From an uncultured Pseudomonadota bacterium (GTDB lineage Bacteria; Pseudomonadota; Gammaproteobacteria; Steroidobacterales; Steroidobacteraceae): a DNA stretch of 64,000 nucleotides. The translations under genes and the position numbers were made by a program. The stretch's first letter is position 1. Each line of letters starts with the position of its first letter. The notes below the pieces were generated by a model. It was not told the DNA's origin. It worked only from the letters and a program-made list of their open reading frames with translations, and did not search any database. This document shows, piece by piece, positions 1 to 64,000 of the stretch. The DNA is taken from NCBI GenBank assembly GCA_903879335.1, contig CAIRLC010000007.1, positions 62,001-126,000 of the forward strand. The letters run 5' to 3'.

Positions 1-334
1 CATCGCGAACGTCGCTCACAGCCCGGTCAATCGGAGTGCCGATTTCGAACTGGATGAACAACATCGCGGCACCTTCAGTGGCGCGAGACGTAATGTTGTG
101 GACGTTACCGACATTGGCAACCGCGCCCTCAACCTTCTGGAGAATCTGCGTCTCCATTTCCGTCGGTGCCGCGCCAGGTTGAGAAACCATGACCTGGACC
201 ATCGGGAACGAAATGTCAGGATTGAGCTGGATGGGCAGCTTCACAAACGACACGATGCCGACAAACGTCAGCACCATGAACAAGACAATAGGAAATATTG
301 GGTGCTTAATCGCCCAAGCCGAGATATTTCTCAC
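1..334 (-). CDS. RND efflux transporter permease, N-terminal fragment (cut by window edge)
   Basis: The first 111 codons of an RND-superfamily inner-membrane pump; the rest lies left of the window. It opens with a GTG (VRNISAWAIKHPIF) whose bases overlap the TGA of the adaptor gene (GTGA). One hydrophobic helix (about residues 12-30, FPIVLFMVLTFVGIVSF) is followed by the periplasmic porter start with KLPIQLNPDISFP, the hallmark of AcrB/MdtB-type pumps. By family it would use proton motive force to export small molecules with the adaptor next door and an outer-membrane channel not seen here. Translational coupling with the adaptor makes the pairing firm; the substrate cannot be told. Confidence 0.9.
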   Translation of the reverse strand, partial: MRNISAWAIKHPIFPIVLFMVLTFVGIVSFVKLPIQLNPDISFPMVQVMVSQPGAAPTEMETQILQKVEGAVANVGNVHNITSRATEGAAMLFIQFEIGTPIDRAVSDVRD

Positions 335-1491
335 GGCGCTTGCTTCCCATCATTGGCCACGCGTACGAGCTCACCTTCTTTGAGGAAGGCGCCTGCAGTC
401 GCGATGACTTTTTCCTGCCCACTCAATCCCTCTAGTACAGCGATACCGGCGGCTTGCGCATCTCCATAACGCACATTCCGGCGTTCCACCTTATTGTCAC
501 TGCCGACGACGAGCACATAGCTTGTCGGACCGTCCATCAATAGCGCCGTTTGCGGAACCAGCGGTTGGACGTCGCTCCCGACAACCGCTGTGCCTCGCGC
601 AAAAGCGCCGGGCCTCAGCACGGGATCCTTGGGCAACGAGATTCGCACCTCTCCAAGGCGTGTCGCCGGATCAATAACCGGCGACAACAAACGAACCTTG
701 CCAGGGAAAGATGATTCGACACCTGTGATGGTGACCGCGACGTCCTGCCCGATTTTCAGCTTCGGGATATCCTGCTCAGCAACGGCGGCCTTCATCTCCA
801 CGTCACCACCGCGGGCCAAACGGAACATCGCTGGACTGCCTGCGGTCATTGACTGGCCGACCTCAACACTGCGGGTCAGTACAATCCCATCCTCTGGAGC
901 GACGATATCCGTACGCTTCAGGCGCGCCTCCGCTTCAGCCAATTGGGCCTCCGCAGTCCGCACGCGCGCCGCACTAGTGACCGATGTCGTCCGGCGTTTC
1001 TCGACTTCTTCCTTCGACAGTGCGCCAACCGATTCAGCAATCTTCGAGGCTCGGTGATAGTCGGCGGCGGCAAGCTCGGCGTCCGCGCGCGACTGCTCCA
1101 AGGCCGCACGCAAGCTGGCCACTTGGGGCGCCATTACCGATGTATCCAGGTGGGCGAGCACTTGCCCCCGCTTCACGTGGTCGCCGGCTTCGACAAGTAT
1201 CGACAATACGCGTCCGCCCTCACCTTCAATGCCGATCGGCATATCGTAACGGGCAATGATGGCGCCGTTGAAATGGACCGAGATCGTGTAAGGCGAACGG
1301 CCAGGCACCGTGACCGTGACCAACGGCACATCCGGCTGCTGCGGTCCGCCGTTGCGTGCATGGCGCCAGGCGATGATTGAGATTGAGCCCACCGCGAAGA
1401 TCACGGCCGCTGTGATCAAGGGCGCCTTGCGGAGAAACCATGGTGTCGCGATGGAGTCGAAATCTACACGCTGGGAGTTCGGGTCAGTCAC
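331..1491 (-). CDS. RND efflux periplasmic adaptor (membrane fusion protein, HlyD/AcrA family)
   Basis: A 386-residue adaptor that bridges the RND pump and an outer-membrane channel. Order: cytoplasmic tail, one TM anchor (about residues 27-42), lipoyl half-motif (GGRVLSILVEAGDHVKRGQVLAHLD), alpha-hairpin of Ala/Glu/Arg-rich coiled coil, second lipoyl half (APEDGIVLTRSVEVGQSM), then beta-barrel and membrane-proximal domains. I prefer the GTG at 1491, which has an AAAGAG ribosome site six bases upstream, over the in-frame TTG at 1509, because the latter lies inside a palindromic operator. It uses a TM anchor rather than the lipid anchor of AcrA. The stop overlaps the pump's GTG start. Confidence 0.92.
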   Translation of the reverse strand: MTDPNSQRVDFDSIATPWFLRKAPLITAAVIFAVGSISIIAWRHARNGGPQQPDVPLVTVTVPGRSPYTISVHFNGAIIARYDMPIGIEGEGGRVLSILVEAGDHVKRGQVLAHLDTSVMAPQVASLRAALEQSRADAELAAADYHRASKIAESVGALSKEEVEKRRTTSVTSAARVRTAEAQLAEAEARLKRTDIVAPEDGIVLTRSVEVGQSMTAGSPAMFRLARGGDVEMKAAVAEQDIPKLKIGQDVAVTITGVESSFPGKVRLLSPVIDPATRLGEVRISLPKDPVLRPGAFARGTAVVGSDVQPLVPQTALLMDGPTSYVLVVGSDNKVERRNVRYGDAQAAGIAVLEGLSGQEKVIATAGAFLKEGELVRVANDGKQAP

Positions 1492-1508
1492 GGGGCACTC
1501 TTTCGCCA

Positions 1509-1529
1509 AATTGGATTAGGAATCCAATT
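1509..1529. promoter_or_regulatory. Perfect 9-bp inverted repeat, candidate operator of the RND efflux operon
   Basis: AATTGGATT and AATCCAATT form a perfect inverted repeat with a 3-bp spacer, 17 bp upstream of the adaptor's GTG. Operators of TetR-type repressors in front of efflux operons often look like this. No regulator gene of that kind lies beside it in the window, so the cognate protein is unknown. The 118 bp beyond it (to 1648) hold no gene that I can support. Confidence 0.5.
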
Positions 1530-1648
1530 CTACGCACTGGGCAGTGGGGCCGCCGGGGTATGCGATGAGCCGTGGTTCGGTGTAGACGAGCCGCCTGAGT
1601 TGGCGGGCATCGCGATCATTTCTGCAATATTTGGGGTCTAATTCAAAA

Positions 1649-2626
1649 TTAGCGGAGGCTGGAGAACCAATCTTCTACGCGTTGATCTGCCCAAGACGGC
1701 CCGCTCAACCCCTCGAGAAACCCGCAATGCCCACCGTAGCGCTGCTGATCAATCACCAGCGTGGCGGGACGGGCGAGCCTCGCTAAGTCCGCGATAGGGA
1801 TAATTGGATCGTCCTCAGTCGCGATGATCAACGTTGGGACCTGCAAGTCGGCCAACACGCCATCGACAACGGCGTAGCCATTCAGGTATTCCGGCATGTT
1901 CGCGTAATGGGTGAAGCGCTCGACCAGGGCATGCGTCATCGATTTCAGCGTCGGCTTCGACAAAATATCTGAGAAATCAAAGTGAGCCGGCCACGCTGCC
2001 GCTTTACGGCGCAGCGAACGCGCCCATTTGTAAACAAAATACTGGCGATAAACGAAGGTTCGCGCCTCCAATTGCCGCATGGTATGCGCCGGATCAAGCA
2101 CCGGACAAATGGCTGCGACAGCATCCAAAGTGATGCCATGAGATGGTGCTTTTAGCGCCAGGCGGAGTCCGAAATTTCCACCTAACGAATAGCCGAGGAA
2201 CAATAGGCGGTCATGTGGAAATAATTTGTTGATCGCGGCGATCGCGCCGACGACTTCGTCGATTCGACAGGAGTGGAACAAATCCTGATTCAACTGGTGC
2301 GTAGGCCCATGGTCTCGCAAGTTGAGACGAACAATGTCGTAGCCAGAGGCGTACAAATGCGCGGCCGCCGACAGTAGGTACTGGGATTCGCCACTCCCTT
2401 CCCAGCCATGCAACAACACCACGAGATCTCGTTGCTGATCACCGTGCATTGTGTGGTGCGCCAACAATCGAACGCCGTCACCACAATCGAGAATAACGTC
2501 TTGGCTTGCCCGCACAACGGCGGCCGAGCGCTTACGTACATCGGAACGGCGTGGCCCTACGCTGGCGAGAATCGTCTGCAAGTGGGCGGGACGTAAGCCA
2601 AAGCTTGGGCGAAATTCCCGACTCAT
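1649..2626 (-). CDS. yheT: YheT-family alpha/beta hydrolase
   Basis: A 325-residue cytoplasmic alpha/beta hydrolase. Family marks: N-terminal RPAHLQTI, oxyanion region LLHGWEGSGES (71-81), nucleophile elbow GYSLGGN with Ser147, a late Asp in ATEDDPIIP, and catalytic His in GGHCGF near residue 298. Length fits the YheT/COG0429 family (about 320-340). The substrate is unknown in the family; esterase activity is the general expectation. It starts 12 bases after the stop of the membrane response regulator, so it is probably the last gene of the ABC exporter operon; the link is positional only. Confidence 0.88.
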   Translation of the reverse strand: MSREFRPSFGLRPAHLQTILASVGPRRSDVRKRSAAVVRASQDVILDCGDGVRLLAHHTMHGDQQRDLVVLLHGWEGSGESQYLLSAAAHLYASGYDIVRLNLRDHGPTHQLNQDLFHSCRIDEVVGAIAAINKLFPHDRLLFLGYSLGGNFGLRLALKAPSHGITLDAVAAICPVLDPAHTMRQLEARTFVYRQYFVYKWARSLRRKAAAWPAHFDFSDILSKPTLKSMTHALVERFTHYANMPEYLNGYAVVDGVLADLQVPTLIIATEDDPIIPIADLARLARPATLVIDQQRYGGHCGFLEGLSGPSWADQRVEDWFSSLR

Positions 2627-2638
2627 CCGTACACCCGA

Positions 2639-3943
2639 TTACGGCGTTCGAGATTCAGCAGCGAATTCAACATAATGCTCTTTTGCGGCGACTCCGTTCC
2701 ACTGCCCCGCCGTTGCGCCTGCCGGCGGATATCCAGACGCCTTCACATAGACGATCTTGGTCTCAATTTCGCCGTGCGTCCGCGCAGACAGGCCGGACGC
2801 AAGCGCCAACAGTGCTGCCGGCTCGCGATCCCCAGCGGTCCGCGCTTCGTCAGCGGGACTACCGCGCATATCACAATTACTGGCCGGCAATTCAGCCGGT
2901 GCCACTTGGTATCCGTCACCTGGATTACCGGTCAAACAGTATTCGGCCTGAGAGACTACGAGATGCGCTGTCCCCACGAATCCGCGTTGCTCCAGCGCAG
3001 TCAGCCAAGCACTCGCTTGAGCGATCCGCGCGGGTGTAAATGGCGCCTCGCCGAAACCCAGAGGATGCCGCTCGGTGGGCCACACCGCATTTTGCGCCGG
3101 CGCTGCCGTTTGCGGTAGCGTGGCCAGCGCTGCGGCTTGCCGGTCGATGGTGGCACGCATCGCCAACATCTCCGCCTGGTTATGTGCAGCAAATACGGAG
3201 AGAACGGCTACTGCCGCGATAGCCCCGGCTGCCGCACCAATCCAGCCCCACGGACGGGGCGGTGGCGCCGGAGGCTCAGGGGGTGGCGGCGTCAGCCGAT
3301 AAATGACATCCGCTGCGGTTGCCTGAACTTGGCTTTTTATTTCGCTGGCCAGATGCGACGACAGCGATTCGAGTTGAGTGCTGAGGTAGCGTCGAAGTTC
3401 GGCCGCCTGTTCGCGAACGACGGGCTCAACCGTCGCGCGGATGTCACCCGCACTGAGCCCGGGCACCGTCGGTGGACCAGCCGTCTCAGCAGTGACCGCC
3501 TTATCGGTGGCTGGGGCAGCTGGGCGGGTTGGAATCACTTTCATGCGCACTAGCGCGTCTGCAATATCAGCCGGTGACATCTGCTTGGGCAGCACAGCAT
3601 CAGCGCCGCTGGCTTTTGCCGCTTCAGCATAAACTGACCCGTCTTGCGACGTGTACATCAGGACCGGGATCGACGCTGTCTTCGGATTTTTTTTGATGAG
3701 TTGGACCGCGCTCAACCCATCCATGCCGGACATCACATGGTCCATGAATATGACGTCCGGATGGTTTTGCTCTAGATACTCAAGCGCGCCCTCAGCCGAC
3801 TCACGAGTTTCAACAGCCAGTTCATGCTTTTCTAAGAGTCTAGACAGTACGACTCGAGCAGACTTCGAGTCGTCCACGATCAGCGCGCGCTTTAATGTCA
3901 CCATCCACTCCCTGTCGACATCGTTTTCAGCCGGAACGCTCAC
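2639..3943 (-). CDS. Response-regulator receiver fused to a transmembrane segment and an extracytoplasmic domain
   Basis: A 434-residue protein of unusual build. A complete CheY-like receiver comes first (acidic pair D24-D25, phosphoacceptor D68 in FMDHVMSGMDG, Lys in VLPKQMSP). Next are a Pro/Ala linker, a helical stretch with coiled-coil character (about 160-205), a proline-rich run, one strong TM helix near residues 233-255, and a roughly 180-residue tail with two cysteines and no family I recognise. By the positive-inside rule the receiver is cytoplasmic and the tail periplasmic. The GTG at 3943 overlaps the permease stop; an ATG at 3904 behind AGGGAG is an equally good start. Coupling to the ABC exporter suggests control or sensing tied to that transporter (inference). 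Confidence 0.75.
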   Translation of the reverse strand: MSVPAENDVDREWMVTLKRALIVDDSKSARVVLSRLLEKHELAVETRESAEGALEYLEQNHPDVIFMDHVMSGMDGLSAVQLIKKNPKTASIPVLMYTSQDGSVYAEAAKASGADAVLPKQMSPADIADALVRMKVIPTRPAAPATDKAVTAETAGPPTVPGLSAGDIRATVEPVVREQAAELRRYLSTQLESLSSHLASEIKSQVQATAADVIYRLTPPPPEPPAPPPRPWGWIGAAAGAIAAVAVLSVFAAHNQAEMLAMRATIDRQAAALATLPQTAAPAQNAVWPTERHPLGFGEAPFTPARIAQASAWLTALEQRGFVGTAHLVVSQAEYCLTGNPGDGYQVAPAELPASNCDMRGSPADEARTAGDREPAALLALASGLSARTHGEIETKIVYVKASGYPPAGATAGQWNGVAAKEHYVEFAAESRTP

Positions 3944-4737
3944 TCGCGGATACCAATACCCTTACGCATGAGGCCGACCGCGACCGAAAAAAGAATCACC
4001 AGAGATCCCAACATGATGCCGAATGAGAGTCCAATATCGACGTCGGACACGCCTAAGAAACCATAGCGGAATGCGTTGACCATGTAGAGCACTGGATTCG
4101 CATGAGAGAGCAGACGCGCCCAAGGCGGCAACAGATCAATCGAATAGAAAACGCCGCCGAAATAGGTGAGCGGCGTCAGAATGAAAGTCGGAAACCACGA
4201 AATGTGATCAAAGCTCTTGGCAAATACCGCGTTAATGAATCCACCAAGGCCAAAGACCATCGAGGTCAACAAGACGGCCGCCACGATGACCCAAGGCGAA
4301 TGTACGGTGAGCTGACTGAACAGCATTGCCACCACCGTGACAATCAAGCCCACCGATAGACCGCGCACAAGGCCGCCAGCCACGTAGCCGATCACGATTA
4401 GCCAATCTGGTAGTGGCGATACCAACAACTCCTCGATGTATTTTCCAAAGCGCGCGCCGAAGAAGCTGGAAACAACATTACCGAATGAGTTGGTAATCAC
4501 GGACATCATAATCAGGCCAGGCGCAATGTACTGCAGGTAACGATAGCCGCCCATCTCGCCAATCCGGTTCCCAATAAGATGGCCGAAGATCACGAAGTAC
4601 AAGGTAGCGGTCACCGCAGGGGGCAACAGCGTTTGACCCCAGATTCGTACGATGCGGGAGAACTCGCGGATCACTATCGTCCGCAGACCAATCCAATTGG
4701 TGCCCAGGCGACTTGTTGAGGTGACGGGGATGTTCAT
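3940..4737 (-). CDS. yadH: ABC-2 type transporter permease (YadH family)
   Basis: A 265-residue integral membrane protein with six predicted TM segments and the ABC-2 signature region near the C-terminus (PLTYFGGVFYSIDLLPPW, then LSHANPVLYMVNAFRYG), as in YadH/NodJ-type exporters. It pairs with the ATPase directly upstream; the two genes share ATGA at 4734-4737, and its own stop overlaps the next gene's GTG, so all are translated together. The exported substrate is unknown; relatives move polysaccharides, drugs or lipids. Confidence 0.9.
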   Translation of the reverse strand: MNIPVTSTSRLGTNWIGLRTIVIREFSRIVRIWGQTLLPPAVTATLYFVIFGHLIGNRIGEMGGYRYLQYIAPGLIMMSVITNSFGNVVSSFFGARFGKYIEELLVSPLPDWLIVIGYVAGGLVRGLSVGLIVTVVAMLFSQLTVHSPWVIVAAVLLTSMVFGLGGFINAVFAKSFDHISWFPTFILTPLTYFGGVFYSIDLLPPWARLLSHANPVLYMVNAFRYGFLGVSDVDIGLSFGIMLGSLVILFSVAVGLMRKGIGIRE

Positions 4738-5666
4738 GGGGCCACTCCCGCGCTTGGATCAGTCGCGACGAGCTTCATAAATAACTCTTCCAATCGATTG
4801 ACTTTATTGCGTAGCGAAGACACCTGAACGCCTGCAGCAGCCAGGCGGACAAATATTTCATTCAGCGGCTGACCTCGAACCACTTCAACCTCGAGCGTAC
4901 GACTATCGGTCAAGGTGGCTCGTATATCACCAAGGTCCGGACAGCCCGCCAACGGAGTCACGAGATCCAAGACATAGGTTTCAAGCTGCAGTTTGCCCAG
5001 CACGGAACTCATGCGGTCGTTCTCAATAATCCGACCTTTATCAATGATGGCGACGTGCCGGCACAACTCTTCAGCTTCTTCTAAGTAGTGTGTAGTCAGA
5101 ATGATCGTAATTCCGAGATCGTTGATTTCTCTCAGATATTCGCGCATTGAACGACGTACTTCCACATCAACGCCGGCTGTCGGCTCGTCCAGTATGAGCA
5201 GTTGCGGCTCATGCATTAAGGCGCGCGCGATCATTAAGCGGCGCTTCATTCCGCCGGACAAGCTGCGAGCGATCGCCTTACGCTTGTCCCACAACTGTAA
5301 TTGGCGCAGATACTTCTCAGCCCGCTCACGCGCGACATCGCGAGGGATGCCGTAAAATCCCGCCGAATTGATGACGATGGTTTCTGCGCTTTCGAACTGG
5401 TTGAAATTGATCTCTTGGGGCACGACGCCCAAACAGGCCTTGGCCGCTGCAAGGTCATGGTCTAAGTCGTGTCCGAATACGGCCACACTGCCCGAAGTCT
5501 TATTCACCAATGACGTGACGATGCCAATGGTTGTGGTTTTGCCCGCGCCGTTCGGTCCGAGCAAGGCAAGGAACTCACCCTCCGGGACATCAAGATCGAT
5601 GCCTTTGAGCGCCTCCACGCCGTTACCGTAGGTCTTGCGTAATTGGCGAATGGACAAAGCGTGCAT
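4734..5666 (-). CDS. yadG: ABC transporter ATP-binding protein (YadG family)
   Basis: A 310-residue ATPase energising the adjacent ABC-2 permease. Visible motifs: Walker A GPNGAGKTTT (about 39-48), Q-loop VVPQE, signature LSGGMKRRL, Walker B LLILDEPTAGVD, and H-loop TTHYLEEAEEL. The last 90 residues form the extension typical of drug/polysaccharide exporter ATPases. It is the first gene of an ATPase-permease-receiver-hydrolase run; a 108-bp gap separates it from the gene upstream, which presumably holds the promoter. Confidence 0.93.
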   Translation of the reverse strand: MHALSIRQLRKTYGNGVEALKGIDLDVPEGEFLALLGPNGAGKTTTIGIVTSLVNKTSGSVAVFGHDLDHDLAAAKACLGVVPQEINFNQFESAETIVINSAGFYGIPRDVARERAEKYLRQLQLWDKRKAIARSLSGGMKRRLMIARALMHEPQLLILDEPTAGVDVEVRRSMREYLREINDLGITIILTTHYLEEAEELCRHVAIIDKGRIIENDRMSSVLGKLQLETYVLDLVTPLAGCPDLGDIRATLTDSRTLEVEVVRGQPLNEIFVRLAAAGVQVSSLRNKVNRLEELFMKLVATDPSAGVAP

Positions 5667-5774
5667 AAAACTCCGCGTCAGAGTGGGCTCGGTGATGTTT
5701 TCCAGCGAGCCCGCAGGGTACGGTGACTACGCCCGCGCTTCAACTGCGATCGGAAAATCAGGTCCAAATAGGCC

Positions 5775-6422
5775 TCAGTCGCGCGGCCGCGACCGACGCT
5801 CAGGCAAACACTCTGCCGCGAGCAGCTGTAGACCGAAAAACCGAGCGCCGTCGACGGCTTGGGTGGATTTCGCGGCCGCCAGCAGTTGATGCCAAAAGGC
5901 TAGCGTCGTTGGCCAACGAGGCGTCAGCGCCGGATTCGCGAGCGCCCCCAATCGCTCCACGTCGTACAGTGGGATCCACTGGAAAATTGATGCCACGTCG
6001 GCAGACATGCCCATGGCCATACTCGCCGTCGCCGGACTGGCCTGAACGAGGTGCCAGGCGAGAAACACCGCAGTACGGGCAACCGCGTCGCCGGCTGCAG
6101 CCCGACGAGATCCTAGGCTCGGCCGATCCAGCAAATTTCGCCAATAAGCAGCGTCCGTAAAGCGCATGGAAAATAGGGTAAACGGCATGGCCGCGATACG
6201 ACGTCGCTCAACCCGATCCAGTTGACTCAATGCCTCAATGATCTGCGTGGGCAGAGCTTGAGCGGAGGCACTTAGACGCGTCGGAGGGGTGATGCATTGC
6301 CCGATAAACGCGTCGTTCGCGGCACAAATCGATTCGACCAGCGCCTGATCCAACACTTGCCGGACCACCGGCACGGGATTATTCCGGCCGCTTTCACGAA
6401 CGATTAGCTTGATCTTCGACAT
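5775..6422 (-). CDS. Hypothetical protein, divergent from the FlhC-like regulator
   Basis: A 215-residue soluble protein with no TM segment, signal peptide or motif that I recognise. It is rich in Ala, Arg and Leu and probably mostly helical, with an Arg-rich C-terminus (ERRSRPRD). It is transcribed away from the FlhC-like gene across a 106-bp region containing a palindrome, a layout common for a regulator and its target or partner. A partner role like that of FlhD for FlhC is conceivable, but I see no FlhD sequence likeness. Base composition and codon use look like the neighbours. Confidence 0.6.
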   Translation of the reverse strand: MSKIKLIVRESGRNNPVPVVRQVLDQALVESICAANDAFIGQCITPPTRLSASAQALPTQIIEALSQLDRVERRRIAAMPFTLFSMRFTDAAYWRNLLDRPSLGSRRAAAGDAVARTAVFLAWHLVQASPATASMAMGMSADVASIFQWIPLYDVERLGALANPALTPRWPTTLAFWHQLLAAAKSTQAVDGARFFGLQLLAAECLPERRSRPRD

Positions 6423-6483
6423 GCTGCACCCCCACTGACGGTGACCGACTCCAGAGCCCTAAGACACTCTTGCTTAGGTGTTA

Positions 6484-6505
6484 TTTTGGTTTGATACTAC
6501 CAAAA
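6484..6505. promoter_or_regulatory. Inverted repeat between divergent genes, candidate operator
   Basis: TTTTGGT (6484-6490) and ACCAAAA (6499-6505) are perfect 7-bp inverted arms with an 8-bp spacer, lying in the AT-rich gap between the unknown gene and the FlhC-like regulator, 23 bp before the latter's ATG. Position and symmetry fit an operator controlling one or both genes; the binding protein is not known. Confidence 0.4.
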
Positions 6506-6528
6506 ATTACACGAGGCAGGAAACCCAA

Positions 6529-7200
6529 ATGCGTATCACCGACGATCGCTACCGGCGCGAGCAGCGGCGCCTTGACCTCGCCATGGGCATGATTCGCCAT
6601 GAGGCGCGTACGGCCACGATTAGGTCCTGGACGGGCCTGACCGCCGATAGGATCCGCAAGTTGCATCGCCAATACGTCTTAGAAGGCGATGCGCTGGCCA
6701 AGCGCCACCGGGGCAAGCCGCCCCGACAGTCCAGCTTTTTCCTGCGTAATGCAGATTTACGACGCCAATCTGCCGCATTAGGCGGTCTTTACGCCCTGCT
6801 TGGCCTGTTGCGCGCCGAACCGGTAGCCGCTCGGCGCAATGGCACACCCCCTTGGGTTGAGCTCTTTTGCGAGGCGTATGAAACCTATCTAGACCTTGGT
6901 CTTGGCAACGACATCACGTTCGAGCATGGCGCGTACCTATTAGAGGCGCTGCAAGACGGCGCAGATTTGCGCCCGGGCATTTGCCCAGTCTGTAAAGCCT
7001 TCACAATCATCGATACGCAGCGCCGAATGCCGCCTCACTGCTCACTGTGCGAGGATGCGGCGCGAAATCAATTGGTGCCCGATGAGGCCCGCAATACGGC
7101 AAACACACCGCAATCATCTCGGCGCGCTAGAATCAGGAAAAAGCGAAGCCATGCCAAAAAATCAGCCTCACGTGTACGCCGGCCCCTATCTCGATCGTGA
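6529..7200 (+). CDS. FlhC-like zinc-binding transcriptional regulator (orphan)
   Basis: A 223-residue protein built like the flagellar master activator subunit FlhC: a helical N-terminus (LDLAMGMIRHEAR), a helix-turn-helix (about 30-50, RSWTGLTADRIRKLHRQY), a helical middle, and a four-cysteine zinc site (C152, C155, C171, C174: CPVC...CSLC) spaced as in FlhC. After the zinc site comes a basic tail absent from enterobacterial FlhC. I chose the ATG at 6529 because AGGCAGGAA precedes it. No flhD or flagellar gene is nearby, so a flagellar role is unproven. Its last 50 bases overlap nudC. Confidence 0.7.
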   Translation: MRITDDRYRREQRRLDLAMGMIRHEARTATIRSWTGLTADRIRKLHRQYVLEGDALAKRHRGKPPRQSSFFLRNADLRRQSAALGGLYALLGLLRAEPVAARRNGTPPWVELFCEAYETYLDLGLGNDITFEHGAYLLEALQDGADLRPGICPVCKAFTIIDTQRRMPPHCSLCEDAARNQLVPDEARNTANTPQSSRRARIRKKRSHAKKSASRVRRPLSRS

Positions 7201-8080
7201 CAGCGCGGTCCGAGCAGATAGCGCACGTCTCACCGCATGGCGCTACGATCCGAAGACGCGCTGGGTGTTGGTCTGGCGACAGCAAAATCTGGTGACTGGC
7301 GGCGATTCTCCATCGGCGGCGTTGCTGCCATCCATCCCCGACCGCGTCGAGGCCGAGGACGGCATTTTTCTTGGCCATTTTCGCGGGCACCCGGTTTTTG
7401 CGCTGGAAGCCGACCAGTTCGACGCCCCGGATTTTGAATCTGAATTCCGCTTCGCAGATTTGCGAAGCGTCGGCGGTCAATTGCCGGCGGACGAGGCCGG
7501 ATTACTCGCATACGCGCGCGCGCTATTTTATTGGCGCTCTAGGCATCGATTCTGTGGGGCGTGCGGAGCCCGCATGAACGCGGGCTCCGGTGGGCACGTC
7601 ATGCGCTGCCCTACGCCAAATTGCGGCCATCAGTCGTTTCCACGTATTGATCCGGCGATCATTGTATTGGTGTCTGACGGTGAAAAGGCCCTGTTAGGCC
7701 GTCAAGCTTCCTGGCCAAAGGGTCGCTATTCAACGATTGCGGGCTTTGTGGAACCCGGGGAAAGCCTGGAGGATGCCGTCGCCCGCGAAGTGAGGGAGGA
7801 GACCGGCGTAGAAGTAGACCAAGTGCGTTACCACTCGTCACAACCCTGGCCCTTCCCCTCCTCGCTCATGCTCGGCTTCCACGCGCGCGCGGCCACGACC
7901 GAGGTCGTCTGCCCTGACGGCGAACTGGAGGATGCGCGTTTCTATACCATTCAAGAGGTTGGCACAGGAGCCGTGCTGCTTCCGCCGGCCACCTCGATCT
8001 CTTTCCAATTAATCGATGACTGGTTTTGCTCCCACACCGGGCTGACGCTGCGCGCCGGCCAGCCTTGGCCGTCGGCCTAA
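7151..8080 (+). CDS. nudC: NAD(+)/NADH pyrophosphatase (NudC)
   Basis: A 309-residue Nudix hydrolase that splits NAD(H) to NMN(H) and AMP and, in E. coli, removes NAD caps from RNA. A four-Cys zinc ribbon (CGACGAR ... CPTPNCGHQ) precedes the Nudix box GFVEPGESLEDAVAREVREE and the family-specific SQPWPFPSSLM. The ATG at 7151 follows AATCAGGAAAAAG; the start lies inside the tail of the FlhC-like gene. The next gene begins seven bases after the stop, suggesting co-transcription. Confidence 0.95.
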   Translation: MPKNQPHVYAGPYLDRDSAVRADSARLTAWRYDPKTRWVLVWRQQNLVTGGDSPSAALLPSIPDRVEAEDGIFLGHFRGHPVFALEADQFDAPDFESEFRFADLRSVGGQLPADEAGLLAYARALFYWRSRHRFCGACGARMNAGSGGHVMRCPTPNCGHQSFPRIDPAIIVLVSDGEKALLGRQASWPKGRYSTIAGFVEPGESLEDAVAREVREETGVEVDQVRYHSSQPWPFPSSLMLGFHARAATTEVVCPDGELEDARFYTIQEVGTGAVLLPPATSISFQLIDDWFCSHTGLTLRAGQPWPSA

Positions 8081-8086
8081 ACGACG

Positions 8087-8863
8087 GTGGTGGATGCCAC
8101 GCTAGCGACATTGGCGGTCGCCGCTTTTGGTGCCGGCGCCATCGACGCCATTGTCGGCGGTGGCGGATTGATCCAATTGCCGGCCCTATTTGCCGCATTG
8201 CCCGGTGTTGTGCCCGCCACCTTGCTAGGAACGAGCAAACTTGCGGGGTTCTCCGGTACTGCCAGCGCTGCATTGCATTATTTGCGCCGTGTAGAAATCC
8301 CCACGCGGCTACTGATCAGCGGCCTTTTGATTGCTTTTTTGAGCGCCTTGGTTGGCGCCATCACGGTCACTCATATCGGTGCCGTCGCCTTTCGGCCATT
8401 GGTGCCCGTTCTCTTATCGGTCGTCCTACTCTGGACCATTAAATACAAACAGTTAGGCGAATCGCACACGCCGTACAGCCACACCCGGCTAGAGCATCTT
8501 GTGAGCGCCCTGTTGGTTGCAGCGATTGGCTTCTATGACGGATTTTTCGGTCCGGGAACCGGTAGTTTTTTCATGATGCTGGCTGTACGCCGGTTCGGCT
8601 TCGACTTTCTGCATGCCGCAGCCACGGCACGCACACTGAACGTGGCCACCAATCTGGCAGCGCTCGGATGGTTTTTAGGCTGCGGACACATTTTATGGTC
8701 CACAGGATTGGCCATGGCTGCGTCAAATATCGCCGGAGCCCAGGTCGGCGCACGACTCGCACTTCGACATGGAACCGGATTCGTGCGCAGTGTATTCATT
8801 CTGGTGGTATCGGCCTTGGTTATTCGTACCGGCTGGGATGCCTACCTCAGCCTAAGCCACTGA
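8087..8863 (+). CDS. TauE/SafE family membrane permease
   Basis: A 258-residue membrane protein with about eight hydrophobic helices and the family's internal duplication: GAIDAIVGGGGLIQLPAL near the N-terminus and GFYDGFFGPGTGSFFMMLAVR in the middle. Members export sulfite, sulfoacetate or other small organic anions; the substrate here cannot be read. Two successive GTG codons (8087, 8090) are possible starts. It sits between nudC and an NRDE gene with tiny gaps (6 and 3 nt). Confidence 0.85.
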   Translation: MVDATLATLAVAAFGAGAIDAIVGGGGLIQLPALFAALPGVVPATLLGTSKLAGFSGTASAALHYLRRVEIPTRLLISGLLIAFLSALVGAITVTHIGAVAFRPLVPVLLSVVLLWTIKYKQLGESHTPYSHTRLEHLVSALLVAAIGFYDGFFGPGTGSFFMMLAVRRFGFDFLHAAATARTLNVATNLAALGWFLGCGHILWSTGLAMAASNIAGAQVGARLALRHGTGFVRSVFILVVSALVIRTGWDAYLSLSH

Positions 8864-8866
8864 CCC

Positions 8867-9616
8867 GTGTGCCTCGTGACCTTCAGGATTGCACCCAACG
8901 AGGACCTGAGCCTCGTGCTGGTGGGCAATCGCGACGAACTGCACAACCGTCCGACAGACCCCTTGCATTGGTGGGCGGAGCCCGAGATTTTAGCCGGCCT
9001 CGATCTTGAAGCGGGCGGCACGTGGTTGGCCGTGAGCCGTTCTGGCCGATTTGGCGTACTCACTAACTTGCGCGGTTTTGGCGCCGCGAATCCCACTCGC
9101 TCGCGGGGCCATCTCATCCCGGAATTTCTTGGCGGCGATCGCTCGCCCGTTGAATTTATGAGGGACCTTCACCGGTCGGCTAGCCGCTATGCCGGCTTCA
9201 ACTTGCTGATTGGCGATGCGACTGGAGCTTGGCTCTACTCAAACGGGACTCCTGACACGGTTCACCACTTACCACCGGGCTACCATGGGCTTAGCAATGG
9301 TCTTTACCTGGATCCTTGGCCCAAAGTCACTCGAGCCAACCGGGCATTGCGACGGCAGCTCGAAGGCCCTCGACCGACGGATGGGCTAGCCGACATCCTC
9401 CTAGACCGCACGGTCCGTCCGGACGCCGAACTACCGCAAACAGGTCTATCGATGGAGCTTGAGCGCCGCTTATCGGCAGCCTTCATCTGCCATCCGCACT
9501 ACGGCACTCGCTCGACCACCGTATGCATTCTGCGACGGGACGGAACAGGCTCAATGCAGGAGACTGGATTTGATCCCGAGGGTCGAAAGACACGACAAAT
9601 AGACATCTATTTTTAA
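8867..9616 (+). CDS. NRDE family protein (TANGO2-like)
   Basis: A 249-residue cytosolic protein. It begins with GTG and Cys2 (MCLVTFR), continues with LVLVGNRDELHNRPT (the Asn-Arg-Asp-Glu motif naming the family) and has FGVLTNLRG further on. An N-terminal Cys is typical of Ntn-hydrolase-like folds. The eukaryotic homologue TANGO2 has been linked to heme and lipid homeostasis; bacterial function is unsettled. It is the last gene of the nudC-tauE-NRDE run; the following 112 bp carry the arginine operon control region. Confidence 0.85.
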   Translation: MCLVTFRIAPNEDLSLVLVGNRDELHNRPTDPLHWWAEPEILAGLDLEAGGTWLAVSRSGRFGVLTNLRGFGAANPTRSRGHLIPEFLGGDRSPVEFMRDLHRSASRYAGFNLLIGDATGAWLYSNGTPDTVHHLPPGYHGLSNGLYLDPWPKVTRANRALRRQLEGPRPTDGLADILLDRTVRPDAELPQTGLSMELERRLSAAFICHPHYGTRSTTVCILRRDGTGSMQETGFDPEGRKTRQIDIYF

Positions 9617-9628
9617 TTCGGCTCGGCG

Positions 9629-9659
9629 TTGACGACACAGATATCGCGCAAGGCATAGT
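9629..9659 (+). promoter_or_regulatory. Candidate promoter of the arginine operon
   Basis: TTGACG (9629-9634) resembles a -35 box and CATAGT (9654-9659) a weak -10, with a 19-bp spacer that is longer than ideal. It ends just upstream of the ARG boxes, so bound ArgR would block initiation. Called from pattern only. Confidence 0.4.
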
Positions 9660-9666
9660 TGCATGG

Positions 9667-9705
9667 TTAGCATATTTATGCAACGATCGCGCAACTTTAT
9701 GCAAA
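9667..9705. promoter_or_regulatory. Tandem ARG boxes (ArgR operator)
   Basis: Two 18-bp sites, TTAGCATATTTATGCAAC (9667-9684) and CGCGCAACTTTATGCAAA (9688-9705), are separated by 3 bp, the spacing of paired ARG boxes in E. coli. Against TNTGNATWWWWATNCANA the first matches in most fixed positions with an all-A/T centre; the second has a perfect right half and a poor left half. They precede argR, so the operon is likely autoregulated by arginine-bound ArgR. This also argues against the ATG at 9663 as the argR start. Confidence 0.65.
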
Positions 9706-9728
9706 ATCAAGCCTTTCATAGCCCGGGT

Positions 9729-10172
9729 ATGCATCGCGCTCATGAGGAACGTCGTGAGGCGTTGCTGCGCATCGTTCGTGAAGGCGCGGTCGGCGGCCAA
9801 GCGGAGCTGGTGCGCCGTCTCAAGCAAGCCGGCTATGCCGTGACCCAATCTAGCGTTAGCCGGGACTTGCGCGACCTCGGCGTCGCCAAGGTCGGCGATC
9901 GGTATGTGGTGCCTAGCGAAACGCCGGCGCCGGCAGCCACTTTTAGCGCGGTCGCCGCATTTGTGGTCGCGGCCGTTCCGGCCGGGCCGCACCTCACGGT
10001 CGTGCGAACGACGGTGGGTTCGGCGCAGTCGGTCGCGTTTGCAATCGACCAAGGCCGATGGCCTGAGGTCGTCGGCACGATTTCAGGCGACGATACCGTA
10101 TTTGTCGCCACTCGCGATGAAGAGGCGCAACGCGCCTTCATTCATCGACTCCAATCACTTGCTATTCGATAA
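9729..10172 (+). CDS. argR: Arginine repressor ArgR
   Basis: A 147-residue ArgR with a winged-helix DNA-binding domain (about 1-68; RREALLRIVREGAVGGQAEL, recognition part TQSSVSRDLRDLGVAKV) and the C-terminal domain that binds arginine and forms hexamers (TVGSAQSVAFAIDQ, VVGTISGDDTVFVA). Length fits the family (about 150-156). The ATG at 9729 lies after the ARG boxes. It is the first gene of the operon it most likely represses, with argG 11 bp downstream. Confidence 0.93.
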   Translation: MHRAHEERREALLRIVREGAVGGQAELVRRLKQAGYAVTQSSVSRDLRDLGVAKVGDRYVVPSETPAPAATFSAVAAFVVAAVPAGPHLTVVRTTVGSAQSVAFAIDQGRWPEVVGTISGDDTVFVATRDEEAQRAFIHRLQSLAIR

Positions 10173-10183
10173 AGGCCGCTTCC

Positions 10184-11416
10184 ATGTCTACTGAACATCA
10201 GGGCTCAGCGCCCATTCTTCTGGCGTTTTCCGGCGGCCTTGATACATCTTTTTGCGTGCCCTGGCTGAAAGAAACCTATGGCCGCCCAGTCATTACCGTC
10301 ACCGTCGATACCGGCGGTATTGACGCGGCAGCCGCAGCCACGCTGGAGCAAAGAGCTAAAGAACTTGGCGCGATGGAACACCATATCGTGGCCGCGAAAG
10401 GGGCCTATTTCGATCGCGTCTTGCGCTACTTGCTGATTGGCAACGCACGTCGGGGACAGATGTATCCGTTCTGCGTTGGCGCGGAGCGCGTCTTGCAGGC
10501 GCAAATGATCGCCGAAATGGCCAAATCACTCGGCACTGCGTCGGTGGCGCACGGCTGCACCGCCGCTGGCAATGACCAAGTTCGATTTGAAGTCGCGCTG
10601 CGCACCTTAGCGCCGGGGCTCGAGATCATTGCGCCGGTTCGCGACCGTGCATTCAAGCGCCCCGAGCAACTGGCGTTCCTCGAAGAGCGAAAGCTCCCTA
10701 TTCCGCCCTACGGCGCCGCATATTCAGTGAATCGAGGGCTCTGGGGCGTCACAATCGGCGGCAAAGAAACGCTGACCTCTGATGGCAGTATTCCGGATAA
10801 CGCGTGGGTATTAACTCGGGATGCATTTACACACCCAAAGGCTCCAGAACAGCATGTCATCGGCTTCACTCAAGGTGTGCCCACCTCGCTCGATGGCGTC
10901 GCGCTAGACCCGGTGACACTGATCGAATCACTTGAGGTCTTGGCATCAGCATTTGGGATCGGTCGAGGCATCCACTTAGGCGACACCGTCATCGGCACCA
11001 AAGGGCGCGTTGCATTCGAAGCGCCAGCCGCAGAGGTGCTGATCACCGCTCACCGTGAACTTGAGAAACTGGTGCTCACCGGGCGCCAGTCGCGCATCAA
11101 AGAACTGGTCGCCGCGCCGTATGGTGATTTGGTTCACGAAGGACATCATCTGGACCCGGTCTGTCGCGACATCGAAGCCCTGCTCGTCTCTTCGCAACAA
11201 CGCGTCACCGGCGACGTGAAAGTTCTATTCCGTCCCGGCAGCTGCTTCGTTGAGGGCGTCACCTCTCCATGGTCTCTGATGGCAGCATCTAAGGGCGTAT
11301 ATGGCGAATCGGCCGGGGAGTGGTCTCCCGCCGATGCGCTCGGCTACTCAAAAATGCTCGCGCTAACCGGCATGTTCCACACGCGCGCTGGTCAACAAGC
11401 TGGGAGTCAGTCATGA
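10184..11416 (+). CDS. argG: Argininosuccinate synthase
   Basis: A 410-residue cytosolic enzyme joining citrulline and aspartate with ATP to give argininosuccinate. The PP-loop FSGGLDTS (15-22) binds ATP; AHGCTAAGNDQVRFE and the GKETLTSDGS region line the substrate pocket. Its sequence looks closer to the roughly 400-residue argG type of Bacteroidetes-like arginine clusters than to enterobacterial ArgG (from memory, not aligned). The stop overlaps the next start (ATGA at 11413-11416), so it is translationally coupled to the unknown gene. Confidence 0.94.
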   Translation: MSTEHQGSAPILLAFSGGLDTSFCVPWLKETYGRPVITVTVDTGGIDAAAAATLEQRAKELGAMEHHIVAAKGAYFDRVLRYLLIGNARRGQMYPFCVGAERVLQAQMIAEMAKSLGTASVAHGCTAAGNDQVRFEVALRTLAPGLEIIAPVRDRAFKRPEQLAFLEERKLPIPPYGAAYSVNRGLWGVTIGGKETLTSDGSIPDNAWVLTRDAFTHPKAPEQHVIGFTQGVPTSLDGVALDPVTLIESLEVLASAFGIGRGIHLGDTVIGTKGRVAFEAPAAEVLITAHRELEKLVLTGRQSRIKELVAAPYGDLVHEGHHLDPVCRDIEALLVSSQQRVTGDVKVLFRPGSCFVEGVTSPWSLMAASKGVYGESAGEWSPADALGYSKMLALTGMFHTRAGQQAGSQS

Positions 11417-12486
11417 AGTCCGTCGTCGTTGACAAAATCGCATCCATTACCCAAGCGCTTGGCCTGAAGCATGAGTTGCGGATCTCGGCAGACATTCCCT
11501 GCGAGGAAGGCGTTGTTATTGTCGTCGAGGTGCTAAATAACAAGAACACCTACAACTCTTTAGAACTAACCTCAGGCCGAATGGCTAAAGTCACCAAGGG
11601 CGATATCGTCGTTGGCGCACTCGGGCACCGTAAGGCACTCTTTGGTTACTCCGGGCACGTTCCTGAGGCACTGAAGCCTGGCGCTATCATTCAAATGCTG
11701 AATATCGGCGGCGTACTCGGCATTTGCGACTCGGTCAATCCGGACAAAGGTCGCCCGTTCGATTGTCGCGTTTTGGGCGTCGTGCTGCATTTCCCCTTTC
11801 TGGGTGAACGCATTGGCGTTCCTGCGCGTATTGGCTACCGCAAACTTGAGCAAAGCGTCACGGTCGACACCCAAGGCGTGCCCGTTGTTGCCCTTGCTGG
11901 CACCTGCATGGAGGCAGGCAAAACGGCAGCTGCGTGTTCCATGATCGCTCGGATGCGTCATCGTGGACTCAATGTGCATGCTTTCAAGGCAACGGGCGTT
12001 TCACTGCGCCGAGACATTCTCGCGTTCGAGGATTCCGGAGCCCGCAAGACAATGATCTTTACCGACTTCGGAGTCGGCACAACGACCGCCGCTGTCGGCC
12101 CTGCGCTGACACGGGCGATGTTGTCTGAAATGGCTGTCGGCCAGCCAGATATCATTGTGTTCGAACTGGGCGACGGTCTACTCGGCACCTATGGCGTTGA
12201 AGCCATTTTGGCGGCTGATGATATTCGGCAGTCCCTGACTGCCGTCGTGTTGTCGGCGAACGATCCTGTGGCTGCATGGGGTGGCGTTAAACTATTGCGC
12301 GAACGCTTTGGCATCGAGCCGGCCGCCGTGACCGGACCATCGACCGACAATCAAGTTGGCGTTGATATTATTCAGCAGCAGATGAGCGTCACAGCCATCA
12401 ACGCCATTACGTCTGGCGCCGAACTCGGCGACCATCTCATCGCTACGGTGGGTCTGGCGGATAAATTTCCGGTGAAAGCGCAGTGA
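11413..12486 (+). CDS. Unknown P-loop protein embedded in the arginine operon (DUF1611-like motif layout)
   Basis: A 357-residue soluble protein. Residues 1-155 form a beta-rich domain with a Gly-rich centre (VVGALGHRKALFGYSGHVPE). Residues 156-357 look like a P-loop fold with Walker A GTCMEAGKT (163-171), FKATG (191-195), a Walker-B-like DIIVFELGDG (246-255) and VVLSANDP (278-285). The order GTxC..GK, (K/R)ATG, D(I)I.E.G.G matches my recollection of DUF1611, a family reported to contain the D-glutamate N-acetyltransferase DgcN. It overlaps argG (ATGA) and argC (GTGA), so it must be made with them. The operon lacks an acylglutamate-forming enzyme, so an acyltransferase role is a good hypothesis. 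The ATG at 11413 is chosen for that coupling. Confidence 0.8.
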   Translation: MKSVVVDKIASITQALGLKHELRISADIPCEEGVVIVVEVLNNKNTYNSLELTSGRMAKVTKGDIVVGALGHRKALFGYSGHVPEALKPGAIIQMLNIGGVLGICDSVNPDKGRPFDCRVLGVVLHFPFLGERIGVPARIGYRKLEQSVTVDTQGVPVVALAGTCMEAGKTAAACSMIARMRHRGLNVHAFKATGVSLRRDILAFEDSGARKTMIFTDFGVGTTTAAVGPALTRAMLSEMAVGQPDIIVFELGDGLLGTYGVEAILAADDIRQSLTAVVLSANDPVAAWGGVKLLRERFGIEPAAVTGPSTDNQVGVDIIQQQMSVTAINAITSGAELGDHLIATVGLADKFPVKAQ

Positions 12487-13550
12487 GCGGGACCAGCGGC
12501 ACCCCAACACTCGTACTCGGCGGCACCGGGTATGTTGCCGGTGAGCTCCTGCGGTTGATCGCAGGCCACCCGCGACTGCACTTGGCTGGCATATTATCCG
12601 ACTCAAAACCCGGCGAGCGCGTCGCGACAGCATTTCCTCATCTCGCTGTTGCTTATCCAGACACAACGTATCTGTCCTTGGAGTCCACCGAGGAATTGAT
12701 CCGTACAACGCCGGAGCTGGCGGTACTTGCGGCAGCACCGCACGGTGTCTCCGCTGCGCTCATTGATCGATTATTGACGGTCGCTGAGTCGGCGGGGAAT
12801 CGCCTGCGTGTTGTTGATATCTCAGCGGATTATCGATTTACACAGGCCGAGGCCTACCAAGCCGTCTATAAACATGCACACGGCGCTGCACATCGGCTGC
12901 AGCAATTCACCTGCGCGTTACCCGAGCATTTGAGCCGCCTGAATACGCCATACGTCGCGCACCCAGGTTGTTTCGCAACAGCCATGTTGCTCGCGCTTGT
13001 GCCACTCATGGCGCTGCAATTGGTGGAACCGGATTTTTACGTCAGTGGCATTACCGGCAGCACCGGATCAGGGCGCAATCCCGTCGAGGGCACGCACCAT
13101 CCACGTCGACACAGTGACCTGTACAGCTATGGCGCGCTCGCCCATCGACACGCTCCCGAAGTCGTCGGCATTGTTGAACGTCTCACCGGACACACCGCGC
13201 GGTTGCATTTCGTACCGCACTCTGGCCCGTTTGCGCGCGGTATTCACGCGACCACTCAAGCACGACTGATTCGCCCGATGTCGAGCGGTGAAGTCCGCGA
13301 AGCGCTAGCTGCGTTTTATGCTGACCAGCCATTCGTGCGTGTCTTGGAAGAGGCGCCGCGCATGAAAGATATCGTTGGCACCAATTACGCCCAAATAACG
13401 GCCGCTGCTGACGGGCACTCGATAGCGGTGATGAGCGTCATCGACAACTTAACCAAAGGCGCTGCCGGCGGTGCCATTCAGTGGCTGAACCGTCTTTATG
13501 GCTGGGATCAGACCCTCGGACTGACCCTGCCAGCGAGCGGCTGGACTTGA
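12483..13550 (+). CDS. argC: N-acyl-gamma-glutamyl-phosphate reductase
   Basis: A 355-residue NADPH-dependent reductase turning N-acyl-glutamyl-5-phosphate into the semialdehyde. Rossmann motif GGTGYVAG (13-20), catalytic Cys163 in HPGCFATA, and the dimerisation region GSTGSGRNPVEGTHHP are all present. GTG start overlapping the TGA of the P-loop gene. Length is near the usual 340-350. Whether the acyl group is acetyl or succinyl cannot be told from this gene. Confidence 0.94.
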   Translation: MSGTSGTPTLVLGGTGYVAGELLRLIAGHPRLHLAGILSDSKPGERVATAFPHLAVAYPDTTYLSLESTEELIRTTPELAVLAAAPHGVSAALIDRLLTVAESAGNRLRVVDISADYRFTQAEAYQAVYKHAHGAAHRLQQFTCALPEHLSRLNTPYVAHPGCFATAMLLALVPLMALQLVEPDFYVSGITGSTGSGRNPVEGTHHPRRHSDLYSYGALAHRHAPEVVGIVERLTGHTARLHFVPHSGPFARGIHATTQARLIRPMSSGEVREALAAFYADQPFVRVLEEAPRMKDIVGTNYAQITAAADGHSIAVMSVIDNLTKGAAGGAIQWLNRLYGWDQTLGLTLPASGWT

Positions 13551-13569
13551 CCAATTTCTTGGATTTTCG

Positions 13570-14721
13570 ATGACTAACAACACTATCGCTAGCCATCTCG
13601 CTCAGGTATTTGCCCAATACCCATTAGAAGTTGTTTCCGCAGATGGCGTTTGGCTTGAAACGCGTGACGGCCGCCGTGTGCTCGATTACTACGGGGGACA
13701 CGCGGTTGCAGCGCTAGGTTACGGCCATCCACGTTGGGTGGAGGCACTCGAGCGCCAAGCACGGAGCGTATTGTTCCAAACTAACGCAATCCCGATGGAA
13801 ATTCGCGAGCGAGCCGCAGCCCGATTGGTCGCGTTTTCCGGGCTTGAGTTACCAGACGTCTTCTTCGTGAACTCCGGCGCAGAAGCCAATGAAAATGCGT
13901 TGCGCATTGCCTTCAAGCTGACCGGCCGGCGCACTGCCGTCGCCGTTGAACAGGGCTGGCACGGACGAACCGCAGCAGCTGGCGCAGTGACATTTGGTGC
14001 ACGCGAAAAATGGTACGGCTTCCCTCAGGCGCCTTTTGATGTGCACTGGGTATCGCGGAGCGATGCGGCTGCCGCGGTGGCTGGTATCGATACCGACACG
14101 GCATGCGTCATCATCGAGCCCGTTCAGGGACTCGCGGGCGCCTATGAGATCCCTCAGGATGTCTTGTCGGCGATCCGTCAGCGCTGCGATGAAGTTGGCG
14201 CACTACTTATATTCGATGAGGTGCAATGCGGTGTCGGCCGAACCGGTTTTGCGTTCGGGGCCACACGCGTAGGCGTCACGCCAGACATTCTTACGACCGC
14301 AAAAGCATTGGGCGCTGGCTTCCCAGTGTCAGCCATGCTGCTGTCCAAAGAAATTTCGTCACGGCTAAAGATTGAAGATATGGGAACCACCTTTGGCGGA
14401 GGACCCTTGGCCTGCGCCGTTGTTGAGACCGTGATTGATATCATCGAATCTGAAGGCTTATTGGCAAACGTACGCCAAATGTCCGACCTCATTCGAGAGC
14501 GCTGCATCGTCGGTCCAGTGACCGCAATCCAAGGAGCGGGTCTCCTTTTAGGCTTGCGGACCACCCGCCCCGCGAAAGAAGTTCAGAAGGAACTGCTGTC
14601 GCGGAACATCTTTGCGGGCACGGCAGCGGATCCGCATATTGTGCGCCTGCTTCCGCCTTTTACGATCGACAAATCCCACGTTGAGTTGCTTGCTCACACG
14701 CTGGCGGAGATTTCTCCATGA
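13570..14721 (+). CDS. argD: N-acylornithine aminotransferase
   Basis: A 383-residue class III aminotransferase with PLP. Lys245 in TTAKALGAGFPV forms the Schiff base; D216-E217 in IFDEVQCGVGRTG holds the pyridine nitrogen; NSGAEANENALR marks the phosphate site. It converts N-acylglutamate semialdehyde and glutamate to N-acylornithine and 2-oxoglutarate. Nineteen bases follow argC, and its stop overlaps the transcarbamylase start (ATGA), in keeping with metabolic order. Confidence 0.93.
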   Translation: MTNNTIASHLAQVFAQYPLEVVSADGVWLETRDGRRVLDYYGGHAVAALGYGHPRWVEALERQARSVLFQTNAIPMEIRERAAARLVAFSGLELPDVFFVNSGAEANENALRIAFKLTGRRTAVAVEQGWHGRTAAAGAVTFGAREKWYGFPQAPFDVHWVSRSDAAAAVAGIDTDTACVIIEPVQGLAGAYEIPQDVLSAIRQRCDEVGALLIFDEVQCGVGRTGFAFGATRVGVTPDILTTAKALGAGFPVSAMLLSKEISSRLKIEDMGTTFGGGPLACAVVETVIDIIESEGLLANVRQMSDLIRERCIVGPVTAIQGAGLLLGLRTTRPAKEVQKELLSRNIFAGTAADPHIVRLLPPFTIDKSHVELLAHTLAEISP

Positions 14722-15719
14722 GCTTATCCCGTTTCATGGACCTCGCTGACTTCTCGCCAGCTGAGGTTGAAGAACTGATCGCACTCGCAGACCGGCTGCA
14801 GCGGCATCCAGAGCCCAAAGCGTTGGACGGAAAAATCTTAGGTCTTGTATTCCTCAACCCGTCGTTACGCACCTTGGCTTCATTCCAAGCGGGCATGGCT
14901 CGCCTCGGTGGCTCATCCTTCGTCATCACACCTGGACAGGGAACTTGGGGACTTGAAACCCGTATGGGTGTTCGGATGGATGGGGCTGCTGCTGAGCACG
15001 TCCGTGAGGGATTGCCGGTCTTGGCATCCTTCTGCGATGCGCTTGGAATTCGGGCTTTTGCCGATGGCAAAGACCTGAATGCCGACATCGACGACAGCAC
15101 ATTTAAGTCAATGGCAGCATTGGTCGATAAGCCCTTTATCAATCTTGAGTCTGCCATCAATCATCCCTGCCAGGCCCTGGCGGATTGGAAGACACTGAAC
15201 GACTTGGCGATTGCGCCGCGTTCAAAATTCGTCCTTTCTTGGGTTCCTCATCCGCGCGCGCTACCGCTGGCCGTACCTGCAGCTGCGTTACACATGGCGG
15301 CGTTACGCGGTCATGACGTGGTCGTGGCTAGACCCGAGGGCTTTGCGCTACCGTCAGCCATCATGTATCGGGCCCGGGCAGCCGCCGCACTATCGGGTGG
15401 CTCAGTTTCCGAAACTAATGATCGTGCGGAGGCGATGCAGGGCGCGCAGGTGCTCTATGCCAAGGAGTGGGGCTGCACCTCGCACTACGGAGATGCAGCA
15501 ATGGATGCCAGGCTGCGCGCCGATTTCAGCCATTGGCAAGTCACTGAAGAGTCTTTTGCGGGCGCAATGGCGGATTGCCGACTGATGCACTGCCTCCCTG
15601 TGCGACGCAATGTCGCCGTGGCCGAGAACGTTCTTGACGGTCATCGCAGTGTGGTACTGAAGGAAGCGCATAACCGTTTGGTTGTGCAGATGGCGGTTTT
15701 ACATCGCTTACTCGCCTGA
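14718..15719 (+). CDS. argF': N-acylornithine carbamoyltransferase (acetyl or succinyl specificity open)
   Basis: A 333-residue transcarbamylase of the N-acetyl/N-succinylornithine type, not ordinary OTC. Carbamoyl-phosphate motif NPSLRT (47-52), HPCQ (149-152), the tryptophan-bearing loop TPGQGTWGLETRMG and the late CLPVRRN are family marks. At the position that sets acyl choice (Glu92 in the Xanthomonas acetylornithine enzyme, Pro90 in the Bacteroides succinylornithine enzyme) this protein has Ala92 (MDGAAAEH). SWVPHPRALPLAVP and PEGFAL resemble the succinyl enzyme. The product would be N-acylcitrulline, which needs a deacylase not encoded in the window. Confidence 0.9.
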   Translation: MSLSRFMDLADFSPAEVEELIALADRLQRHPEPKALDGKILGLVFLNPSLRTLASFQAGMARLGGSSFVITPGQGTWGLETRMGVRMDGAAAEHVREGLPVLASFCDALGIRAFADGKDLNADIDDSTFKSMAALVDKPFINLESAINHPCQALADWKTLNDLAIAPRSKFVLSWVPHPRALPLAVPAAALHMAALRGHDVVVARPEGFALPSAIMYRARAAAALSGGSVSETNDRAEAMQGAQVLYAKEWGCTSHYGDAAMDARLRADFSHWQVTEESFAGAMADCRLMHCLPVRRNVAVAENVLDGHRSVVLKEAHNRLVVQMAVLHRLLA

Positions 15720-15767
15720 TCTGAATTTAAAAAACAAAATCACTAAGACGCAATTTGGAGTCCGACA

Positions 15768-16703
15768 ATGAACTATCGTCCCGAACAAGCCGTAGCAATC
15801 CGCGCCATGCGCAATGCGGCTCCGTACATTCGTATGTACAAAGGCAAAGTCTTTGTCGTCAAAGTTGGTGGAGCGATCTTTTCAAGCGAAGCGACAACTC
15901 GCGCGCTCGTTGAGCAGGTTGCGATCCTTCATCAAGTCGGTATCCGCGTGGTACTCGTCCACGGCGGTGGCCCTCAGCTGGATGAAATGCAGCGCTCTCT
16001 CGGAATTGAGCCGACCATGGTGGACGGTCGGCGAGTCACCGACGAGAAGACGATTGATGTGACAGTGATGGTGCTGAACGGCACACTGAATACCCGTCTG
16101 CTGACCATTTGCCGTGAACTCGGCATCAATGCTGTGGGCATTTCAGGTATCGACGGTGGCTTAGTTAAAGCCCAGAAGCGCGCACCGGTTCGTCGGGCCG
16201 ACGGCAAGACGATTGATTACGGCCAGGTTGGCGATGTCGAGTCGATTTCGCCGGATGTGCTGGAGAAGTTATTAGATGCCGGTTACATGCCTATCGTCAG
16301 CCCGCTGTCGTCGGACGACGAAGGCAAGGTCCTAAACATCAATGCCGATACAGTCGCCGCGAACATCGGCGCAGCTCTGGGCGCAGAAAAACTGCTGCTC
16401 TGCACGGGTGCTGCCGGCATCTTTGAAGATCTCGCAGATCCAAGCACCCTAGTGTCCTACACCGATTTGGCCGGGTTAAAGCGCTTAGAGGCAGCCGGCA
16501 GCTTCGCCGATGGCATGATGCCCAAAGCAAATGCGATTGAAGCCGCGATCCGCGGCGGCGTACGTCGCGTGCACGTCATTTCGTTCAAGTCGACCGACGC
16601 GCTGCTGGCTGAAATCTTTACGAATGAAGGCCTCGGCACACTCATCGTTGCAGATGTTAAGGCGCTGTCCGCCGCCGAGCAGCAACCTGAGGCCGCCACA
16701 TGA
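15768..16703 (+). CDS. argB: N-acylglutamate kinase
   Basis: A 311-residue amino-acid kinase phosphorylating N-acylglutamate. Motifs: VVKVGGAIFSS for nucleotide, LVHGGGPQLDEM for substrate, LNINADTVAANIGAALGA late. An N-terminal helix before the first strand (EQAVAIRAMRNAAPYIRMYKG) resembles the mobile helix of arginine-inhibited kinases, so feedback inhibition is likely. It is a stand-alone kinase without the acetyltransferase half fused in the Xanthomonas/Xylella bifunctional protein. A 48-bp AT-rich gap with an ARG-box-like half precedes it; its stop overlaps argH (ATGA). Confidence 0.93.
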   Translation: MNYRPEQAVAIRAMRNAAPYIRMYKGKVFVVKVGGAIFSSEATTRALVEQVAILHQVGIRVVLVHGGGPQLDEMQRSLGIEPTMVDGRRVTDEKTIDVTVMVLNGTLNTRLLTICRELGINAVGISGIDGGLVKAQKRAPVRRADGKTIDYGQVGDVESISPDVLEKLLDAGYMPIVSPLSSDDEGKVLNINADTVAANIGAALGAEKLLLCTGAAGIFEDLADPSTLVSYTDLAGLKRLEAAGSFADGMMPKANAIEAAIRGGVRRVHVISFKSTDALLAEIFTNEGLGTLIVADVKALSAAEQQPEAAT

Positions 16704-17890
16704 GCCGCCTCTGGGACAAGGGCGCACCTTTGGATGCTCGCGTCCTGCACTACACAGCCGGCGAGGATCACTCACTGGATGATCGACTGGTAGCCTATGA
16801 CGTTGAGGGCTCAATTGCGCATGCGCGTGTGCTCAATGCAGCAGGACTCTTGTCTGATGGCGATCTGAGCGTGCTCACTCAGGCACTGGGCGATATTGCT
16901 GCCGCTCACGCGCGTGGAGAGTGGCGCGTGACGTTGGAACAGGAAGATGGGCAGACCGCAATTGAGGGGCTTTTAACCGACAAAGTAGGAGCCGTTGGCG
17001 GCCGTATCCATTTGGGCCGTTCCCGCAATGACCAGGTCCTCACGGCGTTGCGCCTTTATTTGCGCGACGCTGTCGAGTCTTTACGTCACGGCGCGCATGC
17101 AGTAGCTGACGCGCTGCACGCTCTCGCGTCTCGTCACCCGAATGTCGAGTTGCCTGGCTATACGCACATGCAGCAGGCGATGCCATCCTCGGTCGCGCTC
17201 TGGGCGCAAGGCTTTGCCGCTGAGGTCCAAGATGACGCGGAGGGTCTTCAGAGCACCCAGCGCAGAATCGGGAAGAGCCCGCTTGGCTCAGCCGCAGGAT
17301 ACGGAACGCCAGGGCTCCCGATCGATCGTTCTGTAGCGATGACGGAGCTTGGATTTCCTGTTGTTCACGAACCGGTGACGGCCGTCCAACTCTCGCGCGG
17401 CAAGGCAGAGGCCCACGTGCTGTTTGAGGTTGCGTTGCTCATGACGGATCTCGGTCGGTTGGCCTCCGACCTGATGCTGTTTTATACACAAGAGTTTGCG
17501 TTCGTGACGCTACCGACGGCGTTCACTACCGGCTCGTCGATCATGCCGCAAAAGCGAAATCCGGACGTTTTCGAATTGATCCGTGGTCGGAGCATGTCAG
17601 CTCAAGCATGCTTGTCCGAAGCGTTGGGAATCATTGCGAAGTTGCCGTCGGGATACCAACGTGATCTGCAACTTCTGAAGGTTCCTCTGTTCAGGGGGAT
17701 TGATCTGGCGCTGTCGACTCTGGACATTCTTCCCTCGGCACTCGAGGGCGTGAGTTTCAAAGCGGACAATATCCGATTAGACGCCACGATCTACGCTGCA
17801 GAACAAGCCAATCGGATGGTTGTCGAGGAAGGTATTCCGTTTCGCGACGCCTATCGGCGAGTCGGCGAAAGTCTGTTTGGCAAGAAGTAG
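16700..17890 (+). CDS. argH: Argininosuccinate lyase, short C-terminus
   Basis: A 396-residue member of the fumarase/aspartase superfamily splitting argininosuccinate into arginine and fumarate. Conserved regions are complete: GRSRNDQ (106-112), YTHMQQAMP with catalytic His156, and the flexible loop signature GSSIMPQKRNP (278-288). The protein stops at IPFRDAYRRVGESLFGKK, about 60 residues short of the usual 455-460, lacking the last helical part. The active site lies in the retained part, so it is probably functional. It is the last gene of the operon and is followed by a hairpin. Confidence 0.92.
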   Translation: MSRLWDKGAPLDARVLHYTAGEDHSLDDRLVAYDVEGSIAHARVLNAAGLLSDGDLSVLTQALGDIAAAHARGEWRVTLEQEDGQTAIEGLLTDKVGAVGGRIHLGRSRNDQVLTALRLYLRDAVESLRHGAHAVADALHALASRHPNVELPGYTHMQQAMPSSVALWAQGFAAEVQDDAEGLQSTQRRIGKSPLGSAAGYGTPGLPIDRSVAMTELGFPVVHEPVTAVQLSRGKAEAHVLFEVALLMTDLGRLASDLMLFYTQEFAFVTLPTAFTTGSSIMPQKRNPDVFELIRGRSMSAQACLSEALGIIAKLPSGYQRDLQLLKVPLFRGIDLALSTLDILPSALEGVSFKADNIRLDATIYAAEQANRMVVEEGIPFRDAYRRVGESLFGKK

Positions 17891-17893
17891 TCT

Positions 17894-17920
17894 GTAGAGG
17901 TCGGGTGTACCGGCCTCTAC
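17894..17920. terminator. Hairpin between convergent argH and S-formylglutathione hydrolase genes
   Basis: GTAGAGGTCGG and CCGGCCTCTAC pair over 11 bp (one G-U wobble) around a GTGTA loop, 3 bp after the argH stop. No T-run follows on either strand, so it is a weak or factor-assisted terminator or a shared mRNA 3' end. Confidence 0.5.
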
Positions 17921-17929
17921 CTTCAGACC

Positions 17930-18778
17930 TCAAACCATTCGTAATGCCTGCGCGTGCCAGCGCAGGTGTTCTTCAATAAATGATGCGATGAAATAGTAGC
18001 TATGGTCATAGCCTGGTTGCATCCGCAGCATCAGTGGCTGGCCTGCAGCGGCGCACGCATCCTCAAGCAGGTCAGGGCGAAGTTGGTCGGCAAGAAATTT
18101 GTCGGCCTCCCCCTGGTCAACCAAGAGCAGTGGGGCGCGGTGACCAGATCGGATAAGCGCGCAGGCATCGTAATTCGACCATGCCGTCTCATCGGTTCCT
18201 AAGTAGCGACCTAACGCTTTCATACCCCAAGGCACTTGCGCAGGCGCGACAATCGGCGCAAACGCCGACACCGACCGAAATATCCTAGGGTTTTTTAGGG
18301 CTATGGTTAATGCGCCATGCCCACCCATCGAATGGCCACTGATGCCTTGCCGCTCTAAGTCAGCTGGGAAGTTCTCTTGGATCACGGTCGGCAGTTCTCG
18401 TGTGATGTACGAGTACATTCGATAGTTCGTCGACCAAGGCGCTTCTGTCGCATCGACGTAGAAACCGGCGCCCAAGCCGAAGTCATAAGCGTTGTCTGGA
18501 TCGCCTGGCACACCTTCGCCACGGGGACTCGTATCAGGCGCAACCAACATGATGCCGAGCTCCGCCGCAGCGCGCTGAGCACCGGCTTTCACGGTGAAGT
18601 TTTCTTCAGTGCACGTTAGACCCGAGAGGAACCAGAGCACGGGCACTGGAGCAGACTTTGCCTGCGGTGGAACGAACACGCTAAAACGCATGGCCGTTCC
18701 CGTTTCTTGACTCTGATGGCGATAGAAACCTTGGCTTCCGCCAAAGCACATCTGTTCCGACAGTATCTCGATCGCCAT
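17930..18778 (-). CDS. fghA: S-formylglutathione hydrolase
   Basis: A 282-residue esterase-D-type serine hydrolase cleaving S-formylglutathione to formate and glutathione. The nucleophile lies in GISGHSMGGHGAL; VLWFLSGLTCTEENF is the family oxyanion segment and YDHSYYFI carries the catalytic His. Length is typical (about 280). It follows the glutathione-dependent formaldehyde dehydrogenase gene by four bases, so the two consecutive steps of formaldehyde detoxification form one operon. Confidence 0.95.
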   Translation of the reverse strand: MAIEILSEQMCFGGSQGFYRHQSQETGTAMRFSVFVPPQAKSAPVPVLWFLSGLTCTEENFTVKAGAQRAAAELGIMLVAPDTSPRGEGVPGDPDNAYDFGLGAGFYVDATEAPWSTNYRMYSYITRELPTVIQENFPADLERQGISGHSMGGHGALTIALKNPRIFRSVSAFAPIVAPAQVPWGMKALGRYLGTDETAWSNYDACALIRSGHRAPLLLVDQGEADKFLADQLRPDLLEDACAAAGQPLMLRMQPGYDHSYYFIASFIEEHLRWHAQALRMV

Positions 18779-18782
18779 AGCC

Positions 18783-19892
18783 TTAAAACGTCACGACAGA
18801 GCGGATCGAGTCGCCGGCATGCATCAAATCAAAGGCATCGTTAATCTTCTCGATAGGCATCACATGCGTGATCAGCGAGTCGATTTCGATTTTTCCGTCC
18901 ATGTACCAGTCGACAATCTTGGGGACGTCAGTACGACCACGAGCACCACCGAAGGCCGTTCCCTTCCACACGCGGCCGGTCACCAATTGGAATGGGCGCG
19001 TGCTGATCTCCTGACCGGCACCGGCCACTCCGATGATGATCGATTCGCCCCAGCCTCGATGGCAGCATTCCAGTGCTTGGCGCATCAGGTTCACGTTGCC
19101 CACGCATTCGAAGGAATAGTCCGCGCCACCGTCCGTGAGTGCGACGAGGTAAGGCACGAGATCGCCCTCGACCTCCTTCGGATTAACGAAATGCGTCATA
19201 CCAAACTTGCGCGCTAAGGCCTCGCGAGCAGGATTCAAATCGACGCCAATAATTTTGTTCGCGCCGGCCAAGCGGGCGCCCTGGATGACGTTGAGACCGA
19301 TTCCACCAAGGCCAAAGACGACTACGTTCGCACCAGGCTCAACCTTCGCAGTATTGATGACAGCGCCAATGCCAGTCGTTACGCCACAGCCGATGTAGCA
19401 CACCTTTTCAAAGGGTGCGTCCGGGCGAATCTTAGCGACTGCGATTTCAGGCAGGACGGTGTAGTTGGAAAATGTTGAGCATCCCATGTAGTGATGAACC
19501 ATCTCACCACCGAGCGAAAAGCGGCTCGTACCATCCGGCATCACACCCTTACCTTGGGTAGAGCGAATTGCAGTGCACAGATTGGTCTTTTGCGACGTGC
19601 AGCTCTTACACTCCCGACACTCCGGCGTATACAGCGGAATGACGTGATCGCCTGGCTTAACCGACTTTACACCGGGACCGACTTCAACCACGACACCAGC
19701 GCCCTCGTGACCGAAGATCGCGGGGAACAAGCCTTCCGGATCCGCGCCTGAGCGCGTGAATTCGTCCGTGTGACAAACGCCTGAGGCCTTAATTTCGATC
19801 AGAACCTCACCAGCCTTGGGCCCTTCTAGATCGACTTCGATGACTTCCAACGGTTTGCCGGCGGCAAAAGCGACTGCTGCGCGCGTCTTCAT
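18783..19892 (-). CDS. frmA: S-(hydroxymethyl)glutathione dehydrogenase (class III alcohol dehydrogenase)
   Basis: A 369-residue zinc alcohol dehydrogenase oxidising the formaldehyde-glutathione adduct to S-formylglutathione with NAD+. Visible are the catalytic zinc ligands ([28 protein letters not shown]), the structural zinc cysteines [15 protein letters not shown] and the Rossmann motif [11 protein letters not shown]. Length fits class III. No frmR-type regulator lies next to it; 84 bp separate it from the gene downstream. Confidence 0.96.
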
Positions 19893-19976
19893 AATTCCGG
19901 GATCCCCTCAAACATTGTGGTTCGTTGCGACCGCACAGTCGCGTAAGCCTTAGTATCGCCGACCGGCACAGCGGAG

Positions 19977-20615
19977 TCACTCAGCGTCGGGTTGCTGCTC
20001 CGGCGCGGCCGCCGCAAAAGAAGGAATGGCCTGCAATGCCGCGTCGATAGCCAGCAGGGTTGGGAACGGCGTAAGGTCGCATGCAAAGCGCCTCGCGTTG
20101 TACATCTGCGGCACCAAGCAGATATCGGCGACGGTCACGCGGTCGCCATGAACATGCCGACCGTCGCCGGACTGGCGGCGGGCAATTTCTTCAAGGCCCT
20201 GAAATCCCGCCGCAATCCAATGCCGGTACCACGCCTCTACACCAGCCGTTTCCTGACCGAGTTCCGAGCGTAGCCATTTCAAAACTCTCAGATTGTTGAG
20301 CGGATGGATATCACAGGCAATCACTTGCGCCGCGGCACGCACCAGAGCACGTTGCCCTGGATCAGCCGGTAACAAGGATGGGGTCGGATACTTCTCATCC
20401 AAATATTCAATGATGGCCATAGACTGCGCGAGCGCAAATCCGTCATCCTCAAGCATCGGAACGAAGCCCTGCGGATTGAGTGTCGTGTACACAGGCTCTG
20501 ATTGCTCACCACGACCTAAATGGTGCGAGATGGATTCGTAGCTCAGTCCTTTGACACCTAAGGCAATGCGAACCCGATAGGCTGCCGAACTGCGCCAAAA
20601 AGTATGTAATTTCAA
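19977..20615 (-). CDS. maiA: Maleylacetoacetate isomerase / zeta-class glutathione S-transferase
   Basis: A 212-residue GST. The zeta-class serine motif SSAAYRVRIAL starts near residue 9; NPQGFVPMLEDDG and AIIEYLDEKYP are glutathione-site segments; the C-terminal helical domain includes DRVTVADICLVPQ. Such enzymes isomerise maleylacetoacetate in tyrosine breakdown. I chose a TTG start at 20615, overlapping the stop of the FAD dehydrogenase (TTGA), because it gives exactly the family length. No other tyrosine-degradation gene is in the window. Confidence 0.85.
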   Translation of the reverse strand: MKLHTFWRSSAAYRVRIALGVKGLSYESISHHLGRGEQSEPVYTTLNPQGFVPMLEDDGFALAQSMAIIEYLDEKYPTPSLLPADPGQRALVRAAAQVIACDIHPLNNLRVLKWLRSELGQETAGVEAWYRHWIAAGFQGLEEIARRQSGDGRHVHGDRVTVADICLVPQMYNARRFACDLTPFPTLLAIDAALQAIPSFAAAAPEQQPDAE

Positions 20616-21988
20616 AGCACGCGCCCCGGATTGAGAATCCCTTTCGGATCCATAGTTGTCTTGAGTTGGCGCATCAGGGCTCGCTCGGCCTCGTTCCGCG
20701 AAGCATGCAGCCAATCTCGCTTGATCACGCCGATGCCATGCTCCGCGGACACTGAGCCGAAGCCCGCCAACGGTTCATAGACGGCCCGGTCGGCCGCTGG
20801 GGCATCTGCCGGATCCTCGAGGCTCGTGATGACGTGGAGATTACCGTCACCCAAGTGCCCAAAGACCCAGACGGGCTGCGCGCTGAGTATCGGCGCCACG
20901 CGATTTTCAACAGCATCCAAGTAGGCGGCCATCTCAGCGATGGGCATAGAGACGTCGAACGAAATCGGGTTTTTTAATGTCGGAATCAGCTGACCGGCTG
21001 AATCTCGAATCAGCCAAAGCCGGTCGGCTTCGGCCAAGGAGTGAGCCAATACGGCGTCAGCGGCAATACCCGCGCTCAATACATCCGCGAGTAGAGATTC
21101 TAGACGGGCCATGTCAGCATGCGGCTCCAAGGCCTCCATCTCGATCAAAGCGTAATGGCTGTGAGCTTCGGCAAACGGCCGCGGACCTGGGGCGAGCGCC
21201 CTAAAGGCGAATTCATAATAATTAGACCACATGGTTTCGAACGACGAGAGCTGCCCCCCTAAACCTCGACGCACAGCGCCGAGCAGGGCGACCAAGGCTT
21301 CAAAGGAGTCGACCGCTACAAACGCGGTTAGTCGCTCCCGGGGGCTGGCGTGTAATCGCAAAACGGCGCGGGTGACGACACCGAGCGTACCCTCGCTGCC
21401 AATAAATAGATGTTTGAGGTCGTATCCGGCATTGTTCTTGAGCATCGAATTCAACGACGAGACGACCGTGCCGTCAGCAAGGACAGCTTCGATACCCAGA
21501 ATCAGATCCCGGGCCATACCGTAGCGAATGACCCGGTTGCCACCCGCATTGGTCGAGATATTGCCGCCGATGGTGCAAGATCCGCGAGCTCCGAGGTCGA
21601 GTGGAAACTGTAAGCCGACGCTTTCCGCAGCGGCATGAACGACGGCCAACGGCGTCCCGGCGCCAACCCTCATCGTGCCTCCAGCCACATCAATCGACTC
21701 AACGCCGTTGAGTCGCTCAAGGGAGAGTGCGAGCTCCCCGCCACGCGGCGTCGCGCCGCCGGCGAGTCCTGTCAGTCCGCCTTGAACCACGACAGGCTGC
21801 CCTGCCGCATGGCATAGTCGCAAAATCGTCGCCGCTTCATCTGTAGAGGCCGGTCGAGCGACCGCAATAGGCGGGAATGGATTCCTCCCAGTCCAATCGC
21901 AGTGGTAGCGCGCACCGATATCGTTACCGAGCAGCAGCGTGCCGGCTGGTAAGGATGCGGATAAGTGGTCGAGAAACGAAGTAGTCAT
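20612..21988 (-). CDS. FAD-binding oxidoreductase (D-2-hydroxyacid dehydrogenase, GlcD/D2HGDH family)
   Basis: A 458-residue flavoenzyme with a PCMH FAD-binding half (PVVVQGGLTGLAGGATPRGGELALSL in two steps; GGNISTNAGGNRV) and a C-terminal FAD-linked oxidase half ending in HGIGVIKRDWL and MDPKGILNPGRVL. Relatives oxidise D-2-hydroxyglutarate, D-lactate or glycolate and pass electrons to quinone or electron-transfer flavoprotein. The ATG at 21988 is preferred to an upstream in-frame TTG. The exact substrate is open; there is no glcE/F partner here, which favours a single-subunit D-2-hydroxyglutarate or D-lactate enzyme. Confidence 0.85.
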   Translation of the reverse strand: MTTSFLDHLSASLPAGTLLLGNDIGARYHCDWTGRNPFPPIAVARPASTDEAATILRLCHAAGQPVVVQGGLTGLAGGATPRGGELALSLERLNGVESIDVAGGTMRVGAGTPLAVVHAAAESVGLQFPLDLGARGSCTIGGNISTNAGGNRVIRYGMARDLILGIEAVLADGTVVSSLNSMLKNNAGYDLKHLFIGSEGTLGVVTRAVLRLHASPRERLTAFVAVDSFEALVALLGAVRRGLGGQLSSFETMWSNYYEFAFRALAPGPRPFAEAHSHYALIEMEALEPHADMARLESLLADVLSAGIAADAVLAHSLAEADRLWLIRDSAGQLIPTLKNPISFDVSMPIAEMAAYLDAVENRVAPILSAQPVWVFGHLGDGNLHVITSLEDPADAPAADRAVYEPLAGFGSVSAEHGIGVIKRDWLHASRNEAERALMRQLKTTMDPKGILNPGRVL

Positions 21989-22089
21989 GGCAACCCGGTG
22001 CAATTTCCGAAGAGAGGCAGAGTGCCCGGTCTGCGCGGCTGGTTCAACCTCGCTATAGTCGAGTTACACAACGTTTTCGGAGCCCACGC

Positions 22090-23493
22090 ATGCGCCCAGT
22101 CTCAGTCCTTGCTTTCGCCTTGACCCTACCCCTGACCGCCCTCGCAGCGTCAGGCACCGGCCCGTCTTCTGCGGAGGCCAAGAGTGAAGCGCGGGAGCTG
22201 CTCGCGACCTCAGTCGCATTAGAAACTTCGATCGGCAAGGGTCAGGTTCCAAAACTCGCCAATATTTTGGCAGACCGTTTTCGCAAGGCGGGATTCCCGG
22301 AAGCCGATATCCACATCGTTCCATTCAAAGAAACCGCGTCATTAGTCGTCCGATATCGCGGATCGGGAGCGGGTGGTCACCCAATCGGATTTATGGCGCA
22401 TATGGACGTAGTTGCGGCAAATCGGTCGGATTGGAAGCGTGATCCGTTCACGCTCACCGAAGAAAACGGCTACTTCTTCGGCCGAGGCACACTGGACATC
22501 AAGAGTGAAATCGCGCTTATCACAGCGACGATGACTCGGCTGAGGCGGGAAGGCTTCGTACCCACTCGTGATCTGGTGGTGATTTTCAGCGGCGACGAGG
22601 AGACCGCTCAGGATACGATTGAGGACCTCGCCGCCCACCATCGCGATCTTATCGACGTCGAATTTGCGCTTAATGGTGACGGCGGTGGTGGGGCGCTGGA
22701 TGAAAAAACCGGCAAACCGTCCAGCTACGCTCTTCAAGGCGCCGAAAAATACTCAGTGGCGTTCGCACTCACGGCAACAAATCCAGGCGGGCACAGTTCT
22801 CGTCCCCGCCCAGACAATGCCATTTATGAGCTCGCCACCGCGCTCAAGTCGATCCAAGGCTACGGCTTCCCCGTAAAATGGAATGACTGGACCTTGGCCG
22901 ATCTCAAAGCCTCTAGCGAAACCGTCGGCGGCGAAACGGGAGCTTATTTAGCGCGTTTCGTCGCTAATCATGAGGATCAGGGCGCAATCGATGCACTGTC
23001 GCGGGACGGTGGTTATGTGGGCAAATTGCGGACAACGTGCGTCGCCACAATGCTGCAGGGCGGTCATGCCGAAAACGCGCTACCCCAATCCGCAACCGCA
23101 ACCATTAACTGCCGAGTTTTTCCAGGCACAAAGCCCGATGAGGTCCAAGAGACGCTGCAACTGTTGGCCGGTGGCGCCATCAAGATTGAGCGCAAATACG
23201 AGCCCATTCAGTCTGATCCCTCACCGCTACGAGCCGATGTCGTGGCTGCGGTAGAAAAAGCGGCTGCGGATTCGGTCGGGCAGACGGTTCGGGTGATTCC
23301 AGAACAGGTTCCCTATGCCACCGATGGTTCAGTCATGCGTAACCACGGCATCCCAACCTACGGAACCGAGAGCATCTTCACCAAAGACAGCGAAGACTTC
23401 GCGCACGGGCTGGATGAACGTATTCCAGTGGCCTCGTACTACAAAGGCCTCGTTTTCTGGGATTCGATCATTCACTCACTCGCGGGCAAGTGA
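22090..23493 (+). CDS. Exported M20 family metallopeptidase
   Basis: A 467-residue zinc peptidase with a signal peptide (residues 1-19, ending LTALAAS). Metal-binding motifs are clear: MAHMDVV (first His and catalytic Asp), GRGTLDIK (bridging Asp), SGDEETAQD (general-base Glu and metal Glu), and a late His in SEDFAHGLDERIP. The dimerisation lid follows GGHSSRPRPDN. Predicted periplasmic aminoacylase or dipeptidase. It is unlikely to be the missing ArgE of the arginine operon, because it is exported and distant. Transcribed divergently from the FAD dehydrogenase. Confidence 0.88.
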   Translation: MRPVSVLAFALTLPLTALAASGTGPSSAEAKSEARELLATSVALETSIGKGQVPKLANILADRFRKAGFPEADIHIVPFKETASLVVRYRGSGAGGHPIGFMAHMDVVAANRSDWKRDPFTLTEENGYFFGRGTLDIKSEIALITATMTRLRREGFVPTRDLVVIFSGDEETAQDTIEDLAAHHRDLIDVEFALNGDGGGGALDEKTGKPSSYALQGAEKYSVAFALTATNPGGHSSRPRPDNAIYELATALKSIQGYGFPVKWNDWTLADLKASSETVGGETGAYLARFVANHEDQGAIDALSRDGGYVGKLRTTCVATMLQGGHAENALPQSATATINCRVFPGTKPDEVQETLQLLAGGAIKIERKYEPIQSDPSPLRADVVAAVEKAAADSVGQTVRVIPEQVPYATDGSVMRNHGIPTYGTESIFTKDSEDFAHGLDERIPVASYYKGLVFWDSIIHSLAGK

Positions 23494-23499
23494 CGATCA

Positions 23500-23535
23500 C
23501 TCAGCAGCCGGCACCGATTAGGGCCGGCTGCTGAG
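23500..23535. terminator. Strong hairpin shared by convergent genes
   Basis: CTCAGCAGCCGGC (23500-23512) and GCCGGCTGCTGAG (23523-23535) pair perfectly over 13 bp around a 10-base loop. It follows the peptidase stop by 6 bp and runs into the last codons of the convergent oxidoreductase gene. No T-run, so its terminator role is inferred from stem strength and position. Confidence 0.55.
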
Positions 23536-26500
23536 CATCGCCATCAATTCATCCCGTCGACGACGCATCGTGTGTGCCGCAGCTTCGCGGACTGCACCAT
23601 AACCTCGGACATCGGCCGGAAGCGCCGCCAGTTGTACGGCGATTTCATGATTCTGCGGGCTTAATTCAGACTCGATCTTTGAGAGCATCTGCTCGTATTC
23701 ATAACGCAAGTCTCGATCAAGCGTGCGGTCCTGACTCCAACGGAACGGATCAAACACGGTTCCCCGTAATACACGCAGCTTTGCCAATACTTTCAAGCAC
23801 GGCGTCAGCCAAGGGCCAAATTGAATTTTTCGTGGCCGTCCGGTCACGGGATCCTTCCGCGCAATCAGAGGCGGCGCCAAATGGTAAGCCTTACGCGGCA
23901 CACCATCGAATTGCGCGGCTAATTGCTGATCAAATTCAGGTGCCGTCAGCAAGCGAGCAACTTCGTATTCGTCTTTGACGGCGAGCAAGCGGAAATAGCT
24001 GACCTCGACCGCGGTCGTCAGCGCCGCTGAGCCCGGCGTGACCTCTTCTTCTCTCGCAGCTACCGCATTGATGAAATTCAAATAGCGCTGCGCGTAGGCT
24101 TCATCTTGATAGTCACAAAGGAAGCGGGCTCGTTCTGCCCGCGTAGCGGGAGAAACTTGGTTGGGGGCCGGCGAGCTGTCTTTCAGCATCGCCTGATAGC
24201 GAACTGGATCGCCGGCGGCCAGGCGCCCAAGCCGCAGTGCCTTTAGATTGAGATCGACGGCAGCACCATTCAAGCGAATCGCAGCTTCCAGCGACGCTAA
24301 AGAAACCGGCAACCAGCCCTTCTGCAGCGCAAAGCCCATTAAGAGCGTGTTGGCTCCGATCGTGTCGCCCAGTAGTACGCGACTGGCGTGAGTCGCTTCC
24401 AGCGGGACAACACTTTCGGGACCTGCCGCTGCTTGGATGGCTGACGACTGTTGATCTGCTTGAAAGTCAAAGTCGCGATTCAGCTGAAAATGAGCCGTGG
24501 GGAGCAAGTGCGTATTTAGTGCGACTTTAGTGACGCCCTTATTGATCGAGCGCAGCGATTCAGCGGACGCGGCCACGATCAGATCACAGCCTAAGATGAG
24601 GCTCGCTTCTAGAGGGCCCACCCGGGGCGCCACCGGTCCATACCCGGCCGGTCCAATCTTAATATGCGAATAGACCGCGCCGCCCTTTTGAGCGAGTCCA
24701 GTCATGTCATAAACATTGACGGAAAGTCCGTCGATGTGTGCCGCCATGGCCAAAAGCGCGCCGACGGTCACAACGCCTGTGCCACCGACTCCGGTGACAA
24801 GAATCGCATGAGGCTCCGCTGAAACCAGCGGTGGCGGTGGCAATTGATCCCACACGACCGGGTCAAACTCCGCGCCCCTACGCGCAGGCTTTACGCCTGA
24901 GACGGATACGAACGAGGGACACAAACCTTCAACACACGAATAATCTTTGTTGCAACTGGACTGGTCGATTCGCCGTTTTCTGCCGAATGCAGTCTCTAAA
25001 GGCTCAATTGACACACAATTTGCCTGGCTTGAGCAGTCACCGCAGCCTTCGCAGACGAGAGGATTGATGACAACTCGACGGTCAGGATCGACCAATTGGT
25101 GCCGCTTGCGACGACGACGCTTTTCCGTCGCGCAGACTTGGTCGTAGATCAATACGGTAACGCCGGGCAATTGCCTCAATTCGCGTTGCACGGCTTCCAG
25201 ATCGCGACGGTCGTGAACGGTAGTTCCGACAGCGAAGGAAGACTCGTCGCCATACTTTTCAATATCATCGCTGACGACTGCGATTCGCTGCACACGCTCC
25301 GCGCGTAATTGATGGGTGACCTCAGCGACAGAGAGCCCGCCCTCGACGCTCTGTCCACCGGTCATCGCGACGGCATCGTTATAAAGAATTTTGTATGTGA
25401 TGTTGACGCCAGCGGTAACGGCTGCGCGAATCGCCAGTAACCCGCTATGAAAATAGGTGCCGTCACCTAAATTCTGAAACACATGCTGCATCTGGGTAAA
25501 CGGCGCTATCCCGAGCCAATTCGCGCCTTCGCCGCCCATTTGAGTGGGTGGCAACGTGTGGCGATCCATGAAGAGCGCCATGGTGTGACACCCGATACCA
25601 CCAAATGCGATGCTCCCGTCCGGCACTTTGGTCGACGTATTGTGCGGACAGCCTGAACAAAAATAGGGGGTACGCGGTTTACCCGCAGACCGACGCCCAT
25701 CCAGTGCCGTAGCCTCTGCGCGTAATTGACTAACGGCGTCTTGTATCGGAAGTTCGCCGATCCCGAGAGCGATCAAACGCTGCCCAATCGCTAGCGCTAT
25801 GGTTAATGGATCTAAGGGCACATCTGAGGGCAACAGAGGACTACCATCCGCAGCCGTTTTGCCTGACAGCGCGGGTCTCTCGGAGTCCGGCAAGGCATAG
25901 AGAATCCGTGCAGCCTGCGTTTCAACGAAGGCCATTTTTTCTTCAATCACCAGAATCTCTCGATGTTGACGAGAGAATTCGAGCAGACCTTCCGGCTCCA
26001 GCGGGCTAATCAAGGCGAGCTTATGTACTTGGACGCCATGCCGAGCTAACTCGCCCTGGTCCCCAAGGCCTAGCAACTGCAATGCCGTCACCACGTCGAG
26101 CCAAGCCTTACCGGCCGTAACAATACCGAGCCCGGTTGAGCCGGCAACGCCATGGGTCAACCGATCGAGACGATTGGCGCGGATGTAGGCCAATACCCGA
26201 GGCATTTTCTCCCGCTGTAGGCGGACGTCGTCGCCCATGGGGTCAAAGCCGATGCGCACACTGATGCCACCCGGCGGATCGGCCCGATCCGGTGTCATCA
26301 CCGTCACCCGAGTGAGGTCAACCTCAACCGTGGCGGTCGCTTCAATAGTCTCATTGACGGTTTTAAAGCCAACCCAGACGCCCGCGTAACGCGATAACGC
26401 CCATCCGTGGACTCCAAAATCTAAGATTTCTTGGACAGTTGCCGGGTAGAGGACGGGCAATCCATGGGCCGCAATGACAGGGTCGCTCTGATAGGCCACC

Positions 26501-26958
26501 GTCGAGCTTTTTCCAGCATGATCGTCACCAAATACGACAAGAACGCCGCCGTTAGCCGACGTTCCCGCCCGATTACCATGCTTGATAGGATCCCCGGAGC
26601 GGTCAACCCCAGGACCCTTGCCGTACCACAGCGCATACACACCATCGACACGGGACCCAGGCAACAACCCGACCTGTTGCGTCCCCCAAATGGAAGTCGC
26701 CGCGAGATCTTCATTCACCCCGGGCTCAAAATGGACTCCGGCGGCATCCAATTGTCGGGTCGCGGCTAGCAACTGTTGATCGAATCCGCCCAGTGGGGAT
26801 CCGCGGTAGCCACTGACAAATCCAGCCGTATTCAGCCCCAGCGCGAGATCCCGCGCCTTCTGCAGCAGCAGCAAACGCACCAAAGCCTGAGTTCCATTGA
26901 GAAGCACACGACCGCGTTCGAGTTCATAACGATCCTCGAGTCGCACGGGGTTCTGCAT
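23518..26958 (-). CDS. Indolepyruvate ferredoxin oxidoreductase, fused three-domain type
   Basis: A 1146-residue 2-oxoacid:acceptor oxidoreductase. The N-terminal part has the pyruvate-oxidoreductase-like domain (NTAGFVSGYRGSPLGGFD). The middle holds a TPP-binding domain (CSGCPHNTST, GGIGCHTMALF, YNDAVAMTGGQSVEGG) and a ferredoxin-like cluster with CEGCGDCSSQANC and CNKDYSCVEGLCPSF. The C-terminal gamma domain has GVGGTGVVTVGALLAMAAH. The family decarboxylates aryl- or branched-chain 2-oxoacids to acyl-CoA, typically in amino-acid breakdown. It stands alone, without ferredoxin or transaminase genes nearby. Length fits fused proteobacterial forms (about 1150). Confidence 0.93.
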   Translation of the reverse strand: MQNPVRLEDRYELERGRVLLNGTQALVRLLLLQKARDLALGLNTAGFVSGYRGSPLGGFDQQLLAATRQLDAAGVHFEPGVNEDLAATSIWGTQQVGLLPGSRVDGVYALWYGKGPGVDRSGDPIKHGNRAGTSANGGVLVVFGDDHAGKSSTVAYQSDPVIAAHGLPVLYPATVQEILDFGVHGWALSRYAGVWVGFKTVNETIEATATVEVDLTRVTVMTPDRADPPGGISVRIGFDPMGDDVRLQREKMPRVLAYIRANRLDRLTHGVAGSTGLGIVTAGKAWLDVVTALQLLGLGDQGELARHGVQVHKLALISPLEPEGLLEFSRQHREILVIEEKMAFVETQAARILYALPDSERPALSGKTAADGSPLLPSDVPLDPLTIALAIGQRLIALGIGELPIQDAVSQLRAEATALDGRRSAGKPRTPYFCSGCPHNTSTKVPDGSIAFGGIGCHTMALFMDRHTLPPTQMGGEGANWLGIAPFTQMQHVFQNLGDGTYFHSGLLAIRAAVTAGVNITYKILYNDAVAMTGGQSVEGGLSVAEVTHQLRAERVQRIAVVSDDIEKYGDESSFAVGTTVHDRRDLEAVQRELRQLPGVTVLIYDQVCATEKRRRRKRHQLVDPDRRVVINPLVCEGCGDCSSQANCVSIEPLETAFGRKRRIDQSSCNKDYSCVEGLCPSFVSVSGVKPARRGAEFDPVVWDQLPPPPLVSAEPHAILVTGVGGTGVVTVGALLAMAAHIDGLSVNVYDMTGLAQKGGAVYSHIKIGPAGYGPVAPRVGPLEASLILGCDLIVAASAESLRSINKGVTKVALNTHLLPTAHFQLNRDFDFQADQQSSAIQAAAGPESVVPLEATHASRVLLGDTIGANTLLMGFALQKGWLPVSLASLEAAIRLNGAAVDLNLKALRLGRLAAGDPVRYQAMLKDSSPAPNQVSPATRAERARFLCDYQDEAYAQRYLNFINAVAAREEEVTPGSAALTTAVEVSYFRLLAVKDEYEVARLLTAPEFDQQLAAQFDGVPRKAYHLAPPLIARKDPVTGRPRKIQFGPWLTPCLKVLAKLRVLRGTVFDPFRWSQDRTLDRDLRYEYEQMLSKIESELSPQNHEIAVQLAALPADVRGYGAVREAAAHTMRRRRDELMAMLSSRP

Positions 26959-27071
26959 GAGAGGGGCTCCGTATAAACGCTGGCGTGGGGACCGAGGCCA
27001 AGGGTACTCCCTGGCCTCGCAAATCCATATAGGAATGGACGCCGGTCCACGCGATCAGTAGCCTCGCGGCC

Positions 27072-27509
27072 ATGAGTATTTGGAACAACACGCCCGACAT
27101 TGAACAGCTCAATGCGCGCATGCAAACCGGCCTTTCACGCCACCTGGGCATCCGGGTCAAGTCGCATGACGCCCAGTCGCTGAGTACCGTGATGGCCATC
27201 AGCGGGGATATCCGCCAACCCGAAGGGCTGCTTGCCGGCGGCGCTTCAGCTGCCTTGGCGGAAATTACAGCCGGTATCGCGGGGGGGCACTGCATTGATT
27301 CAAGCCAACGTGTAGTCGTTGGACAGGAACTCAACATTAGCCACCTTCGGTCAGCACGCGACGGATACGTCACGGCGACAGCCCATCCTCTGCGACTCGG
27401 CCGGCGCAGCCAGGTCTGGCATATCGAAATCCACGGGGATGACGGGCAGTTGGTCGCCGTCGCCCGAGTCACCAATGCGGTTTTAGAGCGCGGCAGGAGC
27501 CCGACATGA
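27072..27509 (+). CDS. Hotdog-fold thioesterase (PaaI/YdiI type)
   Basis: A 145-residue single-domain thioesterase: N-terminal helix (LGIRVKS), then IRQPEGLLAGGASAALAEITAGIAG in two conserved pieces, where the Glu of the central helix is the usual catalytic residue, and strands ending in VWHIEIHGDDGQLVAVARVT. Relatives hydrolyse aromatic acyl-CoAs such as 1,4-dihydroxy-2-naphthoyl-CoA. ATG start 113 bp from the divergent oxidoreductase. Its stop overlaps lptM by ATGA. Confidence 0.85.
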   Translation: MSIWNNTPDIEQLNARMQTGLSRHLGIRVKSHDAQSLSTVMAISGDIRQPEGLLAGGASAALAEITAGIAGGHCIDSSQRVVVGQELNISHLRSARDGYVTATAHPLRLGRRSQVWHIEIHGDDGQLVAVARVTNAVLERGRSPT

Positions 27510-27652
27510 GCATCAGGACATTGGTTGCCCTGTTCTTTATCTTCGCCACGCTGAGTGCGTGCGGCCAAAAAGGCGCGCTGGTTCGACCCGATCAACGCTC
27601 ACGCAGTGCCGTCGTTCGCTTGCAGACGTTACCCACAGGCCTTACGCCATGA
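27506..27652 (+). CDS. lptM: LptM-like small lipoprotein (YifL family)
   Basis: A 48-residue lipoprotein easily missed by gene callers. Short signal sequence with lipobox LSAC (residues 16-19), then GQKGALVRP, the CGQKG.L..P signature of LptM/YifL. In E. coli LptM assists oxidative maturation of the LptD-LptE lipopolysaccharide translocon. It overlaps both neighbours by 4 nt (ATGA at 27506-27509 and 27649-27652), between the thioesterase and polA. In many proteobacteria the gene lies instead next to lysA-dapF, so this placement is different. Confidence 0.8.
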   Translation: MSIRTLVALFFIFATLSACGQKGALVRPDQRSRSAVVRLQTLPTGLTP

Positions 27653-30411
27653 ACACTCAGGGCTGCCTGTATCTGATTGACGGCTCGTCTTATTTGTATC
27701 GCGCATTTCATGCGCTACCACCGTTCTCTAACTCGCGTGGCCAACCCACGAACGCCGTATTTGGCGTCGTCAATATGCTGCAGAAGTTTTTGCGCGACAC
27801 CCGTCCGCAACACATCGCTGTCGTTTTTGATGCCCCGGGTCGAACGTTTCGTGATGATCTCTTTGAAGCCTACAAGGCGCACCGGCCTCCGATGCCGGAC
27901 GAATTGCGGGCGCAGATTGATCCGGTACTCGCGGCGGTCGAGGGGCTCGGGTTACCTCTACTACGCATATCAGGTGTCGAGGCTGACGACGTGATTGGCA
28001 CTTTGGCGAAACGAGCCAAGGACGCTGGCATGCGTGTCGTGATCTCTACTGGCGACAAGGACATGGCGCAGCTGGTCGACAACTGCATCACCCTGGTGAA
28101 CACCATGACGGGCACGTCCATGGATGTGGCTGGCGTGCGGGCAAAGTTCGAGGTCGATCCGGAGCAGATCGTGGACTACCTCGCACTGATCGGCGACAGC
28201 TCGGACAATATCCCCGGGGTGCCGAAAGTCGGCCCTAAAACTGCCGTCAAGTGGCTGGCCAAATACCGTTCGGTCGAAGCGCTGGTCGCAAATGCTGCCG
28301 ACATAGAAGGCAAGGTCGGCGAGAGTCTTCGAGCCAATCTTGAACAGCTCGATCTTTCTCGCCGCTTGGCCACGATCCGCTGCGATGTGGACCTTCCGTC
28401 AGCGCCAGCGGAACTTATCCTTCGCCCGATCGACACTCCAAAACTTACGGATCTGTACCGGGAACTCGAATTCCGGGGACTTCTGCGCGAACTAGGCGCG
28501 GATGCCGAAATCGCGCCAACTGCAACGAAGGAGAGTGCGGCACTGACGCCCACCGCGACAGTGAATGCCTCAGACCCAGCGCTGAGCGCAGTACTTGCGG
28601 CGCCGCGGGAATACGAAACCATACTCGATGAGGCGTCTTTCGCAACGTGGCTGGCGCGTCTTAAGGCCGCGCCCTACTTTTCGTTCGACACAGAAACCAC
28701 ATCGCTGGATTACATCACCGCGGAAATCGTCGGTCTCTCTTTCGCAACCGCGCCAGGCATGGCGGCTTATGTGCCAGTCGGACATCGCTATCCGGGTGCA
28801 CCAGATCAGTTGCCAGCGGCCCTAGTGCTTGACCGCCTAAAGCCACTTCTAGAAGATCCAACACGCACGAAAATCTGCCAACACGGAAAATTTGATGCCC
28901 ACATTTTGGCCAATGTTGGCATTCGGATAGCCGGCGTGCGCTTTGACACCATGCTCGAGTCCTATGTGCTCGATTCAGTTGCCACACGGCACGACATGGA
29001 TTCCCTGGCGCAACACTATCTCGGGCTCTCCACGATCAATTACGAAGCGGTCGCCGGCAAGGGCGCCAAGCAAATCAGCTTCGATCAAGTGCCCATCGAA
29101 ACTGCAGGCCCATACTCCGCCGAAGACGCCGACGTGACGCTCCGACTACACGAGGTGCTCTATAGCAAGCTGTCTCGCGAGCCACGTCTGTTGGCGCTCT
29201 ACGAGACGTTAGAGCAGCCGGTTGCCGCTGTATTGGGGCGCATGGAGCGGACCGGCGTGCTCGTCGATTCCGCATTCCTACGCGCACTGGGAAGCGAATT
29301 TGGTATTCGCCTGCTGGAATTAGAACGTGAAGCGCATGCGCTGGCCGGTGGTCCTTTCAATCTTGATTCGCCTAAGCAGTTACAGCAGATTCTTTTCGAA
29401 CGCCTCGCAATTCCGGTTGTGCGCCGCACGCCGACAGGACAGCCATCAACAGCGGAAGACGTCTTGGAAGATCTCGCCGCAACGCAGCCCTTGCCAAAAA
29501 TCATTCTCGAATATCGAAGTCTTGCGAAACTGCGCGGAACATATACCGAAGCGTTGGCCGCCCAAGTCCATCCAAAAACCGGACGGATCCATACGTCTTA
29601 CCATCAGGCAGTCGCTGCGACGGGGCGCTTATCGTCGTCAGACCCAAATCTGCAGAACATTCCAATCCGCACACGGGAGGGCCGGCGTATTCGCCAAGCT
29701 TTCATTGCACCACCCGGATGCGTCATCATGGCGGCTGACTATTCCCAGATCGAGTTGCGCATCATTGCGCACCTGTCCGGCGACGAAAGTCTGCTGCGCG
29801 CTTTTGCTGAAGGGCGCGACGTCCATGAAGCGACGGCAGCGGAAATGTTCGGCGTCACCCCTGACGTGGTTACGTCGGATCAACGCCGAGCCGCAAAAGC
29901 GATCAATTTTGGGTTGATGTACGGCATGTCGGCCTTTGGCTTGGCCGCAAGACTCGACGTGAGTCGTGGCGAAGCTCAGGCCTATATCGACCGTTATTTC
30001 GACCGCTATCCGAACGTTCGAAGATATATGGATGAGACCCGCGCCCGGGCCAAAGAACTCGGCTATGTGGAGACCGTTGAGGGGCGCCGCCTGTACTTGC
30101 CCGACATTCGTTCGCGAAACAAGCAGCAACAACAATATGCCGAGCGCGCAGCGATTAATGCGCCAATGCAAGGGACGGCGGCCGATATCATCAAGCGGGC
30201 AATGATTGCGGTTGATCGATGGATTCAGGAAAGCTCTGCAGCAGCGACATTAGTCATGCAGGTGCATGACGAGTTGGTGCTTGAAGTACGGGAAGACGCC
30301 GTGGCAACCGTGCGCACTGAAATCGCAGCCTTAATGGCCGGCGCAGCCCAGTTACGCGTTCCGTTAGAAGTGGGGATCGGCGTCGGCAGAAATTGGGACG
30401 AGGCGCACTAG
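27649..30411 (+). CDS. polA: DNA polymerase I
   Basis: A 920-residue polymerase with three domains: 5' nuclease (YLIDGSSYLYRAFHAL; TGDKDMAQLV; GDSSDNIPGVPKVGPKTA), a 3'-5' proofreading exonuclease that looks active (FDTETTSLD, KFDAHIL, YSAEDADVTL supply the acidic residues), and a polymerase domain (motif A ADYSQIELRI; O-helix RRAAKAINFGLMYG; motif C QVHDELVLEV). Used for Okazaki-fragment processing and repair. ATG at 27649 overlaps the lptM stop. Length is as in E. coli (928). Confidence 0.97.
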   Translation: MNTQGCLYLIDGSSYLYRAFHALPPFSNSRGQPTNAVFGVVNMLQKFLRDTRPQHIAVVFDAPGRTFRDDLFEAYKAHRPPMPDELRAQIDPVLAAVEGLGLPLLRISGVEADDVIGTLAKRAKDAGMRVVISTGDKDMAQLVDNCITLVNTMTGTSMDVAGVRAKFEVDPEQIVDYLALIGDSSDNIPGVPKVGPKTAVKWLAKYRSVEALVANAADIEGKVGESLRANLEQLDLSRRLATIRCDVDLPSAPAELILRPIDTPKLTDLYRELEFRGLLRELGADAEIAPTATKESAALTPTATVNASDPALSAVLAAPREYETILDEASFATWLARLKAAPYFSFDTETTSLDYITAEIVGLSFATAPGMAAYVPVGHRYPGAPDQLPAALVLDRLKPLLEDPTRTKICQHGKFDAHILANVGIRIAGVRFDTMLESYVLDSVATRHDMDSLAQHYLGLSTINYEAVAGKGAKQISFDQVPIETAGPYSAEDADVTLRLHEVLYSKLSREPRLLALYETLEQPVAAVLGRMERTGVLVDSAFLRALGSEFGIRLLELEREAHALAGGPFNLDSPKQLQQILFERLAIPVVRRTPTGQPSTAEDVLEDLAATQPLPKIILEYRSLAKLRGTYTEALAAQVHPKTGRIHTSYHQAVAATGRLSSSDPNLQNIPIRTREGRRIRQAFIAPPGCVIMAADYSQIELRIIAHLSGDESLLRAFAEGRDVHEATAAEMFGVTPDVVTSDQRRAAKAINFGLMYGMSAFGLAARLDVSRGEAQAYIDRYFDRYPNVRRYMDETRARAKELGYVETVEGRRLYLPDIRSRNKQQQQYAERAAINAPMQGTAADIIKRAMIAVDRWIQESSAAATLVMQVHDELVLEVREDAVATVRTEIAALMAGAAQLRVPLEVGIGVGRNWDEAH

Positions 30412-30550
30412 ATACTTTTTATTGACCGAAATGCGCCGCAGGCGGAACTTTTTTTCCCAACCCCAGTCTCAATGAGTGCGTGTCGCAACACACGCCCTGC
30501 GCAACTCCCTCGGCAGGTTTTGTCCGACCCACCCCTGTCGGACTGTAGCT

Positions 30551-31168
30551 CTAACCCGGCGGCGGCGTGTCCCCCGTCGGGTTTTTTTCTCTCAAAAACG
30601 CCCGGAGAGCCTTTCGCGCCTCATCGACCCCGGTTTTAGCCGGCGCCGATAGCAATTGGGCTGTCGCCGAGTCGCCCAACTGGCGCCGAACGGCGGCAAG
30701 CGCAGAGGCGCCCTGATTGCGCGTCAATTTATCCGCCTTCGTGAGAAGGATATGAACACCACGTCCGCATGAGCGGGCGAATTCGATCATTTGCAGATCT
30801 TGATCACCCAGCCCACGGCGCACATCCACGATTAAAAACAAGGCCTTAAGCGTGGTTCGGTCGCGAAAATAGGCCTCTAACAGCTTTTTCCAATGGTCCT
30901 GCAAGGGGCGCGGGACTTTGGCGAAGCCGTACCCGGGCAAATCGACCAGGCGGCGACCAGGTTCCAACTCGAAAAAATTCACTAACTGGGTCTGGCCCGG
31001 TGTCTTTGAGGTACGCGCAAGACCTGCCCGCTGCGTAATTGCATTGATTGCGCTTGATTTTCCGGAATTGGAGCGGCCGCCAAAACAGACCTCAGCCCCG
31101 ACATCGGGGTAGAACTGGCTCGGCTCGTGCGCGCCCTTAAGGTAGTGTGCATGGGGAAAAGCCGACAT
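30551..31168 (-). CDS. engB: Ribosome biogenesis GTP-binding protein EngB (YihA/YsxC)
   Basis: A 205-residue P-loop GTPase for large-subunit assembly. G1 GRSNSGKSS, switch threonine in TPGQTQ, G3 DLPGYG, G4 TKAD and G5-like SAPAK are present. I start it at the ATG at 31168 (MSAFPHAHYL), giving normal family length; it could extend upstream in frame but without conserved residues. The 77 bp to the divergent cytochrome c4 gene must hold both promoters. Probably essential. Confidence 0.95.
   Translation of the reverse strand: MSAFPHAHYLKGAHEPSQFYPDVGAEVCFGGRSNSGKSSAINAITQRAGLARTSKTPGQTQLVNFFELEPGRRLVDLPGYGFAKVPRPLQDHWKKLLEAYFRDRTTLKALFLIVDVRRGLGDQDLQMIEFARSCGRGVHILLTKADKLTRNQGASALAAVRRQLGDSATAQLLSAPAKTGVDEARKALRAFLREKNPTGDTPPPG
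30553..30588 (+). terminator. Rho-independent terminator of the polA transcript, inside the 3' end of engB
   Basis: AACCCG and CGGGTT (30553-30558, 30578-30583) form the base of a stem that continues inward for four more pairs (one G-T), followed by a T-run at 30584-30588. Oriented for + strand transcripts from polA, 142 bp upstream. The same bases encode the last residues of engB on the other strand. Confidence 0.65.
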
Positions 31169-31245
31169 CGTGTAGAATCCACAGTTCGCTTGGGCCCGGG
31201 AGTCTAACAGGGCCGAGCGACTGCCCAACCGGAGCTATTAGATCT

Positions 31246-31890
31246 ATGAAGAGTCGATTTGCTACGGCCGCTTTGGCCATCGCCACGATTACCCTCGGTT
31301 TCACTGCGGGCGCGCATGCGGCCGCTCCTGTCGGCAATGCCGAAGCCGGCGCTGCAAAAGCAGCTGTCTGCGGCGCTTGCCACGGCGCAACGGGTAATAG
31401 CGTCAATCCAGAATGGCCTAACTTGGCGGGCCAGCACCACGAATACATCGTGGAGCAGCTGACCGCGCTCAAGGCGGGCATTCGCATCGCGCCAGTCATG
31501 TACCCGATGGCCGTAGGCCTGTCGGAACAGGATATGGCCGACTTGGCCGCCCACTTTGAAAAGCAGACGCTGGTAGGCCTTGAGGCCAGCGGAGATGACT
31601 GGAAAGCGGGTGAAAAACTCTACCGCGGTGGCGATGCCTCACGCGGAATCCCAGCCTGCGCAGCCTGCCATGGCCCTGAAGGCCGCGGCAACGGTCCAGC
31701 GCGCTGGCCGCAAGTGCGTGCGCAGCAAGGCGCCTACGTCACGGCGCAGCTGCAACATTACGCCGCGAAGAGCCGCTATCAGGCGGGTAAGGGCGTGCCG
31801 GCTGGTGCCGAACTGATGTACGACATCGCCAAGCGCCTGTCTGACGATGACATCAAGGCTCTGACTGCATACTTGCAGGGCCTGCGCTAA
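31246..31890 (+). CDS. Cytochrome c4 (diheme)
   Basis: A 214-residue periplasmic protein: signal peptide (cleavage near AHA-A, residue 25), then two cytochrome domains with CGACH (42-46) and CAACH (138-142). The methionines in PVMYPMA and ELMYDIA are likely axial ligands. Cytochrome c4 carries electrons from the bc1 complex to terminal oxidases. A GC-rich terminator follows and dsbA comes next on the same strand; the linkage to polA/engB often seen in Gammaproteobacteria is kept. Confidence 0.94.
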   Translation: MKSRFATAALAIATITLGFTAGAHAAAPVGNAEAGAAKAAVCGACHGATGNSVNPEWPNLAGQHHEYIVEQLTALKAGIRIAPVMYPMAVGLSEQDMADLAAHFEKQTLVGLEASGDDWKAGEKLYRGGDASRGIPACAACHGPEGRGNGPARWPQVRAQQGAYVTAQLQHYAAKSRYQAGKGVPAGAELMYDIAKRLSDDDIKALTAYLQGLR

Positions 31891-31898
31891 ATCCGCTT

Positions 31899-31942
31899 AG
31901 TCGGAGGGGCGCGTGCGCCCCTCTCCGACTGCGGTTGTTTTA
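31899..31942 (+). terminator. Rho-independent terminator after cytochrome c4
   Basis: AGTCGGAGGGGCG pairs with CGCCCCTCTCCGACT (one bulge) around a CGTG loop, followed by GCGGTTGTTTTA. It starts 8 bp after the stop codon. The T-tract is imperfect, so some read-through into dsbA is possible. Confidence 0.65.
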
Positions 31943-31981
31943 CTGGCTAAACCGCCGGCAGGGCCGGAACGAGGGAACCCC

Positions 31982-32839
31982 ATGAAAAAGCTGCTGATGG
32001 GCATTGCGGCCATCGCTATCGTCTCGATCGTGATCTCCACAGTCGGCATGCTGCGCCACGCCGGGCATACCAGTGAAACGCATCGCAATGCGATCGCTCG
32101 AATCTCCGTCCACAATGCAAACGGGGGCGCCGTCGAGAAGACGGCGGGGATGGCAGAAGAAAGTGACACGGCCGATGTGCCATCAGGCTTTTCGCCAATT
32201 GCTGCCGCCGTCGCGGCAACGACGCCGTCGGTTGGGGCGTCGATCCCGTCCCGCTGGATTGACGGCAAGAACTATTCCACCCTCGTACCCGCCCAACCCA
32301 CCTCTTCGTCACCCGATAAAATCGAGGTGGTCGAAGTGTTCTGGTACGGCTGCCCACATTGCTTCGCATTAGATCCTTCGCTCGAAACGTGGCGGAGTAA
32401 GAACAAAGCGCCGTTCGTGGAATTTGTCCGGGTTCCAGTGATGTGGGGTCCGGTACACAAGTCCCACGCGCGCCTGTACTACACGATCCAAGCCCTCGGC
32501 AAATACGAGCAACTCCACTCCGTGGTTTTCCGTGAAATCCACGTCATGAACAACTTCCTCGCGTCGAAGACCAACGACGACAAGGAATCGGAGCAGTTGC
32601 AAAAGAAGTTCCTGATGGAACATGGCGTGAGCGCGGCAGATTTCGACAAGACTTACCGCTCGTTCTCGGTAGAGAGCAAGTTGGCGCGCGCCGAGGAACT
32701 GACCAAGCGGTATAAAGTCACCGGTGTTCCATTCTTCGTGGTGAACGGCAAGTACACCACCGACGTGGGTATGGCGGGTGGAGAAGCGCAGTTGATCACC
32801 ATGATCGACGATCTGGCTGCGGCTGAACACAGGCACTGA
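31982..32839 (+). CDS. dsbA: Thiol:disulfide interchange protein DsbA, long N-terminal extension
   Basis: A 285-residue DsbA-family oxidase that introduces disulfides in periplasmic proteins. The thioredoxin part starts near residue 90: active site VFWYGCPHC (Cys124 and Cys127) and the cis-proline loop TGVPFFVVNGKY. The CPHC dipeptide matches E. coli DsbA. Before it are an N-terminal hydrophobic helix (5-23) without a clear cleavage site and about 65 residues of Ala/Glu/Ser-rich linker, so it may be membrane tethered; ordinary DsbA is about 210 residues. A terminator follows. Confidence 0.9.
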   Translation: MKKLLMGIAAIAIVSIVISTVGMLRHAGHTSETHRNAIARISVHNANGGAVEKTAGMAEESDTADVPSGFSPIAAAVAATTPSVGASIPSRWIDGKNYSTLVPAQPTSSSPDKIEVVEVFWYGCPHCFALDPSLETWRSKNKAPFVEFVRVPVMWGPVHKSHARLYYTIQALGKYEQLHSVVFREIHVMNNFLASKTNDDKESEQLQKKFLMEHGVSAADFDKTYRSFSVESKLARAEELTKRYKVTGVPFFVVNGKYTTDVGMAGGEAQLITMIDDLAAAEHRH

Positions 32840-32861
32840 TTTTTCAGCATTCACTAATCTG

Positions 32862-32896
32862 GAAAGCGCCCGCCGTCGTGCGTGCGCTTTCGTTTT
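32862..32896 (+). terminator. Terminator after dsbA
   Basis: GAAAGCGC (32862-32869) and GCGCTTTC (32884-32891) form an 8-bp stem followed by GTTTTA, 22 bp past the dsbA stop. In the next 163 bp, up to the tRNA, I see nothing else. Confidence 0.65.
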
Positions 32897-33059
32897 AGGC
32901 CCAAATATCTCCCCGCAGGGCTCTAGCAGCCAGATGCTGGCGGCGTAAGCGATCCAAGTCAGAGACGGACGATTGCGAGTTGCGTTCCAGGACTAACCGT
33001 CCGTGAGTTCTGAGCCGCAATGGAGGCCCGAACCGCAAGAGGGGGATTCAGTAGATTAT

Positions 33060-33136
<77 letters not shown>

Positions 33137-33152
33137 ACGCGAGAGGAACGCG

Positions 33153-33182
33153 ATTCTACCCGCGGAGGCCGGGTGCGTCCAA
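33153..33182 (-). promoter_or_regulatory. Sigma-70 promoter of the tRNA-Arg gene
   Basis: Read on the minus strand, TTGGAC (33177-33182) and TAGAAT (33153-33158) are good -35 and -10 boxes with an 18-bp spacer, placing transcription start a few bases before the tRNA 5' end. The following GC-rich bases resemble a stable-RNA discriminator. Confidence 0.65.
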
Positions 33183-33211
33183 CGACCCTTCTGGAGTTGC
33201 GCTCCTGACGG

Positions 33212-33217
33212 TATACT
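33212..33217 (+). promoter_or_regulatory. Candidate -10 box of the cytochrome c5 gene
   Basis: TATACT lies 44 bp before the GTG start of the cytochrome c gene and is close to the TATAAT consensus. No convincing -35 box sits at the right distance, so this is a weak call. Confidence 0.35.
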
Positions 33218-33260
33218 CCGCGCCACTAGAAATTCTTCTTCGGACCCGGGGATACCGAAC

Positions 33261-33776
33261 GTGAGCAAGCACGACGATCATTTTTTAAACACTTTCAGCA
33301 TTGTGATCGGCACCCTCGTTGTGGTGACGCTTTTCTTGATCGCACTCGCGCGATCCATTGGCGATCCCTTTGAAGCCGCGAAAATCGCAGCCGACAAAGC
33401 GATGAATCAGCAGGTTGCTAGCCGCACCGCGCCTGTTGGCGCAGTGGCTGTCGCGGGCAATGACAATAGCGCTCTCGCCATCAAATCTGATGACGGCGCA
33501 ATGCCGACTGCTCTCGCGCTGCCTAAAGACGGCGAGGCGACGTATAAAGCCGTTTGCAGCGCCTGCCATGCCGCCGGTATTGCCGGGGCGCCGAAGGTCG
33601 GTGACAAGGCGGCGTGGGCGCCTCGCATTGCTCAGGGCAAGGCGACCTTGTATACCCACGCATTGAACGGCTATCAGGGCAAGGCAGGCGTGATGCCGGC
33701 CAAGGGTGCGCGCCCGGATCTGCCGGACAGCTTGGTCAAAGAAACCGTGGATTACATCGTTAAGTTGAACCAGTAA
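33261..33776 (+). CDS. Membrane-anchored cytochrome c5 family protein
   Basis: A 171-residue monoheme cytochrome. An uncleaved N-terminal TM helix (about 12-32) tethers it to the inner membrane; an Ala-rich linker leads to the heme domain with CSACH (99-103) and probable axial Met in GVMPAKG. GTG start. Likely carries electrons in the respiratory chain. A strong hairpin terminator follows the stop. Confidence 0.9.
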   Translation: MSKHDDHFLNTFSIVIGTLVVVTLFLIALARSIGDPFEAAKIAADKAMNQQVASRTAPVGAVAVAGNDNSALAIKSDDGAMPTALALPKDGEATYKAVCSACHAAGIAGAPKVGDKAAWAPRIAQGKATLYTHALNGYQGKAGVMPAKGARPDLPDSLVKETVDYIVKLNQ

Positions 33777-33809
33777 TCGGCGCCGCGCACTTGCGGCACT
33801 GACTGCAGC

Positions 33810-33843
33810 AATCGCCCGGCCCTGTGCCGGGCGATTGCGTTTT
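33810..33843 (+). terminator. Rho-independent terminator after the cytochrome c5 gene
   Basis: AATCGCCCGGC and GCCGGGCGATT form a perfect 11-bp stem with a CCTGT loop, followed by GCGTTTT, 34 bp after the stop codon. Confidence 0.8.
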
Positions 33844-34108
33844 AGAGGCGGTTAAAGCACTCATGGCTGAGAACATGAAGCCATCCGATGGGTCCGGTCT
33901 TCAGTTTGTCGCGGAGTGCCGATCGATGACCACGAACACGCCTTGCCGTTGAATTCAGTTGAGCTGGCGTGATGTGCGCGCCGGACGCCTAACCAGCCTC
34001 ACCTATGGCAGCGCTATCATTTTTCTGGCGCTGGTCGCCGTGGACGTCGCGGCACGCTTATCAAGAAACCATTGAGGCCTCGCAGTGGCCCCCAAGTCCG
34101 TAACCACA
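33844..34108. other. Intergenic stretch without a supported gene
   Basis: With the terminator before it, this is the longest stretch outside genes (33777-34108). The only item of note is a 38-codon frame at 33959-34075 (+) beginning with TTG and containing a hydrophobic run (SAIIFLALVAVDVAA). It has no ribosome site I would trust and no recognisable family, so I do not call it a gene. Confidence 0.3.
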
Positions 34109-34369
34109 CTACTTGGACTGCAGGCTCTCGAGTCTGGCCTCAAGCGCATCTAATTTTTCGCGCGTTCGGGCCAAAACCCCAGCCTGCACGTCAAACTCCT
34201 GGCGGGTCACTAGATCCAGTTTGGCCAAACCAGCCTGCAAAATACTCTTGAAGTTTGCTTCCATATCCGACCGTAGCGCCGCGAACTGCGGTGGCATCGC
34301 GTCGGCCATTCGGCGGGCAAGGTCCTCAAACGCTTTAGGGTCGAACGGGTTACTCACTGAAATCTCCAA
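34109..34369 (-). CDS. ubiK: Ubiquinone biosynthesis accessory factor UbiK (YqiC/BMFP)
   Basis: An 86-residue helical protein: N-terminal amphipathic part (FDPKAFEDLARRMADAMPP), then VTRQEFDVQAGVLARTREKLDALEARLESLQ, a trimeric coiled coil at the C-terminus. UbiK acts with UbiJ in the soluble ubiquinone-synthesis complex; ubiJ is in this window at 51.9 kb, so both partners are present. Encoded divergently from glnK with the nitrogen control region between. Confidence 0.88.
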   Translation of the reverse strand: MEISVSNPFDPKAFEDLARRMADAMPPQFAALRSDMEANFKSILQAGLAKLDLVTRQEFDVQAGVLARTREKLDALEARLESLQSK

Positions 34370-34455
34370 GAGCAGATAAGACTCCCTCCGTTTTGGGGCC
34401 TAGCCGCCCTAACGTCAAGGTCATGCCCCGCTATCATGCACGGGTTTTGATCGCT

Positions 34456-34472
34456 CGCTCCAAAATGGTGCA
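34456..34472. promoter_or_regulatory. NtrC-type enhancer site
   Basis: On the minus strand TGCACCATTTTGGAGCG matches the NtrC dyad TGCACCA-N3-TGGTGCA with a perfect first half and five of seven in the second. It lies about 63-79 bp upstream of the sigma-54 -24 element, a normal enhancer distance. Confidence 0.6.
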
Positions 34473-34534
34473 CTAGAAACGCGCGCAAGGAGCCTCGTAC
34501 GGCGCCAAGTCACTGATTTTCCGTTCAGCGGCGG

Positions 34535-34551
34535 TTGGCACGGTTTCTGCA
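34535..34551 (+). promoter_or_regulatory. Sigma-54 promoter of glnK-amtB
   Basis: TTGGCACGGTTTCTGCA contains the -24 GG (34537-34538) and -12 GC (34549-34550) with ten bases between, matching TGGCAC-N5-TTGCA at all but one position. It precedes glnK by about 65 bp. With the NtrC site it indicates induction under nitrogen limitation. Confidence 0.85.
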
Positions 34552-34569
34552 TTTCCACACTGACGGTAG

Positions 34570-34953
<384 letters not shown>

Positions 34954-35004
34954 TCGACACTTTCACTCCAAATAATTTTTACTCGCCTTTACAGGGGAAA
35001 CGAC

Positions 35005-36594
35005 GTGCCACTCGCAAGACAGTCCACTTTGACCCAGCCCGCCTCGGCTTCGCGCCGCTGGCTGATCGGCGCACGCGCGGCGCTCGCGACCCTGATAGTC
35101 GCTGGCGCCACACTTTTCGCCACCCCTCATTCAGCCTACGCAGACGCGCCGGCCGCTCAAGCCACAACCGCTGCAGCGCCGGCGACAGCGTCAACGGCAG
35201 CTAACGCTGATGCCGCACCAGCTGCCGCGACTGCCGCACCGGCGGCCGACGCGGCTGCCGAAGCCCCCACGCCGAACAAGGGCGATACCGCTTGGATGCT
35301 GATGTCGACAGCACTTGTCCTGTTGATGTCTGTTCCCGCGCTCGCGCTCTTTTACGGCGGGCTCGTTCGACAGAAAAACATGCTGTCGGTCTTGATCCAA
35401 GTCTTCGTCGTGTTCTCGTTAATCACCGTGCTCTGGTGCGTATACGGGTATTCGCTGGCGTTCACCGAGGGCAATTCGATCATCGGCGGCTTCGATCGGC
35501 TGTTCTTGAACGGAACCTTCGACCCGAGCACCGGCGCATTCTCGATGGCGTCGACATTCAGCAAGAAGACGCCGCTTTACGAATTGGTGTTTGTCGCGTT
35601 CCAGGCGACTTTCGCTGCCATCACCGTCTGCTTGGTGCTGGGTTCTATCGTTGAGCGCATCAAGTTCTCAGCGGTACTGATCTTCGCAGTGATCTGGTTC
35701 ACGATCTCTTATCTGCCAATCGCGCACATGGTCTGGTTCTGGGCCGGTCCGGACGCCTTCACCGACCCATCAGTCGTCGACGCACAAACCGCTAAGGGTG
35801 GATTGTTGTGGCAGTGGGGCGCACTGGACTTCGCCGGCGGCACGGTCGTGCATATCAACGCCGGCTTTGCTGGTCTCGTTGGCGCCGCGATGCTCGGCAA
35901 GCGCCTTGGTTTTGGCCGTGAAGCGATGGCGCCACATAGCCTGACCATGACGATGATTGGTGCCTCGCTGTTGTGGTTCGGTTGGTTTGGCTTCAATGCC
36001 GGGTCGGCCTATGAAGCAAATGGCTCAGCGGCTCTCGCGTTCATGAACACCTACCTAGCGACCGCGTGCGCGGTGCTGTCCTGGCTATTCGGCGAGTGGA
36101 TTCACAAGGGCAAGCCCTCGCTGCTGGGTGCCGCTTCGGGCGCCGTGGCGGGACTCGTCGCCATCACTCCGGCCGCGGGCAATGTTGGCATCCCTGGGGC
36201 TTTCGCCATCGGCTTAATCGCCGGCCTAGTTTGCCTGTGGGGCGTCACAGGCTTGAAGAAGCTCATCAAGGTCGACGACTCACTCGATGTATTTGGCGTA
36301 CACGCGCTCGGTGGTGTAACCGGTGCGCTGCTGACCGGCGTCTTCAATTCGCCGAAATTGGGTGGCCCTGGTTTCGTCACCGATTGGGTGACCGGTAAGA
36401 CCGGTTTCGCCGACTCGATCCTGGCCCAGGTGATTGTGCAGGCCAAGGCCGTTGGCCTGACGATCGTCTGGACGGTCATCGCGGCTTACATCGCCTTCAA
36501 AATTGCTGACCTTTTGGTTGGTCTGCGCGTGCCCGAAGATGAGGAGCGCGAGGGTCTGGACACGAGCTCGCATGGCGAGCGCGCGTACAGCTAA
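35005..36594 (+). CDS. amtB: Ammonium transporter AmtB, with Ala-rich periplasmic extension
   Basis: A 529-residue channel. A signal peptide (cleavage near SAYA-DAP) and about 45 residues of Ala/Thr/Pro-rich sequence precede eleven TM helices; mature AmtB usually starts soon after the signal. Core motifs are intact: ALFYGGLVRQKNML, the His pair in VVHINAGFAGL and FGVHALGGVTGA, and AHMVWFWAGP. It conducts ammonium under control of GlnK. GTG start at 35005 after CAGGGGAAA. A textbook terminator follows. Confidence 0.95.
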   Translation: MPLARQSTLTQPASASRRWLIGARAALATLIVAGATLFATPHSAYADAPAAQATTAAAPATASTAANADAAPAAATAAPAADAAAEAPTPNKGDTAWMLMSTALVLLMSVPALALFYGGLVRQKNMLSVLIQVFVVFSLITVLWCVYGYSLAFTEGNSIIGGFDRLFLNGTFDPSTGAFSMASTFSKKTPLYELVFVAFQATFAAITVCLVLGSIVERIKFSAVLIFAVIWFTISYLPIAHMVWFWAGPDAFTDPSVVDAQTAKGGLLWQWGALDFAGGTVVHINAGFAGLVGAAMLGKRLGFGREAMAPHSLTMTMIGASLLWFGWFGFNAGSAYEANGSAALAFMNTYLATACAVLSWLFGEWIHKGKPSLLGAASGAVAGLVAITPAAGNVGIPGAFAIGLIAGLVCLWGVTGLKKLIKVDDSLDVFGVHALGGVTGALLTGVFNSPKLGGPGFVTDWVTGKTGFADSILAQVIVQAKAVGLTIVWTVIAAYIAFKIADLLVGLRVPEDEEREGLDTSSHGERAYS

Positions 36595-36623
36595 TCGCCA
36601 TATCTCTCCTAAGTCTGAATCGG

Positions 36624-36653
36624 GGGCGGATCTATGGATCCGCCCTTTTTTTT
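36624..36653 (+). terminator. Strong rho-independent terminator of glnK-amtB
   Basis: GGGCGGATC and GATCCGCCC pair over 9 bp around TATG and are followed by eight T's, 29 bp after the amtB stop. It isolates the nitrogen operon from the regulator gene downstream. Confidence 0.92.
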
Positions 36654-36820
36654 GCTTGTCCTGCGCCCGCTATTGCGGGAAGTGCGTACGACGCTCAATA
36701 AAAACTTCGGTAGGCACGTAAGTGTTCAGCACCTCAGCACTTTTCCGGATGTCAAAACAACAGTAAGCAGGTCAACCTTGCCTACCCTCACGGGCGACCA
36801 CGTAGCGAACGAGAGCGGCA

Positions 36821-37474
36821 ATGACACACGAACTGAACCGCGGACATGTCTATATCGTTGATCCGGACCCTCGTACGCGGACGGCCTGTGCGGTGCTGTT
36901 GTTCTCTTTGGGTTACAAAATTTCGGAGTACCCGACCGGCCGATCGTTTCTTGACACTATTGATCTGGGTGAACCGGGCTGTGTGATTCTTGAGGGTGAT
37001 CTTGGCGACATGACCGGCTCTGAAGTTCAGACGCATCTGTCCGCGCTAGGCTCCCCTGTGGCCGTGGTTTTTGTCAGTCGAAAGGGCGACGTCGCCGCCG
37101 CTGTGGCGTCGATCCGGGCTGGTGCGACGCATTACTTGTTGAAGCCCGTGCGTGAACAGCAACTGTTGGATGTCGTTAATCACGCGATGCGGCGGTCTTT
37201 AGAGGATGCTAGCCGAGCACGGAGTCGGCGATCAATCATCGCTCACTTGGCTTCATTGACCGAGCGCGAGCGGGAGGTCCTCGCGCAGCTGGTCGAGGGC
37301 GCTCATTATGATCGCGTCTCTCAAGAGCTCGGTATCACCAAGCGCACGGTTGAGGCGCACCGACGACGGATCATGGAAAAAATGGGCGCCCGCTCACTCC
37401 CACACTTGATTGACCAACTTGCGCAAGTGAATTGGCCGAAATTGCGCATGACCGCGCAAATCCACGCTCATTGA
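36821..37474 (+). CDS. FixJ/NarL-type regulator with altered receiver (Asp to Glu)
   Basis: A 217-residue two-domain protein: receiver-like domain 1-125 (VYIVDPDPRTRTACAVL at the start, LLKPVREQQLLDVV at the end) and a LuxR-type helix-turn-helix (LTEREREVLAQL ... ITKRTVEAHRRRIMEKMGA). Aligned with FixJ, the phosphoacceptor Asp54 position holds Glu58 (GCVILEGDLGDMTG), and the first acidic pair is split by Pro. It may act without phosphorylation, since Glu can mimic aspartyl phosphate, though Asp60 lies close by. No histidine kinase gene is adjacent; the stop is 2 bp from the convergent pncB stop. Targets unknown. Confidence 0.85.
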   Translation: MTHELNRGHVYIVDPDPRTRTACAVLLFSLGYKISEYPTGRSFLDTIDLGEPGCVILEGDLGDMTGSEVQTHLSALGSPVAVVFVSRKGDVAAAVASIRAGATHYLLKPVREQQLLDVVNHAMRRSLEDASRARSRRSIIAHLASLTEREREVLAQLVEGAHYDRVSQELGITKRTVEAHRRRIMEKMGARSLPHLIDQLAQVNWPKLRMTAQIHAH

Positions 37475-37476
37475 GC

Positions 37477-38802
37477 TCAATCGACCTGTTGTAGCCGATC
37501 AGCCTGTGCTGCCAAGGCATGAATGCCATCGCTGACTCGGGGGCTGAGCACGGCAGGCGCACGGAGAGAACGCAGCGACTGCGGCAAGGTGGCTAGCTCT
37601 GCGCGCGCTTTGCGAGCGCTATCTTGGAGTGATGGCAGACCACCCAATCGACATCCATTGCGCATCACCGGCTGTAATAACGGAACTGCGTTGGCCACAA
37701 ATTCGTGCTCGAGGGCGATGCAGTCGGCGCTAATGAGCCCATCCGAATCATAGCTGCGCCAAATCTGCTTTGCGCCAGGCCATGTTTCCTTGCCGACCGA
37801 CCGCTTCCGTCGCGGCTCGCCCGCATAAGATTCAAGTTTATAGACGGCATCAATCGTGGGCGCGTCCGACGATGTGTCTAAGCGAGTGCCAACGCCAAAG
37901 GCGTCAATCGGCGCGCGATGACGTAGAAGTTGCTCGATGGCGTACTCGTCTAAATTACCTGTGGCCACGATGCCGACCTCAGTAGCGCCACCGGCATCAA
38001 GGATGTCACGCACGCGTTGCGCCTCGACCGCCAAGTCACCGCTATCGATACGGACTGCCTGAACGCTAACGCCTTGGCTCACGAGTTCGGCGACGATGCG
38101 CGCAGCTCGGGCGGTATCATAGGTGTCGATCAGTAATGTCGTTGCGCCCGGAAAAGTCTGCGCATAGTGCAGGAAAGCCGATCGTTCATCGCCGAAGGCC
38201 TGCACATAGGCATGGGCCATTGTGCCGACTATAGGTGTTTGGAATCGGCGCCCCGCTTCAACAGTGGCGGTTCCCGAAAATCCTGCAATCATCGCTGCGC
38301 GGGCCGCCAATACGGCGGCCTCGGCACCGTGCGCGCGACGCATGCCGAAATCGAATAACGGTCGATCAGCGGCCGCAAGGACACAGCGAGCTGCTTTAGT
38401 GGCGATCAGTGTGGACAGATGCATCAGATTGATCAGCCGACTCTCAACCAGTTGCGCCTCGGGTAGCGGGGCTGCAACCCGCAACCACGGCTCGCCCGAA
38501 AATAAAATCGTGCCCTCTGGCACGGCCCACACCGACCCGGTGAATCGGAAATCGGCGAGGCTTGCGAGAAATTTAGTCGAGAATCGCCCTGTGGACGCGA
38601 GCCAATCGATAGCCTCGGGGGTGAACGTGAGCGCTTCCAGATAGTCGAGCGCCTGCTCGAGCCCGGCAACCATCAGAAAGCCGCGGTCTGCGGGAAGGCG
38701 CCGCGCATACAACTCAAACACGGCAGGCCCGGCCAGATCACGGGCCTGATAAGCCTCCAACATCGTCAATTGGTATAGGTCGGTGAGCAGCGCGTCATTC
38801 AT
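37477..38802 (-). CDS. pncB: Nicotinate phosphoribosyltransferase
   Basis: A 441-residue enzyme of NAD salvage forming nicotinate mononucleotide from nicotinate, PRPP and ATP. N-terminal LLTDLYQLTMLEAY is diagnostic; FELYARRLPADRGFLMVAGLE, DFGMRRAHG (near the catalytic His) and QAVRIDSGDL (PRPP phosphate site) follow. The long form with PxxL-rich C-terminus fits the bacterial class. Starts with ATG; 113 bp of free DNA precede the divergent DUF4124 gene. Confidence 0.93.
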   Translation of the reverse strand: MNDALLTDLYQLTMLEAYQARDLAGPAVFELYARRLPADRGFLMVAGLEQALDYLEALTFTPEAIDWLASTGRFSTKFLASLADFRFTGSVWAVPEGTILFSGEPWLRVAAPLPEAQLVESRLINLMHLSTLIATKAARCVLAAADRPLFDFGMRRAHGAEAAVLAARAAMIAGFSGTATVEAGRRFQTPIVGTMAHAYVQAFGDERSAFLHYAQTFPGATTLLIDTYDTARAARIVAELVSQGVSVQAVRIDSGDLAVEAQRVRDILDAGGATEVGIVATGNLDEYAIEQLLRHRAPIDAFGVGTRLDTSSDAPTIDAVYKLESYAGEPRRKRSVGKETWPGAKQIWRSYDSDGLISADCIALEHEFVANAVPLLQPVMRNGCRLGGLPSLQDSARKARAELATLPQSLRSLRAPAVLSPRVSDGIHALAAQADRLQQVD

Positions 38803-38915
38803 GCGCTTACTCTACCAGTCTGCACAGGCACTCTAGGCCGTGCGCCGCGTACAGCTTTTGCTCGGTCTGTGATCTATTTCCGGACTCCGCCCTCACTCCT
38901 CGCGACACTCAGAAG

Positions 38916-39422
38916 ATGGCTAGTCGATACAATCATCACCGAAGGTCGCGCCGTTCTGCCGCCGCGGGCTTTGCTGTAGGCCTAATACTGACCATGCCCG
39001 TGCTTGCGGACGTGTACAAATGGACGGACCCCGAGGGGCGTCTACACTTTACGGATCGCCCGCCGCCGGCGGACGGTCGCCTAGTATCCGTTGCGCAGGC
39101 GGCGCGGCCGGTGGAGGCGAGCCCATCGCCGGTCGCGAGCGCTAGCCAAAATTCCGCGACCCAATCGGGACCTAGCGCGCCACCTCCAGCAGACGCAGCG
39201 GCCGCCGCTCGTCTTAAAGCCGGTGTCGCCGCCGATATCGCGGCACACGATGCGCAAGCGTGCCGGGAGGCTGAAACTCGGTATCGTGACTATGTTGCTG
39301 CACGCCACCTTTTTCGCAGTGGCGACGGTAACGAGCGCGTCTACCTATCGGATGCAGAGATGGAGGCGGCACGGGTTCAAGCGCGACGCGAAGTTGAAGA
39401 ACTCTGCGGTCGCCCCCCCTGA
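38916..39422 (+). CDS. DUF4124 domain-containing envelope protein
   Basis: A 168-residue exported protein. An Arg-rich start and hydrophobic stretch (17-31, ending VLADVYKW) form a signal peptide; DVYKWTDPEGRLHFTDRPPP is the DUF4124 domain. A Pro/Ala-rich linker and charged helix make up the rest. The domain is common in periplasmic proteins of gammaproteobacteria and has no proven function. Confidence 0.8.
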   Translation: MASRYNHHRRSRRSAAAGFAVGLILTMPVLADVYKWTDPEGRLHFTDRPPPADGRLVSVAQAARPVEASPSPVASASQNSATQSGPSAPPPADAAAAARLKAGVAADIAAHDAQACREAETRYRDYVAARHLFRSGDGNERVYLSDAEMEAARVQARREVEELCGRPP

Positions 39423-39492
39423 AAGGCTTTCAATTCGCGCGTTTTCCGGTTTCACTACCCACAGTCGCCGGTCGTCCCGGCAGGAGCTGAAC

Positions 39493-40368
39493 GTGAAGAC
39501 CGGATTTATTGGGCTTGGGGCCATGGGCGTCGGGATGTCTCGCAATCTCCATAACGCCGGCCTGTTAACCGCCGTCTGGAACCGTACCATTGAGAAATCA
39601 GCTGCTGTGCAGGCAGACATCGGTGTCGCCATCGCGGAGACGCCCGCTGAATTGGCCGCCGCGTGCGATATTGTCGTGATCTGTGTATCGGCTGACGATG
39701 ACGTCCTAAGCGTCATTGACGCCATCCTGCCGGTGGCTCGTCCTGGGCTCTTAGTCATCGACTGCTCAACGGTGTCGTCACAAACCGCTCGCACAGCTGC
39801 AGAACGGCTAAACACCCGCGGTGCAGACTTTTTGGATTGCCCGGTGACCGGGGGCGTCGAAGGTGCACGCAAAGGCACCTTGGCGATCATGTGCGGCGGC
39901 GACGCGGCGGTCTTAGAACGAGCGCGGCCAGTATTGTCCGCCATGGGCCCCACGATCGCGCATATGGGCCCCACCGGTTTCGGCCAAGCGGCTAAGGCGA
40001 CCAACCAGATCCTGTGCGCCGGTGCGATTCAAGCAGCAGCCGATGCCATGGCCTTCGCCAAAGCGGAAGGTTTGCCCTTAGACCTAGTCATCGAGACGCT
40101 CGGCAAAGGGGCCGGCGGCTCTTGGTATTTCGTTAACCGCGCGCCCTTTATGGCTCGTGAATCGTTTCCGCCCGGCTTCCGTGTCCGGCTCCACGACAAG
40201 GATCTGCGGATTTGCGAGGACATGGCGGCAGCCCGGGGAGTTGAATTGCCGACCGTCACAATGACTCGACGGGACTATGCCACCTTGATGGAGCGCGGCC
40301 ACGGTGATGAGGACATCTCCACTCTCTTTCGGCTGCGGGACGCATTATTTCAATCGTCCAGTCGCTAA
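39493..40368 (+). CDS. NAD(P)-dependent beta-hydroxyacid dehydrogenase (3-hydroxyisobutyrate dehydrogenase family)
   Basis: A 291-residue oxidoreductase: Rossmann GFIGLGAMGVGMSRNL at the N-terminus, substrate loop DCPVTGGVEGARKGTLAIM, catalytic Lys in GFGQAAKATNQI. Relatives act on 3-hydroxyisobutyrate, tartronate semialdehyde or succinic semialdehyde; this one cannot be assigned. GTG start at 39493 with CAGGAG eight bases upstream. Confidence 0.9.
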   Translation: MKTGFIGLGAMGVGMSRNLHNAGLLTAVWNRTIEKSAAVQADIGVAIAETPAELAAACDIVVICVSADDDVLSVIDAILPVARPGLLVIDCSTVSSQTARTAAERLNTRGADFLDCPVTGGVEGARKGTLAIMCGGDAAVLERARPVLSAMGPTIAHMGPTGFGQAAKATNQILCAGAIQAAADAMAFAKAEGLPLDLVIETLGKGAGGSWYFVNRAPFMARESFPPGFRVRLHDKDLRICEDMAAARGVELPTVTMTRRDYATLMERGHGDEDISTLFRLRDALFQSSSR

Positions 40369-40422
40369 TTTCCAAAATCCTGCGGCGCTCGAGTGCGGGC
40401 TCGCTCATGGCAGAATGCGCCT

Positions 40423-41352
40423 ATGAAATCTCAACTTCGAATTGCGACCCGCAGAAGCCCGCTTGCACTATGGCAGGCGGAACACGTCGCGTCCTTATTG
40501 CGCGTCGCCCACCCAGACCTTGAGGTCTCCCTCGTCAAAATCGTCACACAGGGCGATCGGATTCAAGACCGGCCACTCTCTGAAATCGGCGGCAAAGGCC
40601 TCTTCATCAAAGAGCTCGAGGTGGCCATGCTGGCCGGTGAGGCCGAGATCGCGGTGCACTCCATGAAGGATGTCCCGGCGATACTGCCCGACGGGTTTAC
40701 GCTTGCGAGCGTGTTGCCGCGCGCCGATCCCCGTGACGCCTTTCTCTCGCATCATTACTCCCGCCTTGCCGACTTGCCTCAAGGCGCCCACGTCGGTACG
40801 TCCAGCCAGCGCCGCCAGAGCTTGCTCCGCGCTGTGCGACCCGATCTCAAAATCTCGCCGCTGCGCGGCAACGTTGACACCCGCTTACGTAAGCTCGATG
40901 AGGGCGAGTTCGACGCAATTATTCTGGCTGCCGCTGGACTTACGCGGTTGGGCTTGGCCGAGCGGATCACCGAATACATCGCGACGGATGTCTCGCTGCC
41001 CGCCATCGGCCAGGGCATTGTAGGTATCGAATGCCGCGCGGACCCGGCCTTGCTGGCGTTGTTAGCGCCACTTAACGATGCAGCGACGAGAACTTGTCTG
41101 GATGCAGAGCGTGCGGTTGGCGCTCGCCTAGAGGGCAGCTGCACATCACCGATAGCGGCCTATGCGACGCTGGCGGACGGACAGCTGTCGCTGAGCGCAT
41201 TCGTTGGAGCTCCAGATGGCTCACGGGCTTTCAATCACCACATGGAAGGCACAGCACTGGACCCGGTGGGGCTCGGCCATCTGCTCGCCGATCATCTGCT
41301 TGCGGCTGGGGCAGATCGCCTTTTAGCTGAGCTTGCAGCGAACAAGGCCTAA
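40423..41352 (+). CDS. hemC: Hydroxymethylbilane synthase (porphobilinogen deaminase)
   Basis: A 309-residue heme-pathway enzyme polymerising four porphobilinogens. RIATRRSPLALWQA opens it; catalytic Asp is in VHSMKDVP, arginines in GTSSQRRQ and LRGNVDTRLRKL; Cys240 (EGSCTSPIAAYA) carries the dipyrromethane cofactor. Three bases before hemD, so translated together with the next step. Confidence 0.95.
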   Translation: MKSQLRIATRRSPLALWQAEHVASLLRVAHPDLEVSLVKIVTQGDRIQDRPLSEIGGKGLFIKELEVAMLAGEAEIAVHSMKDVPAILPDGFTLASVLPRADPRDAFLSHHYSRLADLPQGAHVGTSSQRRQSLLRAVRPDLKISPLRGNVDTRLRKLDEGEFDAIILAAAGLTRLGLAERITEYIATDVSLPAIGQGIVGIECRADPALLALLAPLNDAATRTCLDAERAVGARLEGSCTSPIAAYATLADGQLSLSAFVGAPDGSRAFNHHMEGTALDPVGLGHLLADHLLAAGADRLLAELAANKA

Positions 41353-41355
41353 ATC

Positions 41356-42147
41356 ATGATGCCGCTCGCGGGCCTCGGTGTGCTCGTGACGCGTCCCGCC
41401 CATCAGGCCGATTCGCTCGCAGACCAACTCCGTGCGCTCGGCGCTAGGGTGTACCGCCTACCGGTGCTCGAAGTCATTCCGACGCAGGACGAGAGCGCCC
41501 AACTCGCTGCGCACGGGTTCATGCCGGCCAACGGCTGGATTGTGTTCGTCAGCGCCAATGCCGCCCGATTCGGTGCTTATCTGTTACAGAGACCCGGGGC
41601 GCCACGAATCGCCGCTGTCGGACCGGCAACCGCGGCCGCATTGAGCCAGATGGGGCATTCATTAGCGCTAGTTCCCAACTCAGGCTTCGACAGTGAAAGT
41701 CTGTTGGCCTGTCCTGAACTCCAATCGCTCGAAGATCAGCAGATCTTGATCGTGCGCGGCGGCAGCGGTCGGGATATTTTGGGGGAAACGCTCAAGGCGC
41801 GCGGTGCACATGTGCAGTATATCGACGTCTATTCGCGCGTTCGCGCAACTCCCCTACCCTCCGCGATCAACGCCATCGAATCGGCATGGGCCGAGGGCAA
41901 GATCGATGTGGTGACCGTCACCTCCGGGGACATTGCTCGGGCCCTGTACGAAATACTCACGCCACGAGGGCGAGCGCTCTACACCCACACTACTTTGCTG
42001 ACAGGATCAGCGCGTATTGCTGAGGCGGCTCGCGAGATCGGCCTCAAAGGGCCGTTCGTGATCGCGGCAGCGCCGCACGATGAGGGTTTGGTCGCAGCAC
42101 TGACGCAAGCCGCACGCGATGGATTTCAACCAAACGCATCCGCGTAA
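41356..42147 (+). CDS. hemD: Uroporphyrinogen-III synthase
   Basis: A 263-residue two-lobed enzyme that cyclises hydroxymethylbilane with ring-D inversion. Sequence is variable in the family; recognisable parts are VLVTRPAHQADSLADQL, FVSANAAR, AVGPATAAAL, ILIVRGGSGRDIL and VTVTSGDIARAL. Two ATG codons in tandem at the start. The last 22 bp overlap the convergent ferredoxin reductase gene. No hemX/hemY follow, unlike many gammaproteobacteria. Confidence 0.92.
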   Translation: MMPLAGLGVLVTRPAHQADSLADQLRALGARVYRLPVLEVIPTQDESAQLAAHGFMPANGWIVFVSANAARFGAYLLQRPGAPRIAAVGPATAAALSQMGHSLALVPNSGFDSESLLACPELQSLEDQQILIVRGGSGRDILGETLKARGAHVQYIDVYSRVRATPLPSAINAIESAWAEGKIDVVTVTSGDIARALYEILTPRGRALYTHTTLLTGSARIAEAAREIGLKGPFVIAAAPHDEGLVAALTQAARDGFQPNASA

Positions 42148-43118
42148 AAGCGTGCCGCAGGCAAGCCGCGAGCTAGCAGCTCTTGACGCATGACGGCCAC
42201 CAGCGCTGATGGGCCTGCAACCACCACGTCGGCCGCTGCATAGTCGGGCTCGGCTTCTAGAACGGCCGCATGAACTCGGCCCCGACGGACGCCGGGCGGG
42301 CCAGCGCCGTCCTCACTGAGGGGCACATATCGAAAGTGCGGACAATCGCGCTCAAATTGGCGTAATTCCTGATCGGCATAAAGATCCGCGCCACGACGCA
42401 CACCGAAATACAAACGGGTAGGCCGAGTCCAAGCGCCTTGCGCCAGCTCGCGCAGCATGGCCCGGATCGGCGCATAACCGGTGCCACCGGCGACCAGCAA
42501 CAATGGCGCTGTGCCGGTTGGCACCGGCAGCTCCAGCCCGCCAAAAGGGCCCTCGACGGACAACAGAGCGCCGGGGGCCTGCATGGCAAACAGCGTCCCC
42601 GACACACGCCCACCGTCCACTCTGGCGACATGGATCTCCAAGCGGGGATCCTCACCCGGCGGGGCCGCGAGCGAATACGCCCGTCGTGTGCCATCCGGCA
42701 GAATCAGATCAACGTATTGGCCAGCGCTCCAGTTGAACGGCTCAATCGCAGGCAGGCGTAATCGAAGGCGCAGCACGTCGGGCGACAACAGCTCCAATTG
42801 CTCGATTCGACAGGGTAAATGACGGGACTCAACGGCGGCCGCTGGGCGTAGCGTTCGCACGTCGACCACCACATCCGAGCGCGGATGTGCGCGGCACAAC
42901 AAGATTTGACCCTCAGCTTGCTCCTCAGCCGTCAGCCCCAGGCCTGCGCCTTGCGGGAAGTCCACCTCGCCAGACACCCAATGAGCACGACAAGCGCCGC
43001 ACGAGCCGCCGCGGCAACTATGCAGGAGCGGCACGCTCGCCATCAGGGCCGACTCCAGCAGGGAGCGCCCAGGTTGCATGTCGACCGAGACTCGTTCGGG
43101 CAAAAGGGTCAGACGCAT
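42126..43118 (-). CDS. 2Fe-2S ferredoxin-NAD(P)H flavin reductase fusion (AscD/phenol hydroxylase reductase type)
   Basis: A 330-residue electron-transfer protein. N-terminal plant-type 2Fe-2S domain with Cys35, Cys40, Cys43 and Cys75 (SCRGGSCGACR ... LLCRAHP), FAD domain with RRAYSLA and VSGTLF, and an NAD domain with LLVAGGTGYAPIRAML. Such proteins feed electrons to oxygenases or to deoxysugar dehydratases. No oxygenase lies next to it; the partner is unknown. The dangling C-terminus overlaps hemD. Confidence 0.85.
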   Translation of the reverse strand: MRLTLLPERVSVDMQPGRSLLESALMASVPLLHSCRGGSCGACRAHWVSGEVDFPQGAGLGLTAEEQAEGQILLCRAHPRSDVVVDVRTLRPAAAVESRHLPCRIEQLELLSPDVLRLRLRLPAIEPFNWSAGQYVDLILPDGTRRAYSLAAPPGEDPRLEIHVARVDGGRVSGTLFAMQAPGALLSVEGPFGGLELPVPTGTAPLLLVAGGTGYAPIRAMLRELAQGAWTRPTRLYFGVRRGADLYADQELRQFERDCPHFRYVPLSEDGAGPPGVRRGRVHAAVLEAEPDYAAADVVVAGPSALVAVMRQELLARGLPAARFYADAFG

Positions 43119-43154
43119 CGCGGTAGTGTGCCGTGAATCCTTTTAGAATACCGC

Positions 43155-44042
43155 ATGGATACCGTGGATCATCTGATTGTAGGCGCCGGCTATGTTGGCC
43201 GCCGCTTAGCAGAACGATTACGCCCCTCTGGGCGTATCGCCGCCATTGTCGCGACATCAGCCAGCGCCTTGGCGCTACGCGCCAACGGCTTCGCCGCGCA
43301 GGCCATCAATCTGGATGACCCGGCTGGAGCGAGCATCCCGTCAGCCCTCTATGTGTATTACTTGGCGCCACCGCCCAGCGCGGGCGTCATGGATCCCCGT
43401 CTTGCCCGATTTTTGGAGATGGGCCTACGACCGCAACGGTTCATTTATCTCTCGACCACAGCGGTGTACGGTAATACGCATGGCGCGTCGGTCGATGAAA
43501 ATTCCCCGACCCTTCCACAGACCGATCGAGGCCAACGGCGGCTTGACGCAGAAGAACAGGTCCGGCGTTATGCGGATTCCGTTGGGATCGAATGGAGCAT
43601 TTTGCGTGTACCCGGCATCTATGGGCCCGAACGGTTGCCCTTAGACCGATTAGCTCGAGGCGAACCCGTGCTCGCCGACGATGAGGCCGGTCTGACCAAT
43701 CGGATCCATGTGACGGATCTGGTCACCGCACTCGTCTTGGTCGCGCAGCATCCCGACGCGGCCAGGCGCATTTACAACGTGACTGACGGAGCGCCGAGCA
43801 GTACCAGCGCGCATTTCAGACGCATTGCTCAGATCGCCGGCTTGCCGCCGCCCCCGATCGTCAGCCGCCGCGAGGCGGTTGGCCGAATTTCTTCGGCGTT
43901 CCTATCGTATCTCGACGAGTCGCGGCGTCTTGATGGGTCTCGCCTCGTCAATGAACTTGGGTTTCAGCTCCGTTATGCCGACCCCGATGAGGGGATTCGC
44001 GCAAGCTTGCCGGATCAGACCGGGCGAGCCACCAAGTCATAA
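43155..44042 (+). CDS. Atypical NAD-dependent epimerase/dehydratase (YeeZ-like SDR)
   Basis: A 295-residue Rossmann protein: [13 protein letters not shown] for nucleotide binding, [12 protein letters not shown] for the Ser/Thr strand, [20 protein letters not shown]. The YxxxK pair of active SDRs is missing; the segment reads [11 protein letters not shown]. This is usual in the YeeZ-type atypical group, whose reaction is unknown. ATG at 43155; its 3' end overlaps rimO by 28 bp (convergent). Confidence 0.8.
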
Positions 44043-45358
44043 GTATCGGCGGCGGTAATGTCGACCTCTGCAAAGGCGCCGACGGTGAGATTTGCGGTGC
44101 CGCGTCCCTTGACCAGTACCGTGCCATCAATTTCCGGGGCATCGGCATAGGACCGAGCAATCGCAACAAGACTGCGGCCATGACGCTCAATGGCGTCAAC
44201 CAACACCCGCTCGCGACGCCCAACTCGGCGCTCGAGCCTGCGTGCGCTGATGCCTGCCGCCTTCTCCATAAAGCGACTGAGTCGTTCTTCCTTGACCTCT
44301 TCCGGCACAGGGTCTGGCAGCGAATTAGCCGCCGCGCCCTCGACCGGCGAATACTTGAAACACCCCACTCGATCCAAATCGGCAGCTTCAAGCCACTCCA
44401 GCAGCTCTTCGAAATCAGCGTCGGTCTCCCCAGGGAACCCGACAATGAAAGTACTGCGGATCGCAAGATCGGGCAGCGCGCGACGCCATGACTGGACTCG
44501 AGCTAAGGTATTTTCAGCGTGAGCCGGTCGCTTCATGAGCTTCAGGACCCGTGGACTGCCGTGCTGGAACGGAATGTCCAGATAAGGCAGCACCAACCCG
44601 TCCGCCATAAGACCAATGACTTCATCGACGTGCGGATACGGATAGACGTAGTGCAAGCGAACCCACGCATCTCGCTCACGCGCAATGCCACCGAGTTCGC
44701 GCGCCAAATCAATGAAGCGCGTGGCTATTTCTCGCGAGCCCCACTGTTCTGGGCGATACCGCAAGTCAACCCCATAGGCACTCGTATCTTGCGAGATGAC
44801 TAGAAGCTCTTTCACGCCCGCATTGAGCAGCCGAATGCCTTCATTCAATACCGACGGAATGGGCCGGCTGACCAGATCACCGCGCATGGAGGGAATGATG
44901 CAGAAGCTGCATCGATGGTTGCAGCCTTCGGAAATTTTGACATACGCATAATGACGCGGCGTCAGGCGTATCCCCTGGGGAGGAACAAGGTCCATATAGG
45001 GGTCATGCGGCTTCGGCAGATGCTGATGCACGACCGACAAAACCTCCTCATAGGCATGAGGCCCAGTAATCCCTAGAACTTGTGGATGTCGTTCTAGAAT
45101 TTTTTCCGGCTGCGCGCCTAAACACCCTGTGACCAGAACCCGGCCATTTTCACGCAAAGCCTCCCCAATAGAGTCGAGGGATTCGTGCACCGCGTCGTCA
45201 ATGAATCCACAGGTATTCACGACCACAAGGTCAGCGCCATCATACGACGGCGCAATGTCGTAACCCTCAGCGCGCAGTTGCGTCAGGATACGTTCAGAAT
45301 CAACGAGGGCCTTCGGGCAGCCTAAGCTGACGAAGCCGACACGCGGAGCAGCGGCCAT
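44015..45358 (-). CDS. rimO: Ribosomal protein S12 methylthiotransferase RimO
   Basis: A 447-residue radical-SAM enzyme adding a methylthio group to Asp89 of ribosomal protein S12. N-terminal UPF0004 domain ([31 protein letters not shown] for the second cluster), radical-SAM motif [15 protein letters not shown] domain at the end. ATG at 45358 preferred over upstream in-frame codons since [16 protein letters not shown] is the normal start. Confidence 0.96.
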
Positions 45359-45446
45359 GGGACGTCCAAGAACAGGAATTAGGACGCATCCTACCCTGCG
45401 ATGCGTCGACGGGGCCACTCGTGACGCCTTCCGCTATGATTCACCT

Positions 45447-46277
45447 ATGGCTTTCCGATTTACCAAAATGCATGGACTTGGCAACGACTTCGTCGTCTTC
45501 GACGTCGAGGACGCACTGGGTCTACCCTCCCGCGAGTTCCTGCGCGGACTCGCCGACCGCCACACCGGCGTCGGTTTCGACCAGGCTCTCGCCATCTTGC
45601 CCGCCCAGCGCGCAGGCGTAGCCGCCGAGTACCGGATCTATAACGCCGACGGTGGCGAGGTCGAACAATGCGGCAATGGCGTTCGATGTGTCGCCGCCTT
45701 AGTGGCCGCTCGACAAGGCCGCGCCGGGGAGACCTTTGAGCTGGAATGCCCCGCGGGCTCCGTATTTGCGCGGGTATCCGCCGACGACTTGGTGTCCGTT
45801 GCAATGGGTATTCCTGATTTTACGCCCGCAGCGCTGGCCTTTGAGGCCGTGGAACCGAGTCCGCGGTATGACTTAGATCTCGGCGATCGCTCGATTGAGC
45901 TCGGCGCGGTTTCGATGGGCAATCCCCACGCGGTCATCCGGGTGGATCACGTCGACACCGCGCCGGTCACGACGCTAGGCCCTCGCATTGAGCATCACAG
46001 CCGATTTACGCGACGAACCAATGTCGGCTTTATGGAAGTGGTTGCCCGGGACCATATCCGTCTACGTGTCTGGGAACGTGGGGTTGGAGAGACCCGCGCC
46101 TGCGGCACTGGCGCCTGCGCTGCGGTTGCAGTGGGTCGACACCTGGGCTGGCTGGACGAACAAGTAGCGGTGGATTTGCCGGGTGGACGGCTCACGATTC
46201 ATTGGCCCGGCCCGAATGAGACCCTTTGGATGACCGGACCCGCCGTGCGGGTCTATGAAGGAACACTGACCCCATGA
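45447..46277 (+). CDS. dapF: Diaminopimelate epimerase
   Basis: A 276-residue PLP-independent epimerase making meso-diaminopimelate for lysine and peptidoglycan. MHGLGNDFVV opens it; the two catalytic cysteines lie in EVEQCGNGVRC (Cys75) and ETRACGTGACAA (about 219). ATG at 45447. Its stop overlaps the DUF484 start (ATGA), the classic dapF-DUF484-xerC order. Confidence 0.97.
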   Translation: MAFRFTKMHGLGNDFVVFDVEDALGLPSREFLRGLADRHTGVGFDQALAILPAQRAGVAAEYRIYNADGGEVEQCGNGVRCVAALVAARQGRAGETFELECPAGSVFARVSADDLVSVAMGIPDFTPAALAFEAVEPSPRYDLDLGDRSIELGAVSMGNPHAVIRVDHVDTAPVTTLGPRIEHHSRFTRRTNVGFMEVVARDHIRLRVWERGVGETRACGTGACAAVAVGRHLGWLDEQVAVDLPGGRLTIHWPGPNETLWMTGPAVRVYEGTLTP

Positions 46278-46999
46278 CCACGACGCCCCGCGCCTCTGAC
46301 GCTCGCCCTAACGTTTCTGCCTTGGGTGACACGGAGGTTTGCGCCTATCTCAGTAAGCACGCCGATTTTTTCGTCGAACATCCCGATCTTCTGGCGGCTT
46401 TGCGCTTACCGCACGCCCAAGTCGGCGGCACGGTATCTTTGGTCGAGCGGCAAATGGAGGTGTTGCGAGAGCAACGGCGCGACATTGAAGCGCGACTCCA
46501 TGAATTGATCGCCATCGGACACGCCAATGACAGTCTCGGCGAAAAAATGCACCGCTTGGCCTGCCGCTTAGTGCGGGCGCGGGGCTTACGCGCACGATTG
46601 GATGCGGTGGAGTCGAGCTTGCGCGAGGACTTTGCAGCACCCGATTTCGTCTTGGTCCTGACGCGATCAACCAGCGCGCTGACGCAGATCGAAGCCCGCC
46701 ATTTACGGATAGTTTCAGCTGAGTCTTCGGACTTTCGCTCCTTCGAAAGCCTCATTTCTGCCGGACGCCCGCGGTGCGGACATGTGCGGGACTCACAACG
46801 GGAGTTTTTATTCCCGTCATCCGGCAGCGCCATTGGTTCGGTGGCCTTAGTACCGCTCAGCATCCACCACGCTGCGGCAATCCTCGCGATCGGCTCACCC
46901 GATGCTCACCACTTCAACCCATCCATGGGAACCGACTACCTAGCCCGGATTGGCGATCTCATCGCGACAGCGCTCGATGGCGCGGACGACGCCGCCTAA
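46274..46999 (+). CDS. DUF484 family protein
   Basis: A 241-residue cytoplasmic protein. N-terminal conserved block YLSKHADFFVEHPDLLAALRLPH, coiled coil (VERQMEVLREQRRDIEARL), then a GAF-like domain. Nearly always between dapF and xerC in proteobacteria; function unproven. Overlaps dapF by 4 nt and xerC by 23 nt. Confidence 0.9.
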   Translation: MTTTPRASDARPNVSALGDTEVCAYLSKHADFFVEHPDLLAALRLPHAQVGGTVSLVERQMEVLREQRRDIEARLHELIAIGHANDSLGEKMHRLACRLVRARGLRARLDAVESSLREDFAAPDFVLVLTRSTSALTQIEARHLRIVSAESSDFRSFESLISAGRPRCGHVRDSQREFLFPSSGSAIGSVALVPLSIHHAAAILAIGSPDAHHFNPSMGTDYLARIGDLIATALDGADDAA

Positions 47000-47951
47000 G
47001 GCCGCCCCGCGCACTGAAACGCCGACACCCCCTTGGGTGCCGGCGGATCGTGCGTGGATCGAATCTTGGCTGGCGAGCCTTGCTAACGAACGGCGGCTCT
47101 CGCCGCATACGCTGGGAGCCTATCGCCACGATCTCGCGGTATTCGGTGCTTGGGCTTCATCCGTCAATATTGATCGTTTTGATGGATTGGACTCACAGCA
47201 CATTCGCAGCTATGCCGCAGCGATCCATCGCGATGGACTCGACCCGCGATCCGTGCAACGGCGCCTGTCGTCGCTGCGCACGTTTTTTAACTATCTACAG
47301 CGGGAAGGCCAAATGAAGCGCAATCCGGCCGTTGATGTGGCCGCGCCTAAAGCCGCCCGCCGGCTCCCAGAAGCGATTGATGTCGACCGCATGGCTCGCC
47401 TGCTGGACGGTCCGTCCGCCTCGGCAGCTGCCGATGACCTTGATATTCGGGATCGCGCCATGATGGAGCTCTTCTATTCGAGCGGTCTACGTTTAGCTGA
47501 ACTCGTCGGCTTAGATCTCCCTGATCTCGATTTAAAGGACCGCACCGTCCGGGTGACCGGCAAAGGCGGGAAAACCCGTATCGTTCCAGTCGGCGGCAAA
47601 GCCGTTGAGGCCTGCGCTGCATGGCTCCTCGGTCGAACGACAACCGCCAAGTCGGATGAACAAGCGGTATTTGTTGGGCGTAACGGCCGGCGCATTGGAA
47701 CTCGGGCCGTGCAATTGCGGGTCGCTCGGTGGGCGCGCCTTCGCGGCCTAGATGTCCACGTCCACCCACATCTATTCCGACATTCATTTGCCACTCACCT
47801 GCTCGAATCCAGCCACGATTTGCGGGGGGTTCAGGAAATGCTGGGGCATGCGAACCTCTCAACCACTCAGGTCTACACGCACTTAGACTTCCAGCACTTG
47901 GCAAAGGTGTACGATGCCGCTCATCCACGCGCCCGCCGACGCAAGGACTGA
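46977..47951 (+). CDS. xerC: Tyrosine recombinase XerC
   Basis: A 324-residue recombinase that resolves chromosome dimers at dif with XerD. Core-binding domain 20-115; catalytic set complete: Arg172 (SSGLRLAELVGL), Lys196 (TGKGGKTR), His265-xx-Arg268 (HLFRHSFATHLL), His291 (LGHANLSTTQ) and nucleophile Tyr300 (VYTHLDF). A Pro-rich leader of about 20 residues precedes the usual start. ATG 46977 lies inside DUF484. Chromosomal context argues against an integron or phage integrase. Confidence 0.95.
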   Translation: MARTTPPKAAPRTETPTPPWVPADRAWIESWLASLANERRLSPHTLGAYRHDLAVFGAWASSVNIDRFDGLDSQHIRSYAAAIHRDGLDPRSVQRRLSSLRTFFNYLQREGQMKRNPAVDVAAPKAARRLPEAIDVDRMARLLDGPSASAAADDLDIRDRAMMELFYSSGLRLAELVGLDLPDLDLKDRTVRVTGKGGKTRIVPVGGKAVEACAAWLLGRTTTAKSDEQAVFVGRNGRRIGTRAVQLRVARWARLRGLDVHVHPHLFRHSFATHLLESSHDLRGVQEMLGHANLSTTQVYTHLDFQHLAKVYDAAHPRARRRKD

Positions 47952-47965
47952 GGGGCCGCCCTGGA

Positions 47966-48361
47966 ATGAATGACACCGCACACGAATCCCCGACCGACAT
48001 CCGGCTGCGCAAACGCTCGCGGGTGGTTGAAGTCGCTTTTGGTGACGGCACCCGCTATGCCTTCGACTTCGAATATTTACGTACGCAGTCGCCATCCGCT
48101 GAAGTGCAGGGGCATGGCCCAGGCCAAGACGTGCTTCAAATTGCTAAGGAAAACGTGGCGGTGACTGCGATAGAACCGGTGGGCCGTTACGCCATCAAAA
48201 TCGTTTTCGACGACGGTCACGATAGCGGGCTATACACCTGGGGTTACTTGCGTCGACTCGGCAAGGAATATGCTGCCCGCTGGGCACGATATCTATCGCG
48301 CCTCGACGGCATTGGTTACGTTCGACGTCCCCGGCCTACCGCCATCACGCCGACGGAATGA
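47966..48361 (+). CDS. DUF971 protein (gamma-butyrobetaine hydroxylase-like N-terminal domain)
   Basis: A 131-residue protein made of one DUF971 domain (IRLRKRSRVVEVAFGDGTRYAF, IKIVFDDGHDSGLYTWGYL). The domain is found alone in many proteobacteria and has been linked to iron-sulfur or ubiquinone pathways, without a settled role. Fourteen bases after xerC, so likely the end of the dapF operon; its 3' end overlaps the convergent YkgJ-like gene by 17 bp. Confidence 0.85.
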   Translation: MNDTAHESPTDIRLRKRSRVVEVAFGDGTRYAFDFEYLRTQSPSAEVQGHGPGQDVLQIAKENVAVTAIEPVGRYAIKIVFDDGHDSGLYTWGYLRRLGKEYAARWARYLSRLDGIGYVRRPRPTAITPTE

Positions 48362-48719
48362 ACTCGTCGTCGCCCTGCTGTTCGCGCTCGAATTTTAGAA
48401 AATCGTAATAGCCGCAGCGCCCCTCTTCGGGGTACTTCCGGCACACACCTGGCCGGGCCGCATAGATCGTGCAGCGACGCTCATCCTGATCAAAAAACAT
48501 ACAGATTGACTTGTAGACCGAGTCCTTGCGATGACGCAGGATCATCTCGTCGATCTTTTCGCTCTTTTTCACATACTGGCGGGTAAACCGCCGTTTGGCC
48601 GTCTCGAAATCCAGATCGAAGTGCTTAGCCAGCCGACGAACATCAAAGTCGGTGATCTCAATTCGGTCGTACGAGCAGCAATAGCCCGGACATTTCGAAC
48701 AGTCATAGCGAATTTTCAT
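48345..48719 (-). CDS. YkgJ family cysteine-cluster protein
   Basis: A 124-residue protein with nine cysteines in the family's pattern: CSKCPGYCCSYD at the start, then ICMFF, RRCTIY, PGVCRKYP and GRCGYY. These proteins are thought to bind zinc or an iron-sulfur cluster; function is not known. Starts with ATG. Confidence 0.85.
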   Translation of the reverse strand: MKIRYDCSKCPGYCCSYDRIEITDFDVRRLAKHFDLDFETAKRRFTRQYVKKSEKIDEMILRHRKDSVYKSICMFFDQDERRCTIYAARPGVCRKYPEEGRCGYYDFLKFEREQQGDDEFIPSA

Positions 48720-48774
48720 AGGTGTACGTTCCCCCGGCCGGAACGCGCACGGTAACCTCTTGGACGCAGTGATG

Positions 48775-48806
48775 CTAGCGGGGCGCGCGAGCGCACGCCC
48801 CGCTAG
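48775..48806. terminator. Hairpin downstream of cysK
   Basis: CTAGCGGGGCG and CGCCCCGCTAG form a perfect 11-bp stem around a 10-base loop, 6 bp beyond the cysK stop on the minus strand. No T-run follows, so it may protect mRNA or terminate with Rho. Confidence 0.5.
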
Positions 48807-48812
48807 AGTCCA

Positions 48813-49766
48813 TTACGGCAGGGTAGGCTCAGGATCAGAGCCGTCAGACACACCCTCAAACAAGACGGTGGACAGATAGCGTTCGCCAGTGTCCGTGAGC
48901 ACGGTCAGAATTACGGTGCCTTCTGGCGCAGTTTCCGCCACCTTGAGCGCCGCAGCGATGTTGCCGCCAGAGGAAATACCGACAAATAAGCCTTCCTTCT
49001 GCGCCAACAGTCGGGCTGTCGCAACGGCTTCTTCATCCGTCACCGGCACGTTGTCGTCAAAGACATGGCGGTCGAGCACGCCTGGGACAAAGTCCGGCGT
49101 CCAGCCCTGAATCTTGTGCGGCTTGAATTCACCACCGGCGAGCAATCGCGCACTGGCAGGCTCTGTGGTGACGATCTTGATATCCGGACGCGCCAACTTG
49201 AGCATTTGGCCTGCACCGGTCATCGTGCCGCCGGTGCCCCAGCCGCTCACGAAGTAATCAAGTCGCTTACCCGCGAAGTCTGACAGGATCTCAGGACCTG
49301 TGGTCTGGCGGTGGTAGGCTGGATTCGCCTCGTTTTCAAACTGCGAGGCCAAGAACCAGCCATGTTGCTCAGCCAACTCCTTCGCCTTGCGCACCATGCC
49401 CGAGCCACGCTCAGCGGCTGGGGTCAAAATAACCTTCGCACCCAAAGCACGCATGATCTTGCGGCGCTCAATCGAGAAGGTTTCAACCATCACCGCGACG
49501 AATGGGTAGCCTTTAGCGGCCGCCACCAGCGCGAGCGCAATGCCGGTATTTCCGGACGTAGCCTCAACGATGGTCTGACCGGGCTTCAGCACACCGCGAC
49601 GCTCAGCGTCCTCAATGATCCCGATTGCCAAACGGTCCTTTACCGAACCGCCGGGATTGAAGTACTCGACCTTGGCGTACAGGGTGACGTGCGCAGGCGC
49701 TAACCGGTTGATACGCACAATCGGCGTACGACCAATCGTTTCGAGAATATTGTTGTAAATCGTCAT
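48813..49766 (-). CDS. cysK: Cysteine synthase
   Basis: A 317-residue PLP enzyme replacing the activated hydroxyl of an O-acylserine by sulfide. PLP-binding Lys43 is in NPGGSVKDRLA; TSGNTGIAL binds the substrate carboxylate; GTGGTMTGAGQ and ISSGGNIAAAL bind PLP phosphate and ring. ATG at 49766. Divergent from the MetX-type gene 148 bp away, whose predicted product is O-succinylserine, so it may use the succinyl rather than the acetyl ester. Confidence 0.93.
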   Translation of the reverse strand: MTIYNNILETIGRTPIVRINRLAPAHVTLYAKVEYFNPGGSVKDRLAIGIIEDAERRGVLKPGQTIVEATSGNTGIALALVAAAKGYPFVAVMVETFSIERRKIMRALGAKVILTPAAERGSGMVRKAKELAEQHGWFLASQFENEANPAYHRQTTGPEILSDFAGKRLDYFVSGWGTGGTMTGAGQMLKLARPDIKIVTTEPASARLLAGGEFKPHKIQGWTPDFVPGVLDRHVFDDNVPVTDEEAVATARLLAQKEGLFVGISSGGNIAAALKVAETAPEGTVILTVLTDTGERYLSTVLFEGVSDGSDPEPTLP

Positions 49767-49914
49767 GGCTCTGGTTTCCGGTCCGAGGCTATGGGAGGTC
49801 GCCAGTTTAGGCGGAGCGCAAGCCCGTTCAATCGTCCGGTTTGGTCTGCCCCCATAACGATTGGTTCTCACCAAGGCATGGCTTCAATAACCAGAGGCGC
49901 GGAAAATACAGCCC

Positions 49915-51105
49915 ATGAGCGCTACTCCCCCCGAATCCGCCTCGACCGCCCGCCGGATCGCTTTGCCCAGTCCCTTTCGCCTGACCACTGGCGGAGAACT
50001 GGTCGGCGCTGAAGTGGCTGTTGAAACCTATGGCGAGCTGAGCGCGGCGCGGGATAACGCGATTTTGATTTTCACGGGCCTGTCGGCCTCCGCCCATGCG
50101 GCCGCTCACGCGGCAGACCCGTCGCCGGGCTGGTGGGACTCGATGATCGGTCCAGGACGTGCGCTCGATACTGATCGGTATTTTGTCGTCGCGGTTAACT
50201 CGCTCGGCAGCTGTTTCGGCTCTACGGGACCGGCCTCCCTCGATCCACGATCGAATCAGCGCTATGGCGGAAATTTCCCGGAAATGCGCGTGGAAGATAT
50301 TGCCCGCGCGAGCCAGGCGGCCGTTGACTCGCTCGGCATTGAGACGCTGTTAGCCGCCATCGGGTGTTCGCTTGGCGGGATGACGGTCTTAGCCCATGCT
50401 GCGCTGTTCCCCGGCCGCGCTCGCGGCTTGGTGTCCATTTCAGGCGCCATGGCAGCTAACGCTGCCGCCATTGCGACCCGCAGTTTGCAACGCGAGATGG
50501 TCGGCTCACTCCTCAAAGCTGGGGCGGATCGGCCCCTCGTTGAACAGGCGATGCGCTGGGCGCGTAAGGTCGGCATCCTCTCTTATGTCGGCACAGATCT
50601 TTTGGAACAGCGTTTCGGACGGGCCCAGACGGAACCCTATGCGGGCCGGGGCTCGGGTACTGATTTCGAGGTCGAAAGCTGGCTTGAACATCTCGCTCAA
50701 AAGTTCGTCAAACAGTTCGACCCTTGGTCGTACTGGACAATTTCTCGCGCGATGGATCTCTTCGACTTCGGCGCGTTTGGTGCTGCCCCCAGTGCGGATG
50801 GATTACAGCACCGTGCGGACTCTGACACGGCCGCGGCCGCTCGAACCTTAGACGTCGAGCGCGCGTTGGTCATTGGTGTTCGAGAAGATTTGCTTTTCCC
50901 CGTTGAGCAGCAGCGGGAGATGGGGCAAGTACTCGGAGAAGCTGGGGTCGAATGTGAGTACGTCGAACTATCCTCGCCCTATGGCCATGATGCCTTCCTC
51001 ACGGAATCTGCCCTCTTCACGCCCGTGCTGGCTGAATATTTGGGCAACTTGACCAATCGGTCCGTGCAGCGCCCAGTCAGCGCCTCCAGCAGCATTAACG
51101 CCTAA
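49915..51105 (+). CDS. metX: MetX-family acyltransferase, probably serine O-succinyltransferase
   Basis: A 396-residue alpha/beta hydrolase-fold acyltransferase. Nucleophile Ser152 (GCSLGGM), Asp in REDLLFP, His in SPYGHDAFLTE. It belongs by length to homoserine acetyltransferases, but LTGLSASAHAA-like and GWWDSMIGPGRALDTD, VNSLGSCFGSTGPASL match the serine O-succinyltransferase subgroup known from Xanthomonadaceae. With cysK divergent next to it, O-succinylserine synthesis for cysteine is the better reading; homoserine acylation for methionine remains possible. Confidence 0.8.
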   Translation: MSATPPESASTARRIALPSPFRLTTGGELVGAEVAVETYGELSAARDNAILIFTGLSASAHAAAHAADPSPGWWDSMIGPGRALDTDRYFVVAVNSLGSCFGSTGPASLDPRSNQRYGGNFPEMRVEDIARASQAAVDSLGIETLLAAIGCSLGGMTVLAHAALFPGRARGLVSISGAMAANAAAIATRSLQREMVGSLLKAGADRPLVEQAMRWARKVGILSYVGTDLLEQRFGRAQTEPYAGRGSGTDFEVESWLEHLAQKFVKQFDPWSYWTISRAMDLFDFGAFGAAPSADGLQHRADSDTAAAARTLDVERALVIGVREDLLFPVEQQREMGQVLGEAGVECEYVELSSPYGHDAFLTESALFTPVLAEYLGNLTNRSVQRPVSASSSINA

Positions 51106-51165
51106 TCCGCCGAGCCGAGGGCCTTGGCGGTACAATAGCCGGGTTTAGTCTCTCCAGAGATTCCC

Positions 51166-51936
51166 ATGACCGGCCCCGTTGATCCAACGCCCACGCCCGA
51201 CACTGTCGACTTCGGTTACGAACGAGTCGCGCTCGAGGACAAAGCCAATCGCGTCCGTGCGGTATTCGATTCGGTGGCCAGCCGCTACGACGTGATGAAT
51301 GATCTGATGTCGTTTGGCGTTCACCGACTCTGGAAACGCTTTCTGCTGTCTCAGACCGGACTGCGTCCTGGGCAGAAGGCTTTGGACGTCGCTGGGGGGA
51401 CCGGTGACATCACGGTCGGCCTATCTAAACAGGTCGGTTCATCCGGGCTTGTTGTGCTGTCAGACATCAACGCTGAAATGCTCCGGCATGGCCGCGACCG
51501 ACTGCTCGATCAAGGCATCGTCGGCAACGTTGAGTTCGCGCTCGCGAATGCTGAACGTCTGCCGTTCGCGGATCGCTCCTTCGACTGCGTGACTATTGCC
51601 TTCGGTCTACGCAATGTAACGGATAAGGCTGCTGCTTTAGCATCGATGTACCGGGTACTGAAGCCCGGCGGTCAACTGATGGTGCTTGAGTTTTCAAAAC
51701 CGATAGCGCCAGGACTCGGCCCTATCTATGACTCGTATTCGTTCTCGGTGCTGCCGAAGCTTGGACAAATGGTTGCCGGTGATGCGAACAGCTATCGTTA
51801 TCTCGCCGAATCGATACGCATGTTTCCAGACCAATTGACGCTGGAAACGATGATGCGCGCGGCCGGCTTTGAGGGCGTCCGTCATCACAATCTCACGGGT
51901 GGCATCGTCGCGCTCCACCGCGGCTGGCGTTACTGA
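51166..51936 (+). CDS. ubiE: Ubiquinone/menaquinone biosynthesis C-methyltransferase UbiE
   Basis: A 256-residue SAM-dependent methyltransferase. [18 protein letters not shown] and [13 protein letters not shown] (SAM motif I) are diagnostic, as is [26 protein letters not shown] in two conserved parts. It C-methylates the quinone ring. The TGA shares one base with the ATG of ubiJ, so the ubiE-ubiJ-ubiB operon is coupled. Confidence 0.97.
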
Positions 51937-52559
51937 TGTTGGCTGAAAGCGCGCTGACGTCACTTGAGTCGCTGATCAATCGGCAGGTTGAAGCTTCTAC
52001 GCCCGCCCGTGGCATGCTGGCCCGACTTGAGGGCAGGTCTTTTGCCGTCGCGCTTCAAGGTGGTGGATCAGCAACCCTGGTACGGCTACATATTTTGGCC
52101 TCGCGCGAAGGGTTAAGACTGTCCTTGGGCTCGACAGTGGCTGATGCGAATGTTCGAGGCTCTGCCTCCAGTCTCATGCGCCTGCTCGCTGGCCGAGCCG
52201 ATGGTGGCCATCATCAGCCAGGTGTGACGGTCGATGGAGATGCGACTGTTGTCCAAGGGTTTGAGCAGTTATTCCGGCACGCACGGCCCGACGTCGAGGC
52301 TGAAGTGGCCCGCTTGTTGGGTGACCTGCCGGCACATTTTGCGATTCAAGCTGCACGGACTGTTTTTGCCACCGGTCAACGCGTATTCGCTACGGTGACC
52401 CGTTCCAGTGGAGAATATCTCGTTGAGGAGAGTCGGGACGTGATCGGACGTGATGAATTGGCTGTTTTCCTCCACGATGTAGACCGCTTGCGCGATGACG
52501 TTGCGCGCATTGAAGCGCGCATTGATCAACTCGCTGCGGCGCGCCTGGTGCGCCCGTGA
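51936..52559 (+). CDS. ubiJ: Ubiquinone biosynthesis accessory factor UbiJ (SCP2 domain)
   Basis: A 207-residue protein with an N-terminal SCP2 lipid-binding domain and a C-terminal helix (VFLHDVDRLRDDVARIEARIDQL) that pairs with UbiK. It holds hydrophobic ubiquinone intermediates in the soluble Ubi complex. Between ubiE and ubiB as in E. coli. Overlaps ubiB by GTGA. Confidence 0.92.
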   Translation: MLAESALTSLESLINRQVEASTPARGMLARLEGRSFAVALQGGGSATLVRLHILASREGLRLSLGSTVADANVRGSASSLMRLLAGRADGGHHQPGVTVDGDATVVQGFEQLFRHARPDVEAEVARLLGDLPAHFAIQAARTVFATGQRVFATVTRSSGEYLVEESRDVIGRDELAVFLHDVDRLRDDVARIEARIDQLAAARLVRP

Positions 52560-54187
52560 TCCCACTTAAGGTCGCAAAGCGTCTATTGGAGATCCAGCGT
52601 GTCCTGATGCGGCATGGTTTGGACGAATTCGTTGTCGCCACGCATCTATACCGGCCGCTCCGTTTTCTGTCCTTCCTCCAGCCATCGAGTTGGTTTGAAC
52701 GGCGCCATCTGGGCACTCGGGGCGAAAGGCTGCGGCTGGCGCTCGAGGAACTCGGACCGATCTTTATCAAGTTCGGCCAAACCCTTTCGACGCGCCGCGA
52801 CCTGTTGCCCGACGACCTCGCGGACGAACTCGTCAAGCTTCAAGACCGGGTGCCGCCCTTCGGCGCGGCTGAATCGCGTCAAACCATTGAAGAGGCGCTA
52901 GGGGCTTCCGTTGATGATCTATTCGCATCCTTTGAGATAGAGCCGCTGGCGGCAGCCTCGATCGCTCAAGTTCATGGCGCGGTACTCAAAGACGGACGTG
53001 ACGTCGTCGTGAAGGTGCTGCGGCCTGGGATGCAAAACATTATCCGCCGCGATCTCGACGTGCTGTATGCACTGGCTCGCTTGGTTCATCGCTATATCCC
53101 TGATGCAGAGCGACTTCGACCCATTGAAGTGGTGGGTGAATACGACAAAACCATCATGGATGAGCTTGATCTGTTGCGGGAAGCCGCCAATGCCGCCCAA
53201 CTGAGACGGAATTTCACGGGCTCATCGCTGCTCTATGTACCTGAAGTCTTCTTTGACCTCACCCGCCGCAATGTCATGGTCATGGAACGCATTCGGGGCG
53301 TTCAGATCTCCGATATGTCTCGTTTGCGAGCTGAAAACGTTGACATTGAAAAGTTGGCTGAAAACGGTGTGAAGATTTTCTTCACTCAGATGCTGCATCA
53401 CAATTTCTTCCATGCGGATATGCATCCGGGAAATATCTTCGTACTCACCGAAGATCCCCAAAATCCTCGATATGCGGCGATTGACTTCGGAATCATCGGC
53501 ACGCTTGAGCCGCGCGATCTCGAGTATCTAGCCGGCAATTTCATGGCCTTTTTCGATCGTGACTATCGTCGAATTGCGGAGCTCCATATTGAAAGCGGGT
53601 GGGTACCGGCGGGCACTCGGGTCAACGAACTGGAGTCGGCGGTACGCACGGTATGCGAGCCGATCTTCCAAAAGCCAATCAACGAAATATCGTTCGGTGT
53701 CGTACTGCTGCGTCTGTTTGAAACCGCTCGCCGTTTCAAAATGACCGTTCAACCGCAGCTGGTCTTGCTGCAGAAGACGCTGCTCAATATTGAAGGCTTA
53801 GGACGCGACCTCTATCCCCAACTGGACCTATGGAAAACGGCCCAACCCCTGCTGCGAGACTGGTTCCGTGAACGGACTCGCCCTCGGACCTTATGGCGTG
53901 AGTCACGGCGTCACTTGCCTGAAGCGATTGAGAGCCTACGCGCATTGCCCTCATTGGTTCGGCGCATCATTCGTGAGTCAGAGACTAGCGCTCGATTGGT
54001 CGGGGTACCCGCGCAAGATCTATCCACGTTGACGAATGCGCTTGAAGCCCATGCGCGTCGGCGTGACCGGACACTGATTGCTGCGGCGCTGCTGCTCGGC
54101 GGGTTGGTTTGGATCGGTATCGACGGAGATTGGGCCGGGGTCGCGTTAAGCGCTTGCAGCGGCCTATATTTGCTGTTCAGGCGCTGA
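52556..54187 (+). CDS. ubiB: ABC1 atypical kinase UbiB
   Basis: A 543-residue ATPase/kinase-like protein needed for ubiquinone synthesis. KxGQ region (FIKFGQTLSTRRDLLP), Ala-rich loop (LAAASIAQVHGA), ExD-type LDLLREAANAAQLRRNF, HADMHPGNIFV and AIDFGIIGTL are present. Two C-terminal TM helices (about 505-540) anchor it. GTG start. Its 3' end overlaps the convergent MFS gene by 11 bp. Confidence 0.96.
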   Translation: MIPLKVAKRLLEIQRVLMRHGLDEFVVATHLYRPLRFLSFLQPSSWFERRHLGTRGERLRLALEELGPIFIKFGQTLSTRRDLLPDDLADELVKLQDRVPPFGAAESRQTIEEALGASVDDLFASFEIEPLAAASIAQVHGAVLKDGRDVVVKVLRPGMQNIIRRDLDVLYALARLVHRYIPDAERLRPIEVVGEYDKTIMDELDLLREAANAAQLRRNFTGSSLLYVPEVFFDLTRRNVMVMERIRGVQISDMSRLRAENVDIEKLAENGVKIFFTQMLHHNFFHADMHPGNIFVLTEDPQNPRYAAIDFGIIGTLEPRDLEYLAGNFMAFFDRDYRRIAELHIESGWVPAGTRVNELESAVRTVCEPIFQKPINEISFGVVLLRLFETARRFKMTVQPQLVLLQKTLLNIEGLGRDLYPQLDLWKTAQPLLRDWFRERTRPRTLWRESRRHLPEAIESLRALPSLVRRIIRESETSARLVGVPAQDLSTLTNALEAHARRRDRTLIAAALLLGGLVWIGIDGDWAGVALSACSGLYLLFRR

Positions 54188-55331
54188 GGTGGCGCGCCGC
54201 TCGACGGTCCGCCGCACACACGTAGGCCACCAAACCCACCAGTAGGGCAATAGCCATCAGCCCGAGCATCACTTCCGGACCCCAGACTTCATAGACGTGC
54301 CCAGCGACCGCGGGTCCTAGAATCGCGCCGGCTCCTAATGCAATCGCGGACACGCTGGCGCTCCCGGCGCCTTGGGCTTGCCGAGCAATCAAACCGCCGC
54401 AGTAGGTCAGCGCAACAGCGGAGACACTGATTGCGAGATTCACACCCACGGCATAACCCAATCGTCCGGGCATATAGGCAATAAAGCCTAATCCCGCGAT
54501 CATGAGCCCGATTCCTAGCGTCATCACGGCGCGCGAAGCGCCGCGATCACCCCAACGAACCACCATCAGCGCAACGGCACAAGAAGCACCCGCTGCGATT
54601 GACAACGATGTTCCTGCGAATCGGGGCTCGAGGCCAACATGCTCCGCGACGCGCGCAAGCAATGACCATACCCCAGTACAGCCGGTATAGACCGCAAATA
54701 ACGCCAGCGCCGCAAGGTATACGCCTCGACGGCGATGTTGCTCAACTTCAAGTGGCGCCGGCTTCAGCGCATTGGCCTCAGGAGGCACCCGTGGCAGCGT
54801 AACGGCGACGAGACCTACAAGGAGATTTGCGAGGAGTGTCACGATGATCATGCGGTGTAAGCCGGCCGCTCCGCCGCCGAGCCCTGGTATGACGTAGAGC
54901 AAAGCCATGCCCGGGATCGTGCCTATACTCCACTGCCACGCCAGTGTCCGATTCGGGTTCTTCGCAAAGGCCAAACAACTCAGCATCCAAGAGTAGCCCG
55001 CACCATAGCCCGTACCAGCCAGCAGGAACCCAAGAAATATCTGTGGGTAAGTGTGACCGGTAAGAATCGTGAGCAATCCGACCGCGCCAAGCACCATGCC
55101 GAGTAGCACGGGCAACCGCAGAAGACGCTCAGCCAAAATGACCGCGGCAAAGGCCGAGAGCAAAGCCCCGGCACTGTAAGCCGAGCTCAAATCGCCCAGC
55201 GCACCTTCTCCGTAGCCGTAGGCTGAGGCAAAACCTCCGAGCAATAGGGGAATTGCCGTCCGAATGGTGAAATGAGGACTGACTAGGAGTGCCGAAACGG
55301 CATTGTCGCGCAAGTCACTCACCGGCCCCAC
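54177..55331 (-). CDS. YbfB/YjiJ family MFS transporter
   Basis: A 384-residue permease with about twelve TM helices. LLLGGFASAYGYGEGALGDLSSAYSAGALLS and AGTGYGAGYSWMLSC carry family-like Gly patterns; LMIAGLGFIAYMPG is in the second half. The substrate is unknown. The gene lies alone; 148 bp without features separate it from the SCO gene. Confidence 0.8.
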   Translation of the reverse strand: MGPVSDLRDNAVSALLVSPHFTIRTAIPLLLGGFASAYGYGEGALGDLSSAYSAGALLSAFAAVILAERLLRLPVLLGMVLGAVGLLTILTGHTYPQIFLGFLLAGTGYGAGYSWMLSCLAFAKNPNRTLAWQWSIGTIPGMALLYVIPGLGGGAAGLHRMIIVTLLANLLVGLVAVTLPRVPPEANALKPAPLEVEQHRRRGVYLAALALFAVYTGCTGVWSLLARVAEHVGLEPRFAGTSLSIAAGASCAVALMVVRWGDRGASRAVMTLGIGLMIAGLGFIAYMPGRLGYAVGVNLAISVSAVALTYCGGLIARQAQGAGSASVSAIALGAGAILGPAVAGHVYEVWGPEVMLGLMAIALLVGLVAYVCAADRRAARHLSA

Positions 55332-55479
55332 CTCTATCCAATGATCAGATGGAATGTACCAGTCTTTACCGCACTATCGCTCGATAATGCCACCGCCCGT
55401 TTTGATCTGACGGCGTCGGAATTGATTGCCTAGCTACAAACCGTCATGCCACTAGATGCGTGCCGAGCGACGACGACGT

Positions 55480-56115
55480 CTATTTCTTGTCCAGCATGCC
55501 GTGCAAGGTCATCGCGATCTCGTCGGCGGTCGGAAAGCCTTGGATTCGGATCCAATCTGCACTCTTCGCTGGGCGCACAAAGGTTAGCGGCAAATGATTC
55601 ATCTTATCGCCGGAATAAACGCCGAATGCTTTTTGGACTGCCACGCTCGCGGAAGTCGTTCCCGTGTAATAGGACCAAGTTGGGCCGGCATGAAAGCGCT
55701 TTGCGTATTCGGTTAAAACGGCTGGCGTGTCCTGCTCTGGATCAATCGAAATTGAAACGAGATGAGCCTTTAGTTGATGCGCCTCAAGCCGCGATTGGAG
55801 TATCGCGAAGACTTGACTGGTCAATGGGCAAATGGTCGTACAGGTCGTATAGATAAAATTGACGATCACGGCCTCATTCTCTGGGATTGCGTCAAGCGCA
55901 GAGACTGTCTTGCCATCGGCACGAACGAGCGTGACGTTAGACGGAATCGTATAGTGGGCATCGGACTGTGTAACACCGGCTGACGACGCCATCATCATGC
56001 GATGTTGCGCGTGTGGATCCGCACCTGGATCGTCAGCTTGGGCCGCCGCCGCCAGCAGAAACATTGACATGGCAACGGTAGCGCCTGAAAACCGATTAAA
56101 TGTCCTACGAATCAT
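55480..56115 (-). CDS. SCO1/SenC family copper/thiol protein
   Basis: A 211-residue exported thioredoxin-fold protein: signal peptide to about residue 27 (AAAAQADD), copper-binding CTTIC (FIYTTCTTICP) and ligand His in KMNHLPLTF. SCO proteins deliver copper to the CuA centre of cytochrome oxidase or act as thiol reductases. No oxidase genes are in sight; it lies 51 bp downstream of the pseudopilin genes and could be read from them. Confidence 0.9.
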   Translation of the reverse strand: MIRRTFNRFSGATVAMSMFLLAAAAQADDPGADPHAQHRMMMASSAGVTQSDAHYTIPSNVTLVRADGKTVSALDAIPENEAVIVNFIYTTCTTICPLTSQVFAILQSRLEAHQLKAHLVSISIDPEQDTPAVLTEYAKRFHAGPTWSYYTGTTSASVAVQKAFGVYSGDKMNHLPLTFVRPAKSADWIRIQGFPTADEIAMTLHGMLDKK

Positions 56116-56166
56116 GATGAAACGGCCTCTTTAAATCGAATGTAGCGAGCAAATTGAAATTACAAT

Positions 56167-56670
56167 TCAGCAGCGATGCTTGGCGCCGCCAGCGACGAAG
56201 CGATTGGACACGATGAGAAATTGCCAATCGGAATAGCATTGAACGCCTTCAAAGGAAGCATCTGCTGAGCGAAAATTGTGTTGTTTAATCGGCACTTCCT
56301 TCGAAGCTGAGGACACTCCGTAGATACCTCCACCCGGTAGTGAGTAAAGGTTCCAATCCATGGTGCCGGTTATCGGGTCTTCATAAAGTCGCCGCAGATA
56401 ACGCCGATTCATGCCGTTCGTCAGTTGAGCCTGTGTTAGCTCACTGAGAGACTGAGGCAATCGTCCACCGTTTTCCGCCCAGTAGCGGGCGATGGCCGTC
56501 CGATACTGGTTGCCCACCCAGAGCAACTGCACTTCTTTTTCGCGGCGCAATTCTGTGCGCGCAACGAATCCAACCACCGCGAGTGACATGCCAATCACCG
56601 CTACCGCGAAAATCACGCCGAAATAGGTAAATCCCTCGGCGGGCTTACCACGTCGCATACGCGATCCCAT
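56167..56670 (-). CDS. Pseudopilin-like protein with altered +5 residue
   Basis: A 167-residue protein with a prepilin-type start: basic leader ending in Gly13, then FTYFGVIFAVAVIGM. Mature residue 5 is Gly, not the Glu that nearly all type IV/II pilins have. The rest (YWAENGGRLPQSLSEL, MDWNLYSLP) is GspG/PulG-like without the usual cysteine loop, although it ends in Cys. Start at 56670 behind GAGGGAAAGG; ATG 56658 is an alternative. Overlaps the previous gene by 26 bp. Confidence 0.75.
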   Translation of the reverse strand: MGSRMRRGKPAEGFTYFGVIFAVAVIGMSLAVVGFVARTELRREKEVQLLWVGNQYRTAIARYWAENGGRLPQSLSELTQAQLTNGMNRRYLRRLYEDPITGTMDWNLYSLPGGGIYGVSSASKEVPIKQHNFRSADASFEGVQCYSDWQFLIVSNRFVAGGAKHRC

Positions 56671-57043
56671 CCTTTCCCTCACCCGGCGCGCCGCTGTGAA
56701 CATCTTTGATACCGGGCATATCAGAGTCATCTGACTCAACCGTAGTCCAGGTATCCGCTTTATTCGTATATGGGTCGACCGGAATCGCGCGCAGGTACTT
56801 ATCGGTAACCAATGCGTCGAGTGTGTCGGGGTACTTCCCCTTGTCAGCGGAGTATTGATCAAGCGCCTCGCGCATCACTGACAAATCCTGATGAAGGATC
56901 GTCGCCTTAGACTTCTCCAACGAGCCGAAGTACCGTGGAACGGCAATCGACAAGAGTGTGCCGATGATTGCCAGAACGACAATCAATTCGATGAGCGTGA
57001 ATCCGCGAACGGATCGCTTACCACTTGCTATACGGGGTGCCAT
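56645..57043 (-). CDS. gspG: Type II secretion pseudopilin GspG-like (second)
   Basis: A 132-residue pseudopilin: leader MAPRIASGKRSVRG, cleavage before FTLIELIVVLAIIG with Glu at +5. Globular part has the GspG features DLSVMREALDQYSADKGKYP and DPYTNKADTW, which in true GspG lies before the calcium site. Start at 57043 (AAAGAG upstream). Overlaps both neighbours, so the three pseudopilins are translated together. Confidence 0.88.
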   Translation of the reverse strand: MAPRIASGKRSVRGFTLIELIVVLAIIGTLLSIAVPRYFGSLEKSKATILHQDLSVMREALDQYSADKGKYPDTLDALVTDKYLRAIPVDPYTNKADTWTTVESDDSDMPGIKDVHSGAPGEGKDGIAYATW

Positions 57044-57503
57044 CGATTGCGACTCTTTTGGACAGTGAGTAAACGTCGAAAATATCTTCACCTGGCAAAG
57101 GACTTTCTGCAGTACTCGCATAACTGCGCAGGCCCCAAGTTCGGTAAGCCGGACCAGTAGCGTCAGGATTCATTGGATCTCGAGGGATCCGACGCAGGAA
57201 ATAGATCATCTTTCCATGGGTCGGAGACTTTACGTCCTCAACACCATTGACCAAGTCATCAAGATTGGCCGGGTAACCACTCTTGTCAAAATCCTTATGG
57301 ATTCGACCAGAATCGGCTGCATCTTTGTAGGCATCAATGGCTGTTCGGATATCCCTCAGGGCTGCGCGCAATTCCGCCTCTTTTGCTCGTTGGATTCCCA
57401 ACTTCGCTAAGGGCGCAACACCCATTGCGAGGACCCCGATGATCGCCACCGTAATCATCAACTCGACCAGAGTGAACCCGCTAGTTTGACGATAAGAGCG
57501 CAT
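57018..57503 (-). CDS. gspG: Type II secretion pseudopilin GspG-like (first)
   Basis: A 161-residue pseudopilin: short leader MRSYRQTSG, then FTLVELMITVAIIGVLA with Glu +5; RAALRDIRTAIDAYKDAADSG is the alpha-1C segment; DPMNPDATGPAYRTW resembles the GspG loop. It follows the secretin gene by 7 bp. Two GspG-like genes in tandem are unusual for a canonical Gsp operon, which encodes one major pseudopilin. Confidence 0.88.
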   Translation of the reverse strand: MRSYRQTSGFTLVELMITVAIIGVLAMGVAPLAKLGIQRAKEAELRAALRDIRTAIDAYKDAADSGRIHKDFDKSGYPANLDDLVNGVEDVKSPTHGKMIYFLRRIPRDPMNPDATGPAYRTWGLRSYASTAESPLPGEDIFDVYSLSKRVAIDGTPYSKW

Positions 57504-57510
57504 GAGCAGC

Positions 57511-59829
57511 TTAAGGTTTAACCATCAGGGACGCGGCAGGGGGTGTGGTTGGATTGACTGAAACCCCAGCGCCATTCACGACTGCAACTCGGCCGGAAAT
57601 CGACGTCATCGGCCGCGCCGCTAACGCACGGAAGTGCATGGATACGAGCTGGCCGCTGCCGGTGATCGTGCCGTTGGAAGCCTTGGCTTCCAGCAAGACC
57701 ATGCCGCGGGGTGAGTCGATCTTCGCTTCAGCCGAACCCAACACCGCACCACTACTCGAGCTCACTAATTCTAAGACGTTAACGTCATAACGAATTTGGG
57801 CTCGAATTTGGCTCGCACCTTCGCCTGCATCCAGATTGAGTGCTGCATCGAATTCGTCGCCAACCTTAACGTCGTTAGGAACCTCCCAGCTAACCGTGCC
57901 TGCGGGCGAGGCTGCCGCCGACGCATCAGCGTTAGCGCCCTGTGGCACACCGACCATCGGCGCTGCCGTGCTGGCTATCGGTGAATTTACAGCAGCAGGG
58001 ATTGGTGCACTCGATCGTGCGCCCCCCGCAGATCCAAGCCCTTCGATCGTGACTCCGCCGAGCGGAGCGTTGCGCGTTCCCGATTCGTTGCCGTACCAGA
58101 ACTCAGTGGTTTCGCTCGGCGGGCTGCGCTGTGCGCGGACAATGCGTGGCGTTACCGCCAATACAATTTCAGTCTTCTCGCGATCGGTCTTATGACTCGA
58201 GAACAGTCGCCCGAGCAGCGGGAAATCACCAAGCCCTGGAATCTTGTTAGCCGCTTTCTGATCGGTATCTTGAATCAGGCCGGCGAGGATCTGCGTCTCA
58301 CCATCACGCAACTGCAGGACGGTATTCGCATTGCGGGTACCGATTTGGTAAGCGACAGAGCCACTTGCAGGGTTTGTGACCTGATTCAGAATGGAGCTCA
58401 CTTCAAGGCCAAGCTTTAAGGCAACATCGCCGTCGCGATGGACAGTCGGTTCCGCTTCCAGAGTCAAACCAACTTCAAGGTATTGCACGGAACCGGTGAC
58501 AACGGCCTGACTGGTGGTCGGCGTGACGCTATTCGTAATCACGGGCACGCGCTGGCCAATCAGTACTTTAGCCTTCTCATGATTTTTCACGCGGATACGT
58601 GGGCTCGCCAGCGTATTGGTGACACCGTTTGTCTTCAGGAGGTTCAGCGTGGCGCCAATCGAGGAGACACTGACCGTCGATTTACCTTGCTGCGCCAAAT
58701 CAGACACCGACAGGGTTTTGCCAGTGGCGCCGACAGGATTCATCGCGAACGATGCCGACGTCGGATACTGGATACCCAGATTTTGGACATTGGAATGCGC
58801 AAGTTCGAGAACTTCGACTTCTAAAAGAACTTCCGAATCCGGCAGATCAACAGACGCTACGAGTTTTTCGGCCATCCGCATGACTTCGGGAATGTCTCGA
58901 ACCACGATCGTGCCGGTTCGCTCGTCCACGAACAGAGCTTTCGGATTCACGATGGTCTTGAGCAAAGTCTGGACCTGCTTCGGATCCGCGTCATTCAGAT
59001 AAAAGGTTTTGACGACCTCATCTTGATAGTCTTTCTGCTTGGCTGCAGTGTTCGGGTAGATCAGCACCATATTCGGGGCTAAGACGTCGCGCGCCAATTG
59101 GTTCTGCGCCAACACGAGGTCGATCGCCGTTTCGACCGGCACGTCATGAACGAAAATTGTGGTCTTTCCGTCCGCCTTAACGTCTTTGTCAAAAATGAAA
59201 TTCAGGCCGGTCTGCTTTGACAAGACCTCAAAAACCATCTTCGTGCTGGCATCCCGGAATTGAAGCGTGACCGGACGATTTTCTTTAGTCTGGAGGCGCG
59301 GTGTGCTCTGCACGGGACCACGAATTCGCTCGATGGTGCGCGATAAGGCCACAGCATCTGCATAGTCGGGATCCTCAGCCAGGACTGCTCGCAGCATCGA
59401 ATCTGCACGGTCTAAATCTTTGTTCTCGACGGCAGCGCGGGCGGAAGAGACTGCTTCGGCATGACGACTGTCGCCATCAATTCCTTCAAGGCCACGCAGA
59501 CCGCGGTCGTCTGCCGGATCGATAGCAAGGATCCGACGATATGCAGCAGCCGCAGCCTCGGCATGCCCTGCTTTGCGGGCTGCGTCAGCCTCCGCCGCGA
59601 TAATTTGAATCGCGGATTCGGTTCGACTCCGAAGATCACGACGGTATTCGAAATTATCCGGCTGCTTATCTAACGCTTTGCGCAGATTCGACACGCCACT
59701 TTCATAATGACCTTGGTCAACGTCTTTCATGCCGTCGTAGTGCAGGCGAGTGGCGCCACATCCAGCGAGCAGCGTGAACGCCGATGCGGCGGTGATTACT
59801 TTAAGATTCTTCCAACGCGCGGAATTCAT
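57511..59829 (-). CDS. gspD: Lipoprotein secretin with TPR and cohesin-like domains (GspD/PilQ type)
   Basis: A 772-residue outer-membrane channel. Lipobox LLAGC (Cys24); TPR-like helices 30-165; N0/STN domain about 185-260 (VTLQFRDASTKMVFEVLSKQ); N1 repeat; secretin core about 340-560 with VPVITNSV, GETQILAGLIQD and PGLGDFPLLGRLFSS; a Ser/Ala linker; and a C-terminal cohesin-like domain (about 645-772: VGDEFDAALNLDAG, YDVNVLELVSSSSG). Ordinary GspD has neither N-terminal TPRs nor cohesin. Start overlaps the PilP-like gene (ATGA). Confidence 0.88.
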   Translation of the reverse strand: MNSARWKNLKVITAASAFTLLAGCGATRLHYDGMKDVDQGHYESGVSNLRKALDKQPDNFEYRRDLRSRTESAIQIIAAEADAARKAGHAEAAAAAYRRILAIDPADDRGLRGLEGIDGDSRHAEAVSSARAAVENKDLDRADSMLRAVLAEDPDYADAVALSRTIERIRGPVQSTPRLQTKENRPVTLQFRDASTKMVFEVLSKQTGLNFIFDKDVKADGKTTIFVHDVPVETAIDLVLAQNQLARDVLAPNMVLIYPNTAAKQKDYQDEVVKTFYLNDADPKQVQTLLKTIVNPKALFVDERTGTIVVRDIPEVMRMAEKLVASVDLPDSEVLLEVEVLELAHSNVQNLGIQYPTSASFAMNPVGATGKTLSVSDLAQQGKSTVSVSSIGATLNLLKTNGVTNTLASPRIRVKNHEKAKVLIGQRVPVITNSVTPTTSQAVVTGSVQYLEVGLTLEAEPTVHRDGDVALKLGLEVSSILNQVTNPASGSVAYQIGTRNANTVLQLRDGETQILAGLIQDTDQKAANKIPGLGDFPLLGRLFSSHKTDREKTEIVLAVTPRIVRAQRSPPSETTEFWYGNESGTRNAPLGGVTIEGLGSAGGARSSAPIPAAVNSPIASTAAPMVGVPQGANADASAAASPAGTVSWEVPNDVKVGDEFDAALNLDAGEGASQIRAQIRYDVNVLELVSSSSGAVLGSAEAKIDSPRGMVLLEAKASNGTITGSGQLVSMHFRALAARPMTSISGRVAVVNGAGVSVNPTTPPAASLMVKP

Positions 59830-60560
59830 GGCGTCGCTCCGGTGACCAACGTCTGGCTTTGATTAAGTGGCAAAAATTTGAAGGTGAGTTGACCCTGACC
59901 GGCGCTTTCCACCTGGTAGGTCGATTCAATCGAGTCGCCCACGCGCACGTCAAATACACGGTCGCTCTTGGACAAGAAATAGATCGTAGCGTCGCCCAAC
60001 GGCGTATAGCTGCCGAGGTACGTAAAGGGAAGCGGCGGCGCTGTGGGCGGTGGCGGCGGCGGTGGCGGCGGTGGCGGCACATAAGGCGGCGGCGGCGGCG
60101 GCAAATACCAACTGTGTGTCGCGAACAAATTGGACGCATGGCGTGACTTTGCGACGCGCGCCGACTGTGGGGCCGGCTCCGGCGGAGTTTCGTCGGCCTC
60201 GTCGTCCGGCGAATAATCCACAACGGGTGCGGCGCCGGTATTCTGCGTTGTTGCGACCGTTGACCGGCCATAGGAAGTCATTGGTCCGGCCGTTACGAAG
60301 GACGATTCAGGCATGGCTCTGATGACCGGCGCAACATTCGGCTGTCCGCCATTGGCCGACCCGATATTCGGCTGCATACCACCACCCACGATTACCCCTG
60401 CAGGGATTGGAATTAACGGTGTTTGCTTATTGGTGAACGGTTCTGACGGCACCCCATTGGCCCGTGGCCTCGCTTGCTGGGCGTGTGACGGCGAAGTGGC
60501 GACAGCGATCAAGATCGCACCGACAACCAACGCCACGGTCGTGCGTGTTGGCGTAATCAC
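59826..60560 (-). CDS. PilP/GspC-like periplasmic protein with polyproline tract
   Basis: A 244-residue exported protein (signal peptide ending PSHAQQ). A low-complexity region rich in Pro and Asn leads to a run of about 24 nearly pure prolines (about 153-178), followed by a small beta domain (FTYLGSYTPLGDATIYFL, VFDVRVGDSIESTYQVE) that resembles the C-terminal part of PilP and the HR domain of GspC, which docks on the secretin. Coupled by 4-nt overlaps to the secretin and the PilO-like gene. Confidence 0.75.
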   Translation of the reverse strand: MITPTRTTVALVVGAILIAVATSPSHAQQARPRANGVPSEPFTNKQTPLIPIPAGVIVGGGMQPNIGSANGGQPNVAPVIRAMPESSFVTAGPMTSYGRSTVATTQNTGAAPVVDYSPDDEADETPPEPAPQSARVAKSRHASNLFATHSWYLPPPPPPYVPPPPPPPPPPPTAPPLPFTYLGSYTPLGDATIYFLSKSDRVFDVRVGDSIESTYQVESAGQGQLTFKFLPLNQSQTLVTGATP

Positions 60561-61177
60561 TGGCGATTCCTCGTGTAGAAGGTCAGGCGCACTCGGGCCT
60601 CGACCACCGGATCGGCAACCGCTTTGCGTTGGATTGCAAGTTCGCCAATCGACATCGTTGGCTCGCGCGCCAAGATGTCGTCGACAAAGGCGCGGATTTG
60701 GTCGTATTGACCAATCACTGGGAAGGTCACCTTGTAGCGCGTGATGTCGCCTGATTTAGATACTGACGCATCGTATTTGGCGTTTTCAATCGACAAGCCC
60801 GCACGCCTCGCTGAGGCAAATACGACTCCCAATTGCTTGGTGATGCCGTTGCGGTCAGGCAAGTGACTAACCGCCTCCCGCGCAGCGGTCGCCATCGGCG
60901 GTTCTACAGCACGTTTAGCCGACGTCGAGCGCAAACTGTCATGGAGTGTAGCCACTTCATCAACAACCGGCGCATAGGACGAGTAATAGAACACGCCTGC
61001 ACCGACGCACAGCGCGAGGCCAACTAGTCCGACAACGCCACTGCGCTGAATTTGCCACACCACACCGGGCAGCCAACGGGCGCTTAGTTCGGTTCGGAAC
61101 TTAGTCCACATCGGCGCCAGGGAAGCCACCAAGGAGGAATGTCTTAATTGTTTAAGCTGAGCGTTCATGTCCGCCAT
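60557..61177 (-). CDS. PilO/GspM-like inner-membrane assembly protein
   Basis: A 206-residue bitopic protein: cytoplasmic N-terminus, one TM helix (about 47-67, VGLVGLALCVGAGVFYYSSY), a coiled coil and a ferredoxin-like periplasmic domain (YKVTFPVIGQYDQIRAFVDDI). This is the PilO/GspM build; the PilO-type motif of TFPVxGxYxQIxxFV is clear. Start overlaps the PilN-like gene. Confidence 0.82.
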   Translation of the reverse strand: MADMNAQLKQLRHSSLVASLAPMWTKFRTELSARWLPGVVWQIQRSGVVGLVGLALCVGAGVFYYSSYAPVVDEVATLHDSLRSTSAKRAVEPPMATAAREAVSHLPDRNGITKQLGVVFASARRAGLSIENAKYDASVSKSGDITRYKVTFPVIGQYDQIRAFVDDILAREPTMSIGELAIQRKAVADPVVEARVRLTFYTRNRQ

Positions 61178-61689
61178 TCCGCAATGATCTTGATTCGATA
61201 CGGATGTTCCGGATCGGTCTTGTTCAGGTCATGACTCTCAAGCATCGGATTGCGTAGAAGCGGACTTGATTGGAGTCGCTCAACAAATTCCAACGCCTTA
61301 CGCAACGAACGCACCTCGGCCCCGATGTGGACCGTTCGCTTACCCGGGTCCGGCTCTATAGATAACAACGCGACCGTTCCATTGGAATCGTGGCCCGCAT
61401 CTTCAAGTTCTGACAGCAATTCCGACCAAGGCACGGCCAATTCCCACTCAATTTTTGATGCATCGTCGGCAGCTGTAGGCAAATTGGCCTTTGTCTTCGC
61501 TTGTACTTTCGAAGCCGCATCGACTCGCTCTTGCAGGTGGTCGCGCTGTGCCACGATTCGATCGAAGGAGTAACTCACGGCAAAAGCGACGGCAATGCCG
61601 AGCGCGAGCAGCAGGAGTCCAGAGGTTGTCAGGCTTGCTCGACGGGGCAAATAGTCGAGCTCAATCCGTCTTGCGGTTATCAAGCGCAT
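61165..61689 (-). CDS. PilN-like inner-membrane assembly protein
   Basis: A 174-residue bitopic protein: short N-terminus with RIELDYLPRR (the place where PilN carries INLLP for PilM binding), TM helix about 23-43, coiled coil, then a ferredoxin-like fold (WSELLSELEDAGHD, VHIGAEVRSLRKALEFVERL). ATG at 61689 chosen for the normal tail length; overlaps the PilM-like gene by 10 bp. Confidence 0.78.
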   Translation of the reverse strand: MRLITARRIELDYLPRRASLTTSGLLLLALGIAVAFAVSYSFDRIVAQRDHLQERVDAASKVQAKTKANLPTAADDASKIEWELAVPWSELLSELEDAGHDSNGTVALLSIEPDPGKRTVHIGAEVRSLRKALEFVERLQSSPLLRNPMLESHDLNKTDPEHPYRIKIIAEWRT

Positions 61690-62474
61690 AACATCTCCGC
61701 GGTACGGATCCACGTTGGACGGCTTTCATCGCCCGCCGGGAGGTATTCAATCGCCACGCCGCCGATTTCGGCTAAATCGCCTGCAACGCCGATCAGGCGA
61801 CAGGCTGGCGGGAGCACGGCATCGGTTCCCAGGAGAGCGCCAAACGCGAGCACCTTCTCAAGCTCAGCCAATGGGCCACGAGGAGCTCGACGTGTATCGA
61901 TTGAGGCGATTCGTCCATTGCTGATTTTTGCGGCGGTCAGATACCCTGATGCCCAGGTCGCGAGCCATTGATCGCCGCGCAAATTCGATCGTTGTCCGTT
62001 GAACGCCGCAACCAACAAAGGTTGGATCGATTCAATGCGGAGGCCGTTGGTCACCAAGACCTGCAGAGCTTCAATCAATTCTGCCGGCATACACGAAACG
62101 AGCGTATCGTGGCCAGGCGGGCTATCTTCCAGCGCAATTCGCCAGCTCTCGATGTCGGTGCCAAACAGGTCGGTCAGCACGAATCGTGCGTGCGCTTCTT
62201 TCGCAGCGAAAGCTAAGTTTTTGCCACTCCAGGGAACGACCGCGTATCTTGCGAATGAGTCATCGATCACGACATGGATCGGGGCATTCGCCCAACGAGC
62301 ATCGTGCAGCACCGACTCGAGGCGCGAAGCGACAGCCATACCTTGCGCCGATTCAGTAAAAACAAAATTCTCAGCATCAATAACTGCCGCCTTCAACATC
62401 CCACTCGTACGGACGAGCGCGATTTCCCGAGCCCCGACGAGGGCCAGAATGCGGTCACGCGAGAGCAGTGACAC
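61680..62474 (-). CDS. PilM/GspL-like actin-fold cytoplasmic protein
   Basis: A 264-residue protein without TM helices. VVIDDSFARYAVVPW and the second-half LVSCMPAELIEALQ, GLRIESIQPLLVAAFNG resemble the cytoplasmic domain of GspL and PilM, which link the ATPase to the inner-membrane ring. It is about 90 residues shorter than PilM, and the classical ATP-binding signature is not evident. Overlaps gspE by 20 bp. Confidence 0.7.
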   Translation of the reverse strand: MSLLSRDRILALVGAREIALVRTSGMLKAAVIDAENFVFTESAQGMAVASRLESVLHDARWANAPIHVVIDDSFARYAVVPWSGKNLAFAAKEAHARFVLTDLFGTDIESWRIALEDSPPGHDTLVSCMPAELIEALQVLVTNGLRIESIQPLLVAAFNGQRSNLRGDQWLATWASGYLTAAKISNGRIASIDTRRAPRGPLAELEKVLAFGALLGTDAVLPPACRLIGVAGDLAEIGGVAIEYLPAGDESRPTWIRTAEMLCA

Positions 62475-64000
62475 GATTGGCCTCCAGTAGTGTAGTCATC
62501 CCGTTCTTTACCAAATCAAGTGCCGCATTCCGGATGAGGCGCGATCCATGTTTCATGGCGAGTTCTTTCAGTTTCCGGGCGGGCGCTCGGGCAACGATAG
62601 CCTCTCGCAACTCATCGTTCAGGACGAGGAGTTCTCCCACGGCGTATCGGCCCTTGTAGCCGGTACCGCGGCAATGCGAGCAACCTTTACCGGCACGGAA
62701 TTTCCAGGACTGCACCTCTTCCAGCGTCAAGCCTGAATCAAGGATTGCGTCGTCATCGGGGCGCGCTGGCGCGGCGCAATGCTCGCACAGCACACGAACC
62801 AACCGCTGGGCGAGGATCCCGTTAAGCGCCGACACGAAGGCATAGGCGTCGACCCCCATATGCGAAAATCGACCTAAGACGTCAAAGACGTTGTTCGCGT
62901 GTACCGTGGTGAAGACAAGATGTCCGGTCAGTGCTGACTGAATCGCGATCTGAGCAGTCTCAGAGTCTCGAATTTCACCGACCATGATTTTGTCAGGATC
63001 GTGTCTTAATATGGATCTCAACCCGCGCGCGAAGGTCAGTCCTTTCTTTTCGTTGACTGGAATTTGCAGCACGCCAGGCAGCTGGTACTCGACAGGATCT
63101 TCAATAGTCACAATCTTGTCGTGACCTGTATTCGATTCGGTCAATGCCGCATACAGCGTGGTGGTCTTTCCGCTACCGGTAGGACCCGTTACCAGCAGCA
63201 TGCCATATGGCAATTGGGCGAGTCGTCGGAGTCTGAGGACGACTTCCGGGTCGAACCCGAGACCGTCAAGTCGCAAACCGTTCATTTCGTCAGTGAGGGT
63301 CTGCTTGTCCAGAATACGGAGTACCGCGTCTTCGCCATGGACGCTCGGAATCACGGATACACGAAAATCGATCGGACGACCCTTGAGTGCCAGTTTGAAG
63401 CGTCCGTCTTGCGGAACGCGTCGCTCGGCAATGTCGAGTTCGCTCATTACTTTGATACGCGAGATCACCTGCTCGCACAGATCGTTACCGCCAAGTGTTG
63501 CAACGTGTACCAGTACGCCGTCTACGCGATATCGAACTGCCAATCCACCTGGTCGGGTCTCAAGGTGAATATCACTCGCGCCGGCCTGCAGTGCGTCATA
63601 CACGGTCGAATGCACGAGCTTGACGACTGGACTCGTATCGGCGCTGATTGAGGCGAGCGATAGATTTTCAATATGCTCTTCGTCATCGGACTCTTCGGCA
63701 TCGCCGGAGGTCGTGGCAACGTCCATCGCCCGCGTATTTTGCGAGTGTCGAGCAATGTATGCGGTAATGTCGGCGTGAGGGCAGATGGCCCAAATGAGCG
63801 GATCATGTACTCGCATTTCGAGCCAGTTCCGCAAAGTCACATCAATGGGGTCTGCCGTAACAGCAACGAGCCCGTCCCTGCCATGCACCACGACACAGCC
63901 TCGGCCTGCTGCATCGGCTGGGCCGAAGACGTCGAATGCCGGTTCTAATGCCATTAATTCGTCGTCGGTGAATACTGTGTAACGCAACAGTTCACCGAGA
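62455..64000 (-). CDS. gspE: Type II secretion / type IV pilus assembly ATPase GspE (5' end cut)
   Basis: At least 515 residues of a secretion ATPase; the frame stays open to the window edge and only TTG/CTG codons are available inside, so the true start probably lies outside. Walker A GPTGSGKTTTLY, Asp box (VTIEDPVEYQ), Walker B (RHDPDKIMVGEIRD), His box (TGHLVFTTVHAN) and a zinc tetracysteine (CEHC ... CSHC) are all there. It powers pseudopilus or pilus assembly for the operon below. A GspF-like platform protein is expected but not in view. Confidence 0.92.
   Translation of the reverse strand, partial: LGELLRYTVFTDDELMALEPAFDVFGPADAAGRGCVVVHGRDGLVAVTADPIDVTLRNWLEMRVHDPLIWAICPHADITAYIARHSQNTRAMDVATTSGDAEESDDEEHIENLSLASISADTSPVVKLVHSTVYDALQAGASDIHLETRPGGLAVRYRVDGVLVHVATLGGNDLCEQVISRIKVMSELDIAERRVPQDGRFKLALKGRPIDFRVSVIPSVHGEDAVLRILDKQTLTDEMNGLRLDGLGFDPEVVLRLRRLAQLPYGMLLVTGPTGSGKTTTLYAALTESNTGHDKIVTIEDPVEYQLPGVLQIPVNEKKGLTFARGLRSILRHDPDKIMVGEIRDSETAQIAIQSALTGHLVFTTVHANNVFDVLGRFSHMGVDAYAFVSALNGILAQRLVRVLCEHCAAPARPDDDAILDSGLTLEEVQSWKFRAGKGCSHCRGTGYKGRYAVGELLVLNDELREAIVARAPARKLKELAMKHGSRLIRNAALDLVKNGMTTLLEANRVTALA

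Follow-up and report, generated by a model that had tools for sequence, protein, structure and literature searches.

Enzymes for the first step of arginine biosynthesis have arisen anew on several occasions, and with every additional class gaps in predicted auxotrophies are filled. The locus described here raises the question of which protein forms the acylglutamate in an arginine operon that encodes the later steps apart from deacylation and carries, between argG and argC, a gene of unassigned function (here gene X). The window analysed is a stretch of 64,000 nucleotides from an uncultured Pseudomonadota bacterium, in which the operon comprises the following features.

9663–10172, + strand: argR, arginine repressor, at the head of the cluster (TIGR01529, 110.5 bits, below the cut-off of 130.45; same position in relatives)
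10184–11416, + strand: argG, argininosuccinate synthase (TIGR00032, 281.3 bits, passing the cut-off of 268.2)
11413–12486, + strand: gene X, predicted N-acyl-(succinyl-)L-glutamate synthase of the P-loop type (operon context, presence/absence pattern, ArgF' residues and structural model)
11413–11868, + strand: N-terminal beta domain of X, residues 1–152 (modelled at pLDDT 91.2; no PDB match, Foldseek giving E 0.92 at best)
11899–11925, + strand: P-loop of X, GTCMEAGKT, residues 163–171 (G163, M166, G169, K170 and T171 identical throughout alignment A3, 47 sequences)
12483–13550, + strand: argC, N-acyl-gamma-glutamyl-phosphate reductase (TIGR01850, 287.4 bits, passing the cut-off of 233.6)
13570–14721, + strand: argD, acylornithine aminotransferase (TIGR00707, 307.3 bits, below the cut-off of 410.05)
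14718–15719, + strand: argF', N-acylornithine carbamoyltransferase of the succinyl type (PRK04523, 337.6 bits, passing the cut-off of 288; key-site residues)
14991–14993, + strand: Ala92 codon of argF', the specificity site (alignment with the Xanthomonas enzyme)
15768–16703, + strand: argB, N-acylglutamate kinase, 311 aa, without an acetyltransferase fusion (TIGR00761, 220.4 bits, passing the cut-off of 151.3)
16700–17890, + strand: argH, argininosuccinate lyase (TIGR00838, 303.6 bits, passing the cut-off of 279.5)

As the initial annotation had described, gene X is a 357-residue open reading frame with GTCMEAGKT, FKATG and ELGDG motifs that overlaps its neighbours by 4 nt on either side. Its ATG at 11413 lies within an ATGA whose TGA terminates argG at 11416, and its own stop codon (TGA, 12484–12486) overlaps the GTG start of argC at 12483. 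The cluster thus reads argR-argG-X-argC-argD-argF'-argB-argH. The neighbours were named by NCBIfam models, with ArgG, ArgC, ArgF', ArgB and ArgH above the cut-off and ArgR and ArgD below it, and this naming agrees with the earlier view that the operon has an unfused argB and neither forms nor deacylates acylglutamate. The operon supplies genes for all steps from ArgB to ArgH except deacylation, and among its eight genes NCBIfam recognised no acylglutamate synthase or deacylase. Gene X itself had no NCBIfam match at E ≤0.01, and its Pfam matches were all below threshold, with no GNAT match among them. By these models X is not a classical ArgA, which combines kinase and GNAT domains and would be detected by TIGR01890, nor is it an ArgJ, since TIGR00120 was unmatched at the same limit.

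The conservation of the gene was assessed in 60 genomes of one order, sampled at the levels of the own genome, genus, family and order, many of them metagenome-assembled. X matched at E ≤0.001 in 50 genomes, and strongly (E <1e-100, 58 to 100% identity) in 48; the other two (G039 and G043) hold only relatives of 30–33% identity and are hence counted outside the 48. Both argG and argC adjoin X in all 43 strong loci inspected (43 of 48), which rules out a chance open reading frame, and the full eight-gene set was present in each of the 13 inspected loci with long flanks. Among the best 80 of 442 candidate loci in public contigs, every X has at least one arg gene beside it, and these loci belong mostly to Steroidobacteraceae or Steroidobacter kin where a family or genus is labelled. 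The same 80 include two Lysobacter-type names and, probably misnamed, one metagenome-assembled genome labelled Klebsiella. Where argG, X and argC share a strand (134 loci, among which genomes can recur), the argG–X gap is below 60 nt in 121 and the X–argC gap in 128. With starts placed by homology, the argG–X overlap is exactly 4 nt in 46 of these 134 loci, so that exact 4-nt overlaps are common, not universal.

Profile A1 matched 29 of 369 genomes of the class, order members among them; X was found outside the order in four genomes of three families, at 41 to 44% identity, and the remaining matches were more distant (≤122 bits). Three of these other-family loci have a second operon order, argD-argF'-argB-argH-argG-X-argC, X and argC being some 570 nt apart in one of them (L216), while the fourth shows argG-X-argC before the contig cuts the locus off. 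Profile A2 matched 25 of 398 genomes of the phylum, most at E near 1e-4 and in the P-loop region only. Outside the class, X was found in one genome (G673), at 72% identity and in the arrangement argR-X-argC-argB. This X falls inside an 11-row clade that holds the X of the window and its family members (100/99), which makes lateral transfer the likely origin of the G673 copy, although its exact place within the clade is weakly resolved (86/78 and 81/47).

If X is the synthase of this pathway, it should be found where other synthases are missing, and the survey proposed in the initial annotation has this outcome. Across the 60 genomes, X was never found together with ArgJ, with ArgA above the cut-off or with a fused NAT domain. 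ArgJ (TIGR00120) was absent from all 60 order genomes, with 10 of 14 controls positive; ArgA (TIGR01890 above the cut-off) was likewise absent from all 60, with one of 14 controls above the cut-off. The strong TIGR01890 matches in these genomes end close to where the kinase domain does, and the GNAT part of the model gave only weak matches (22 to 40 bits, the cut-off being 202.85) in several X-positive genomes and none in the own genome, where the model detected ArgB alone (152.8 bits against 202.85). PF04768, the NAT domain of fused synthase-kinases, was found in none of the 48 X-positive and in nine of the 12 X-negative genomes; it was positive in none of the 14 controls, and its own matches were at E 2e-39 or better. 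The other three X-negative genomes (G045, G048 and G058) had no TIGR01890 match, so that no ArgB was seen in them either, as that search also detects ArgB. Counted by genome, the distribution (48 with X only, none with both, nine with NAT only, three with neither) gives a Fisher p of 1.5e-8. Counted by family (8, 0, 6 and 2, respectively) it gives a p of 0.007, which is the fairer figure because genomes are not independent. In the five X-positive genomes outside the order, searched for ArgJ and TIGR01890, neither ArgJ nor TIGR01890 above the cut-off was found in any. Thus 48 of the 60 order genomes, and the five outside it, have no acylglutamate enzyme by the models searched, despite the rest of the operon. 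X shows the pattern of a synthase class: it resides in arg operons where the other synthases searched for are missing and was never found alongside one.

An argA or argJ elsewhere in the own genome, which the initial annotation had named as the finding that would speak against its proposal, was looked for and not found: TIGR01890, TIGR00120 and PF04768 revealed no ArgA, ArgJ or fused synthase. The own genome also contains 18 distinct GNAT open reading frames, behind 19 matches, most of which lack any family match. At the E-limits applied, ArgA models matched none of the 18, so that a GNAT synthase elsewhere in the genome was set aside; as no ArgA2 sequence was among the queries, a divergent ArgA2-type GNAT is possible. 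These 18 frames lend some substance to a different explanation, according to which X serves the operon as an accessory or regulatory P-loop NTPase or as its acylcitrulline deacylase, and an unrecognised GNAT encoded elsewhere makes the acylglutamate. Accessory roles are frequent among P-loop NTPases; amide hydrolysis, on the other hand, requires no P-loop. For Bacteroidetes, PMC9026213 proposes a GNAT at this step. However, the arg operon of the window contains no GNAT, and X is missing exactly where another synthase was found. We regard this explanation as highly improbable.

The nature of the acyl group may be read from the carbamoyltransferase encoded two genes downstream of argC. In the PDB, ArgF' is matched best by the N-acetylornithine carbamoyltransferase of Xanthomonas and by variants of that enzyme at position 92. 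According to passages of PMC4581275, acetyl enzymes carry Glu92, Asn185 and Lys302, whereas succinyl enzymes carry A/S/P/V/Q, P and V/I/E at these sites. In BT3717, position 90, which is taken here as the same site as Xanthomonas Glu92, switches specificity by itself, S, P, A or V denoting succinyl (excerpts of PMC7311316). The ArgF' of the window has Ala at the Glu92 site, Pro at the Asn185 site and Ala at the Lys302 site; 3l02 likewise carries Ala at the position-92 site, as read from the printed alignment. In the X-positive loci of the order (94 loci, one of them unread, with 85 distinct full-length ArgF' sequences), Ala occupies the Glu92 site and Pro the Asn185 site in 93 of 93. The three X-positive loci of other families have Pro, Pro and Val at the first site and Pro at the second in every case, so that succinyl-type residues occur at two of the three key sites in all 96 readable X-positive loci. 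X-negative operons have Glu and Asn at the first two sites (7/7). The Lys302 site departs from Lys in every readable X-positive locus: it is Ala in 80 and Val in 13 of the 93 order loci, Ala being absent from the published succinylornithine carbamoyltransferase (SOTCase) list of V/I/E, and Glu in the three loci of other families; in the seven X-negative loci it is Lys in six and Gln in one.

These residues bear on the possibility that X transfers acetyl instead of succinyl to glutamate and represents a new fold for N-acetyl-L-glutamate synthases. The presence/absence evidence is compatible with either acyl group, and PMC11747546 mentions an enzyme that N-acetylates D-glutamate (EC 2.3.1.312), in a passage that does not name DUF1611. 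The consistently succinyl-type Glu92 and Asn185 sites argue against acetylation, and this variant appears very unlikely. The earlier proposal of a replacement acylglutamate synthase thus gains support from the survey of genomes, and of the two acyl groups then considered, these sequence comparisons make succinyl more likely than acetyl.

The operon raises a second question, that of deacylation. The X-negative loci (eight of the nine NAT genomes, G054 being left out) all contain an ArgB-NAT fusion, argC and argH, with argF' and argG in seven of the eight and the eighth beginning at a contig end. An argE' homologue adjoins the fusion in 8/8, and both of the two argE' genes scanned pass PRK08737. 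In X operons, a BLAST search with 19 M20 queries revealed no M20 open reading frame, many of the X-positive loci having short flanks; two X-positive loci have an M20 frame outside the operon, over 4 kb away, as does the window. The own genome encodes 16 M20 frames, of which one passes the cut-offs of DapE models, six that of PRK09133 and three that of the general amidohydrolase model TIGR01891, while two are dipeptidase-like below the cut-off and four have no match at E 1e-30. DapE is the single M20 frame of the genome above a desuccinylase cut-off. Many of the 16 have secretion-like starts, as judged by eye.

One explanation of this gap is that X is an ArgJ-like transsuccinylase, which would transfer succinyl to glutamate from N-succinylcitrulline (or succinylornithine), closing a cycle and standing in for both synthase and deacylase. 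It keeps some probability because no desuccinylase was found in X operons, even though argE' accompanies the fusion in X-negative loci; an ArgE elsewhere in the own genome was searched for, and none of the 16 M20 frames scored above an ArgE-model cut-off. The position of X beside argG, a citrulline user, would also fit. Nevertheless, a DapE desuccinylase is present in the genome, and the clustering of X with argR, argB and argC in G673 favours the glutamate end of the pathway. To our knowledge, no P-loop protein is known for such a succinyl transfer, which further counts against this explanation, and we consider it unlikely.

The structure of X was predicted with AlphaFold2 from 47 relatives (mean pLDDT 95.9, pTM 0.92). 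Foldseek against the PDB returned P-loop proteins, namely SRP GTPases, dethiobiotin synthetase, HypB and DUF1611, so that the solved folds closest to X belong to ATPases and GTPases; dethiobiotin synthetase 3of5 matched at E 2e-6 (TM 0.40) and DUF1611 protein 2obn at E 1.5e-5 (TM 0.39). The best match of a profile of the 47 sequences was dethiobiotin synthetase 3fgn (E 5e-4, about 50 residues), while searches of the PDB with the X sequence and with profile A1 gave nothing below E 0.9. Residues 1–152, modelled alone, had no PDB match better than the E 0.92 listed above. X is thus predicted to consist of a P-loop domain akin to dethiobiotin synthetase and DUF1611 and a beta domain for which the PDB gave no match. 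R73, K170, T171, K192, D201, T224 and E251 are identical in all 47 aligned sequences, and D218 and D284 are the same residue in at least 90% of them.

The initial annotation had called X DUF1611-like, and this description holds for the P-loop domain, for which kinship is the only relation seen in the model comparisons, but does not extend to membership. X scores 15.6 bits against PF07755 (gathering score 25), in the P-loop region only; four X-clade members of other families score 12.6 to 16.8 bits, also below the gathering score, and two further X members of the order have no DUF1611 match at E ≤1. The 2obn structure aligns across about 235 columns of the 357 residues of X, short of a whole-chain fold match. 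Membership of DUF1611 was rejected on the sub-threshold Pfam scores and the N-terminal domain without a PDB match. Apart from this sub-threshold P-loop resemblance, X has no sequence link to known glutamate acyltransferases.

The wider family was placed in a tree of the 47 sequences, drawn with a midpoint root and having some long branches and a bootstrap that had not settled. The 23 arg-operon sequences form one clade (98/97), which joins a clade of eight (100/99); the other 16 sequences are more distant and lie outside both. In the clade of eight, an M20 hydrolase adjoins the X-like gene in 8/8, a call made by Pfam for L264 and by BLAST for the other seven (56 to 100% identity to the hydrolase of L045, itself one of the seven). 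The two hydrolases scanned (L043 and L264) match glutamate carboxypeptidase models below the cut-off. Acyl transfer with a partnered deacylase would suit this sister clade. In a third group, ABC-transporter genes lie beside the gene in the three loci scanned (L224, L049 and L265).

Taken together, X is probably the N-acyl-L-glutamate synthase of the pathway, most likely an N-succinyl-L-glutamate synthase; its reaction, its donor and the deacylase are what we infer. X would attach succinyl, probably from succinyl-CoA, to the amino group of L-glutamate, yielding N-succinyl-L-glutamate. Most likely the P-loop would grip a phosphate of the cofactor while L-glutamate and succinyl-CoA are bound. Dethiobiotin synthetase uses ATP to activate a carbamate, and because this enzyme, one of the nearest folds, activates a carboxylate-like group in this way, an ATP-driven route in which ATP at the P-loop activates free succinate is a fair alternative. 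ArgB, ArgC, ArgD and the succinylornithine-type ArgF' would then pass the succinylated intermediates on to succinylcitrulline, which an unlinked desuccinylase, perhaps DapE of the lysine pathway or an unrecognised hydrolase, may cleave to citrulline for use by ArgG and ArgH. Alternatively, X itself may recycle the succinyl group: as the operon also lacks a deacylase, X could perform deacylation or both steps. It is somewhat more likely than not that X represents a new fold class for the committed first step: a P-loop N-succinyl-L-glutamate synthase whose beta domain resembles no solved structure, acting in a gammaproteobacterial succinylated pathway with either DapE shared with lysine synthesis or X closing the cycle as a transsuccinylase.

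X is thus predicted most likely to make the first arginine intermediate, probably N-succinyl-glutamate, by means of a fold new for this job. If so, it would bring another fold to acylglutamate synthesis, extend succinylated arginine synthesis beyond Bacteroidetes and give a name to a committed first step unrecognised by current Pfam and NCBIfam models.

Several known systems invite comparison. DgcN, a DUF1611 protein, is reported to act as a D-glutamate N-acetyltransferase; the P-loop domain of X is of the same broad class as DUF1611 (2obn), from which X differs in its Pfam score and its N-terminal domain. BioD is among the closest solved folds and the best profile match of X, but has about 220 residues and no extra beta domain, serves another pathway and shows 13–16% identity in structural alignments. 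X, like ArgJ, would take the place of a missing ArgA; ArgJ itself was matched in none of the 65 genomes searched. The fused Xanthomonas-type synthase-kinase (ArgB-NAT, PF04768) occupies the same pathway slot in an alternative operon within the same order, but has its NAT domain on ArgB, an acetyl-type ArgF' and argE' in the operon, and in the 60 genomes is never found with X. In the open-access PMC literature searched, no paper was found that assigns a P-loop protein to the acylglutamate step, nor any relevant paper on DUF1611 or DgcN; excerpts of PMC5764234 and PMC5554518 served as background only. The closest functional parallel is ArgA2 of Bacteroidetes (BT3761), a GNAT described in passages of PMC9026213 and PMC7311316 as the proposed N-succinylglutamate synthase. 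X resembles it in its predicted reaction, its co-occurrence with succinylornithine carbamoyltransferase and its arg-operon location, and differs in consisting of a P-loop and a beta domain with no GNAT match. Whereas N-succinylglutamate synthesis itself has already been proposed for ArgA2, what is new here is the protein family, its fold and the gammaproteobacterial setting.

The argR-X-argC-argB cluster of genome G673, which belongs to another class, looks like a lateral acquisition from the window's family. In G045, G048 and G058, genomes of the same order as the window, X (the predicted N-acyl-L-glutamate synthase), the NAT domain and an ArgB-type match in the TIGR01890 search were all absent, and these organisms are probably arginine auxotrophs or users of an unknown route.

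L263:7089-10739, argR-X-argC-argB cluster (G673)

Six M20 genes passing the PRK09133 model were found in the window's genome. The one below has a signal-peptide-like start and is not a likely arginine deacylase.

Window 22090-23493, M20 hydrolase

ABC-transporter genes adjoin members of a third group of X relatives, more distant than the sister family, at the three loci scanned.

L049:7083-9864, relative with ABC-transporter genes
L224:8690-11454, the same, plus porin
L265:9118-11753, relative with ABC-transporter genes

The sister family itself, 25-29% identical to X (alignment A3), adjoins an M20 glutamate-carboxypeptidase-like hydrolase gene in all eight genomes examined, and constitutes a second uncharacterised P-loop/hydrolase pair.

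L043:5824-8661, sister-family gene and M20 hydrolase (a flavin-reductase-domain protein is also encoded alongside)
L045:8399-10603, sister-family gene and M20 hydrolase
L264:9133-11341, sister-family gene and M20 hydrolase
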